From Pyrocephalus nanus (Eukaryota; Chordata; Aves; Passeriformes; Tyrannidae), in NCBI GenBank assembly GCA_038380795.1, contig CM076272.1, positions 2,423,001 through 2,487,000 of the forward strand: a DNA stretch of 64,000 nucleotides, written 5' to 3'. The position numbers and the translations under genes are program-made. Under the pieces are notes generated by a model. It ran no database searches, had not been told where the DNA came from, and worked only from the letters and a program-made list of their open reading frames with translations. Numbering within the stretch: the first letter of the stretch is position 1; every line of letters starts with the position of its first letter. Below, one piece after another: positions 1 to 64,000 of this stretch.

Positions 1-3000
1 CAAGTATAAACTGAAAGCTTTTAAGCTGTTCATATTTTTCCAGACATCTTGGAGCTGTTCACCCACAGCTTAGGAGGAGGTGTGTGCTGTTAGTGGAATC
101 ACACTGAATGAATACCCCAGTGCTGGAGAATTTCTTTTGACTGAACCACTGGAATTCTTTATATCATCACAACACTTCAGGAGGCAAAGCTCTTTGATCT
201 CTGCTTTGCATCTTTGCATGTAATTCAGTGCACAAAATACCTTCTCAACCAGCATTTTTCCAGCTTTCTAACAGTGCATTTTCTGTAGTTGATTGTTTAA
301 GCAACAGGCTAATGAGGCAGCTGTTAAACGAAGTGAGCTGCTCCCAGCAAAGCAGGAGAGCCAGGCAGAACACAACTGCCTCCTGCAATCAGCAACGGCA
401 ACAGTAATGAAGTTGGATGAGAAACCACAGTGGTTCCAAGATTGTTTTCTTGTTTAATAGAGCCTGAGGAACTTTTCTCAGTTAATTATTTTTTTTCCCC
501 GTTAGGGTATAAATTAGACAAACTTGCTCCTTCTCAAAATATTTCCATTTATAGGATCTCACAACTTTTCCTAAGTTGGTTTGCTGGTTCATTTCCTTGC
601 CATTAAAATACAGACATTCTGATCTGGGTAGGTGTAGATTCCACTTCCAGTCTTTACATATCGTTTATAAAAGAACCTAAATAATAGGCCTAACATTTTA
701 TATTGCAAGTCCTTCTTTTAACACCCCTGATCAAGCCACCTCTTGGAAGAGCTTTCTGATTGTTAAGCTAAACCATTGGAAGACCTTGAGCTCCTCGATG
801 TGAAGAAAGCTTTCACTGAATCATTCTCTGAGTGCTTCTTTAACCCCCTCCAGTGTATGAATTTCCTTCCTAAGCTGTGAAAACCAGAATGGCACAGACT
901 GTTTTGGTAGCAATCTAACACCTGAAGTAGTGCTGACTTCATCTCACTGCTCCTGTGTAAAATTATTCTGATTTATGTGCAAAGACTTTGTTAACTCCTC
1001 TCTGGGAACTCTTTTTTTTGGAGCACAGCGGCCTCTTTTTCCCTTTATTCAGCCCTTTGACAATAATTGGCCCTCAGGACAAGCATTTTCAAGCCCTGGT
1101 GACCTTTGATGGGACTGGATCTTTGCAGATCTTTGCAATACATGGAATCAACAATGTCCCAAATCTCCTGACTTCCCCAAAGCTCAGCAGTGAGGTGTTT
1201 CTGGGAGTCAGGTGGTGAGTGTGAGAACCTGAGAGTGCCAGAATTAACCCTTCCAGGAGGCAGCAAAAAATCTCTCTGCTTTCAGGGAGGTGGAAGAGGG
1301 TAGGCTACATTTTCTTGTCTGTGGTCCCTAATTTTAAAACCCCAAAATATTCCCTCCAGACTTGGGTTTTAACAGCTAAACTGTCTGAAGGGGTTGGCTG
1401 AGGTGTTTTCCTCAGCTCTGAAAGGGAACAAAGCAGGAATAAGGAGCTCTCAGTGAGAAGACCCTTTTGATCTCTTGCCTCTCCGCTCTTTGGGGTTTTT
1501 GGGGTGTTTGGGTTTTTTAGTCACTCCAGCAAACAAAAGATTCCATTTAGATTATTTTGTCTTGCTTGGAAATCTCCCTTGGGTTGTGAGTCTGTAAACC
1601 CCCACTTAGATCTTGCTTCTTCCAAACTAAGAGCACAGTGAGAAGCAGAAATCTTTTGTTGTCTTCTCCTCCAGGGATCTTTAGGACCTGAAATCCACTT
1701 CTCGTTCCGTTTTGCTGCCCATAACGCTTCAAATATTTAACAGTTCCCATCTTCACATTTCCCAAACCTCCCTGCTTACCTAAGAAACTCTTTCTCTTCC
1801 TTTACTCTTTCTGACAGGCTTCAGTAAGTCCCTGCTTCTGTTTTTATATCCAGAGAAACCTTTCCAGAGGCCTCGAGGCTCCTTCTTAGCTCTTACATAC
1901 ATTTGCAGAAGAAATGGAGAAAAAATTCCTACTCCTTTTTGCAAGAAGTTGCAAGAAATAATCCAAACTGTGTTGGACAAATTGAAAGAAGGCTTGGGGT
2001 AGCAGGCAGGGGGTAAGGAATTAGATTTACCCTGTTAATCCTGGCTTCATCAATGTTGGAGCTTGGCCCCATCATTTTGATCTGATGTGCTGCATTGCTT
2101 AGGGGATCCATCGGATTGTGACATTTTCCTAGTGGAAGGATGCATTTTCCTCTCCAGCACAACATCTTAAATAAAATGCATTTATTATCACATAAAATAA
2201 ACCAGCCACATCGCTGTTGAATTGCCATGACTACCAGGGAGCTAAAATAGAAACCACATTACTGTAAAATTATCAGACTTTCTTGCATCCTGGCAGAAGA
2301 ATTCCCTGTTTTCTTCAGAGATTTCCCCCTTGAGCCGTGTGATGGCCTTCCATGCCCCACTCTGTCCTCTTTAGCCCAGCTGCTGGAAACCACACTCTTT
2401 ATTTGGCAAAGCTTTTCTGCACCTTCAGGTGCCAGCTGCCTTTAGTTGTCCTCAGCTCCTTGCAGCTTGGAGAATGGAATTGCTCTTCTCAGTAGATGAA
2501 TAATTATTTGGCTCCCACAGTGGAAGGTGTAGGTCTAAAAAGAGTCTTTTTCAGTGGGGTGAGGGAAGAAGGATCAAGTTCTGCTTCATCAAAAGATGGT
2601 CTGAATGTCTCAGAATGTTGCAACTAGTTTTATCAGAGCAGTTTATTCCAATCTCATCTGATGCACTTGGTGGGACTTCAGTGCTGCAGTTTTAGAATTA
2701 CTTGACAATATAGATAAAAAATGCATGAAATGTGCAAGCAGGAGAGGATGGAAAGGATATTTCCCCATCAAAGTCCACTTTATTTGTCTTGCCACTGCAT
2801 TGTATTGTGTTTTGGGTCTGTAGTGCACACAGAGAGTCAGAATTTGTATTTACAAGCCCAGATTCATAAACTACACTTGGATGAGCATTTGAGCAATCAA
2901 GATCAGAACAGAACACAAAAATATATATTTCCTTTACTTGTCTGAGAATTATGACCCGGGATTGAGTGCCTTTCCTTCCCTTCATTATCCTCTGCAGTGT

Positions 3001-6000
3001 TTCTGCTGTTGCTGTGTGTGTTTTTGGCAGGGACATTAAGGAGCTATCAATCACTCGTGTAAGTCAGAAGAACAAAAGGTCTGCTCTTCACCAAGTTAAA
3101 GGATGCTGCTTACAAATATCAGCTATTCAAATGACACACATTTCCATTCAAGCTTCAGCTGCAACTGCTGAAAACCTCTGTGGATTTAAGTTCAACCTGG
3201 AGCACACAAACATTTTGGAGTGGGTGGTTACTGAAGAGGGGGCTTTACAAACAGCCTCTGACCACATTTTGCACAGTTCACCTATCACACAGGGGCTCTC
3301 AGAGTCAATTATGGCAAGGGTCAAAGATCACAACATCAGGGGGGGTTGCAAGCATGGTTTCTGTTCTGCATTCCCTCCCCAGAAAAACCGGGCCCTGGCT
3401 GATTAAAACTGGTGAGCTGTGGAGCCTTGATGAGCCAGTGAACATTTTTTAAATGATATTGCTGGCTTTTAAAGCCAGACCTGGCGGGTGGGAAAGGGGC
3501 AGTGCAGATTGGGAAACACTCTGAGCAGCCCAGTGCCCAAACCTTGGATTGAACAGCGTTAAACCACCCTGGAGTTCAACTTTCCTCTAGCATTGCAGAG
3601 TGATCTTAAATACAATCAGTTCTCAAAAGGAGGGGCCACTCATCCTTAGTGTGAGGGGGTTGCTGCTGACCTCGTTAAAGCAGCCCTGATGGAAGTTGAG
3701 AAGCTGTAGTAAATGCAGGCGTGTGTGCTGCACGGGCCTAATGCTTTCATTTACTCCTGCCATGAGCAGATTTAGCAGAGGGCTTAGGGAGCTGCAGCCC
3801 CTGCTCTGGGCCACAACCCAGACAAAGAAAGGAGCCACAGCCATTTCCATCTCAGATGCACCTGGACCCCAGTGTAGCCTCTTAGATGCTCCCTTGCAGC
3901 TTGGGTGTTCTCTGGTACTGGGAGATATCATTGCCTCACGTTCTTCCCTCTGTCATTCATCTGCTGCAGGACCCTGAGGAACCTGCAAATCAGCAGTGCC
4001 CACACACAAGGACTGATTTAGGACCCGAGTGAAGGGCCTGGCTTGGCCTGGTGCTGGGCACTGGTACCCTGAGGAGAGTGAGGAGGGGTTGATGGGGTTG
4101 ATATCCGAGTTTGAGAGTGAGGGCTGCACATTCTGGGCCTGCAGACCCATTGTGGGGGTGAGGAGGAGAAAGGAAATACGCCACATGCCTTTGTTGTGAG
4201 GATTTATAGCTTTATTCTGGGTAGCATGGGGGTCTGCTGTGGACAAACCCTTTACTGAACAGTCAATTAAATAATATCTTCTTCTCTCCATTAGTTTGCT
4301 GATAAACCCTGTCTTCATTTTGTTAGTTGCCTGTGCATTTTGGTCAGTTGTGAGCAGATTTTTGCATGCACTGGCAGAAGGGATCTTTCTCAGGTGATTG
4401 TTTCAGTGACACTCTTCCTAATTACACCGTGTGTTCCCTTTATCACAAAGGCTCCTCAGCAAACGTTTATAAAGAAGGCCTTCAAAAAGCAGATTTACTC
4501 CTACCAAAATATATTACTGCCCTGTAATTCTCTTTTAATCCCTCCTGATGTCAGTGGTCATCAGATTTTGAGTGAACTGAGAGAGGTCAATTTATTGGAT
4601 TATCCCCCGGCGCAGGGCTTTGTTTGCAGTGTGCTTTTGGACTCTTAGCTACAGATTACGGCAAGCCAAGTGAAGAAAACAATTCTGCAATTTGCAGTCA
4701 CTGCACATTTAAAATCCTGCTTTAGCTTTAGATAGAAGTCTTGCCTTGGAGCGTTTTGCAAGCTGATGAGGAGGTGGTGTTTGAAAATCCTGCATCTTCT
4801 GGTTAGATCTGAATTGCAGTTTGGTAGCATTGCTCTTTTTTTTCAGTTGCTGTGATGAATCTTCACAACCAAACAGCCAGGACTGATTGGTCTCCTTTTT
4901 GTTAGGAAGTTCTACTGCTTTAGGTCCTGGAGATCATTACAGTTCTGATAGGAACTATCACTTCTTTCCAATCTGGAATTAGAGCCACAGACACTAAACT
5001 CTTTATCCTGCCTCTGAATACGAGGATTTAAGTGTGAAGGACAGAGGAGTAACAGCCTTTTGATTTGGATCCTCCCCTGACCTTGGGCCCTGCTGTACAT
5101 TAGAGGTGTGTGTGAGTAAGCACAAGAAGAGGAATGCAGCAAGTTTGAACACCTTCCTCTTCTCTTTCTTTAGTACCACTGAGTGGAGTTCATCAGCAGT
5201 GCTAATAACTTACAGTGAGATAGGGAAACACCTTTTATGTACGTCCACATTCAAACCACGTGAATAACTGGGACAATTAAGCCCTCTATTTATGTGCTTC
5301 AGTTAGGTTCTTAATCATCTGAATGGGTATAAGGTATAAAATCTAATGCCAAAAAATGCAGAAGCCACATAACCTAAGCTGGGTCTTGAGGGAAAGGATG
5401 CTTTGAGACGTGCCCAGTGGCTGCATGGTACTCCAGAGTAATTGTAATTGGGCTTTGCATGATTTTAATCTCTTTGCAATCTCGATTTTGAGATATCACC
5501 GAGTTAAAATGTAGTGATTTTCCAAACCGTGAGACGGGTGCGTTGCAGAGAACAACAATCCTTGTGTGTAGCAGCTGATTCCCTGTGGGTTGGGGCTCCC
5601 TGGGAACGTCCACGTTTTCTGCACTTGATTTTTACCCAAATGCAGTCCTTTACCTGAAGTTTTTCCAGAGTCCAGAAGTCCATCTGGAGCTGGATGTTGG
5701 CAGGACAGAATGAAGAGCCGCCCGTCTGTGTGTGCCCAGACTCACCCGCACTGCTGAGCCTGCCCAGAGTTACTGTTGCTTTTTCCTTCCACCACAGAGT
5801 TTTGTCCTTATTTCCACGCTCCCGTGAGTCTTGCAAGGAAGCTGCCAGTCAGATGTTTCTGAGCAAGTTCTGTCCCGTCACAGTCTCAGAACTGCACACT
5901 GGAATTTCAGACCCCGGAATTTCAGACCCTGCTCCCTTGCAGGGTGGAGCACATCCATCTCAACCTACTCCTCCCTGCAGTGTTCCCTCCCAGTCCAGCT

Positions 6001-7632
6001 GCTGGGCTGTTCTGAGGAGAATTGCTGCTGCTCAGGGTTAGGGGAAGGAGTTTTCACTCTCCTGAAAGAACAGACCTGAACTGATGGGGAGGCACGAGAG
6101 CTGTGGCTGCTGCAGCCTTTGTCATCAGCACTGGCTGCTGTGGCACCCCCTCACGTCACAGGATGTGGCTGCAGAGCTGGGCAGCTCCAACTGGCGGGCT
6201 GGGGCCCTGCCAGCTCTGGGGGAGCACTGCACAGGGTTTTACTGCTGTTCAGGACTTGTGCTGAGGGATCAGCAGGGAACCCAAACTTCATTGTGCTTAG
6301 CAGTGCCCGGCTGTGCCACAGAAAAACAGCCATTGTCACTTTGGGGACCTTACAGGCTCCAAAGACAACCTCAAGGCTTGGATGGTCTTGGCTCTGACTT
6401 CCTCTCTCTGGAAGGCTCCTGCTGAAGTAATTTTGCCTTTGTGTATAATTTGGAAATGTTCAAGAAAGCCACAGTAAAAGGGTATTTGCATCTGGTGCTG
6501 GGGACAATAGAGAACTGTCCACATCCTTTAGTGTTCAGACATTTTCATGTATAAGCTAAAAATGTATATAAACATTTACACGATACTGATGTGCATAAAA
6601 CCAAAGCCTCTCTCCCCAAAATACTAACAGACTCGTCTCCTCAATAATGTGAACAAAACATAAGCCAGAGTCGGTTTTAAAGCCAAGTCCTTTCAAAGAA
6701 GAGTTGGCCCAAACAGGTGTAGAAAGCATTAAAACAAACAGTCCAGCTGAATTTTCATAACACACTGGGGTAGGTCTTAATTTATAGTTTTCAGTGAGCC
6801 CTTGGCCGCAGTTACTGCAGCCAAACATCCCCCTCACAGCTCGTTAGTGCCGAGCTCAGAACTGTCTGTTGGTGAAGCTTTCTGCCCTCCCTCTTGCACC
6901 CGTTATTTCCTCCCCTGTTTAACTGCTCAGCTCTCAGCCTGCCAGACCTGAAATTCCAGACGGGGATTCAGGTGGCTTTCTCAGCCAGCTGCCCAACAGT
7001 CACCATCCTGCCTGCATATCCTGATAATCTGTGTGGCCCTGCAGATCCTCCTCATCCCTAACAAACCCCCTGGCCAAGGTCACGGCGCCCTGACTGCCAC
7101 TTGCCCACATTGCAGCCTGGCAGAGAGAGGGCTTGGTGTCCCTGCACGAGGTGTCAGCAGCCCGCAGCAGCCTCGTGTTTACAGGTCACAGCCGTGCATT
7201 CTCCTGCTCTTCCATCGTTCCTCCCCTCCCGTCATTTGAACCGCCCGGGGTTTGGATCCGCCGCCCCAGTTCCACCCGCAAGCGTTTCTAGTTCAAAGTG
7301 CTGCCTCTAAATATAAACAGCAGCACATTCCAAATTCTCTTTCCTTTTCTCGTGGTTATTTATAAAGGCGTGCCAAGAAACTACAGAAAAAAAAGGGGAT
7401 TTATGCATCATTTCTCATTCTGACAAAATTCATCGCGCCTCGGAAAAAAGGGTCGCTCAGATTGCATTCCTCTTCCAAAACGGCTTCTTTCTTTACTCTC
7501 ATCTGTCAGAAGACAGAAGAAAAATGTATTTCTGCTGTAGAACTAGCTACTATGGTAAAAATAACATTTCCAAAGGGCGTCAAATGCTTGCCGGTTCCCA
7601 TCTCTTCTGACTGATTTCTATTTCTTTTCCAG
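1..7632 (+). other. CRABP1: Probable intron 3 of CRABP1 (no coding exon seen)
   Basis: I looked for the earlier CRABP1 exons, in particular the third exon (around the residues TYWTRELAND), and did not find them on either strand. The stretch ends in a good polypyrimidine tract and CAG just before the last CRABP1 exon, so most or all of it should be intron 3. It is of mixed composition with no open frame resembling a known protein. The assignment as intron is inference from the downstream exon. Confidence 0.6.
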
Positions 7633-7683
7633 ACCTTCGGTGCTGACGATGTTGTGTGCACAAGGATTTATGTAAGAGAGTAA
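7633..7683 (+). CDS. CRABP1: CRABP1 last coding exon (C-terminus, partial gene)
   Basis: The exon follows a TTTCTTTTCCAG acceptor and encodes TFGADDVVCTRIYVRE and a TAA stop. This is the C-terminal 16 residues of cellular retinoic acid-binding protein 1, a cytosolic fatty-acid-binding-protein-family beta barrel that carries all-trans retinoic acid. The Arg-Ile-Tyr triplet contains the Arg and Tyr that, in the family, contact the retinoate carboxylate. The exon starts in phase 0, as expected for the fourth exon of this gene. Only this exon lies in the window. CRABP2 has a similar C-terminus, but CRABP1 is the known neighbour of IREB2, which fixes the assignment. Confidence 0.92.
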   Translation, partial: TFGADDVVCTRIYVRE

Positions 7684-7970
7684 AAACATCCATTTGCTTG
7701 TCATCTGGGCTGAAGTGGAGAACTGTGAACCCCCCCCCCAGTGTAACGAGTATCTGTGTGTGCTGTTCCTAATGTGGTGGTGTTTGTGACCACAGTGTGT
7801 TCTGCCTGGACCCAGAGCCTCTGCTCAGTGTATTTTCCTTTCGTTTTTCGGTGCAGACAACTCTTCCTTCCCGCTTTCCTGCCGTTGTTTTCCGTGTCTG
7901 CTTTGTGTTTTGTAGTTGTCACTTGCTACGGTTTCCTCGGTTATTAAACTCGTTGGGCATAACTCGCAGA
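7684..7970 (+). other. CRABP1: CRABP1 3' UTR
   Basis: This is untranslated sequence after the TAA stop, including a run of nine C at about 7,731. The first plausible poly(A) signal is ATTAAA at 7,943-7,948, so cleavage is expected near 7,965. The exact end is inferred. Confidence 0.55.
7943..7948 (+). terminator. CRABP1: Candidate CRABP1 poly(A) signal (ATTAAA)
   Basis: ATTAAA lies 260 bases after the stop codon and is followed by G/T-rich sequence (TGTTTCGGGGTGTTTGTG), as expected downstream of a cleavage site. It is the commonest variant of the poly(A) hexamer. Confidence 0.5.
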
Positions 7971-9639
7971 TGTTTCGGGGTGTTTGTGATTGCAAACCCG
8001 GCGGTGCTTTTGGGTGGGACTGAAACACTCTCTGTCCTCTGCTGAAGTGAGAGTGGAGTTTCACTGCTCTTGGCAGGTCCAGGGAGCACCTCCCAGGGCA
8101 ACACGAAGGGATGGAGGAAAGGAATGGCAGGGCCTTTTGCAGAGCTGCTCTCCCAAACCCAGAGCTCTGCTGCTTTCCTTTCTGTCCTCCCTCCTTGGGA
8201 GGGTTGTTGAGGAACCACTCCTGTGTCCTGTGATTCAGCTGAACCAGACAAGACAAGGCGAGCTCTGTCCCCTCTTCCCTGCTGAGTCTCTGAGGAGTGC
8301 CCAGATTTTCCCTGTTGAGACTTGAACTGTCCAAGAACAAACCCCAGCTGCATCTACAGGACAAATAACAGTGTCATCATGACTAATACTGACTGTCATC
8401 ACACCCAAGCACCTCAGGCCTGATCAGAGAGCCAGGAGAATCTGACAGACTTTACTTGTTTGGGCCATAAAAAACCAGGAAAGCTGAGGAAAGCTGTTTT
8501 TGTCCTGCCTTCTCATCCAGGACAAGGAGAATTTCCCATGGCTTCACTCCCCCTCTGTGCTACAACTCTCACTCCTGGTGACTCAACATCTCATTCTTTG
8601 AGCAGCTCAGTATTTCCCAAAGCAGGGCCACGGTTCAAGAGTGAACGAAACACCAAATTTAATGTATTTATTCTGGCTCAGAGCTCTGGCTGCAGCACTA
8701 TCAATATTAGCTTCAAACTGAACAGACATCCACTAATAAACCAGAAACTCTTCTGTTCTTCAGCCTTGGAAGTAGCTGGAGATTGAGACTGGGATCCCCC
8801 TGGATGGGACTGTGGGGGGATCAGCAGGGTGAGCTACAGAAGCACGAGAGGAGACAAACACACAGTGTTTTCTGTCCCCTCTGCCCTGATGGGTTGTGCT
8901 TGCTCTCCCTGCCCCTGGCACTCAGGAAAGATGGTTCTCTCCTTCCACACTCTCTTGTTAAACCAAGTCCTGTGTCCAGGACCTTGTTTCCACTGGTACC
9001 AATTAACACAGTGCCCATTAGCTCACACTGAGACACTGAAATCGGTTCACTGTGCTTTGGATGCAGCTGAACAACCCCCCCAGTGAAAATGAAACCATGA
9101 AGGGGGATGACAATGATCTATCTTTATTTTCTATCTCCTTTTAAGATTCAAATTAAAAGAGCTGGGTGTTTTGTTTCAGACAAATTCCACTTCGGGAGTA
9201 TATGGGGCCCACTTGTGCCTAAGGGCCGTGCCAAAGGGACCCCAAAAACAAAAAAAGCCAGGCTTTGAGCTAGCTCAGAGCTTCTCAGGAGATGCAGACA
9301 AGACTGTCTGGCCACATCAAGGCTGAGCAGTAAATAGCACCGTGCTGCAGGATGTGTTGGCACACCTCATATCCCGGAGCACCAGGAGCCCACCAACACC
9401 ACAGAGGGCTTTGCTTCCACCTCCAGGAGGGTGGCTGGGGGCTGTGGGGGCTGCTACAGGCTGGTGAGGCAAGGAATAGAGACAAAGGCAGCAAGCAGCA
9501 GGGCTGGTTTGTCACTCCAGGAAAATATGCCGCTCTGGGCAGTCACCTTTTCTACCTGTGTGTCTAGAACAGCCCCCGTGCACCGCTGGTGAGGGCTCAG
9601 CAGGGCGTGGTGGGAACTCTCACTGTCTGGAGTGTGTGC
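7971..9639. other. Intergenic, no recognisable gene
   Basis: Unique sequence between CRABP1 and the CR1 fragment. Several long open frames overlap one another on both strands with no splice logic and no family resemblance. I see nothing here that I can name. Confidence 0.5.
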
Positions 9640-10185
9640 ATCATCTTCAGTATTGGGGCAGTTTGGGGCACTGCAGCATAAGAAAGATCTGAAACCATCA
9701 GAGAGCGTCCAAAGGAGGCAGCAAAGATGGGGAAGGGCCTGGATTTGACACTGAGGGCACTTGGTGTGTTCAGCTGGAGATGAGGAGACTGAGGGGACAC
9801 CTCAGTGCAGTCACAACTGCCTGGGCAGGGGCAGAGGAGGGGCAGGACTGAGCTCTGCTCTGGGGGAAACAGGGACAGCCCCCAGGGAATGGCTGGAGCT
9901 GTGTCAGGAGGTTTAGGTTGGATTTTGGAAAAAGGTCCTTCCCCCAGAGGGTGGCTGGCACTGAACAGGCTCAGGGTGGATCTCAGGGAAAGGTTCTTCC
10001 CCCAGAGGGTGGTTGGCACTGAACAAGGCAGTGGGCACAGCCCCAAGGCTGCCAGAGCTCCAGGAGGGTTGGGATGATCCTCAGGGTGGGACTCTTGGGG
10101 CTGGGCCTGTGCAGGGCTGAGGGTTGAACTGGATGATCCTTTTGTGTCCCTTCCAACTCAGCATATCCTGGGATTCTGGGATTTA
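9640..10185 (+). mobile_element. CR1-type LINE, 3' end fragment
   Basis: The stretch reads like the 3' part of an avian CR1 retroposon. It has the phrase for a block of CR1 ORF2 end ('AGAGCGTCCAAAGGAGGCAG', 'GGAGATGAGGAGACTGAGGG'), then 'CCCCCAGAGGGTGG', then 'GAACTGGATGATCC' and 'CCCTTCCAACTCAG', and it finishes with the short ATTCTGGGAT-like 3' repeats typical of CR1. It is 5'-truncated and carries stops and indels, so it is dead. The 5' limit is approximate. An internal duplication is described separately. Confidence 0.88.
9905..10024 (+). repeat. Diverged ~60-bp tandem duplication inside the CR1 fragment
   Basis: The CR1 segment from GGTTGGATTTTGG through CCCCCAGAGGGTGGCTGGCA to the GAACAGGCTCA tail is followed by a second, diverged copy starting GGGTGGATCTCAGGG. 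A standard CR1 3' end has this block once. Confidence 0.7.
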
Positions 10186-13100
10186 ATGGAAGCAGGGATT
10201 TCTGTGCTTCATTTCTAGGAAGTCTCATGCTAAGCTGTTGTGCCTCTCAAGCAAATACCCTTCAGAAAACTTTCCCATCGACTGGAAAATACCCAGTCAG
10301 GTTTCCATCCAGCTGGCAGCTGCTGTCCAAGTAGGAAAGCATGAGCTGTGTGCAACTGGCTTGTAGATGTTATGATTAAAAACAGGCCCTTGAGATATGA
10401 GCCACCCTCAGTAACTGGGAGCTTTTTTCTCCCATCCCTGACGCTGTTCCCCTGAGCTTCATTTGCACGACAGAAGTTCCTTTCTTTCATAATTTCAGCG
10501 TGGAAGATTCACCACTTGAGTGACTTTTGTGGAGCTGCATTAAAGTGACTGGTGCATGGGTAAATTCACACGAGCAGAGACTAGAACTGGTCCAGGGTGT
10601 TGGTTTTATGGCTCATTGTTGAAGCAGTGTAAAGGCCAAATTGCATTTTGTGAGTCCTCTCGGATTTGAAAGCTCTTCAAATCGAGGCACACAAGGATTT
10701 GGAGTGAATTTACTGGCCAGAAACTTTGCAGTTGTCTCCTGCTTTGCTTTGCTTTGCTGAGACTGAGCTCCTTTGGGGGGATATGGGAGTTGAATGATGC
10801 CAGAGTGACCAGCAGGGAGACGGTTTTATCCACTTTTTGTGTAAAAACTCCTGAATTCACTCCTCTCCAGATGAGGTGATGGAAGCAGAGTAGAGTTACT
10901 GTAGTAACTCTACAAAAATTTGGCCTCACGATGTCTGAGTGTTAAAGATTGCTTGGCAGAACAGGGTCCTGAAAGCTTCAGGCCCACAGGAGGGAGGGAC
11001 TTCCCCAGGCAAAGGTGGCAGGACAGGGGAGCACCTGAGGGCTGCTCGTTCCTGGATGGCACGTGGATGTCTGCAGATGGCCCCAGGGATTATATGGGTG
11101 TTGCCTTCCAGTTTTTAATCACAGGCACGCTGTCTGCAGCACTTCCACTCAGCCAGGGGCAGGGCTGGCTCAGAGTTGTGCCAGGGAGGAGGCAGAACTG
11201 CCCCTGCTGCTGCTGTTCCAAGGCTCTGTCCCTGGGGCTGGGAGCTCTGCGTGGCTCCCAGTGCTGGCTGATGACGTGGATTGACCACTGTGAGCACAGG
11301 CACCCCCTGCCCATCTGCTGCCCTGCCCAGCCCTGTGCCCTGGCAGCTCCTGAGCTCTGCAGGGCTCCCTGCTCGGGCACTTTGGGGCTTTGTTGCCAAG
11401 AACTTCCTGATGGCAGAAGTGGCTGCTCCGGGGGACTCCTCCCGGGAGTTTGTGACATCCTGGCTGTGTTTGAGAGCATTTCTGAACTCTTCCCCCCTGC
11501 AGCCTGAGGGGCTTTGTCTTGCCATGGCCTGGACAGCCCTGCTGGTCCAATGGGCCCAGAACAAGTGAGTGTTCAGGTTCCTAAACATGGGGCTCTCCAG
11601 CTTGGTTCTAGATGTCCAAAATGTGTCCCAGAGACCTGCACAGAGCTGCTGTGCAGGACAGCTGTGCCTCTTTTTTGGAGAGGCAGCAGCAGAGCAGGGA
11701 CAGAACCTGAGGACATCCCAACCCAGGGCAACTGCTGTGCCTGCAGGTTGGGGGTTGTGCACTGCAGGGACCACACTGATAACTCACTGCTCCAGGAGAC
11801 AAGGGAAGTTATCAGATATCTGCAGCCACTTGGCACATCTGCAGCGTTTCACAACAGCAGAACTTCCCCACATGAGTGGAACACTCGCATAGAGAGGCCA
11901 TATTCTCTGCCCTAGGGCAAGAAGGGTTCATTTTAGGACTTCCCTTTGATTTTCATCTTCATACTTCGCTCTTAAGCCGCTTTCATAAAACATTTATTGT
12001 TTTTTCTTCAGGAAAAATAAACATCCTAACCAGTAAACAGGTCAGGCAGCGGAGCTGGATTGAAAATAACCCACTGTGGGAAACTCAGAACATGAACAAA
12101 ACAAAGCTCAGCCAGAAATGTGATATTGCATTGACCAGTTCACACCAATCTGTCCCACCAGCTCCTTTTGTGTTGCTCAGAGCTGTCCCCCTGATGCTGA
12201 ATGTTCCAGAGAGCTGCTGCTGTTTTACCTCAGTGATCACTCCTTGCACTCTGAGTGCAAAGAGGACCATTTCTGATGGAAGCCCTAAACCCCACGAGGC
12301 TGCAGAGTCCTTGAATCCTGGTGAAATCGGTGCTGTGTGAATGCTGCCACGTCAGCACTGGGACAGCCTGAGGCTCTGCTGACACCAGAGGTGTCTCAAA
12401 CCAAAGAGGGGCAGGGCAGCTGATCTCTCAGCACAATCTGCTGTTGGAATTTGCTGTGTGCAACCAGAGAGGAAGGTGGTGAGGATTGAAATGGTTCCTG
12501 CAGCAGACAACAGCACAGTCTTCTGTGCTCACAAACCACTTCTCTCCTCACAAAGCACTGCTGAGAGAGGCAGTTTGGTTGCTCAGGCAGAAGGGATGTG
12601 ACAGTCTGGGTGAGTGCCTGCTCTGCAGGTCTCTGAGAAGCCCTGTAGATGTGTACCTAAGGGTGAATCTTCACAAGATGTTCATCTGGAGCCAGGGGGA
12701 CTGATTTCATCACAGGTCTGATGAGTTCACAGAGTGTTTTTTCAAAGGGCTGAAGCTTTGGTGTCCAAGCTACTGCTGGAAATGCAGTGATCCCACAGAA
12801 ACTGCAGATAGTGGGTCAGTGCAAAGTCCTCTGGGCCTCTCTCCCCTAGAATCCAGTCCCTAAGAGTCTTCCCTGAGACCCCTGTGAGCCTGCCTGTCCC
12901 TTTAGCAGCTGACAGACATGCAGCTACTCTGCCTCCAGAGCAGGCTTTGGAAATGCCTCTGTGTGCTCGTGTCCCATCACTCCCAATACCTCACCTTTGT
13001 GTTCCACACAAATAGAAAAAAAAAATGGCAGGAATTTTGTGCCCCATCAAAGAGGCCAAGGGATTGGTCACCTTTTTCAATGCCTGGAGAATTTTTGGCA

Positions 13101-14879
13101 TCTCAGGCTGGGCTGGGACAGACAGCACCCCTGAGATGGACAAGAAGTTTGGGAATCAAGGACTCAGGGATTCTGTGCCTGGTGAGTAAAACAAAAAGTC
13201 TGCTTGGCTTTTGTGTTTAGTTTCTGTTCTTGCCCCGTGACAGAAACCCAGAAAAGGCACCTAGGAGATGTCTGAGCATCTCTGGAGAAAGATCAGTGAC
13301 TACAAACAAACAATCTTGATGGAAAGCAGAGTATCAAAGTCACTCAGATCTTTTGAGCACTCATATTTAGTGCCTGTCAATGCTGAGATTCTGATGCCAT
13401 TAAGAGGTTGCTGATTGCCGAAGCTGCTGCTTTCCATTTCTCTTGCTGCAGTCGGGACATGATTAAAATGTTCCACGTGTGGAAGTTTCTGCAGGATTGA
13501 CACCGTGCCATAACGATGCACGGCCAGCCTGGAACATCTAAATATTGACATTAATGTGCGTGATCCCCTCTAGGACGTGCCAGGACATCAGCAATGACTG
13601 CTGTGAGAAAGTCTGTCTCTGAAGGAAGCACCTAATAACTCTTTTTGCAGGAGCTTTTAACACTGAGCTTGTGCAGTCTGTGGCAAGGCCAGGGACTGAG
13701 AACATATTGCAGTTATTACAGGGCCTGAAGTCCAAGTTCCTTTAAAGACACGTCACCAGCAACGTGTGTTTTAATCAGAACTATTTCAGTGAAGTAAATT
13801 GGAATCATCTGGACCTGACTGGCACCGTGTTCTCTCAAGTGTGATTTATCCTGTAATTCCTTAATGAACTCGATGTCAATACTTTGGGATGGACAGCAAG
13901 AGCAAAGGGGACAGATCTGTTAGCACAGGTTGGGCAGAAACGTTGCTGTCGATGACTTTGCTGCAGCAACGAAGGGAACCTTCAAAACAGGTCCTAGGGC
14001 AGCTGTGGGAACGGTCAGGATGCTGTAAGAGGTCCATTTTCAGGGACAGAGCTTTCTTCCTTGCTGTATTTACGTAAGAGGAGAATTAACGAATTCACTG
14101 ATTTATCGCCGATGTTTCATCCCGCTGAAAAAATCTCCAAGAACTGACTCCAGGACTGGGGATGGGGAACACCTTGCAGTGTCCCTCCTAACCCCACAGC
14201 CAGGGTGCCGAGCAGGAGGGACACTAAGTCCCATTTTCAAGGAGGGGAAGCAGGAGGAGATAAAAGTGCAATGTTTATGTGTCAGTGTGTGTGTGAAAAA
14301 GCCCTCGTGTCACACCCGGCAGGCACAGCTGGAGATGAGCACAGGGCTGTTCTTCCAGCTCGTTAGGGAGTGACCCATTTTGTTCAAAAGTCATTCACTT
14401 CTACCTTCTGCTAATGACAGGCAGATGGCAGGGCTGACAACCCTCACCCCAGTGCTGGGAAAGCAGGCTGAGCCCCCCCTGAGAGCTGTGCAGCTGACAG
14501 GGTTTTGGTGACAGAAGGGGACACTGCGCACCCCTCAGGTGGGGTGGATGGTGCTGTTGAACGTCCCACTCTTATTTTCCTGGAGCTGTTTGATTTTAAG
14601 TGGGGGTTGGCACCGTGGCACGCGAGATTTTCCACACCCACACAAATTCCCCTCTCCCCACAGCCAGCGTTCTGTGTGTTAATGTGCCAGTGGGGAACAC
14701 TCTGCATTGTGTGTAAAAGTTAAAAAAAAAAAATCTCAAATGTAATACTTGGAACCACAGAAAGATCTCAGCATAAAGGCCTGAATCCGTTCCAAGGCAG
14801 GGAGGAGGAGAATAGAAAGGGAATTTATAACTTTTTCTTGCCGCTTTTCTTCTTCTTTGTTTTGGCCGAGAAACAAAAC

Positions 14880-15270
14880 TTAAGGAAGGGTTGGAATACT
14901 TTGCTGTAATTAAAAGCCTGGGAAGAGCTTCTTTGTATGCTTTTTAACTTACATGCACTTGAACAAATTGCTGTACAGCTCCCTAAATTGTTTGACATTT
15001 GCTCTTGTTAGGGCAAATTACGGTTACATCTACTCCTTGACCCTGATATTTTGTGAAAGAGTAAGTTGCTCTCTTCTAACTTTAAACAATTGCATGTGCT
15101 AAATGCTTGTAATAAGTGCAGTGGCCTGTTAAATGAAGCCTTAATTTATTCAGGATATGTTAATGTTATGAATACTTTTGAATAAGTAATTATCATTTTG
15201 CCCGGAGCTGCATCATTTGGATGCTGCAATAATTAGGGTGCCCATTAGCCAGATTTCATCTTCTAATAAC
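14880..15270. promoter_or_regulatory. Candidate conserved non-coding element (AT-rich)
   Basis: An abruptly AT-rich block in an otherwise GC-rich intergenic region. It holds several homeodomain-type cores (TAATTA at about 15,187, TAATTT, ATTA) and few CpG or simple repeats, the texture of developmental enhancers near genes such as CRABP1. No alignment was possible, so this is pattern-based inference only. Confidence 0.3.
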
Positions 15271-17084
15271 ACAGAGTAAATACAGGAGGAGATGGAGGGG
15301 AAGAAGTTCGTGTCTCCAAGAAGAAGATCTCGGGGTGAGGATTTAAAAGACGTTTCTGTGTGAGCAGGATGGGGGCTGGGTGAGTTTGTGGGGCTGGTGC
15401 AGCGGTGCCACCGTTCAGAGCCGTCACAGCTGGGTGGCTGCAGGCAGCAGCAGCCCTGGGGATGGCAGGGGGGCCGCCACTCTTTGTGCTGGGCACGGCA
15501 CAAGCATCCCCTGGCAGCCCCCTGACACCCCCCTGGCGAAGGGAACGGTTCACATGGTCATCAGCAGATGAGATCAGTCTCAAGGAAACCATGAGAACCT
15601 CCAAACATTCTGGTGCTCACTGGCTGGGAATGGTGGGAATCTCCCTCCCAGTTAGCAGGCCTGGAGATGGATAATCCCCCTGTCATCCTGCACTCTGGGC
15701 AGCAATTCTGAGCTCACTGTAATGCTCCCACAGTCACCCACACACACAGAAAGGGGCTTCTGAAAATCAATCTGCTCTCTGCAGTTTGGAAACACGTTCC
15801 CAGTGCAGTCCCTGAGTCTCTGCTCTGTCCAGAGCTCAGTATTCCTGCACACAGGATGGAAGGAATGAGGGTTATCCGTGGCAAGAAGGTGGGAGAAGAC
15901 CTTGCCTCACACAGATGTGAGCCCTCATGGAGCAATAGGGATGCAATACCCAGAGCTAGTGCCACCAGCAGCCCCAAACAACCTGCCTTTGGTCAAGAAA
16001 GCAGCTCTGGCTCCTCCTCTGCCCCTGCTCGAAGAGTTGGGATGTGCCTTTCTGGATGAGTCTAGGATAGAGGGAATGACAGGTTGGGGATTGCAGCCAG
16101 GATTTACTAAAACAGAAGGTGCTTGTGGGGGAACATCCTTCCACATCCCTTGAAAATAGATGCAGGAGTGTCCTTAAAGGATGTCCCACAGCTCCTTCAC
16201 CCCAGCCAGGCAAGGCCTCGTTGCTGAGACCTGAGCTCGGTGCTGCCCCTCCTGAGGGGCTGCTTGGCTTGTGCTGTCCCTGCACACACAGCTGGGACAT
16301 CTTGGTGCAGTCCTGCTGAGGGAAAGCACCGGTGTGGCCATAAAGGATTCCTCTGAAAGCTCATCTGCAAAGTGCCAGCTGCATTTCTAACTACAAAACC
16401 AGCGACGGTGCCCTTCGTGCCTAACGACTTCAGGGGCATAATTTGTCTTGTATTGGTATAATAACTACTATTTTCTCGTGCTCAGTGTGGCAACAACAGC
16501 CAGGAGGCATCAGGCCTGCATGGAACTTTCATCAGAGATGTTGTTTTCTCCATGAAAATTGGCAAAGCCCTGTGTTGTTTCTGGAGATCTTTGCAGTTTG
16601 GATGCGTTGTTGTCTCCTCATCCGTGCTCGTGATAAACCGGGCACTCCTGACAGTTGTTTTGTGGAGCTGTGGCTAAGGAAATTAAGTGTCCTGGGGACA
16701 GAAAGACACACTCCCTTCCTCAGGGGGCCCAAACGATCCTCGTGGAGGTTGCCATCTCTTGTCTTCCAGTGGTGAGCTGGAGGATGAGAGCAGCACAGAA
16801 AACAAATCATTCACACAAGCCTTGCCTCAGTGCCTGCCCTCTCAGCTCTCCTCCAGAGCCACGCTGTTTTCACTTCACTGGCTTCCTGGTCTCTGCCTGT
16901 GCCTGGGAAACGTTGTCCCATCTGCTGGGGGGGGTGTCTCAGGCAGCCCTCGATCGTGGGACACGAAGCTGCGCTCAGCTTCATCTGCAGTTCCAGCTGA
17001 GCGCATCCAGCCTGGCCGGGCAGCCAGCAGAGCTGGGGCCGGGGCCTCTTGGCTTCGTCTGCTGAAAGGTAAATGACTGCAAGG

Positions 17085-17290
17085 ACGAAAACGGGGCTTT
17101 TTAATTGCCAAGCCACTCGAATCAATAGGGAACTCTGCACGTTACTACGTGTGGTCTCCATGGACCCCATTGAAGGATGAAGGCAGCTGTGACCTCGCTT
17201 CATCACCCTGGCCTCAATCAATAAGCTACCAGCTTTTAAAGTCCCAAAAGGTGTGATTAAGTCTGTGCTGCACGAAGTTAGCTCTCCTAG
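17085..17290. promoter_or_regulatory. Candidate conserved non-coding element
   Basis: The block has repeated ATCAAT/GATTAA motifs (about 17,121, 17,214 and 17,255) and an inverted ACGTTACTACGT segment at about 17,139. It stands out from repetitive flanks. This is inference from composition only. Confidence 0.2.
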
Positions 17291-18884
17291 CACAGAGCCC
17301 ATTGTCCTGGCTGAAAGGACCTGAAAGCCCTTATTCTGTGGGGGTTAATGAGCAGATGTCCCTGGAAGGAAGCCCATCAGCCCCGGGCCTCGGTGCCAGG
17401 AGTTCCTGCAGCTGATCTCATGGCCCCTTTGCACCCCTGCCTTAGCTGCAGTGGGCAAACAGGTCTGGTGTGTGCAGGGGTAACCTGTGGATAAGCAGGG
17501 ATAACCAGGGGTGTCCTGGGAGGGCACTGGAAAGGGAGTTGGGTTGTTCTGTTCCACTGCTCTTAGTCCAGGAGAGGACAATCCAGAGGGATTGAAACCC
17601 AGAGCCTTCCACACCTGAGACTGTGACAGGGCACGTTTCAAATCCACCACCTTCTCTGGAGCAGTCCCTCTGCATTTACAGGTGTAAATGTGATAGTGCC
17701 AGCCAGGCCTGAGTCAGACTGTCCCCGTGTGATAGCAAGGCTTGAACGGGACAATTGCACTGTCTGTGTGAACACAGCAAGGACAGGTTTAGGGTTTGCA
17801 GCAGCAGATGCCTCAGCACCTTTGGCAGGAAGGGAATGGGCAGTGCAGCCTGGGGAAATAAATAAAAATAAGTAAAAATTAAAAATAAAAGCAGAAGCTG
17901 CCTCCTATGATGCTAGGACCTGACTTGTTCAGCAGGGCTAATATTGATACATCATTCTCAAAGGGCCATTTCCACGGCACCCTTTCCATGTAGAAACCCA
18001 ACAGGAAATCCCTCAGCTTGAAAGGGCTCTGGGAGCGGCTGCTTTCTTGTATTTTCCTTTTGCCCTGTCTCGTTACTGATCCCAGAGCTCCAGAGGCTGT
18101 GAGGATGCCTCACTCCAAGGAAAACACCAGCACTGGTGCATTATTGACTGGCTGTTACTCCACTCAGGGTGGAGAATTTGGTCAGCACGGGATAACCAGG
18201 GTATGTGAGAATTACTGGAGCATCATCATCGGTCTTTTTGCAGTTGTTAATGAAGGCTTTTATCTTCCTTTTGCACATTAAAACATCGAGCAGCATTAAT
18301 AAATCTCCAGTCCCTGCAGCCAGCAGCTGCTTTGCTTTTGGAGGGAGAGGAGCTCTGGAAAATCTTCCTCCCAGGCAGTTGTGCCTTGCAGGTGAACCCC
18401 TGACAGATCATTAAGGATTTGCTGCTCAAAGGGTGGAGGCAGAAACCAACTTCCATATGCACAGGGGATGGAGCACAGATGAACCCAGCCGGGGATTCAC
18501 TCGGAGTGCAAGATTAGTTTCCTTTGAAATGCCATCAGGAGGCATTTGCTCACAATCTAGGTCACGGCAACAAAGGCTGTGGGAGGGGTTGACTGAAGGC
18601 GGGAGGAGCGAGGCTGAAATTACCTGTGCTCAACAGCTGCCCCAGCCAGATGTTTGACACATTAAATATTCTGGGGGGAAGAAATGGAATTGTGCATTTA
18701 TGTGAGTCCACACAATGATCTCATAACTCTCCTACCTGAGCTATTGCTAAAAATCCCTGCTGCTCTTCGTGCTAAAAGCCTGTTCACAGCTCGTATTGTG
18801 GAGGTTTTTCTACTGCTTCACTTCCTTCCCCTGAATAAAATAATTGTTCTTTGAGCTCAGGGCCGTGAACCAAACACTGATACA

Positions 18885-18950
18885 GATTAGTTTGAGGTGC
18901 GGTGCTCAGGCTGTGATTAGTTTGAGGTGCAGCGCTCAGGCACTGATTAA
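18885..18950 (+). repeat. 30-bp tandem duplication (two copies plus a stub)
   Basis: GATTAGTTTGAGGTGC occurs at 18,885 and 18,915, each followed by a GGTGCTCAGG/AGCGCTCAGG tail, and GATTAATTT begins a third partial unit at 18,945. The period is exactly 30 bp. No function is evident. Confidence 0.8.
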
Positions 18951-21900
18951 TTTACCAGCTGTAGGCAGAGCTCCAGAGGAAATTAAAAAGATGGAGAGTG
19001 CTGAAAACTGCAGAGGGAAAGAAACTCCATCAGGGTCCACTGACTCATAAGAAAGAGAGGGGTTTAGATTGAGATCTGCTGGATTTTAGGGTTCTTGCTG
19101 CCCTGAGAGCCGGCCTGTCTGGGAGACACTTTCTGTGTCACGCCAGCAGTGGAGCGGAAACTTTTTCTTTTAACAGGCAGGAGGGAGGGGGAACAGCCCT
19201 GCACAAAACCCAAGCTCTCAGAAGAGGAAAAAAATGCATGCACCTTTTCAAAATCCTTCAGGATGCAGCTGCAGATAATGAAGACAAATGATTCCCTCAA
19301 AATAAAGGTAATAATGGAAACAAGCCATGCTTGGAGTTCACCTCAGCTGTACGTTCTGATGGAAGCAAATGGAGCCCATTAATGCCAGGAGGAGGCAGAA
19401 ACAAGGATGAAGGGTTATTTAAAATGTCTGAGGGGTGTGTACAAAGGAGTGTGAGGCAGCAAATCATCCTTGAGATGACGAGAACAGGAACAATCCTGAT
19501 GCACACTGGAAATACCTCATGGCCTCTCCACTTGCTGATGGCTGGAGCAGCATCTCTAGTGCCCCCTCCCAAATGAGATGTCTCAGCAAGCAGCATCAAG
19601 GAGAAAACAGTCAGAATGTTTTCAGAAATACACTTCTTCTTGTCAGGAGGCACCAGTGGGGCTCCAAAGCTCTCCTGTCAGCCATGGAATATTAATTGGA
19701 AAGCATAGTGGGTTCAAGGCAGGATTTTTGCTGAAAAATCTCCCACTTACAGAAAATACCCCATTAATTTAGGCACTCAGCAGCATTCCCAGAGACGTGG
19801 AAAAAGCTGGTCCCAAGATCCTCTTCCTGTTTCAGATGGTGCTGGGAGCTTCAGGCAGACGATGTGGAAGATGCCTGCTTGTGGGAAGAGCTTTTTTGGC
19901 AGCCTGGAGATTCTCCTCGTCCCTGGAAGCGAGGAGAAGATCTGAGAGAGAGAAATTTCACCTACATGCACTTCTAAACCAGATTACTGGTCACCTTATC
20001 ACTTCCCAGATAATGCTACTTGATAATGCAGCAAGGCTGGAGTGGCTCTTTGTGTTACTTCCTCTGCCTTCTGAGAAAATTCAGGCCATAAATTAAATGA
20101 AACCAAAGAGAAAAAGCATATTTTGAGCCGGAGAGGGAAGTGAGGGGATTCAAGGGGGGAGTAGAAAGCCTGGTTGTTTTCTGTCAGACCCCTCCCAGCA
20201 TTCCTGGATGATAACACAGCCCTGGATGATAACACCCCCTGAGCAGCAGGGCAGGGCTGTTCCATCTGCACCAACCGTGGAGTTGTCACCCAGGGCTGTT
20301 CAGAAGGAGGCTGGAGGTGCAGGGGACACGCTCTGCTGGCATGCCTGTCCCGACAGATCCGTGCTGGAGGAACAGCTGGCAGCCTGCATTAACGAGATTT
20401 AATCTGCTCTCCGAGGAGACATCACCATCAGGGGAGGCTGTGACCTCCCGGAGGGAGATTGACTGCCAACTTCACCAGGACAGGTGGAGCCACTGCTGCT
20501 GGTGGTCGGTGATGCCCTGAGCCCCCTGCAGCTCCGAGCAGCCTGTGCTCCACCTGCACAGCCTGTGCTGCACTGGGGGCTGGGGCAGCGTGGCACTGCT
20601 AAATGGAATAATACTGCCCCCAGAGAACAAAGACTTCCAGCTGTGATGAACATTTTACTGCCTGGGCCGGGGGTATCAAAGGGCTTTTGGGCTCTTCTGG
20701 AGCCGCTCAGTCCGGTTGGGTTTAAAATCAGCGCAGCTGTTCCCCAACTGGCTACAAAAATGCTTCCAGCAAATGCCACTTCCTGCTGTTGTGGAACCTG
20801 CATGGTCCTGCTCGGCTTGGCTCGAAGGTTGGCTCTTCTACTCCCTCCTCCTTCCCTGAGACCCAGCAGAGTCCATCCTCTCTGCGCTTCCCAGCACCGA
20901 CCCTCGGCACGTGGAAGGGAAATTTGAGGTGCTGAGGATGGCACAAGCAGCAGTAACGATTGTTTCTGCTTCTGCCAAGCGTGCAGAAATCTTTGGTGGT
21001 GATGCAGGGGCTGGAAGACTCAATCTGCACTGGGAAGTGAGCAACAGGGGTGTAAATTTAAAAGTAGACAGTTGAGGGTGTCTGTGCAGAAGAAGCCAGG
21101 ACAGCAGGACTGGAGCAGCTCCTCCTCTGCCCACGAGCTGCTGCTGGGTGATGTTGATGGGATGCTGAGCAGCAGAGCACCAGAAGGAGGGCTCTGAGCT
21201 CCTTGGACTTCTCTCCCAGGCACTGCCTTGTTCCAGCCTAGATTCCCCTCCATCCCTAGGATGCAGATGCCATCTGCAGGAGCCGCTGGATCCAGCCTCC
21301 TGCGAGCCACAGGAGCTGGGAAGGGAAAATCTGATCCAAGTGCTCAAAGAGGTGCCAGAAAAGAGACTCCTCCTGCCTCCCTGCCTGCCCCCAGGAAGGA
21401 AGCACAGCCCTTTTTTGTGGGGAGAGCAGCAAAACTGCCCCTCACAGCCAGGGGTGGGAGTGAGGGACACTGGTTTGCTCGGGCACCCTCCTATCTTAGG
21501 GTGTGGATTGAAGGCCCATCCTTGGAGCTGGGGATTTTCTGAGACAGATGATCCGATATTTCTGGCTCAGACTGTTCCCAGTTTCCAGGAAGGATGGGGA
21601 TGATCATTTCCCTCAGAGGTTGGGGTTTATCTTGCTGAAAGCCTCACACAGTGCAAGATATCCAGAAGTCCTGAGTACCCCCCCAGCATCTCCCTGTCCT
21701 TTGGAGCACAGTGACTGAGCTGAAAGCAGAACTTGCTGTGAGCCACATCCCAGAAAAAAACACACGAGGAAGTGGCTTGTCCTGCTGTGGAGGTTTCCAT
21801 GGATGAGCTGTCACCGCATTAGAAGCATTTAATAGCACTCAGCAGTTAAAAAGAGCTTTAATCCCACCCCTACCTCCCTAAGGCACCGGGGAATTGCAGT

Positions 21901-22249
21901 GCCTGGGGCAGAGAGGTGTGACTTTGTGATCCTTCTTGCCAAGGGTTTCAGTAAATTCCCTGAATTCCTTTCTTGTGGATCATCTGGGCTCTCTGGGATG
22001 CACCCAAGAGCAGTGCCCAGCCCTCCGCCCCCTCCCTTTCCCCCTGCAGATTATGAGAAATGCCCACGGTGGCACTTGCCAAATGGAACATTCTCCTGAG
22101 GGAGTGAGGGAGGAGAGCGAGCACTTTGGCTCCCCAGGGCAGATGGCAGGTGAGCACTGCCTCCCTGAGAGGGAAAACACTGGTTCCTAGGGGTTTTAGG
22201 GCTGGAAGCTGAGCCAGCAGCACCTGAGCTTGCAAAAAATCCTGAGGTG

Positions 22250-22796
22250 AGACACTGTGTCACACTGTCCCAGTGTCGCAGGGACAGGAGCAGTGTCACA
22301 CACACACTGTCACAGTGCCCCAGTGTCACAGGGACAGGAGCAGTGTCCCAGTGTCCCAGGGACAGGAGCAGTGTCACAGTGTCATACACACACTGTTACA
22401 GTGTCCCAGTGTCCCAGGGACAGGAGCAGTGTCACAGTGTCATACACACACTGTTACAGTGTCCCAGTGTCCCAGGGACAGGAGCAGTGTCACAGTGTCA
22501 TACACACACTGTTACAGTGTCCCAGTGTCCCAGGGACAGGAGCAGTGTCACAGTGTCATACACACACTGTTACAGTGTCCCAGTGTCCCAGGACAGGAGC
22601 AGTGTCACAGTGTCATACACACACTGTTACAGTGTCCCAGTGTCCCAGGACAGGAGCAGTGTCACTGTCACAGTGTCTCAGTGTCGCAGGGACAGGAGCA
22701 GTGTCACAGTGTCATACACACACTGTCACAGTGTCCCCGACTGTCACAGGGACAGGAGCAGTGTCACACACACACTGTCACACTGTCCCAGTGTCG
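22250..22796 (+). repeat. Minisatellite upstream of the IREB2 promoter (58-bp unit)
   Basis: Ten copies of the core GACAGGAGCAG alternate with CAGTGTCCCAGTGTCCC and ATACACACACTG blocks. Five central units share a 58-bp period, and the outer units are shorter or diverged. Five units contain ACACTGTTACAGTGT, a near-perfect 6-bp inverted repeat with a 3-nt loop. The array stays open in all three + frames only because stops are absent from the unit. It ends directly at the IREB2 CpG island. Confidence 0.9.
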
Positions 22797-22900
22797 CGCG
22801 CTGTGTCCCCCCGCTCCCTCCCGCCGTACCCCTCCGTGCCGCCAGGGGGCGCCCTGGGCCCCGCCCCCACAGTTTGGCCCCGCCCCTTTCCCCCCTCAAT

Positions 22901-23097
22901 TATCGCGAGAGCCTCCGCTGCCCTCCCTCGGCTCCTTCCGCCCTCCCCCTGAAGTCTCGCGAGAGCTCGCTCCCTGTCCTGCCTGGCTCCGAGGCGGTCT
23001 CGCGACATCCGTCCCCCCCCCCCGAGGGGAGGAGCCCGTCTCAGTCTCGCGAGATCCCCGCGGCGGTGGCGGCGGGGCGCGGCGCAGTCTCGCGAGA
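22901..23097. promoter_or_regulatory. Cluster of five TCTCGCGAGA palindromes (BANP-type boxes)
   Basis: Perfect TCTCGCGAGA palindromes lie at 22,955-22,964, 23,045-23,054 and 23,088-23,097. One-sided or one-mismatch versions lie at 22,901-22,910 (TATCGCGAGA) and 22,998-23,007 (TCTCGCGACA). This is the CGCG element known from many CpG-island promoters of housekeeping genes and reported to be bound by BANP in a methylation-sensitive way. Occupancy here is inference. Confidence 0.75.
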
Positions 23098-23138
23098 GGC
23101 GCGCGCCTCGCCCCCCCCCCCCGGTCCCTGAGGCGGAC

Positions 23139-23716
23139 ATGGTGGCCGGCGATGGACCCTCCCAGCGCAGGTCGGTCACGGCGGCCCGGGCCGCCCGCTC
23201 GGGGCTCAGGGCACCGCCTCGCCCTCCGCCTCGCCCTCCGCGCCGCAGCCCCGGCCCGCGGGGGGCCCGCCGGCGCCGTCCTCTCCCCCCCTCCCCCCGG
23301 GGTATTTATTCTGTGCGGGGATGGCCGCGGCCGGGCTCGCTCTGCCCCTGGGCGGGCAGCGCTTTGTGCCTCCCGCTGCACCGAGGGCCGGCTCTGTTAC
23401 CCGCGCCGGGGCCTTGCCCTGCGTGTAGATGGCACACCGAGACAACAGAGGTCAGGGGTGCGGGCTGTGCCCGTGACCGGCGTGACCCGCGATTGCGAGC
23501 GCTGCTAAAATCCACCTTACCACACACCTGCAGCGCGGCGCGTCTCAATCCCTTTGGAACCCTGTCCGTGTCACGTTTATTTACACTCCAGAGGAACGTT
23601 ATTTTTGTCGGAATCAGCGATAAAATCTCGCGTGAGTGCTCCGTGGGAGCTCCCGGTCCGTGGTGTGTGTAACTGTTCCTTTCCTCCCCAGGAAGCCCCT
23701 ACCAGCCCGTCATTGA
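23139..23716 (+). other. Upstream overlapping ORF in the IREB2 leader
   Basis: An ATG at 23,139 lies 13 bases before the IREB2 start in another frame. It has G at -3 and G at +4, a strong initiation context. Across the exon 1/2 junction (23,170 to 23,692) it encodes 18 residues and stops at TGA 23,714-23,716, downstream of the IREB2 ATG, so the two frames overlap. It only matters if transcription starts upstream of 23,139. Confidence 0.5.
23152..23170 (+). CDS. IREB2: IREB2 coding exon 1
   Basis: Encodes MDPPSA plus the first base of Gly7 and ends in phase 1. The donor is GTCGGT, weaker than the others in the gene. Confidence 0.88.
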
Positions 23717-26700
23717 AGCTCTGGAAAAGCACCCCCAGAAGAAGTTCTACAATGTGTCCAAGCTCGGAGGGGCCAAGTATGGTACGTGAAGCTCCGGGGG
23801 GTGACTGGGGTGGGACCCCCCGAGTGCCCTGCGGGGTGGGGGGATGCAGGCACCTTGTGCTATTCTCTCCTGTTAAACCAAGATACCTCCATGAGGTATT
23901 TACTAGAGGCATTGGGGAATTTTTATTTTATTTTTCTATTTGGCAAGGTCTGAATTGTTCTGTGCTCACAGGATTTGTGATGTGTTTGTTAAATAAAGAA
24001 TTCCCAGTGGATGTTTCACTTCAAACTGGTGTTTGACACAGTGATTAATTCACTGTAGGTTGAAGGGCCCAGAGTCTGCTGACACTTTGTGCAACAGCTG
24101 AGGGCTCTTGCAGATTCCTCCTGCTTGTGGTAACAGAGTTAATCTTCCAGATAAGCACAACTGAAGGAAGGAGGAGGTTTCTGCTGGTGGCTTTGCCCAG
24201 GGAGAAGCAGTGCCCTGGTGCTTACAAAACCAGGCAGTTCCACAGCAGTTCTTTGAAAAGCCTCGAGACAGGAGTGGAAATACAAGCACAGGATACCCCT
24301 TCCTGCTCAAATGTGCCAAAAATCTTGGACCAGCCACGGATATTCCTGAAGGTGCTCTCAGGAGTTTGGATGAAGAGGGTCTTTGTCTTCCAGTGCAGAA
24401 GTTGGAAGCCTCATATTAACTAGATAGCAAAATATTAAATAACATTTAGACATGGTGTGAGGGCAGCACTGGTAGCAAATCCACCCTCTGGAATTGCTCT
24501 CTGCATTTGTTGCTGGACCATTTTCAGTTCTACCTGTTTGCCCTCTGCCTTGGGGGCTTCTGGCTGCAATTTGGCATGAAGTGCCTGTTTATGGTAATCA
24601 GACTATTAATGTAAATGTGAATTGATTTATTTGTCAGTTTTCCAGGGAGATTTTCTAGTGTTGAAAAGGGGAAATGGGGACCTTGTATCCCTCCCTGCCT
24701 GGGAGCTGCTTTTTCCTCGTGTCCAAGTGTCCCTTCCTGCCCCCTGGGACTCTCATTGTGCCATCACTGGGTGTTTCTAACTCTGCCCTGCCCAGCTGTG
24801 GGGGTGGTGGGTGCTGCTGACCCCCCACTCAGTCCCTTCTGGGAATTTGGCCTGGAAATCCCGTGAGGGGTGGCATGACAGGTCACTGCATGTGGTTTTG
24901 GTGACATCTTCCTACTCAAACCCACTCAAATCTTACACTGAAAATAGGCACTTGTGTAATTAGAAAACAGTGAATAATATCTAAGAAAAACACAGTGAAA
25001 ACAGAGCAAATTCTGTGTTAATGGTTTGTGAACAAACCTCTGGATTAGGTTAAGACAACCAATTCTAATCTTTTTTTTATTAGAGCTTGAGCTTAACTGT
25101 TTCACCTCCTTCTAACTAACTTTTTTTTGTATTTCTCCCTGTTCTCATGAAGTTGTTTGTCTGCTTGAATGATGCTGAAAATAATGGGATTTGTTTCAGT
25201 TTTTTGTTAGTTTCTATGCTGTCATTAGTGACACACTGTTTTTCCTCTTCCCTCTTTCTTCATTTCATTTCAATTTCCTTATTTTTTTTTCTGCCAGCAA
25301 ACTGCTGCTTGCCAGTAGCTCAATTCAGATCAGCAGCAAACCCACTCAAGTTACATTCAGTGAAATGCCCTTGTCTATATTTTATGAAGTGTGTTTCCTT
25401 TTAAAAGGGCACATGGCAGAGTAGTTTCTGGCCTTCGTATCACTGCTTATTAAAATAATATCCTGCCAGTGGATGCTTTTGGCTGGATATCTCCAGTAAT
25501 GCAGTGGTAAAATTTACAGTTCAGAGTGGGTCTGAATGTTCTCATTGCCATTGCTTTTGGCCTGTTCTGATCAATAATCCCAGCTCTGTGTTCCTGCCAG
25601 CATAACATACCTTCCTCAATGTGACTCTGCACGCAGGGGGGTCAGGCCATTGACATCTCCCTTCTGATAACTCAGCTCCTGCAAAATGCACGTTATGGAA
25701 CTCACTGTGTAAGGAAGATCAACCCCAAAGGCAGCTGGAGGAGCAGGCTCCTGAAGCTCTCATCCCTCCAGTGCCTGGAAAAGTGGGATTGTTCAGAAAT
25801 TGGGGGATTGTGAGCTGAGGAAGCTGCAGGTGTTGATATCCCTGTCCCTGCTCTGCAGACACTCTGCCTTACTCCATCCGAGTGCTGTTCGAGTCCAGCG
25901 TCCGCAACTGCGACGGCTTCCTGGTGAAGGAGACGGATGCCATGAACATCCTGGACTGGAAAACGAAACAGAACCATGTTGAAGTGCCCTTCTGTCCTGC
26001 CAGAGTTGTTCTTCAAGACTTCACGTAAGTGTGGGAGCACCAAACCCCCCCGGGAGCAGCTGCGTGGACTCCCTGAGCTCATGTGCAGCCCTTGGGCTCG
26101 GGAATCAATCACACCTCGCCTCTGATACCCAGGGGTCTGCTGTTCCACTGGATTCCTTCTGATAGTTCCACAGGGTGCAAGGGTAGGGGTTGTTCCACAG
26201 GGTGCCCTGGCAAGGCTGAAGCTGCTGGTGCACGAGGAACACTTGTCAGGATAAGAGCCAGAACACAAATGGAAGTGGTGATGTTTGGCTGTAGGCAGAT
26301 GGCTGCCAGGTCACTGAAATCCATGGAATTCTTGCTTGAGATAATTGAAGATTAAATACTGCTTATTCCACAATGAGTAATCCACTTGAATCATGAATAA
26401 TACATATATTTAAAAAGCAATCTCTTAGGATGTTGACTTTCTTTGTGATTGGACTCTGGCCTAGCTGAAAGGGCAGTCCTTCAGCAATTTGCAGACATTC
26501 AGTTGAAGCTGTCTCACTGACTCTGTTTATGAAGAAGTGAGATAATTAAAAAAAGGAATTATGATAATAATAAATTTGAGGTAACTTCTGCTTAAACCTC
26601 AGTGAGGTTTATGTTCTGTGTTGTATAAACATTCCCCCCTCTCAGCCCTGCACTTCAGGTGTGCCTGTTATCTGTGTCATAGCAACACGGGGGGTTATCA

Positions 26701-29700
26701 TCTGAAATGAGGCTCAGCCAGATCTAGAATTAAATAACAAAAAGGAGTTTGTGTGTTTTGGTGAGTTCGTGTCTCACGTTGTACTATTCTGTTTTTCCAT
26801 CTGGCAGTGGAATTCCAGCCATGGTGGATTTTGCTGCCATGAGGGAAGCTGTGAGAAATGCTGGAGGAGATCCTGTGAAAGTCAACCCTGCCTGCCCCAC
26901 TGATCTCACTGTTGACCATTCTCTGCAGATTGATTTCAGCAAATGGTAATGTCCTTTTTCTCTTACAAACTGTACATTTTTGTTTGACACTGAGGGGTGG
27001 ATTCATTCAGGTCTTGGTGCTGTCCCATCAAATCATTTATCCTGGGTAGATCCTTGCAGTGAGACATGGTGGTGGTATCTGAAAAAAGGCTGGATAAAAA
27101 TGGCTAAATGAACACTCTGGAAGGAGAGGAGGAATGTTTGTGAGGCATTCTGGGTGAAGCTGACTGATAATCCAAATTCTGGGCAGGATTTTGCTGAAAT
27201 AACAGGATCTGGCGTGGTTTCCAGAAAATAATATGTCTCAAGAGGATGAGGCAGAGGGAGTTTGTAATTTTTGCTTTGCTCTGTTTATAGTGTTCAAACA
27301 GATAAATGTGGCTGCAGAGATTTTCAGAGAGAATAAGTGTGCTTGGAGAAGTCTGGACAAGTATGAGGCCTGGAAAACTCCCAGTGTGGTTTTCCTTGCC
27401 TGACAGGCAGTGATGTGATGAACACAGCCTGGGGCTGCCTTTGCTAGAAACATAATACAGGAACAGCTTGGGTTTTATTCAGTGTTTGCTGAGGGAAACA
27501 CTAAAATAACGTGGCTTCCCTTCACCTCCTCCCCTGCCCCTGCATGGTGGAGCCTTCCAAACTCACGCAGAATTGCATGAAATGCTCAGGCTCTCTGGGA
27601 ATTTTAAAAGTTTGTGGGGAAGAGGGCCTGTGGTCAGATGGACAGGGATGTGTGAGTCATTCCTGTCAGCCTTCCAGAGGCTCCCAGGATTTCAATCTGC
27701 TGGGTGGTGGGAGAGGAAGGAGCTGCAGCTGATGGGTGGTGCTGCAGACGTGCCGTGTCAGTGCCGTGCTCTGGAGGGACAGCTGCTTCCCCCGCAATTA
27801 GGCCAGCCTAAAATTATCAGGCAGGCCAAGTGTTGGCAAGAGGTCTGGGTGTGCTGCTTTGTCATGATAAATCCAGGCTCTGGAGCATCACTGGGGAAGC
27901 TTTGGGCTCTCAGCAGCTGCTGGGCTGTGATAAGAAGCCCCTTCCCTGCAGGGTGGTTGGTGCTGCTGTCCCAGAGCTCCTACCTCCTGCAGATGGGCTG
28001 GGGTGGGATTTGCACGAGGTGCCCTCTGAGCCAGCACTCTGCTCTGCCCCCTGATAACTCAGTATCTGCCTGTGTTCCTAAAGCAGGAGAAAGCAGTGGC
28101 TTTAATTGCAGCTGTGTGATTTGGTAATTACTGAGAGATAAATAGTCATTAGTTTCTCACAAGCTTGCTTTGCTCTCCTGCACAGACTGGATGTACAAAT
28201 AGAGGGTATTGAGCTGGGTTGACTTTATTTTTAAAAAAAAACCCCTCCAACTTTTCTGTCCTACTTCTGTCCGACTTGAACAACGTATAAAATTTATCAG
28301 AATCTTGGATAAAAAGCCTAATTAAATAATAAAGCTACATTTCTTTCCTCGAGAAAGCTTTGCCTGTAATCACTCCTCTGTGGATTTAACATGTGCAGAA
28401 TAGTCTTAAAAAAAAAAAGAAACAACTTGATTCTACCGTTTGAATGAGACTGTGTGAACACCTCCCAAGTTTAAAACCCTGAGTTCAGCCTTTAAAATAA
28501 TAAAGATTAGTAAAGATTTCTGGCCCGTTGTGAACAAACGGAAGGAGCTGTGCGGTGTTAATCTTTCAGACAAGCCAGTCCTGTTCATTTACTGTGCCAC
28601 CTTACTTAACGAAGCTTATCCAGTGCTAGTTTACACTGCAAAAATAAAAACAAACAACAAGGTGGGAGCGGGGAAGAGCAAACAACCCACTGACGGAGTT
28701 GTCGCTGTCTTTGTGTTGCAGTGCAATCCAGAACGCCCCCAACCCCGGGGGCGGGGAGGCTCCGAAGCCGCCGGCCCGGCTGTCGCCGCTGCGGGCGCAG
28801 CCCCGGAAGGTTCCGTGCCGGGGCCAGGGCGGCTGCAGGGGCGGGCCCTGCGAGCCCGGCCGGCATCCCCCGCCCTTCTCCGCGCAGATCGAGAACACGC
28901 CCATCCTCTGCCCCTTCCACCTGCAGCCCGTGCCTGAGTATGCACCCTCTTTGTGTGTTCTGTGTTGTGGAGCTCTGCCTGGGATAGCTCATGGAAATGC
29001 CTTTTTTTTTTTTTTTTAAATGTCTGTCCTCTTCAGCTGTGCCATGGGCAGGTTGCAGTAGCCAGAAGAAGGTCACATGGAGCAGATGTGAATTAGTCTG
29101 CTACAAATTTATATATCGGTGCAGATGGCCAGCTATTGGCTCATGGCTGTGACTTTTAAATTAAATTTCGATAATTCCCTTGTTTCTTCACAAGGACAAC
29201 AACGGATAGGAGTGTAATCCTCTGTGTGTTGGAAAGGAAACCCGAGTGAATAAATCAGTGAAGCGTTAATTTATTTCTAAAAGTAATTTGTAGCTCTTGT
29301 GTGATACCTTTTCAGAAGTCTCTGGCTCTTAGAAGTAGCTTACACATCATCCCCCAACCTTTAGAGGATCTCACAGTCTGTGTGTCCCTGAGCTGCAGTT
29401 CAGTAAATGTCCTGTACCAGCCCAGGGAAGGCTCATCTCTGCCCTCCCAGGGTTGCTGTGTTATCACCAGATTGGTGTGTGCCAGTTACTCACAATCACC
29501 CTCCTCTTGGAGCTGCCTCCGTGGTTTGATGGACTGTTCAGATCCCAATCTGCCTGTGCTGGACAGGTGGAGCATTTACCAGCTGATGCAATCTGTACCC
29601 ACAGCAGTGCTGAGCTGAACGCCGTGGTGATTTTGTAGATGTGGGAACATTGCTGCTCAGTGCAGTTCAGCTGCTGCTGCAGGGAGGAAAGGGAAGGATC

Positions 29701-32700
29701 GTGGTGTAAAAAACCACTTGTGAAAATTGAGAACTTCCTGGTGCAACAGCAAATGTGTTCCCTTCCTCGTTCAGCTACTCAAAGCAGAGATTATTCCTCT
29801 TAATTTGTGGATTGCTCTGTTATAACAACCATCAGTATCTTAAACATGACACTTACCAAGAAAAGATAGTTCATTTTAGGGGGCTACTGATGAGTACCTG
29901 TGAAGACAGAATTGTGGCATGGAGGGAAATACAGGAATGGAGGACAGTTACAATTACCCTGATGTTCTGCTGATGGCCAGTTGTGAACGTGGAGTGTGTT
30001 TTTACAGTAACTGGTGAACATCTGGGTTCTTTACTGTGTGGGGTTCTGAGGTGTTCAGCCTGTGAGTCAACACATGGGGCTAAAAAAGCTTCTGTGTGTT
30101 GTAGGATATGCCTGGAACAGATCCCTCAAAGTATTTTTGAGATCAGAAGCTTTAGGTAAAGCATACCTGGAGTGAACCTGTTCTCAGGAGCAGCACACGT
30201 GAGGTCAGCTGCTTCTTACTGCTTACACACAACTTGCTGCAGGGAAGCAATTATCTTTGTTCTAATAAACCACTTCAAACAGTCCTGCAGGCTTAAAGGA
30301 GTCTCTCATCAAACAAACTAAAACTACAACTTGTTCTTCTGTAATTTGAAATGCATTGTGACAGTCCTTGTCAACTTGTTATCTTCTAGGCCCGAGACGG
30401 TATTGAAAAACCAGGAGATGGAATTTGGCAGAAATAGAGAGAGGCTTCAGTTTTTTAAGGTATGGCTGTGTACCTGCAGGCTTTGTGTTTGGGGCTTTTT
30501 GTTTTTTTTAGGAGCTGTTTGTCTACCAGTGTTCAGGTTTAGATGATAAATTTAATTGGAATCGTTTGGAAGTGTTAGACTCTCAAATCTGAATTTAATA
30601 CAGAAAATTGGCTTTTTAACTTGAGAAAGTTTACTCTTATTCAGTTCTTGTCTGTGGGGATTTATGAAGTATTAATCTTTTTAATGTCTTTTCCTGAGCT
30701 CAGTGCTTCAGGTCACAGTGAGTTTTTGGTAAAAGGTTCATTTATCCCCAGCCCTGCTATAAAACTTCTGCTGCTGGGCAGGGACCTGCAACACTGATAT
30801 TTGATCTTCATCCACTGATCTGACATGGTTTAGGAGATCTGAGACTCTGTTCCTGTGTGTAGACCAGGAGGGTTCTCTCTGAAGCAGATGAACTTTTCCA
30901 TTATTAAAGAAGGAAATGGCCAGGCTGGATCTCGTTACAAGTTTCCACATCAGCTCTGCTGAATTTACCACCCTGAGTTTGCAGATGGTCTCACCCAGGA
31001 GTGTCAAACCCAAACTCAGTTATGCTGTAAATACAAATTCTGCAGTAAATACAAGTTTTTAGGTTCTGTTCTCTAAATACCAGTCTTAGGTGGGCTGTAA
31101 GTAAGTTGGGTGAACTGGAAGGTAAAAAGAGATTCTGCTGCCCTGCTTTTGGAAGGTAGGTATGAATTATTGATCCAGCCTTCACAGGAGCTGAGTGAGG
31201 GGTTGTGTTGATAATTAGGAATGTATCCAAGGGGATCACATACCTCTGTTTGACAAAGGAGCCCCCTGGGTAAATAGTAAGGACTCCTTTATTGTGTCTC
31301 AGTTTATGTTGCAAGACTTGAATACACCTTTGAAAAAAAATGCAACTCTCTTTCTTCTCCTTTTTGAAAACATTTCAGTGGAGTTCAAAGGTTTTCAAGA
31401 ACATTTCCATCATTCCACCTGAGACTGGCACGGCTCACCAAGTGAACTTGGAATATTTGTCCAAAGTTGTTTTTGAAGTTAAGGATTTGCTCTACCCCGA
31501 TAGCGTGGTTGGCACAGATTCCCACACGACCATGGTCAATGGCTTGGGTATCTTGGGCTGGGGTAAGTATAACTTCAAATAACTTCATTGCACAGGCACA
31601 CTAAAGCTGGGTGTTTGTATCTCAAGCATAACACTCTGGAGTTATTCTTCTGAATTTTTTGATCCAAAAGTAATCTTGACTAACATTTTTTTCCACTGAG
31701 AAATGGCTCTGTAATTAAAAGAGAAAACAGCCCAAAAGCACCTGATACTCAAATAAATTCAAAAATTTGCATGAAGGTTTCTCTCAGAAAACTGGTTTCA
31801 GATGTCAAAGGTTTTCTGCTCGGCTGTGACGTTTCCCTTGAGCAGTGGTCGTGCCTGCTTTGAATTTTGGGTCTGGATTTAGTGCAGCTCCTGCATTTCT
31901 TGCTGTGTCCGTGTGGGGAATGAAGAGTTGCCTTTCATCTTGCTGCTTCTCCACCAAGTGTTCATTGACACAGCCTTTAGGCTCAGTAGCAGGGGTGTTG
32001 TTAATTGTCAGGACCTGAGCATGCAGAGTGTTTTGCTGATGAGAGCACTGTTGATGTTTCCTGGCAGGCGTTGGGGGCATCGAGACGGAAGCGGTGATGC
32101 TGGGGATGCCCCTCACCCTCACCCTGCCCCAGGTGGTGGGCTGTGAGCTCACAGGCACGGTCAGCCCCTTTGCCACCTCCATAGACATTGTTCTGAGCAT
32201 AACCAAGGTGAGTGTCTGATGCCTTTTCAGTCTAGAGAGAGTTTGTTGCCAGTAGCACCGGTGGTGTTTGAGCCTGAATTAAACACCAGGAGGGTTTTCA
32301 CTGCACCTTTAATCAGGGCACTGCAGAAAGGTGCAAATAATCCCTAACCATTTTTATTTGCTAGTCCTTCGAAGCAGCAGGCTTTTCTTTCTCCTTACAC
32401 TCATGAAAGAGTAATTTATAATAATTTTTTGTTCTTTCAAACGTAGCCTTAGGGTTCCTTTTTCGTTTGAAACGTTCGTGACTCGTGAATTGTTGTGACA
32501 GACGTGGCTGGCACTTGTACCTCTGCGCGTAACAATTGTTGATTTGTGTCCTTCCCAACAGCATCTGAGGCAAGCTGAGGTGGCTGGCAAGTTTGTGGAG
32601 TTTTTTGGGAGTGGTGTTTCCCAGCTGTCTGTAGCAGACCGAACCACAATAGCAAACATGTGTCCTGAATATGGTGCTACTCTGAGTTTTTTCCCTGTTG

Positions 32701-35700
32701 ATAATGTGACATTGAAGCACTTAAAGCATACAGGTAAAAGATGAAATTAAAACAGTGATTCGTTGTAATTGTGCTTTTGATTCATGGTAATACACATTTT
32801 TGGCTTAGAACTCCACAGTGTCAAGTCTAATTAATGTATAATTAGACTCTTGCTTGAGGTTTGTGTCCAGTCTGGTTCATTTGTCAATGGCTGATTTATG
32901 AACATGATGTTATTTTTCAACATCCCCAGCCCTTGGTTTTGAAAGCATCTGTTACCCTTTAAAAGAAAAGTATTAAGGAAATTCTCGGTTACATTTTGAA
33001 ATGTGTGTGGAATGCGAGTCTTCTCAATTTGAAGTGAATCCATTGACCGACCACCTGTAGATTCCCTTCAGAATCCAACTTCAAAATGATTACTAGAAAG
33101 GAGTGAATCCGCAGAACAAATCACATCTCTGATTTTTTTCCCAGTGGAAAAAATCCTTCCCTTTGAAGCTCAGGATTTCAGGCTAAACCAGGAGAATGGC
33201 AATTCCTTATCAAGCTGCTGCAAACAGAGAAAGCCCCAGTGACAGATACCAAAAAAAAAAAAAGCTGCTTCATGAGGGAGCCTTTCTGAAATGAAATCTT
33301 TCAGTTTTAAATGAGTTCAGTATTTTTAACAGCAAACATGTTTGTCTGGCCAGTGCAGAGCAAATCACCAATTTCCAAACAGTAATTCTGCCCATGGTCA
33401 ACTCAGCACGTGGTCTGTGCTAAATCCTGACAGAGAAAAGCCCTGTGGCCTTCAGGGACACATCTGTAAATGCACTTTGAGTCACAACTTCTGGAATAAC
33501 TTAGATTATTCCATGGTGTAAGAAGACAAGTTAAGCTAATTTAGAGGAAAGTATAATCATTTGTAAATGTTTTCCACTGTGTATCATTCCTGGCTAGTTT
33601 CTGGAGGTTGGGGTATGGAAGTGGTGTGCTTGGAAAAAAAAAAGTGCTTTGAATGGTTACACTTAAGAGTCTAAATTTCTGAAAATTATGTGTTTTATTT
33701 ATGTCTGTAATGTGACTTTTGTCATGTTTGAAATCACCTCCCTAAGGTTTGGACGAGGCCAAGCTTGAAGTGATGGAAGCATATCTTAAAGCTGTGAAGT
33801 TATTTAGGAATGAGGAGAGTTCTTCCAGAGAACCTGAGTATTCCCAGGTAAGCTGGAAAGGATTTGGGGGGGAGTGATTTTCCTAAATAACTGCTGAGGA
33901 TTTCACAGGCTGGTCTCCCCCTGTCATTTGTCACTGCTTTCAGCAAAGTCAGTTATTCACTCACAATTTCAAGAAGCAAGAGTTTATTTGCAAAACATAA
34001 GAGGGGGTGGGGAGAAGAAGGGAAGTCCAGTAACATTTTGTCAACTATCAGGTACTGAATTCCAGTCGTTCCCGAGTCTTATGGATGGCAGAAAAGTTAA
34101 GGATGATGTTGAAACACTTGGAATAAGCTGAGTAACCTTTTCCAGTGAATGGTCTTGCTAGGTGGAAGCCCAGAGTTCCAAATATTTGTGATCACTCTGA
34201 TTTTTATCAAGAGTTCCATATCCATGGATAATCCATGGTAATTCCCGTGCTTTCTGTTCCTTGCTTTTTTTTTAGGTAGTGCAAGTCAGTCTAAGCTCTA
34301 TAATTCCATATGTCAGTGGTCCCAAGAGATCCCAGGATAGAGTGGCTGTTAATAACATGAAAAGTGACTTCCAAGCCTGCTTGAATGAAAAGGTTTGTAC
34401 CACTGATGTTCTCTTCCCAAGGTATTTCCTGTAATCCATGTGAATCCCTGCACAACTGCTTGGCCAGGGTCTTCTTCCCCTCCTTGCCAAGTGTCCCAAG
34501 GGGAGGAGTTGGTAAATCATCCTCAAGTGGTTTGGCAGGAACAAGATACTTCCAAGTATCCTTAATGCCATGGTTGAGATTGCTGGGGAGGAAGAACTTG
34601 AATTCACAGTGTGAGCTTGTGAATTTTTTTCACTTTTTCAAGGATTTTTTAAAACAATTACTTGATTTCCACAGCGGAATTTATTATGAGGAAAGAAAAC
34701 TCCTAATATCTTAAAGGAGATTCAGAAAACCTGCCAAGATTTGTAGCTAATCAGTGTTCCAGGTTCTTAATGATTAAGATTAAAATGATTGTTGTTCACA
34801 GCTTACCTTGACTTCACAGAGGGAATGTTTTTAGTTAGGGATGTGTTCAGGTATCTGAGAATGCAGCCAATACAGGAATTGTACCTTCATTTCTGGTGTT
34901 TGTCAGTGAAGTTCAGGACTGGCAGCAGTGTTAGTGAGAATTCATTCTGTGGGGTTGAGGCTGTGACCCAGCGGTCAGTTGTGCTGGAGGGAAATGGGAG
35001 CTGATTGTGGAAGGCAGAGGTTGAGAGGGTCCCCTGAGGATGTTGGAGTGCTGAGATCACTCAGGGGAGGGTGTGAAATGCTGATTGACCTGCTCTGGTT
35101 TAGTTACCAATCTTACAACTCATCTTGGACCTGCTTCTAATCCAGCAGAGCTCCAGCAGTTGTGAAGGGAGGAGGATGAGAGCAGTGCATTGACAGAGGG
35201 GCACGGACTGAGGGCTGCTTGTAAATTCTGTGGGAAGGTCCTGAGGGCACAGCTGAGTTATTTCAAGCTGAGGCTTCCCTTTGTGAGCTGTAAGAGGTGC
35301 TAACAGCTATCTCTGCCCCCCAGTGTGGCGTGAAGGGGTTTCAGATTGCAGCTGAGAAGCAGAACGACACGGTGCCCGTTCAGTATGAAGGAAATGAATA
35401 CCAGCTGTCCCACGGCTGCGTGGTCATCGCTGCAGTCATCAGCTGCACCAACAACTGCAACCCCTCTGTCATGCTGGCTGCAGGTATGTCAGCACCACAC
35501 AACCCCTCACCTTCACTGCTGCAGGGATGTCAGCACCACACAACCCCTCTCCTGCTGCCTGCAGGGATGTCAGCACCACACAACCAACCCCTCTGTCCTG
35601 CTGGCTGCAGGGATGTCAGCACCACACAACCCCTCTGTCCTGCTGGCTGCAGGGATGTCAGCAGCACACAACCAACCCCTCTGTCCTGCTGGCTGCAGGT

Positions 35701-38700
35701 ATGTCAGCAGCACACAACCAACCCCTCTGTCCTGCTGGCTGCAGGTATGTCAGCACCACACAACCAACCCCTCTGTCCTGCTGGCTGCAGGGATGTCAGC
35801 ACCACACAAACCCCTCTCCTGCTGGCTGCAGGGATGTCAGCACCACACAGCCAACCCCTCTGTCCTGCTGGCTGCAGGTATGTCAGCACCACACAAACCC
35901 CTCTCCTGCTGGCTGCAGGGATGTCAGCACCACACAAACCCCTCTCCTGCTGGCTGCAGGGATGTCAGCACCACACAACTCCTCTGTCCTGCTGGCTGCA
36001 GGGATGTCAGCACCACACAGCCAACCCCTCTGTCCTGCTGGCTGCAGGGATGTCAGCACCACACAAACCCCTCACCTTCACTGCTGTGGGTTCTCTGCAG
36101 GTCCTCGACCCAGAGGTTTGAAACTACAAACTTGTAGCCTTAACTTGTGTGTTCTGGGGGTGATGCAGTGAAAGTTATCTTCCCACGATACCATCTCCAC
36201 GTTTGTGCCCTGAAGCAGTATTTAAAGAGAGTAATTAAGAATGTTTACAGCTGGCAGTATTCCAGCAGGGAAGCAGTTGCAGGGCTGTTGTCAGGTGGCA
36301 CAGCTGATGCACAGGGGGGGCTTTGGCTTGGATCCTGTCCTGGAGGATGAGCTGGAACACCACAGAGCAGGACAGAAACTCTGCGTGGCTGAACAGCTGA
36401 TCTGTCACTTTTGAAGGGGTATCTGCTGCACCTTCACAAGCTGCAGATGGTTTTGCTGCAGCAGCTCATCTGTCACACTTTGCTCTCATGTTTTAAGGCC
36501 CTCTGTGGCCAAGGGGAGCTTCCCTTTGGGGCTCTGTGGCCCATCTGGGCACTGAATGGATCAGCACTGTCAGCTGGAACGTGGGAAAGACATTTTCCTG
36601 ACAGAAAAGAAAATGGGAATGGGAACAAAAACCTGCACTATGAGTTAAGAAACTTTATTCAGACCAGTAGCTGCTTTAATAATTTAATAATTTGGAAGTT
36701 GTCTAACCCCCTGTGGGTTTTTATGCTTTATTTAACTAAGGTAGCAGCACACAGGTGTCATGGTAAGGGATATAAAGGGATGTACCAATCACAGTCTGTC
36801 TCTTGGCCTTTCTCCCTTGTTGTTTGGCAGGACTGCTGGCCAAAAAAGCCGTGGAGGCTGGCCTGGTGGTGAAGCCCTACATCAGAACCAGCCTGTCCCC
36901 AGGCAGTGGCATGGTGACACATTACCTCAGCTCCAGCGGGGTGCTGCCCTTCCTCAGCAAGCTCGGGTAAGGCCTGGCTGCCCTTGCTGCTTCAGAGGGG
37001 TCGGACCAGTTGGTAAATAGGATTGCTGTTCATTTGGAGTTGGATAATTCTGAACAGGTTTTCGTTTTACTTGCTGGCTCAAAGTTTGTTTTGCCCCATT
37101 GCATTCCCACTTAACAATTTACTGTGTGTGGCTCTGCCCCAGCTGAGCTCTGTGTTTTCAGCACTGAACTCCTTTTCAGTACTGAAGTGTCTTGCAGGAC
37201 AGGTTGCACTTGATGATGTATTTTAAAAGTAAAAGCTGGCTGTCAATTTGCCAGGACAATCTGTATTAAGTCTTCTCTTGGCATTGCTGCTCTCAAAGGT
37301 TGTTCAGCCTGGTTTTGGTTGCTCCATAGCAGATTATGCTCATCATTCTGCAGCAGTGCCCCCCATCAGTGAGATGTAATGTCTGCTGCTCACCTCCTCC
37401 AGAGTTTTAATTGCCAAAGGGGAAAAAAAAATTCTTATTAATTGCTAATAAAAGAAAAAGCAGTTTTGCTGACAAACTCTTTGTGACCGTGGAATGTGTG
37501 ATTTGTTTGCTTTTCCCCTGTAGGTTTGAGGTGGTTGGTTATGGGTGCTCCACCTGTGTTGGGAACACGGCCCCTCTGCCAGAAGCCATCAGGAATGCAA
37601 TAAAACAGGTAAAAAGCTCTGCCTGGCTTGGTAAATACAGAAATGGGATTCCCACCCAGTTAAGCAATCAAGAAGTACAGCAGTCCATGCAAAACAGACC
37701 CCGTTGTTGGTTTGGGCTTTGCACGATGGTTTTGTGCATTTGCAAGTCAGGGACACCTGACAGTTCATTGCTGTCTATGATAAATTTTATAAATGGTATT
37801 TGTAGCATGCAGGTGGAAATTACAGAATAAATACACTTGATCTCATCTTACAGAGGATGCAAAGTGTAGCTTTTGTGTCAGATGTGAAGAGGAGGGAGGG
37901 TTTTGAGGAGCTGTGGACTCAAGTCACTTCAACCAGCAGTGTCTCAACAGCTGCAGCTTTTTTCCTGTTCTGAAGCAGAATTAAAATACAAGAGATGAAA
38001 GGCAGGAGAGGAGTTGACTGAAGGGACAGGAGAACACATCAGAGGGTCAGAGGGGAAAATGAGAAGAGCAGGGTGGTGGCACAGAGCAAACTGCCTTTCA
38101 GCTGTGGCGTTAGAGGAGATGTTTGAAGTGGAATGCTAAAGCACATCTGACCTGGCTACCCAAACCCAGCAGCACGAGTTGCTGTAACAACATGCCTGGC
38201 TGTCCCCTCAGGGTGACATCATCGCCTGTGGGGTGCTGTCTGGCACCAAGAACTTCGAGGGCCGCCTGTGTGACTGCGTCCGTGCCAACTACCTGGCGTC
38301 CCCCCCGCTGGTGGTGGCCTACGCCATCGCGGGCACCATCAGGATCGACTTCGAGACCGAGCCCCTGGGTGAGTGAGGGAGGGAGGGAGGGAGGGAGGGA
38401 GGATGGGAGTGCTGCCTCCCAGCTTCCCCCTCTGCCTGCAGGGCACTGGCAGAGCTGCCAGCACCAGGGCTGTGTGTGTGAGGAGCAATCACAGCCCTGT
38501 TGGTGTCACTGAGCATCCCTTCAGCTGCTCAGATCCATTGCCTGTCTGGTGCCACCTCTGGGGGCCCGAATGTGCACGTGTTTATATTCCAGTATCCATC
38601 AGAAAGCTCCTGTTCTGTTCTCTAACACTGCTGTTGTGTTTGAAATCCTGCTCAGGCGTTGGCTTTAATGGCAAAAGCATTTACCTACGAGACATTTGGC

Positions 38701-41700
38701 CCACCCGAAAAGAGCTTCAGACGGTGGAGGAGGAGTGTGTGATATCATCCATGTTCAAGGAACTGAAGGAGAAGATGGAGGTAGGAATGGCCTTTTGTTC
38801 CACATAATGCAGAGGTTGCTTTTCAGTGTAATATCTTCCAGTTGAATGTGACTTCCAGGGCTCTAACTGGGATGGGTACTGGCATTAAACAGGGATTCTT
38901 AAGTAGTATCCAGTGAGGTAACTTGTAATATATGATAGGAAATTATTTACTAAATAATAGTAACAGAAAATCACCAGTAAGTCTTTGGTTTCTGAATGTA
39001 AAAATATACTAAACTAATTTCTGTTCGTTTTGATTCATTTCCTTTCTTGCAGAAAGGAAACAAACGATGGAATTTACTGGAAGCACCAGAATCAACTTTA
39101 TTTCCCTGGGATTCAAAATCTACTTATATCAGATGTCCTTCCTTTTTTGATAAACTTGTAAGTACAGTGGATCTGTCCATCAGATGATGTGCCTTGCACT
39201 GAAGTAAAGGAATAGCCATTCCAGCAAATCTGCAGTGTTTAAGTTACAATTTAATTATTTCTCAGGCCTTTAAATACTGTTTGTGTCTGTGGAATGAGTG
39301 GAGCTGGTACATCAGGGTGCCTTCATACACTGCAGATATGTTTTATGTCTATTTAAGAGTCTTGGGAAAAAATATTTCTGACACTTTTTTCCCTTCTATT
39401 CTTTCCCCTGCCCTTCCCTTTCAGGCCAAAGAAGCAGCTGCACCCCAGCCAGTTGAAAATGCCCACGTGTTGCTGTACCTGGGGGACTCTGTCACCACGG
39501 ACCACATCTCCCCTGCTGGCAGCATTGCCAGGAGCAGCGCTGCTGCCAAGTACCTGACCAGCAAAGGGTGAGCTCTGGCACCTTCATCTGGCACAGTGCT
39601 GGGCTCCAGACGTGCCCCTCTGCAGGAAGGGGGCACTGGGTGGGGGAAAGCCCAAAGTCAGCACCTCCTGGGCAGCCTGGCTGAGGGTGACACTGGGAAT
39701 CAGCCCTAAAGAACTGCTGCCCACAGCCCTTGCCACGTGGGTGCCAGAGCAGGACTGATGTCCTGATGTGCAGATCAGTGACTGATTGGTAGCTGAGGTT
39801 GGTCACTGCCACTGGCTCAAGAGATGCACAGATCATCAGATCACTGTAAGAAAATGAACCCCAGTCCTATAACTGCATGTGGTGTGGACTCTTCTTTCTC
39901 ACTCTTCAGTCTGAAGGAGTCGTATTGCAGGAAACAAAAAATTCACAGGCCTTTAATTGGTTGGTTGATTGATGAGTAAAGCTCTCAGTTTGGTACAAGG
40001 CTTGTTATTAATTGTGCTGGTTATGGTAAGAGGATCAGTGAGCTGGTTGTTATGGTAAGAGGATCAGTGAGCTGGTTGTTTCCTAGAACTGTCTGCCCAT
40101 AATTCTCCTGGAAGTACCACGCTGCTCGTAGCTCTTCATAATGAAGTTGTAGAAAATCAGTTTAAAATTGCAGCTTTGCTCCTGAGTGATGTAGCGGTGG
40201 TTTACATGTGCTGCTCATGATTTATAATTCCATCTTTGGAGGACTAGTTCTTTACATCTTCCACCAAAAGATTTGGAAATGCTGCGATAATTATCAAAAA
40301 ATCATAATATCCTGTTCAACTGGATAATGTTTAAAATGACTGATTTTCTCTTCAATTTGCTTTTTTGTTCCAGACTCACCCCTCGTGAATTCAACTCTTA
40401 TGGGGCTCGAAGAGGTAATGATGCTGTGATGACAAGAGGGACCTTTGCAAACATCAAGCTCCTGAATAAGTTCATAGGAAAACCAGCTCCTAAAACAATT
40501 CACTTCCCATCAGGACAGACGGTAAGCAGTGTCTTTGTTGGCACAGCTGCTCTGGAATGGGGGTGCAGCTTTGGAACTCGCTCTCACTGTGTCACTTTGT
40601 CACTCCCCAGCTGGATGTGTTTGAAGCAGCAGAGCTGTACCAGAAGGAAGGCATTCCTGTGATTATTCTGGCAGGAAAGAAGTATGGACTGGGTAGCTCA
40701 AGAGACTGGGCTGCCAAAGGACCTTTTTTACTGGTACTGCTGGTTTGTTTGGGTTTTGGGGGGTGGGTTTGTTTTTTTCTGGAAGCACCTAAAAACCACA
40801 TCATACGCTTTCTTTGTTAGAATCTTCCTGGGAAAGAACCACTAGTCAGGATAAATCTGAATTTCCTAAGTATGCAGCTTACCCTCTTGGGTACCAGACT
40901 CTGAGATAAATTAGACATTTATCTAGAGCTGACCTCTCTTTGGTCTCCAGGGGGTGTTCAGTGTATCTCACTATTGGAGACTGATTCCCACTAATATTCA
41001 GAATAATAATGGTCAGCCACTAATTCATGTCCTGAAGGTCACAGTCTGTGACAGCCCCAGGTCACGCTCCACGGGCCAGCTCGGGCTTGTTTGCTTCCAT
41101 CTGCTGTAAATTTAAAAGATGCCCCAGGGCACTTGGAGGACTCTGGTTCAAGCTGTGTCTTCCCTCTCAGCTGGAGTGGCAGGACATGCTGTTTGTTTGA
41201 GGTCTCAGTGGCTGTTCCTGTGTGTTCCCAGGGGGTCAGAGCTGTGCTGGCCGAGAGCTTCGAGAAGGTTCACCGCAGTCAGCTGATTGGGATCGGCATC
41301 GCTCCGCTGCAGTTCCACCCTGGGGAAAACCCCAGCACTCTGGGCCTCACGGGCAAAGAGCAGTTTTCCATATTGTTCCCTCCGGAGCTGTCGCCCAGGA
41401 TGGCTTTGGATGTTAAGGTATCTTGGCAATATTTGTCATTGCTCTGTTGGGTGTGCTGATGATTGAAAGCAGAGAAAGAAAAGTTAGTCCTGATGACAGG
41501 AGGCAAAGCAGGAAAAAAAACAATTCATTCTCCTGGAAGGTAAGCTCCTGGTGCTGCCTGCAGGTGGGCGTGGCTGTTGGAGTGTCCCAAAGCACAAACA
41601 CACATGTTATTTCTACACAGCTTTGTATGCAACCTGAAGTACCTGATTGTTCCTTTGGGTGTTGTTTTGCTTCTCCTGGGCGCTGTATTAGGGTAGAATT

Positions 41701-42119
41701 GAGTTGTTGCTTGTTCAGGGGCTTTTAAAGGCAAAGGTGTGATGGTTTGAGAGAGGCTTTGGCTCTCCCAGAACAGTTGGTGCCACCTTAGGCCCATGGC
41801 AACCTGGTTACAACAGGCACGTCACCTGCTGCCAGCTCCATTTACACCAGGCACTAAAACATGCCTCCCATCTGCTCCCAGAGGGCTGAATTCCCTTGTG
41901 TGCCACAGGACGTGGGGTTAGAATGTTAACTGATAATGAGCAAGGGGAAGTGAAAGCAAAACTTAATTAGCTTCTCTTTTTTTTTTTTGTTTTGCTTTTG
42001 TTTTGAAGACGAGCACTGGGAAAGTCTTCAGCGTGATTGCCTTGTTTGAGAACAACACGGAGGTCACTTTATACAAGTATGGTGGAAGTCTGAACTTCGT
42101 GGCTCGGAGGTTCTTATAG
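23152..42119 (+). CDS. IREB2: Iron-responsive element-binding protein 2 (IRP2), 22 coding exons
   Basis: IRP2 is a cytosolic RNA-binding protein of the aconitase superfamily. In iron-poor cells it binds iron-responsive elements in ferritin, transferrin receptor and other mRNAs; in iron-replete cells it is ubiquitinated through FBXL5 and degraded. The exons (23152-23170, 23692-23781, 25859-26024, 26808-26945, 28722-28937, 30390-30459, 31379-31562, 32068-32207, 32562-32733, 33747-33847, 34276-34392, 35324-35483, 36831-36966, 37524-37608, 38212-38368, 38656-38780, 39053-39157, 39425-39567, 40374-40521, 40611-40733, 41232-41417, 42009-42119) join in frame into 963 codons, equal to human IRP2. All junctions are GT-AG. 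The start was chosen because ATG 23,152 gives MDPPSAG, like human MDAPKAG, in the frame that splices correctly; ATG 23,139 does not. Key residues: the IRP2-only Cys segment (170, 176, 181), C512/C516, C578/C581 and S854/R855. Introns hold nothing recognisable apart from the repeats listed separately. Confidence 0.97.
23692..23781 (+). CDS. IREB2: IREB2 coding exon 2
   Basis: Follows TTTCCTCCCCAG. Encodes [16 protein letters not shown] onward to [13 protein letters not shown], matching the IRP N-terminus (human KKFFDVSKLGTKYD). Ends in phase 1 at GTACGT. Confidence 0.95.
25859..26024 (+). CDS. IREB2: IREB2 coding exon 3
   Basis: Encodes residues 37-92, [20 protein letters not shown] through ARVVLQDFT, in aconitase domain 1. 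Donor GTAAGT. Confidence 0.97.
26808..26945 (+). CDS. IREB2: IREB2 coding exon 4
   Basis: Encodes [15 protein letters not shown] through [17 protein letters not shown], one of the best-conserved blocks of the aconitase fold. Ends with the first two bases of a Cys codon. Confidence 0.97.
28722..28937 (+). CDS. IREB2: IREB2 coding exon 5 (IRP2-specific cysteine-rich insertion)
   Basis: Encodes the insertion of about 73 residues that separates IRP2 from IRP1. It runs from [12 protein letters not shown] through [16 protein letters not shown] to [17 protein letters not shown]. The three clustered cysteines fall at residues 170, 176 and 181, a C-x5-C-x4-C spacing; as I recall, human IRP2 has C-x5-C-x3-C. 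The exon is very GC-rich against AT-rich introns and is enriched in Pro, Gly and Arg. The segment was historically proposed to sense iron or haem and to help trigger degradation. Confidence 0.95.
   Translation, partial: CNPERPQPRGRGGSEAAGPAVAAAGAAPEGSVPGPGRLQGRALRARPASPALLRADREHAHPLPLPPAARA
30390..30459 (+). CDS. IREB2: IREB2 coding exon 6
   Basis: Encodes residues 210-233, [20 protein letters not shown] then FFK. Ends in phase 0 at GTATGG. Confidence 0.95.
31379..31562 (+). CDS. IREB2: IREB2 coding exon 7
   Basis: Starts [20 protein letters not shown] and includes [20 protein letters not shown], the aconitase signature region with the active-site Asp-Ser-His set. Donor GTAAGT, phase 1. Confidence 0.97.
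32068..32207 (+). CDS. IREB2: IREB2 coding exon 8
   Basis: Encodes [20 protein letters not shown] through [12 protein letters not shown] and ITK, residues 295-341. Ends in phase 0 at GTGAGT. Confidence 0.97.
32562..32733 (+). CDS. IREB2: IREB2 coding exon 9
   Basis: Encodes [39 protein letters not shown] and [10 protein letters not shown], residues 342-398. Ends in phase 1. Confidence 0.97.
33747..33847 (+). CDS. IREB2: IREB2 coding exon 10
   Basis: Encodes [20 protein letters not shown] and [13 protein letters not shown], part of the charged inter-domain region, residues 399-432. Confidence 0.95.
34276..34392 (+). CDS. IREB2: IREB2 coding exon 11
   Basis: Encodes [29 protein letters not shown] and [10 protein letters not shown], residues 433-471. 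Follows a T9-AG acceptor; donor GTTTGT. Confidence 0.95.
35324..35483 (+). CDS. IREB2: IREB2 coding exon 12 (redox cysteines C512/C516)
   Basis: Encodes [15 protein letters not shown] through [17 protein letters not shown] and NPSVMLAA. The SCTNNC cysteines fall at codons 512 and 516, the positions known in human IRP2 to form a redox-sensitive disulphide pair; C512 corresponds to the first Fe-S ligand of IRP1. The authentic donor is GTATGT at 35,484. The last 25 or so exon bases and this donor are the seed of the array that follows. Confidence 0.97.
35459..36090 (+). repeat. Minisatellite seeded by the IREB2 exon 12/intron 12 boundary
   Basis: The end of exon 12 (CAACCCCTCTGTCATGCTGG then CTGCAG) and the start of intron 12 (GTATGTCAGCACCACACAAC) are followed by about 13 further copies of the same exon-end-plus-donor block, at a spacing of roughly 40-48 bp. 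The copies have CTG where the exon has ATG and an optional CCAAC spacer. Most copies read CAG-GGATGT, so the donor GT is lost. Copies at 35,699, 35,745 and 35,878 keep GTATGT. No stop occurs in the exon 12 frame until about 36,121. Confidence 0.93.
36831..36966 (+). CDS. IREB2: IREB2 coding exon 13
   Basis: Encodes [40 protein letters not shown] and LSKL. Completes the Gly codon split by intron 12 and ends in phase 2. Confidence 0.97.
37524..37608 (+). CDS. IREB2: IREB2 coding exon 14 (C578/C581)
   Basis: Encodes [28 protein letters not shown]. The C-x2-C pair at residues 578 and 581 corresponds to the remaining two Fe-S ligands of IRP1/aconitase. Confidence 0.97.
38212..38368 (+). CDS. IREB2: IREB2 coding exon 15
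   Basis: Encodes [40 protein letters not shown] and IDFETEPL. The exon is GC-rich. Its donor GTGAGT runs straight into a GGGA repeat. Confidence 0.97.
38373..38407 (+). repeat. (GGGA)n tract at the exon 15 donor
   Basis: Seven consecutive GGGA units, with a further GGATGGGA, begin within ten bases of the exon 15 splice donor. Four or more G3 runs at 1-nt spacing fit the G-quadruplex pattern in the pre-mRNA sense strand. Confidence 0.85.
38656..38780 (+). CDS. IREB2: IREB2 coding exon 16
   Basis: Encodes [42 protein letters not shown], residues 651-692. Ends in phase 0. Confidence 0.96.
39053..39157 (+). CDS. IREB2: IREB2 coding exon 17
   Basis: Encodes [35 protein letters not shown], residues 693-727. 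Ends in phase 0 at GTAAGT. Confidence 0.97.
39425..39567 (+). CDS. IREB2: IREB2 coding exon 18
   Basis: Encodes [40 protein letters not shown] and AKYLTSK. Start of the aconitase C-terminal (swivel) domain, with the [12 protein letters not shown] signature. Confidence 0.97.
40021..40078 (+). repeat. 29-bp perfect tandem duplication in IREB2 intron 18
   Basis: TTATGGTAAGAGGATCAGTG followed by AGCTGGTTG occurs twice back to back (40,021 and 40,050) without a mismatch, which suggests a recent duplication. Each copy holds a GTAAGA. Confidence 0.85.
40374..40521 (+). CDS. IREB2: IREB2 coding exon 19
   Basis: Encodes [40 protein letters not shown] and TIHFPSGQT, residues 775-824. The GARRGND segment is a conserved RNA/substrate-contact region in the family. 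Confidence 0.97.
40611..40733 (+). CDS. IREB2: IREB2 coding exon 20 (active-site Ser/Arg region)
   Basis: Encodes [20 protein letters not shown] then [20 protein letters not shown]. Ser854-Arg855 corresponds to the catalytic Ser and substrate Arg of aconitase. The motif reads GLGSSRDW, with Leu where I recall Ser in human IRP2 and Ala in IRP1. Confidence 0.97.
41232..41417 (+). CDS. IREB2: IREB2 coding exon 21
   Basis: Encodes [40 protein letters not shown] through [11 protein letters not shown], residues 866-927. Ends in phase 0. Confidence 0.97.
42009..42119 (+). CDS. IREB2: IREB2 last coding exon 22
   Basis: Encodes [36 protein letters not shown] and TAG. Follows a T-rich tract ending TTTTGAAG, an AAG rather than CAG acceptor. 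Confidence 0.96.
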   Translation, partial: TSTGKVFSVIALFENNTEVTLYKYGGSLNFVARRFL

Positions 42120-42398
42120 TAGCTGCTGACTGTCTGGGTCCCTTGCATAACTGGTAACTCTGCAAATGCCTTGTGTGAACCCAGGACTCTGTACTGTGGA
42201 ACTGCAAACAGTCCTAGTGTGCTCCAAGTTACTTCGTCCATGGATGTAAAAGATTGTGAATCATTGTAACTGCAACGAGATCCTTTTCTGATTTTAAATA
42301 ATATTCTAATGGTGCTATTAAACATTGCTAAAATCAACATGTGTATTGTGGCAGAGAGCTGTAAGTATGGAGGGGATGTTTTATCAGACCATTTTGTA

Positions 42399-42404
42399 AA
42401 TAAA
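42399..42404 (+). terminator. IREB2: Proximal IREB2 poly(A) signal (AATAAA)
   Basis: Canonical hexamer 280 bases after the stop codon, followed by a GT-rich stretch (CTGATTGTGCTG). Confidence 0.55.
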
Positions 42405-44929
42405 CTATGCGAAATCTGAGACTGATTGTGCTGAAGATTATTACGTGAGAAAATTTGCTGGCAGTTGTTTCAGTTTTTGCACCTGTAAATCCGTGTGCTG
42501 CTGTTTGTTGGTTTAAGGGTGGCAGATGGCATGGAATCTTAAAGGCCAAACAGGATTGTTTTTGTTTTGTTTTGTTTTCATTTAGAGCTTAAAAAAGATG
42601 CTGAGTTTTTGAATTTCTTGTTCTTCAGGCCGTGGGCTGAACAAAAAGCAGTCCATGTGAGGCTCGTGGTATCCTGTATCCCAGATGATGACTTCCTTAC
42701 CTTTATTATGGGATTGTATTTCACCTGGATCCAGATTTAAAACTGCTCAAGCTATGAACTGTTGTGTGCTCAGAAATCTGGGAAACACTTGTGCATTTCA
42801 AATCAAAGCTGGCAGTTGTTTGGTTCATGCAGGTTAAGTCCTGTTTGTCGTTTGCTTCAAGGGGTGCAGTTTGTCGTTTGTGGCACCAGATTTCCCTGTG
42901 CTGTCTCTGCAGTATCATCCAACAAAGCACCTCCCTGCAGTGTTTCAGCCTTTCAAAACCTTGTAAACCATTTCTGAGGACTGTTGGAATCCCTCTGCTT
43001 TAACTCCAGCCGTGTCTAACCAGCTGTACTTGTCAGATGTTCAACCCCTCTGCCTTTGGCTGCTCCCTCAGGTCCCAGCTCTGCCCGAGGCTCCCAGTTC
43101 CCCGTGGAAGATCCCAGAGCGCTGATCCCACCAGTCCCTCGTGGCACTGCAGGAGCTGTGGCTGCAGCACTTGGGGTGAAGTCCCTGCCCCCCAGTTCAG
43201 CTCAGAAGGTGCAGAGTTGCTGCAGAACCGCTCGTGTTCCCCCTTTGCTGAGCGTTGGGGTGTCCGAGCTGGGTGGGCCGTGCAGCTCCAACCCCCTCCT
43301 GCTGAGCTCCTGGAGCCTGGAAAGCTTCCCAACACCTCTCAGGGTTTGTGTGGAGATCAATTTCTGCTGGAGAACAAAACTGCAATACTTGCCTTTTGTT
43401 CTTGATAAACGTTGTCTTAAATATCAAAATTTTAGTTGACTTACTTGTGCTTTTCATTTATAACCAGACACTAAGCTAGCTGGCTTGCAAATAGATGCAC
43501 TGTTCAATTCTTTAAATAGTATGTTTGACATTCCTTAAAAAAACCCAAACAAAACCCCCCAAACCTCTCACAGTTATATGATTACTGTGTATTCATTTTT
43601 TGACAGTTCAAAGGCCAAACTAATTTGATGTCACTGACAAAACTTCAAGATATCTTTTCCTATTTTATTCAACAAAGTGCACTAAAGTCTTGTGTATAAT
43701 CTGGTTTTATGTTTCACTGCTTTGATGTGGTTTCCTTTCAGGTGGGATGAAAACCCTTCTGGTGCCTCCTGCCACTGCTGAGGGGGATCAGTGGATGCGG
43801 GTTTGGTGATGGTATCCAGCTGATGCTGAGTCCCTGCTCTGTGCTACACTCCATGGATTCTCTCCAGAGGGGCTGTGCAGATCTTGCTCCTTGGACAGGT
43901 GTCCAATGCTATTTTATCCCAGCTCAAAGGTGCACATTCCTGGTTTAGTTCAAGGAAATGTCCATTATTAGGGAGAAAGTGGGAATTCAGTGCTGGCACA
44001 TCATGATGCCTGATGCAGATGATAAAACTGCCACTCCAAGCCTGTTTACAACTTGTGTAACAGCTTGAAGGGAACTCAGCCTCCCACCCTCTCTGGCTGC
44101 TTCAGGAGACGGGGACCCAGGCCCTGCCCGGGTGAACTGGTGGAGTTCAGCACAATTTCAAGGGCTGGAACTTGGCTGCAAGCGAAGCATTCTCAGCTCT
44201 TTTCAGAGCCGTGATGGCTTTCACTGCCCCAGCAGCCACATCAGTTCTGCTGCTCTCCTGTGTCTCACAGTCCATGAGAGAGGGACAGAGAGGTTCTGAG
44301 CTGGGCCTGCTCAGCTGGAGGCTCCTGCTGTCCTTGCTGCAGCAGCTCCAGCTCCAAACGTGCCCAAGTCAGGGGCACTTGAGGCTGATTGCTCCCTTTG
44401 TGTGGGCCCCATCTCCTCCCGGGGGGCTGAACTGCCAGTGCAGGAACACCCCCGGGTCCCTGGGAGCTGGAGGGGGGCAGCTGTGACCCCTCGAGGTGGA
44501 GCCTCTGGCAGTGCAGGGCGTGGATGGTGGGAGCTGCTGTGACCACCCCCCAAAGGTTGTTCATTAAACCTCTCCAGTGTCCTAAAGCCTAGGACAGGGA
44601 CCTTCCTGACAATGACTCGGGGTGTTAGATGTGTTTAGCCCAGACTTCTGTCTCCAGTTTGATTTTTCTAAATGTTTTCTCTCCTTGCTTCCCTCCTCCT
44701 CCCTTGTCCCAAACTCCAAAGCTTTGGGATAGTGTTGATGTTTGTACATTTTACACCCAAATATAATAACACGAAACCAATTAATCATTTTAAGCAACTG
44801 CAAATCAATGTCTGCTGTTTAAAGCCAACAGAACAGTGTTTTAGGTTCAGTAAGTATTGTGTAGATACACCTTAAGTTCAGCTGATGAAAATTGTGCATA
44901 AAATGTTACCAGCCCTGTAAATTATTTTT

Positions 44930-44935
44930 AATAAA
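44930..44935 (+). terminator. IREB2: Distal IREB2 poly(A) signal (AATAAA)
   Basis: Canonical hexamer in AT-rich sequence, followed within 30-40 bases by a TGTTTTG-rich element. Likely end of the long transcript. Confidence 0.6.
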
Positions 44936-44959
44936 GAAAATTGTATCAGTTCTCGTATG

Positions 44960-45930
44960 GTACTCTCTGTTTTGAATAGAATGAAATACACTTAAATTGG
45001 TACTGTAAGTGTGTCTGAAGGGAAAGGGATAATATTGTGTATGATGTAATTATGCAGATTTCAGTTTCCTGTTAGGATTGTCACGTGGGCTTGCTAAGCA
45101 CGTTTAGCTGGTGTAGAAAACATTGTGTTAGCTGAGCTCCAGGTACCAGTCTGGATGTTGTATCAAATGATTGTTGACTGACCTTTTTCTCCCCTGATGA
45201 GAATAGTTGGCCAATCACTTTCAGTAACGTCTGTTCTGAAACTGGAGGGGGGAAATTTGTTTCTTGGGGAAATAGTTTCCCTTTTCTGGATTGCCTCTGA
45301 TTAAAATAATGTTTTCAAGTTCATGTATTATTACATGACGTATATATTATTGTTCATAATTATGTAAATATTATTTTTATAATTATAATTAATATAGTAA
45401 TTGTTAATATTACAAATAATACTGAAATAATGGGACAGAGGATTCTTAACTCATTTACTTATAATCAAGATGTTTGGGTTGTTTTGTTTCCGTGGTGTTT
45501 TTTGTTGTGTGGTGTTTTTTTTTTTTTGTACTTCAGCATGCCTTTCCTAAATTCCTTTTTCTTCATGTTCCTAATTCTGTCACAGCAGGATCTCAACTAC
45601 TGCAGGTTACCTTTTTTTTTTTTTTTTTTGCATTAGGAGTTTCAGAAGAGATTTCTTTATTAATCTTGAGGTTTGCCATTAAGTCTAAAACTCTCTAAGT
45701 CTGGGCACGTGGTCTGAGTCTGAACTCGTGTTCAGTCTAAAGGACATCCCGAGCAAGATGCTTCAGGTTTGTTATTTACACGTGCCCAGCCTTCGGTCTG
45801 AGCAGATTGGGATCTGCTGTGCTGACAAAAGGATTTCACCCAAACAAACTCACACCTCTCTCTCCGCTATCGCTACGGAAGCTTTTTTTTTTTTTTTTTT
45901 TTTAAGCGTTTTCCCTTTGTGACAGGAAGT
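44960..45930. other. IREB2-HYKK spacer with AT-rich core and poly(T) tracts
   Basis: Contains an extremely AT-rich block at 45,295-45,425 (repeated TAATTAT/ATATTA motifs, matrix-attachment-like composition) and three T-runs at about 45,517, 45,611 and 45,883 leading up to the HYKK CpG island. No coding sequence recognised. Confidence 0.5.
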
Positions 45931-46032
45931 CTCGCCTTCCTTTCCCTCCCCTGCCCGGTGCTGTCGGACAATCGCCGTGCCCGGGGGGGCTCTCGGGGCG
46001 CTCCCGGCCGGGGCGGCTCCAGCGCAGGGCCC

Positions 46033-46262
46033 GGGCAGGGCCGGGCTCGGGGAGGGTGGCTGGGCTGGGGAGCCCCCCGGGCAGGGCCGGGCTCGGGGAG
46101 GGTGGCTGGGCTGGGGAGCCCCCCGGGCAGGGCCGGGCTCGGGGAGGGTGGCTGGGCTGGGGAGCCCCCCGGGCAGGGCCGGGCTCGGGGAGGGTGGCTG
46201 GGCTGGGGAGCCCCCCGGGCAGGGCCGGGCTCGGGGAGGGTGGCTGGGCTGGGGAGCCCCCC
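46033..46262 (+). repeat. 46-bp minisatellite, five perfect copies (G-rich on +)
   Basis: The units start at 46,033, 46,079, 46,125, 46,171 and 46,217. The unit begins GGGCAGGGCCGGGCTCGGGG and ends GGGGAGCCCCCC. I see no differences between copies, which implies recent expansion or homogenisation. Confidence 0.93.
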
Positions 46263-46509
46263 GTGCCGGCCCTGCCCGCAGCCCCTCGGTCTCCCCGTGC
46301 CGGCCCTGCCCGCAGCCCCTCGGCCCCCCCGGGCCGGCCCTGCCCGCAGCCCCTCGGCCCCCCCGGGCCGGCCCTGCCCGCAGCCCCTCGGCCCCCCCGG
46401 GCCGGCCCTGCCCGCAGCCCCTCGGCCCCCCCGGGCCGGCCCTGCCCGCAGCTCCTCGGCCCCCCCGGGCCGGCCCTGCCCGCAGCCCCTCGGCCCCCCC
46501 GGGCCGGCC
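46263..46509 (+). repeat. 34-bp minisatellite, seven copies plus a stub (C-rich on +)
   Basis: The units start at 46,265, 46,299, 46,333, 46,367, 46,401, 46,435 and 46,469, with a stub at 46,503. The unit begins GCCGGCCCTGCCCGCAGCCC and ends in a C-run plus GG. It contains CCGGCCCTGCCC, the reverse complement of the GGGCAGGGCCGG core of the adjacent 46-bp array. Confidence 0.93.
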
Positions 46510-46679
46510 AAAGGTTGGCGGCGCTCCCGCCGAGTCCAAGGGTTGTGGAGGCCGAGCCCGGCATTCCCCCGGCCGGGCTGAGAGGGGAGCGGGCGGCTGG
46601 AGGTTTGTGCTGCCTCTCCCGGCGCAGGAGGTTGGGAGGCCGCGATAGGATTTACTAAAATATTTCTTCTCTTTTGCAG

Positions 46680-46759
46680 ACGCGGATGCAGAACTTCCTG
46701 GTCGGGGATTCAGCAAGTCTGTTCCTTAGGAAATCATTCCTGCTCGTCAGCAATACCAG
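46680..46759 (+). other. HYKK: Candidate HYKK 5'-untranslated exon
   Basis: The segment lies between a good acceptor (TTTCTTCTCTTTTGCAG) and a usable donor (CCAG-GTCAGG), just before the first coding exon. Its ATG at 46,686 (weak context, C at -3) would, if spliced to 47,032, read 31 codons out of frame and stop at 47,053, past the HYKK ATG. The exon is predicted from splice signals only. Confidence 0.4.
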
Positions 46760-47036
46760 GTCAGGCTGCCGCTAGAAACGAGCTAATAAAAGTACTCCTG
46801 GTTAATGAGCTTTTCACATCTGCTGGTTCTGAGCAGATGGAGTGAATCTCTCTAGGAGTCTTTCCCTGGGGAAGGACAGCCTAACCAGCTGATAAGCTGT
46901 GATGTAAAACCTGGGCTGGCTTGGTGGGTTTTCTTTGGGAACCCTCCTGCAGCAGCTGAATGCATTTTATTGCAGTAATTACTGTTTCTGATGTCGGAGT
47001 ACCGATCATCCAGCTTCTCTTGTTCTCCTAGAAACA

Positions 47037-47382
47037 ATGTCTTCTGGAAATGACAGTCGACCCCAGACTTTCAGCAAGCCAGCACTGAGTGAGAAAGAAG
47101 CAGCTGAATTGGTTGACAGGGTGTTTGGATTAAAGGTGTCTTGGCTGAGGCCGCTGCCCAGCTATGACGATCAGAACTTCCACGTGCGCGTCTCGGGAAG
47201 CAGCAGCGGGGCTGGAGGTGCTGATGAGTTTGTCCTCAAAATCACCAACTCGGAAGACAGCCGGGAGCCCGACCTCATCCAAGCACAGACCCAGGCCATG
47301 ATGTTTCTCAGTGCCGAGGGCTTTCCTTCAGCTACTCCTCATCTCACGAAAGATGGTTCCATAATGTCTCTGGAGTCGGGAG
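47037..47382 (+). CDS. HYKK: HYKK coding exon 1
   Basis: Encodes [20 protein letters not shown] through [20 protein letters not shown] and [20 protein letters not shown], the N-lobe. The exon begins at 47,032 after CTCCTAG and ends in phase 1 at GTGAGC. Confidence 0.95.
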
Positions 47383-50300
47383 GTGAGCGATTGCCAGCAC
47401 TTTTTACTGCCCCGCCCTGAGCTCAGCGTGTGGCACACTGAGGATGTGCTAAAGGGAAACTCTGGGCTTATGTTTAAATCTTAGGGAATGTGTGTCAGGT
47501 GACCTGTCTTACACCCATTACAGTCCAAGCTTAAAATAGCAGAAGCAAAGCAACTCAGAGAGAGTAACAATTAACTGTGAGAACACTTAGGAAGTCACTT
47601 CAGTGTAATGAGTTGGATAAAACATTGCTGTGACGTGTCCATGCACAAGAAAAGGAAAAAAAGGCCTCACTGACTAAGTGATGCTTGAAATTGTTTGCCT
47701 ACAGAATGGTGTAAAATACAGTTCTAACCCATCTATGAAGCCAGAACAAACTGCTTTGACAGTGCTTGGAAAAAAAAATTGGGTTGATACTTGGCTTTTA
47801 CCGTCACTGTAACCTTCATACAAAATCTGGGGTTCTGTTCTGCTGCAAAGCTGTCAGTGGGGGTGTGTGGGCACTGCAGGAACCCTGCTGTTGGCAGAGT
47901 CACTCCCAAGGACTTGAAATCCAGCGTAGATTGCAAGTGTGTTAAGGTTTGCACACCATTGTACAACATCCTGGTAAATCAAATCTTTGCATGAAACCTG
48001 TTTTATCAGCTGCATCTGCTGACTCCTACGCTGGGACAAACCTTTTTTTGCCTCTTGCATTAACTAATGCTCAGCAGCACAGATGGAAGTGACTGACAGA
48101 TCTGTCCTTGCTTGTCAGGTGCTGGGAACAAGAAGCACATGGTCAGGCTGCTGACCTACCTGCCAGGAACACCCGTGGCCAAGATTGCCACCAATGCCCA
48201 GCTCCTGTACGAGATCGGTAAATTGGCTGCCAGCCTGGATAAAGCGCTCGCAGAGGTGAGTTCCCATCTGCAGCCTCAGACTCCATCAGAGTCTCTTCAG
48301 CATTTCTTGTTCCTGGGCTGCAGAATGTGATTGGTGAGTGCAGGTGTCACTGATCATCCCTCAGTGTCCCCTCCAAACTCTGAATTCCTTCTGACTTGGT
48401 GACTTTCTCCTGGTCATTAGCCCTGTGACCATTTAACATCGGTAGCAGGTGGTTCCTTGCCCGCAGTGCCAGCTGTGCCAACGAACAGAGATCTGTGACA
48501 CCTCTCATTTGCACTGCTACCACTCAGTCTTAATGCCAAGTAAGTTCTTCCTTTAGTCTGTAATTATACAGGATAATACAGCTGATAAATCAGCCAGTTA
48601 TTAAGTTTGATACATAAAAGAGCTCTTGCGTTATTTATTGCCTTTCATTAACCTCTCCTTCTCATGTTCTGAGCACCAGCTTCAGACAATTATGAAATGT
48701 TAGCTTTGCTAACCACATTCTCAAATTACAAAACCATTTTTCAGTTGGGGAAGATAACTTACTGTTGCCTTCTGGCACACTGGTCACACTCTTATAATGC
48801 GATTAAAACAATTGATGTAGACGAGCTGGTCTCAAAATATGCCTGTGACTGATCCTGCTAAGGAGGAAGTACTTGATGAGAAAGCAAATTCGGATGGAAA
48901 AGGCTCTTTATGCCCTTAACAAAAGGATTATCATCTACCAAGGCTTGCCATTGAAAAGAAAGCAAATTACAGCAGTTCTCGTCAAAACTTCAAAATACTG
49001 TTGGCACTAAAAATAATACCTAAGGTATTAAGTTTCCTATTTTTTGTGTTTTTTTTTTTTTTTTCCAAGAGGAAGCCAGCTGCTCTCATGGGAAGCCTTT
49101 TTATTGGCCCTATTCAGTGGTCAAATCTGGCCATCAAGCATTTGAGCAGTGCAGGGGTGGGGTGTGCAGTGGGAGAGATGCTTTTCCCCTCTGAGTGCCC
49201 CTTTCCAAACCCCCTTTTCCATTAGCTGGGTCGAGGACCTCGTTTGTTTAAAATATCGAGGCCTGGTGGTACAAAGGCAAATAACCATGAGGATGAAGTC
49301 GTGGTGAGTGTCTGCATGAAGTACTCTTGTCCCCAGGGTTTGTCACACTCCAGCTGTTCCTAAGGCTGCTCCCACCTTCCAAAGCACAGAGTGTGCCCGT
49401 TCCCAGCAGGCTGGCAGGTTTGGTGTCCCTGCTGCTGTGCTGTCTCTCTGCAGTGCCAGCTGGGCAGGATGGGCTCTGCCAGCCTGGGGCTCTGCCTTGG
49501 CAGGGCCTCAAAGTGCCTGCATCACGTCACACTACAGACAGTCAACAGCAATTTCAGATCATTTCAGTGACAAATAACTTAATATATAACCTTTGTGTCT
49601 AAACCATGGGAGAAAACAACATCCAGGCTGTATGTAGATACTGAGATGCCTTAATCATTCTTCAGGTTATTATTTTACTTAATGTAAAAGCAATAGTGCA
49701 AGTCATGGTGTTTTTCTGTGAGTCTCATTAGAAACCTGTGTAAGTTTATAGGGGCTTGGAATCAAGCCCTTTAATCACAAACCCGGCGTTTTTACTTACC
49801 GCCTATTTTTCCTGTGTGCTTTTTTCCCAAGAAATTCCATCATCCATCGGTAAAAAGCCTGCACCGGGGTCAGTTCATCTGGAACCTGGCAAATGTTCCT
49901 CTTCTGGAGCAGTACATTGATGCCTTGGGCCAGAACAAATACCGTGCAGTGGTGGAACAAGTTATTGAGCAGTTTAAAGGGAAAGTGATACCCAAGCTAA
50001 GCACTTTTCGGGCCTGTGAGTATTTAATTCTCATTTTAATTACGTTGAAATGAGACACAGAAAATGCTTTCAGGAATTTGGGTCTGTGTAGAAAGGCAAA
50101 AAAAAAAAAAAGGCAAAAAAGTAAATCTCCTTTCTCCCCCTGCTTAGACGTGGGCGAACATTGTGCTGAATGGACACAGCATCTGTAAGCCAGGAGGAAT
50201 GTGCTGGTCAGGGTCAGCTGGTCAGCAAACTCCTTTCTGCTGAGTTTGCTTCTAGTTAAGGTGATGATTTTCATGCTGTTGTATCAGCTTACTGAGTATA

Positions 50301-51178
50301 TAAGAGTGCACCACTTCATAAAGGCCCCAAGAAGTACTGAATCACGCTTTTGGAATTCTGCTCACGTTGATCTTGATGACAATGTGACGGTTTTGTAGTT
50401 GGAAAGTGCTATTGTGTATTTGGGAAATGTGCAGCACATCAGAGGTACTACAAGACCAGTCAGATCTCGAAACACTCCCTCCATCCACTGCTGTCAGTGC
50501 AGTGGAGGTTCCTGGGAAGCAGTAAAAGTGTGGAAGGCAGCTCTTGATGCTGCAGGGGACTCGTGTGGTTTTGTAGTTGAGTGTTAGTTTGAGCCTCTGT
50601 GCATCTTCTCAGAGCTGTTCCACTGAGAAACGCAGCAGGGAAAAAAAATTCCGCTGTTTACTGATTGTTAAACCCTGTTTCTGTTTCACCTGTGCTTAGG
50701 TATCAATCATGGAGATCTCAATGACCACAACATCCTCGTAGACTCCAGTTCTGCTTCCCTGGAGAACCCCCAGTACCGAGTGTCGGGCATCCTGGACTTC
50801 AGCGACATGAGCTACGGCTATTATGTGTTCGAGGTGGCCATAGCCATCATGTACATGATGATCGAGAGCCCAGACCCTCTGGGCGTTGGGGGGCACATTC
50901 TGGCGGGGTTCGAGAGCGTGGTGCCGCTCACGGCCGAGGAGAGAGGGGCCCTCTTCCTGCTGGTGAGCGGGAGGTTCGCGCAGTCGCTCGTCATCGCCGC
51001 CCACACGGCTCTGCTGTACCCGGAGAACAAGGAGTACCTCATGATCACGGCCAAAACCGGCTGGAAACACTTAATGACGATGTTCGAGATGGGCCAGGAA
51101 GCGGTGGAGAAGAAATGGTTTGAGACTGCCCGGGTGTACACACAGCACGCACCTGCCCTGTCAGTCGGTGGCTGCTGA
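47037..51178 (+). CDS. HYKK: Hydroxylysine kinase, four coding exons
   Basis: HYKK (formerly AGPHD1) is a cytosolic GTP-dependent kinase that phosphorylates 5-hydroxy-L-lysine from collagen breakdown, ahead of the phospholyase step (PHYKPL). Exons 47037-47382, 48119-48255, 49832-50015 and 50700-51178 join into 381 codons (human 373). The protein belongs to the aminoglycoside phosphotransferase/choline kinase-like fold. It has SYDDQNFHV near residue 45, the catalytic HGDLNDHN at 226-233 and the metal-binding LDFSD with Asp255 (human LDFGD). ATG 47,037 has A at -3 and gives [10 protein letters not shown], like human MSSGN. The C-terminus ([13 protein letters not shown]) differs from human. Assigned by recalled family similarity and synteny between IREB2 and PSMA4. 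Confidence 0.96.
48119..48255 (+). CDS. HYKK: HYKK coding exon 2
   Basis: Encodes [20 protein letters not shown] through [18 protein letters not shown], the lobe linker. Ends in phase 0 at GTGAGT. Confidence 0.96.
49832..50015 (+). CDS. HYKK: HYKK coding exon 3
   Basis: Encodes [40 protein letters not shown] through LSTFRA, residues 162-222. Ends in phase 1. Confidence 0.96.
50700..51178 (+). CDS. HYKK: HYKK last coding exon 4 (catalytic core)
   Basis: Encodes [57 protein letters not shown] and [20 protein letters not shown]. The HGD catalytic loop and the DFSD metal site are both in this exon. Confidence 0.97.
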
Positions 51179-51193
51179 GGTGTCACTGGACCA

Positions 51194-51208
51194 AATAAAG
51201 GCAATAAA
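51194..51208 (+). terminator. HYKK: HYKK tandem poly(A) signals
   Basis: Two AATAAA hexamers (51,194 and 51,203) lie 16-25 bases after the stop codon, giving a very short 3' UTR. The next gene's promoter is only about 600 bases away. Confidence 0.75.
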
Positions 51209-51330
51209 GTGGGCGCTGCCTGGGCTGGATGGAGCTTCTTCGCAGGCAGGGCAGGAACCAGGCTTGGTCTCTCTCCCCCAGGGAGTGTGGCCATTTCCCG
51301 CCCTCACAGCAAAGCATGGCTGTTACTGAC

Positions 51331-51750
51331 CCTCAGGGTGCAGCTGTGGCCATCACTGACCCTCAGGCCGGCGGTGTGGCCGTTCCTGGCCCTCAGGCCA
51401 GGGGTGTGACCATCACTGACCCTCAGGCCAGGGGTGTGACCATCACTGACCCTCAGGCCAGGGGTGTGGCCATCGCTGACCCTCAGGCCAGGGGTGTGAC
51501 CATCACTGACCCTCAGGCCAGGGGTGTGACCATCACTGACCCTCAGGCCAGGGGTGTGACCATCACGGACCCTCAGGCCAGGGGTGTGACCATCACGGAC
51601 CCTCAGGCCGGGGGTGTGGCCGTTCCTGACCCTCAGGCCGGGGGTGTGACCATCACTGACTCTCAGGCCGGGGGTGTGGCCATCGCTGACCCTCAGGCCG
51701 GGGGTGTGACCATCACTGACCCTCAGGCCGGGGGTGTGGCCATCACTGAC
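51331..51750 (+). repeat. 30-bp minisatellite between HYKK and PSMA4, 14 units
   Basis: Fourteen head-to-tail units of exactly 30 bp, CCTCAGGCCAGGGGTGTGAC plus CATCACTGAC, with variants (CCGG for CCAG, TGGC for TGAC, GTTCC for ATCAC). Because 30 is a multiple of three and the unit lacks a stop in one frame, it creates a long spurious open frame. It starts about 120 bp beyond the HYKK poly(A) signals and ends at the PSMA4 CpG island. Confidence 0.93.
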
Positions 51751-51849
51751 CCTCAGTTCCCGCCCCGCCCCGCTGGCCCCGCCCCGTGCGTGGCAGAGAA
51801 GGGCAGAGGCCCCGCCCCCCGGCGCGCGCAGGGCGCAGGCGCGGCCGCC

Positions 51850-51957
51850 ATTGCCGAGGCGGCGGTGAAGGCTTGGGCGCGGCCGCCTCGCCCGGTTCGT
51901 GCCGCGGGACGGGACCCGCCGGCCCCGCCCGGCCCAGCGGCTCCTCTGCGGCCCGCC
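51850..51957 (+). other. PSMA4: Probable PSMA4 untranslated exon 1
   Basis: GC-rich sequence ending in GCCC-GCC before the donor GTGAGT at 51,958. The 5' edge is a guess from the YY1-like motif. No ATG lies in it. Confidence 0.45.
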
Positions 51958-52221
51958 GTGAGTGAGGGCGGGCGGCGGGCGGGATGGGGGATGCGAGACG
52001 CGGCCCTGCGCGGCGCGGGGGGTGGTGAGGCCCTGGCGTTCCGGCGCGCTGAGGATGACTGTGCAGTGCGGGCGGGCGGAGCGCCCTCTGGGGCCAGGCC
52101 GGGGGCGCTCGGTGCTGGTGCCGCTTCACGTGTTCCGTGTTCCCCGCAGGCCCGGTGCCGGCTCCCGTGCCCGTTCCCGGTTCCCTCGTAGGCCCGCTGC
52201 CCGCGGCGCGTCCCCGGCACG

Positions 52222-56554
<4,333 letters not shown>

Positions 56555-56580
56555 AGTATGAAATCAAGTGTTGTCTAGAT

Positions 56581-56586
56581 AATAAA
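56581..56586 (+). terminator. PSMA4: PSMA4 poly(A) signal (AATAAA)
   Basis: The canonical hexamer lies 27 bases after the stop codon. A second AATAAA at 56,777-56,782 may serve as an alternative and has a GT-rich sequence after it. Confidence 0.75.
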
Positions 56587-56799
56587 GGACCTGCTTCAGT
56601 AAAAGATAATCTGGATTTCTGTCTGGTAGAAGCCATGGAGGACCCAGAATTACTTTTGATGAACCAGGTCCTTAATCATCATTTAGATAATTAGTTTACC
56701 GCTCCTTACATTGACCAATAATTGCTTTAATTCTTGAACACTCTATTTCTTTCGTCTTCTATTTTTTTTTTTATGGAATAAAAATTAAGAAGAATAGTG

Positions 56800-59700
56800 A
56801 TGGGTGTCTTTATTTCCTTAGTAATGCCTGGATATGCACAATCTTGAGGAATTTATTCGCTTCAAACCATTAAAACAAGGTCTATGCTAGTTGGTAAAGA
56901 ACAAATAAGGTGTTAGAATTGTTAGAACTTTGTGTGTGTGTGTGGGTTTTCCTTTTAAGGTAGTGCAAAGAGCTCCATAGTTGGAGAAGCCATTTCACAA
57001 AATACAGAATTAAAGTGTGCTGGCATGCCAAGTTTTAGTTTTGGCCTATTTTGTTCTATAACAGGCTGTGTCAAACTGATGGTCTTGCAAGCAGTAAGTG
57101 TTTTAAAAATGCCCTGTAGCAAATGTGTTCAGTTTATCATAGCCTTCACCAGTGCATGTGTTTTCTAAGAAATTATTCATACTACACGAGCTGTATTCAC
57201 ACAAACTAGGAAGATATTCTACAAAGGCCATGTGAAAATGTTAGTCTGTCTTGTCAGAATAAAAATAGGTAAATAAAAGAGTGCATGATTTTAGGCCATG
57301 TTGACTATTTCACATTTTATCCTGAAAGAAAGGTGAGATGTTTTATGTTTAGCTTAGCGTTGCTGATACTTGCCTAGATAATTTGGTTCCCTTTTCTGGC
57401 ACAACAGTCCAAAAAAAAACCCCAGTTATCCACCTAAGAAATCATAATATTTGTGCATGAATTAGAAATTATAATAATTTTTGTCCAGTTTGTCCCTATA
57501 CTGAATGCAGGAAAGTGTAATTTTCAGATTAGCAAAAATCTCTTCTAAAAAAAAAAAAAACAAACCAGAGGAAATGAAAACAAGTTATTGAAAATTATTG
57601 TGCACCCTTTCAGATCTCAAGAGCAAACTGAAAAGCTCAAGTGGGACCTGCTGAATTTGCAGCTGTGACACTGCTGATCCAGCCCCTTCGTGCCCAGCCT
57701 GCATTGCATCGATCTTGTAGCTTTTTTTTGGTTGGTTGGATTGGTTTGCTGGGATTTTCACCCCAAAGGATATCTGATGTGTGCAGGGTTGAATACGACC
57801 AAACTGAGTGAATCCATGCAGTGTTTTGTTGTTAATCCATCCCAGACACTTTTGACTAAAATGTACTTCATCAACATGGCCAGAAATGACCCTTCCTCTC
57901 CGCTAACCCCATTTTTGAGCTCGCTGCTGGAAGAGTCACTGTTGGGAACAGAGGGAAGGAATCTGCCTTGAGGTGCCTGTGCTGCAGCTCGTGCAGATGC
58001 CCTGTGCTCTGGCAGCCTCTGCAGGGACAGCAGGGGTGGCTGGGGGCTCTCTCCAGGCTGCAGGGCCTGTGCTTGGTCATTCTCCACATCTCAGTGCAGG
58101 CCAATTGCTTTAGTCTTTTGTACTGAACTTAGCACGTGGTTAATATTCAAATTTAACAGCCAGTAAAAGCTTGACTGACTGTTCTTTACACCTTGTGCAA
58201 CAGTAGGTCTTCCAAACTGACATAGGAATGGTGTTTCATGTAAGGAGCCCTGAACAGTTGCAGACAACCTGCAACGGGTAAGATTCAATCTCCATTATAA
58301 AGGGTTGTATAAATACCTCAAGCTCCATTTTTATGTAGAATTCCAGTGCTCAGTCTTTCTATTTTTTGATACCGTGAATGCAATATATCAGCCTCTTTTG
58401 CAGATTTCTGGATCACTGATGATGGTTATGCAAGTGCTTGGAACGTGCTCTGAAGCAGCAATGCCAAAATGGAGTTGTGTCTCACTTCTCAAAGGTGATT
58501 TGCAACAAAAGGGGATGGGCTCCAGCAATGCTTTCTTGTCTTTTGGGAAGCCAGGAGAGCACCTGAGCTTGTGTTCATCCATGTACATAGCCCATGCAAG
58601 GCAGTTTGTTTAGTGGAGTCGTGTAAGTATTGTCAGATAGCTTAGGATATAGACTTAGTGAAATATTTTTTCCTAAATGCATCTTTTTCTAACAAAATGG
58701 GGATAGCATTTCTTTGCCAAACACTGCATAATTTGCTGGTAAAGGAGAACTTTTTATAGGAGAACTGTAATAACAAAAATGTTGAAATGACTTAAGTAAT
58801 TTTCTGATCTGTACTCCATTATGTCTTGAAGAGTTGTGTATTTACACTACATTTTAAAAGATCTATTCCTTTAAAAGTTTTGTTTACCCAAAGTAAAAGT
58901 AGTGTCAAGTTCTTTATGAGTACAATCTTTGAACGGTAATTACCAATTTAATTTAAAAAGCCATCATCTCTCCTGAGTGCCATTAATAGCTGAGCCTCAG
59001 TAATGCCTTGGAGCAGGCAGGTAACTCCAGCTGGCACTCCTGTCCAAGATGTACTGCAAAGTTCTCCTGAAATAAATTTAATTTCTGATTCTTTTTTCTG
59101 CATTTGAGCCTAAGGCAATAAGCAGATGCTGGGGATCTTTCATGACTAGAATCTTCCTGAGCCATCCTTGCAAGTTCCTTACCTGTTCTTCCTAGAGATA
59201 AGAGCAGTGTTTGACTGCATTGGCCTATTGTGTTGATTCTGCCTTTGTGTGTTTAAACAAACAAAAAACCTAAAAAAAAAAATCACCGTCTGTGCCTTTT
59301 CTGGGAGTGGTTTGGGGATAAGTCGTAAGAACAGAAAATGATTCTGGCGATACATTTGAGGTATCTTTGCTAATCAAGAGATCTTCCTGTTCTTTGTATG
59401 TTGGTTTTGTTTTTTTTTTTTTGTGTGCATAGTGTTTACGTAGAGTTGACAGTGTATTGCATAAATATTTCAAATATTTAGCTATTGCTGTGGCTTCAAT
59501 GTTATTTTAACACCAGAACTTTGTGTGGTGCTGTGGAAGGTGATAGATTTTTCAAATTAGCTTAAAGTATTTACTTGAAACTGCATAATGTGATGTTTGT
59601 AAACTTAACAACTGGGTAGCTTATATCTCACTTGACTGCATGACAGAGCTTGATAGGGCAAATATGCAAATATTCACAAATAGATTGTCCTAAGAAATTG

Positions 59701-62069
59701 TAACGTGGTTTGTTATTCTAAGTAGCTTAAGAGGTGATGAAACTACTGCTTCTCCAGTAATATCTGTGCTGTCCTTGCATCTGTCAGTGTTTAAACAGAG
59801 AGTTAGCTTGTTTTCTAGGTGACTGTATTCTGTTCAAATAAAAGCAAACTTACTTCTGAGACTGCTTCTGATATGACCTCCTTTAGGAATGCTTCCCTCT
59901 TCATCCAGATATTTTACTTGTGAGTTACAAAGGCACCCAAATCGAGGTGAAAAACTTGTGATGTTGAATTTGACAGCTGCTTGTGGTTTGGTATGGATTT
60001 CTTTCTGTTCATAACCTCAGGAATAGGGGCAGTATTTCTCCACTGGGCTGTGAGAATGACTTCATTATCGACTGCAAGTGTTCAGATGAATGGTTTGAGA
60101 GGCCCCAGGACTGGATGGGATCCATGGATAACAGATAACTGTGTACAAGATATTCAGTCCAAGCAGTTAATGCACTTGGGTACTTCATACGTGAGAGAAA
60201 TTGTGCAGCTTTAGACCAGATGAGATTCTAGGACCTCATTGGCTTTCATTTCCTTTAAAGAGTGTTTTCCATTACAGTTCTTCTTTGGTAAAAGCTGTCC
60301 TCATTTTCAAGTTTTAATTGGCGGTTATTTCTATTGCAATATGAAAAACCACTGAAGTAACGTGATCTAAGAGTATCCTTCACCGGCTTTAATCTGCAGG
60401 AAATTCAGCTTCACAAAGTTTTTAGAACATTTCTGATTTTACACAGAGAACTGAGCAGCTTGCTATTTTTATCTGTGTTTAATTTGGCATTTGGCTTTCC
60501 AGTTAAACTGCTGCTCAGTGCACAGTAAAAGCTGCCATCAGCCAATTTATTGCAGATTCTCAGAGCATACTTTAGTGGGGACCTTCAGATGTCACCTCCT
60601 GCTGACAAGGGCCCTTTGAAAGACACCATTACTCATGTAATTGTTTAGGCTTTCACATCATGACAAATACTAAACTTTACACGCTGGTGTTCTTATTAAC
60701 ATTTTGCTCCAAGCTCAACGCAGCAGGAAGAAACAGCTGCTTATTTATAACTACTATTTTCTAAAACACTAATAACACAACATAATTATTAACATGTGCC
60801 AGATGATGCTGCTACATGAAATATTTAGCAAAAGGTTGGGCACGTAACCCAGACAGTTTAATCCTTTTACATCTTCCAGCATCTGTTTTGCCTGGTTAGG
60901 ACCCAGCTGCACACAAATCCATGGTTATGTAATAAAACCACTTTGCTTATGTCCTGCACGTTCAAGTGGCAGCTACTTCAGCACTGTTAACGGGACATGA
61001 AGGCTCTAAAATGCATTTACTGCAAGGCACACACACTCTGCTGACAGAAATACAGATTTTACACCATAAACCTGTGTTAGGAACACCAGGTGCAGTGCAG
61101 TGGTGAATTGGACCAGCTGTCATCAGAAACCACAGAGTTGCAATTTCAGTACAAATACTGCCAAGGAATTTTTGGAGCGCTCAGAAAACGCCAGAACTCT
61201 GGTGTATCACAAAAAGAATTAAAATAGGATTCTTTTGTGCCCCGTATTTGGCTAAAATATGTTTTTTATTTACTCTAAAATCTTGGCTCGACCACTGCGT
61301 ACACACTGAGCGTTTCAGAATTAGAGTCCTGCTGCATCCTTTCACACATGATATGTTTTGATTGTGCAGGACAGGCAGCACACACACGGACTCTCACTGT
61401 ATAAAATGACCATGTTTACTGCAGGGTATTCAGATCAATAGAAGTGTACTGGAAGAATCTCCTGTGTAAGCAGCCTTTTCCTGGCTGCTTGCACAGCCTG
61501 CATTATGTCTTGCACAGCCACGCACAACCCAAATGCAGCTGCAGGGTAAGATCATGCAGAAAAACACGAGTTTAAAAAGTAAGGGATTCAAATGCTCCAG
61601 TATTCCGTTTTGGTCATTGAGAAGATTCACAGTTTACACAGAGAGATGCACTATTTTTCTGTAAAAGAGTTTTGACAATTGACAACATGCTCAATGAAAT
61701 CTTGCTACTATGGGTAATGCTCATTTTAGGAAGGTATAAAGTTGCTAAAATTATTTGAGTTAAATAAGGACCATTTTCCTGAGGAGTGCAGTATCTAGCA
61801 CTTTTCATGTTGCAGCTGATTAGCACTATGAAGCCATTTAGCTCTTCTTTCCAAATCTTTTCTCTCTGTGAAATATTAATATCTTAGATGTAAAAAATGC
61901 ATTAATGCCAGCTGCTTCTATTTTTCTGTGGCAATGTGTACACCGTGCATTTCCATTAGGACAATTAAGGAAAAATCACTAATTGAGTTTCACAGTTCGT
62001 GCATTGAAAGTTGTCTTTCGTATCAGATTTTATTTATCTGATACAGAAAAAAAGGTGGGTGTTTTGTAC
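56800..62069. other. PSMA4-CHRNA5 intergenic region
   Basis: AT-rich sequence with no recognised exon. It holds a short (TG)n run at about 56,930, an isolated AATAAA at 59,837 that could be a distal PSMA4 poly(A) site, and stretches at about 60,240-61,000 and 61,850-61,990 that have the look of conserved non-coding DNA. Nothing else is supported. Confidence 0.5.
61850..61990. promoter_or_regulatory. Candidate conserved element upstream of CHRNA5
   Basis: A compact AT-rich block with homeodomain-like cores (ATTAATAT, GCATTAATGCC, ACAATTAAGG, CACTAATTGAG) about 850-1,000 bases before the CHRNA5 start codon. This is pattern-based inference without alignment. Confidence 0.25.
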
Positions 62070-62185
62070 AGAGTATTTATATGTTATATATATGTTATAT
62101 ATGTGTTATATGTGAGGTTTATATATGTTATTATATATTATTATACATATGATGTGTATCTATATAGTATATATAAAGGTGGAAA
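62070..62185 (+). repeat. Degenerate (TA)-rich microsatellite
   Basis: Imperfect TATATGTTATATATATG-type repeats over roughly 110 bp, upstream of the CHRNA5 promoter. Confidence 0.8.
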
Positions 62186-62285
62186 TATCCTGGGTCTTTG
62201 TAGATTGCATCAGTTCTCCTATTTTTGGTTAAAAGTTCCAAAATATTCTGATTGAGAAACTTTCAAAAATCCTACTGATTTAGAA

Positions 62286-62366
62286 ACTAAAAAAAAAACC
62301 AAACAAAAACACAAAAAACCCAGCAACCACCACCAAAAAAAAACACAAAAAACCCCAAAAAACCTC
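62286..62366 (+). repeat. A-rich/CA-rich low-complexity tract
   Basis: Runs of A broken by C (AAAAAACC, CAAAAACACAAAA) over about 80 bases. No target-site duplication or retroposon body was recognised next to it. Confidence 0.75.
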
Positions 62367-62839
62367 CTGAGTGTTTCATACGGAACGGAAATTAAAAGTT
62401 AGTTTGATTTTCTTTTTCGCTAGAAGTCACATAAACTTACTCCCTCCCCAGGGCACGGTGTGGAAGCAGCGGGCGTTGGCCGGGCTGGGTTTGCCGGAGT
62501 TTTCCGCGGGAGCGGCGGGGGACGAGCCTGAGGGAGCGGCGGTACCTGCCGGCAGCTCCTGCGGCGGCACCGGCTCCGGGAGCGGCTGGGGCAGCCCGGG
62601 GGGCCGCGGCGGGCGGTGCGGGGTGTGTGGGGTGTTGGGGTGTGTGGGGCGTTTCGGTGTGGGGTGTTCGGGTCTCCGCGGGGCCGATACCGCCGCCCGC
62701 TCCCTGCGCTGGTTCCCGCCCCCCGCGCCCCCTCACGGCCCCCGCGGGGCGGGGCCAGCACCGCCCGCTCCCCGCCCGGCTCCCTCCCGGCTCCCTCCCG
62801 GCTGCGGGGCTCGGAGGTAGCGGGGGCCGTGCCCCAGCC

Positions 62840-62954
62840 ATGGCCGGGCGCGGAGCGGTGTTGCGGAGCTGCGGCCGCGCCGCCCGGCTCCTCCTGCTCC
62901 TCCTCAGCTGGCTCTGCGCTCCCCTGCTCGCCCAGCCCGGAGCCCCGCAGGCGG
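62840..62954 (+). CDS. CHRNA5: Probable CHRNA5 first coding exon (signal peptide, partial gene)
   Basis: ATG 62,840 has G at -3 and +4. It opens a signal peptide: MAGRGAVLRSCGRAAR, a hydrophobic LLLLLLSWLCAPLLA core, then QPGAPQAG, ending in phase 1 at GTAAGG. Nicotinic receptor subunits start with such an exon. The gene after PSMA4 in the same orientation in other amniotes is CHRNA5, the accessory alpha5 subunit of neuronal nicotinic acetylcholine receptors. The signal peptide alone is not diagnostic; the name rests on synteny. All other exons lie beyond the window. Confidence 0.75.
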
Positions 62955-64000
62955 GTAAGGCGGCGCGGGGCGGCCCCCGCGGGGTGAGGGCCGGGCGGTG
63001 GGAAAGACGCTTCAGCAGAAGCCGGGAGGGTGTGGGAGAGGGCAGGGCACGGCCGGCCGGGGGTCAGAGCCCTCCCGGCGCTGTGCGGGGCCGCCGGGGA
63101 TGGAGGGGGTGGTACCGCGGCCCGGGGGGTTCGGGCGCCGCTGCCGGCCCGGGCTGTGGCCGGCGGGGAGCGCTTCGTGAGGGGAGCGGTTCGTGAGGGG
63201 AGCGGTTCGTGAGGGGAGCGCTTCGTGAGGGGAGCCGGGCGGGATTTCGCGTGTGGGGGGAGACGCCGCCGGGCTGGGGCCGCCGCCGACCTGCTTCGCT
63301 TTCCACGGCGTCAACTTTTGGGCGAAGTCGGCTGAGGTGGGGCTGGTGCCGAGGGGGCTGAGCTGGGCTGGGCTGGGGGAGCATCGCCGGCTTCAAAAAA
63401 AGGAACGGGACCTACGGAGACCGCGGTCAGACCGGCTCCCCAGGGCTGCCCAGGGCACAGGGAGGGGAAAGTGTCTCTGCCAAACTACGGCTTTTCAGGT
63501 GCACATCGGTCTCGGTTGACACACATTTCATTACGCAGTGGTCATGCTTTCTAGATGTGTGCGTATTGTGATAACACTTTAAAGATTTCAGCTGCCACAG
63601 CTTTCAGTTTTTGCTCTGCTCGCTGGCACAGTTTGGAGGTTTGAGTGCCTGCAGCTGGTACGGGGGTAAACTTTCAGAATGTGTTTTAATAATTGCAGTT
63701 TCACGTGTGGATGTGACTGCACGTAAAAACAACCCTCTTAAGAATTCATAACAGAACTCTTTTAGTTTGGTCGTGCGTTATTTGTTCGACTTCAAAAGAG
63801 TCAGTCTCGTAATTCAATCAGGATGTAACTTTCCGAGCTGAAGGATGTAAAATAGCATGTGAAGCTGGAGTGTTTATAGAATTACACAAAGATTAAAGGA
63901 GCAAAATCACTCGTCAAAGATTTATTTAGAAACAGTTGTTTTAAAGCACTGCTTGTATATAATTAATGGATACCTTGCTAAGAGTTTTGCAGAATGTCCT
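62955..64000 (+). other. CHRNA5: Start of CHRNA5 intron 1
   Basis: GC-rich to about 63,450, then AT-richer unique sequence to the window end. No further exon recognised. A short 16-bp repeat is listed separately. Confidence 0.6.
63168..63231 (+). repeat. 16-bp tandem repeat, four copies
   Basis: GAGCGCTTCGTGAGGG or GAGCGGTTCGTGAGGG occurs four times head to tail. The outer two units have GCTT and the inner two have GGTT. Confidence 0.9.

What the first reader, a model, noticed from the sequence alone, without database searches (positions are those of the whole stretch)
35459..36090. A minisatellite seeded by an exon/intron boundary of IREB2
The repeat unit is the last ~25 coding bases of exon 12 plus the first ~20 bases of intron 12. 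About 13 copies follow the genuine boundary, so the gene carries a chain of exon-end/splice-donor decoys. Coding sequence seeding a tandem array across a 5' splice site is unusual, and the single consistent change (ATG to CTG in the exon part) shows that one early copy was amplified.
Basis: seen in the sequence. Interest (0 to 1): 0.75.

Follow-up and report, generated by a model that had tools for sequence, protein, structure and literature searches.

The report
Minisatellite grown from an exon end
In a bird's iron-regulator gene IREB2, the end of one exon together with the start of the next intron has been copied 13 more times inside that intron; the array is real but belongs to a known kind of repeat, and only 3 of the 13 copies still carry an intact splice-donor signal.

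Summary
IREB2 exons 3-22 form one intact 926-residue frame; exon 12 is 35324-35483. Its last 25 nt plus 18 intron nt (35459-35501) are followed by 13 imperfect copies ending at 36065. All genome hits to the unit lie in this array. Two corrections. The copies are mostly not donor decoys: 10 of 13 read GG where the donor needs GT; 3 of 13 keep CAG|GTATGT, identical to the genuine donor. ATG-to-CTG is in 12 of 12 informative copies but is not the only shared change, and variant combinations imply exchange between copies or recurrent change. A 21-bp stretch shared only by copy 1 and the distal flank marks where the original intron resumes. Most likely: replication slippage or unequal exchange at an exon end, tolerated because the proximal donor still wins; occasional decoy use would give one +87-residue in-frame isoform or frameshifts, none seen in 120 listed orthologous proteins. 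Human ABCA7 and CBS have minisatellites at exon-intron boundaries, so this is a new member of a known kind.

The parts
23688..42119 (+). IREB2 gene as mapped: exon 2 (23688-23780, tblastn match bounds) to the stop codon in exon 22; exon 1 not mapped
   Evidence: Exons 3-22 and junctions; exon 2 by tblastn with a bird orthologue; human IREB2 matches
35324..35483 (+). IREB2 exon 12 (160 nt), ending CAG|GTATGT
35459..35501 (+). Unit 0: the seed, last 25 nt of exon 12 plus first 18 nt of intron 12, with the genuine donor at 35484-35485
35502..35542 (+). Copy 1, hybrid: its first part is the distal-flank sequence, joined to CAGGGATGTCAGC; donor GT lost
35543..36065 (+). Copies 2-13 (40-46 nt each), all with CTG in place of ATG
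35699..35700 (+). Intact decoy donor GT of copy 5; use would extend exon 12 by 215 nt (frameshift)
35745..35746 (+). Intact decoy donor GT of copy 6; use would extend exon 12 by 261 nt (in frame, 87 residues)
35878..35879 (+). Intact decoy donor GT of copy 9; use would extend exon 12 by 394 nt (frameshift)
36066..36086 (+). Distal flank: 21-bp stretch also found at 35501-35521 and nowhere else in the window; marks where the original intron resumes
35484..36830 (+). Intron 12 (1,347 nt); the array makes up 582 nt of it

Best explanation
A locus-specific minisatellite that arose by local duplication (replication slippage or unequal exchange) of a ~43-nt segment straddling the exon 12/intron 12 boundary of IREB2 in a bird lineage, then grew and was partly mixed by exchange between units. 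Shown: the copies, their order, their variants, the loss of GT in 10 of 13, the intact gene, and no second locus found. Inferred: that duplication ran from exon to intron; that the 8-bp direct repeat AACCCCTC and the GCTG shared by exon end and distal flank served as slippage points; that the genuine donor, next to exon 12, is normally chosen so that the array is removed with intron 12; and that the 3 intact decoys are at most minor donors giving an 87-residue in-frame insertion (copy 6) or frameshifts (copies 5 and 9). Most likely a tolerated by-product with little or no function.
For: Unit content and order; similarity far above resampled sequence; exon end conserved in human IRP2/IRP1 with ATG, CTG only in the copies; a 21-bp stretch shared only by copy 1 and the distal flank; four variant combinations among units; genuine donor among the best-scoring of the gene's 19 (9.72, exceeded by one at 9.98); intact 926-residue frame; all genome hits within the array (9 of 9 exact, 6 of 6); 119 of 120 listed orthologous proteins join exon 12 directly to exon 13 and none contains the array-word peptides tried; no protein at E<=0.1 for the 87-residue insert.
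Against: No other bird's intron 12 was available, so age and direction are not dated. The 8-bp direct repeat is not significant: 691 of 5000 resamplings share at least 8 bp, and 2 of 18 other boundaries of this gene have repeats of 8 or 9 bp. The pre-array sequence is read from today's flanks and could itself be shaped by the array. Preference for the proximal donor is untested. One assembly only.
Confidence: 0.85

Rival explanations
1. The array is functional: decoy donors (copies 5, 6, 9) are used in a regulated way, giving an IRP2 isoform with 87 extra residues next to the conserved CTNNCNPSVML segment, or frameshifted transcripts that lower IRP2.
For: The three donors equal the genuine donor letter for letter; only 1 other of 1,044 non-junction GTs in the mapped gene scores higher; copy-6 use keeps the frame over exons 3-22; no stop in any forward frame of 35459-36090; ABCA7 shows a donor-bearing VNTR with one-unit retention (PMC5954066, passages).
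Against: No stop in three frames follows trivially from a stop-free unit; 10 of 13 copies lack GT; none of 120 listed orthologues has such an insert and an insert-only search found nothing, though these would miss an unannotated species-specific isoform; the insertion sits in a highly conserved segment.
Confidence: 0.06
2. The copies act mainly as acceptor-like or recursive (zero-length-exon) splice sites, since each keeps a pyrimidine-rich stretch ending in CAG, and 3 also keep GT directly after it.
For: CAG kept in 13 of 13 copies; [quoted passage not shown] PMC4974935 abstract).
Against: Acceptor scores are weak: 2.7-3.3 for 11 of 13 copies (7.5 for copy 1, 5.1 for copy 2) against a median of 8.5 for the gene's 20 genuine acceptors; 187-228 of 1,163 other AGs in the gene score as high as those 11. 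Intron 12 is only 1,347 nt.
Confidence: 0.03
3. Loss of GT was selected, purging competing donors as the array grew.
For: 10 of 13 copies carry T-to-G at donor position +2 while the rest of the donor stays intact.
Against: About eight sites vary within the unit, so one falling on GT is not surprising (my rough estimate, not a run test); spread of one variant by amplification or exchange explains its frequency; three perfect donors persist.
Confidence: 0.04
4. Assembly artefact.
For: Tandem arrays can be mis-assembled; only one assembly is held.
Against: The array is about 600 bp in a 21.3-Mb contig of a 153-contig assembly; 10 of the 13 copies are distinct, unlike a simple stutter.
Confidence: 0.02

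Closest known systems
Human ABCA7 intron 18 VNTR (PMC5954066; passages seen)
   Same: Minisatellite directly at an exon end whose unit includes the exon's splice donor (first two bases of the 25-bp unit); 23.7 copies in the human reference; a cryptic donor one unit downstream is used.
   Different: The ABCA7 unit starts at the donor GT, here 25 exonic nt are included; ABCA7 is known to be polymorphic and affects splicing, neither of which could be tested here; here most copies have lost GT.
Human CBS 31-bp VNTR at the exon 13/intron 13 boundary (PMC2630376 and PMC5188458; passages)
   Same: Written c.1444_1467+7(16_21): the unit spans an exon end (24 nt) and the first 7 intron nt, 16-21 copies; closest structural match.
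   Different: Different gene and lineage, unrelated unit; more repeats go with lower CBS activity in the review passage, whereas effect here is unknown.
Internal tandem repeats at exon-intron boundaries of human duplicated genes (PMC2812944; passages)
   Same: Minisatellites of about 30-bp units at exon-intron boundaries that can create alternative splicing.
   Different: Those are mostly in segmental duplications and partly retained in exons; here a single-copy gene and an intronic array.
Intron gain by tandem duplication of AGGT-containing sequence (PMC2891723 passages; PMC4974935 abstract)
   Same: Duplicated AG|GT-bearing segment supplies donor and acceptor signals.
   Different: No new intron is shown here; duplication extended an existing intron.

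Membership tests
Minisatellite | Head-to-tail units of about 10-100 bp, several copies | tested here: met
   14 units of 40-46 nt
Exon-boundary-spanning minisatellite (CBS/ABCA7 kind) | Unit includes a genuine exon-intron boundary or its donor, array continues into the intron | tested here: met
   25 exonic + 18 intronic nt, exon mapped by homology and open frame
Exon-boundary-spanning minisatellite (CBS/ABCA7 kind) | Copy number varies between individuals (VNTR) | not testable with these tools
   Only one assembly held
Exon-boundary-spanning minisatellite (CBS/ABCA7 kind) | Alternative splicing at repeat-borne donors | not testable with these tools
   No RNA data; 3 of 13 copies have an intact donor motif; protein searches show no such isoform
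Intron gain by tandem duplication | A new intron delimited by the duplicated AG|GT copies | tested here: inconclusive
   Motifs present, acceptor scores weak; no RNA evidence
Recursive (zero-length exon) splice site | Strong acceptor directly followed by a donor, usually in very long introns | tested here: not met
   Copies with GT have acceptor score 2.7 against a genuine median of 8.5; intron 12 is 1,347 nt; the long-intron criterion is recalled

The most novel reading that the evidence does not exclude
Copy 6's donor is used in some tissue of this bird, so that a minisatellite born from an exon end has given IRP2 a repeat-coded 87-residue in-frame segment beside its conserved CTNNCNPSVML loop, with length able to change by whole units between individuals.
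Probability: 0.04. Interest if true: 0.65.

Novelty: new member of a known kind. Interest (0 to 1): 0.33.

Why it matters
It is a clear, recent-looking avian example of how slippage at an exon end plants duplicate splice signals in an intron, the step that boundary-minisatellite disease loci in humans and tandem-duplication models of intron gain both need. The mix of intact (3 of 13) and broken (10 of 13) donors in one array offers a natural test of how the splicing machinery chooses among identical donors at increasing distance. If the decoys are silent it is an ordinary neutral repeat.

Tried and rejected
Myotis brandtii IREB2 (P0002, 52% over 100% of the query region) looked at first like an insert at the same junction; its sequence shows a second exon 12, not array peptides, and another model of that species lacks it (P0108). 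A second NPSV word in Cinclus mexicanus P0041 is unrelated N-terminal sequence. The idea that an 8-bp direct repeat explains the origin was tested and is not significant. Search for a wild DNA relative in viral contigs gave 6 pattern matches, none a relative. An attempt to count other donor-bearing arrays genome-wide did not complete; a local survey stood in: 11 minisatellites (period at least 15, at least 3 copies, at least 100 bp) in 284 kb, of which this one alone has donor scores of 8 or more (that scoring model includes the exon 12 donor itself). In the window, 1 of 20 hand-merged tandem arrays overlaps a mapped exon (about 1-23 kb and 57-64 kb had no gene mapping). Literature: nine paper searches; listings were capped, and I saw no report of this IREB2 array in them, which is not proof of absence. 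Papers not held: Zhuo 2007 and Lievers 2001.

Full report
Identity. The window is 64 kb of a 21.3-Mb contig in a 1.07-Gb, 153-contig genome. IREB2 lies on the plus strand: exons 3-22 were placed by matches to human IREB2 (PDB 6vcd) and joined at GT-AG junctions into one open frame of 926 residues; exon 2 was matched by tblastn. Of the proteins fetched, the best match by bit score is annotated Corvus moneduloides (93.4% over 930 positions), so the source is a bird; its order was not established. HYKK-like and PSMA4-like exons follow downstream (names recalled from gene order, the Pfam families being APH and Proteasome).

Observation. Exon 12 ends ...CTGGCTGCAG at 35483 and the intron begins GTATGTCAGC. 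The 43-nt segment 35459-35501 is followed by 13 copies of 40-46 nt to 36065. The core occurs 14 times in the window, all there. In the whole genome an exact 31-base pattern has 9 of 9 matches in the array, and a 92-base DNA query has 6 of 6; the tool warns that such counts are lower bounds and that absence is not proof. Similarity to the rest of the intron is far above resampled sequence (81 against at most 28 in 300).

Anatomy. All 12 informative copies (2-13) have CTG where the exon has ATG; none of the 13 copies has ATG there. Ten of 13 have GG and 3 of 13 (5, 6, 9) GT at the donor. Six of 13 carry an ACCA/GCCA insertion, 4 of 13 a TG deletion; 10 of 13 are distinct sequences. Donor base and insertion occur in all four combinations among the 14 units (G without 7, G with 3, T with 3, T without 1), so a single unbranched amplification is not enough. 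Copy 1 begins with a 21-bp stretch that recurs once only, directly after the last copy (35501 and 36066). I read this as the original intron sequence, so that the pre-array intron ran from GTATGTCAGCACCACACA into that stretch, and copy 1 as a junction between flank and unit. This is inference from present flanks.

Direction. The exon end codes for a segment conserved in human IRP2 and IRP1, and the 120 listed homologues of this region come from many vertebrates. The exon therefore predates the array.

Splicing. With a scoring matrix from the gene's other 18 donors, the genuine exon 12 donor scores 9.72; the donors of copies 5, 6 and 9 are the same nine letters and score the same, and of 1,044 other GTs only one scores higher. 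The other ten copies have no GT at that place; a weaker GT further on in each copy (…ATGTCAGC, score 2.1) lies just above the lowest genuine donor (1.7) and such sites are common in the gene (about 22 per kb). Acceptor-like scores of the copies are weak apart from copies 1 and 2. A stronger AG (11.85) lies just beyond the array at about 36100. Using the donor of copy 6 would add 261 nt in frame (87 residues); copy 5 (215 nt) and copy 9 (394 nt) shift the frame and stop early at residues 573 and 666 of the mapped protein. Retention of intron 12 reads through the array in the exon frame and stops at 36119. No stop occurs in any forward frame of 35459-36090, which follows from a stop-free unit and is not evidence of coding.

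Protein evidence. A search with the region around the junction gave 6,657 proteins, of which the best 120 were listed. In 119 of 120 exon 12 joins exon 13 directly: 114 by one pattern, and 5 snake proteins with a variant spelling inspected by eye; the exception, P0002, has exon 12 twice. Five short array words were found in none of the fetched proteins. An insert-only search had 214 candidates and none at E up to 0.1. This cannot exclude a rare isoform of this one bird.

Rarity. In 284 kb of the same contig there are 11 minisatellites by the stated criteria, and this is the only one with donor scores of 8 or more. The genome-wide count failed.

Comparison. The ABCA7 VNTR begins with the exon 18 donor and its second unit's donor is used (PMC5954066, passages). 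The CBS VNTR is written c.1444_1467+7, that is 24 exonic plus 7 intronic nt (PMC2630376, passages), and more repeats go with lower activity (PMC5188458, passage). De Grassi and Ciccarelli (author names recalled) describe repeats at exon-intron boundaries (PMC2812944, passages). So the kind is known; the gene, lineage and donor decay are new details.

Verdict. A true, locally rare, boundary-seeded minisatellite; the decoy chain is reduced to three intact donors; probably neutral.

Noticed in passing
P0002 (Myotis brandtii IREB2 model): Annotated protein carries exon 12 twice in tandem, separated by a short linker; another model of the same species (P0108) has it once. Real duplication or annotation error not resolved.
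   Followed up: partly
window 40020-40080: Perfect 29-bp repeat, 2.1 copies, in IREB2 intron 18 whose unit carries a donor-like ATG|GTAAGAG; two of the best-scoring non-junction GTs of the gene.
   Followed up: no
window 38371-38409: GAGG-type simple repeat beginning 3 nt after the end of exon 15, right behind its donor.
   Followed up: no
window 46030-46509: Two adjoining GC-rich minisatellites (46 bp x5.1 and 34 bp x7.4) upstream of the first mapped HYKK-like exon.
   Followed up: no
window 51345-51756: 30-bp minisatellite, 13.7 copies, between the HYKK-like and PSMA4-like exons.
   Followed up: no
window 36101: Strong acceptor-like AG (score 11.85) directly beyond the array in intron 12.
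   Followed up: no
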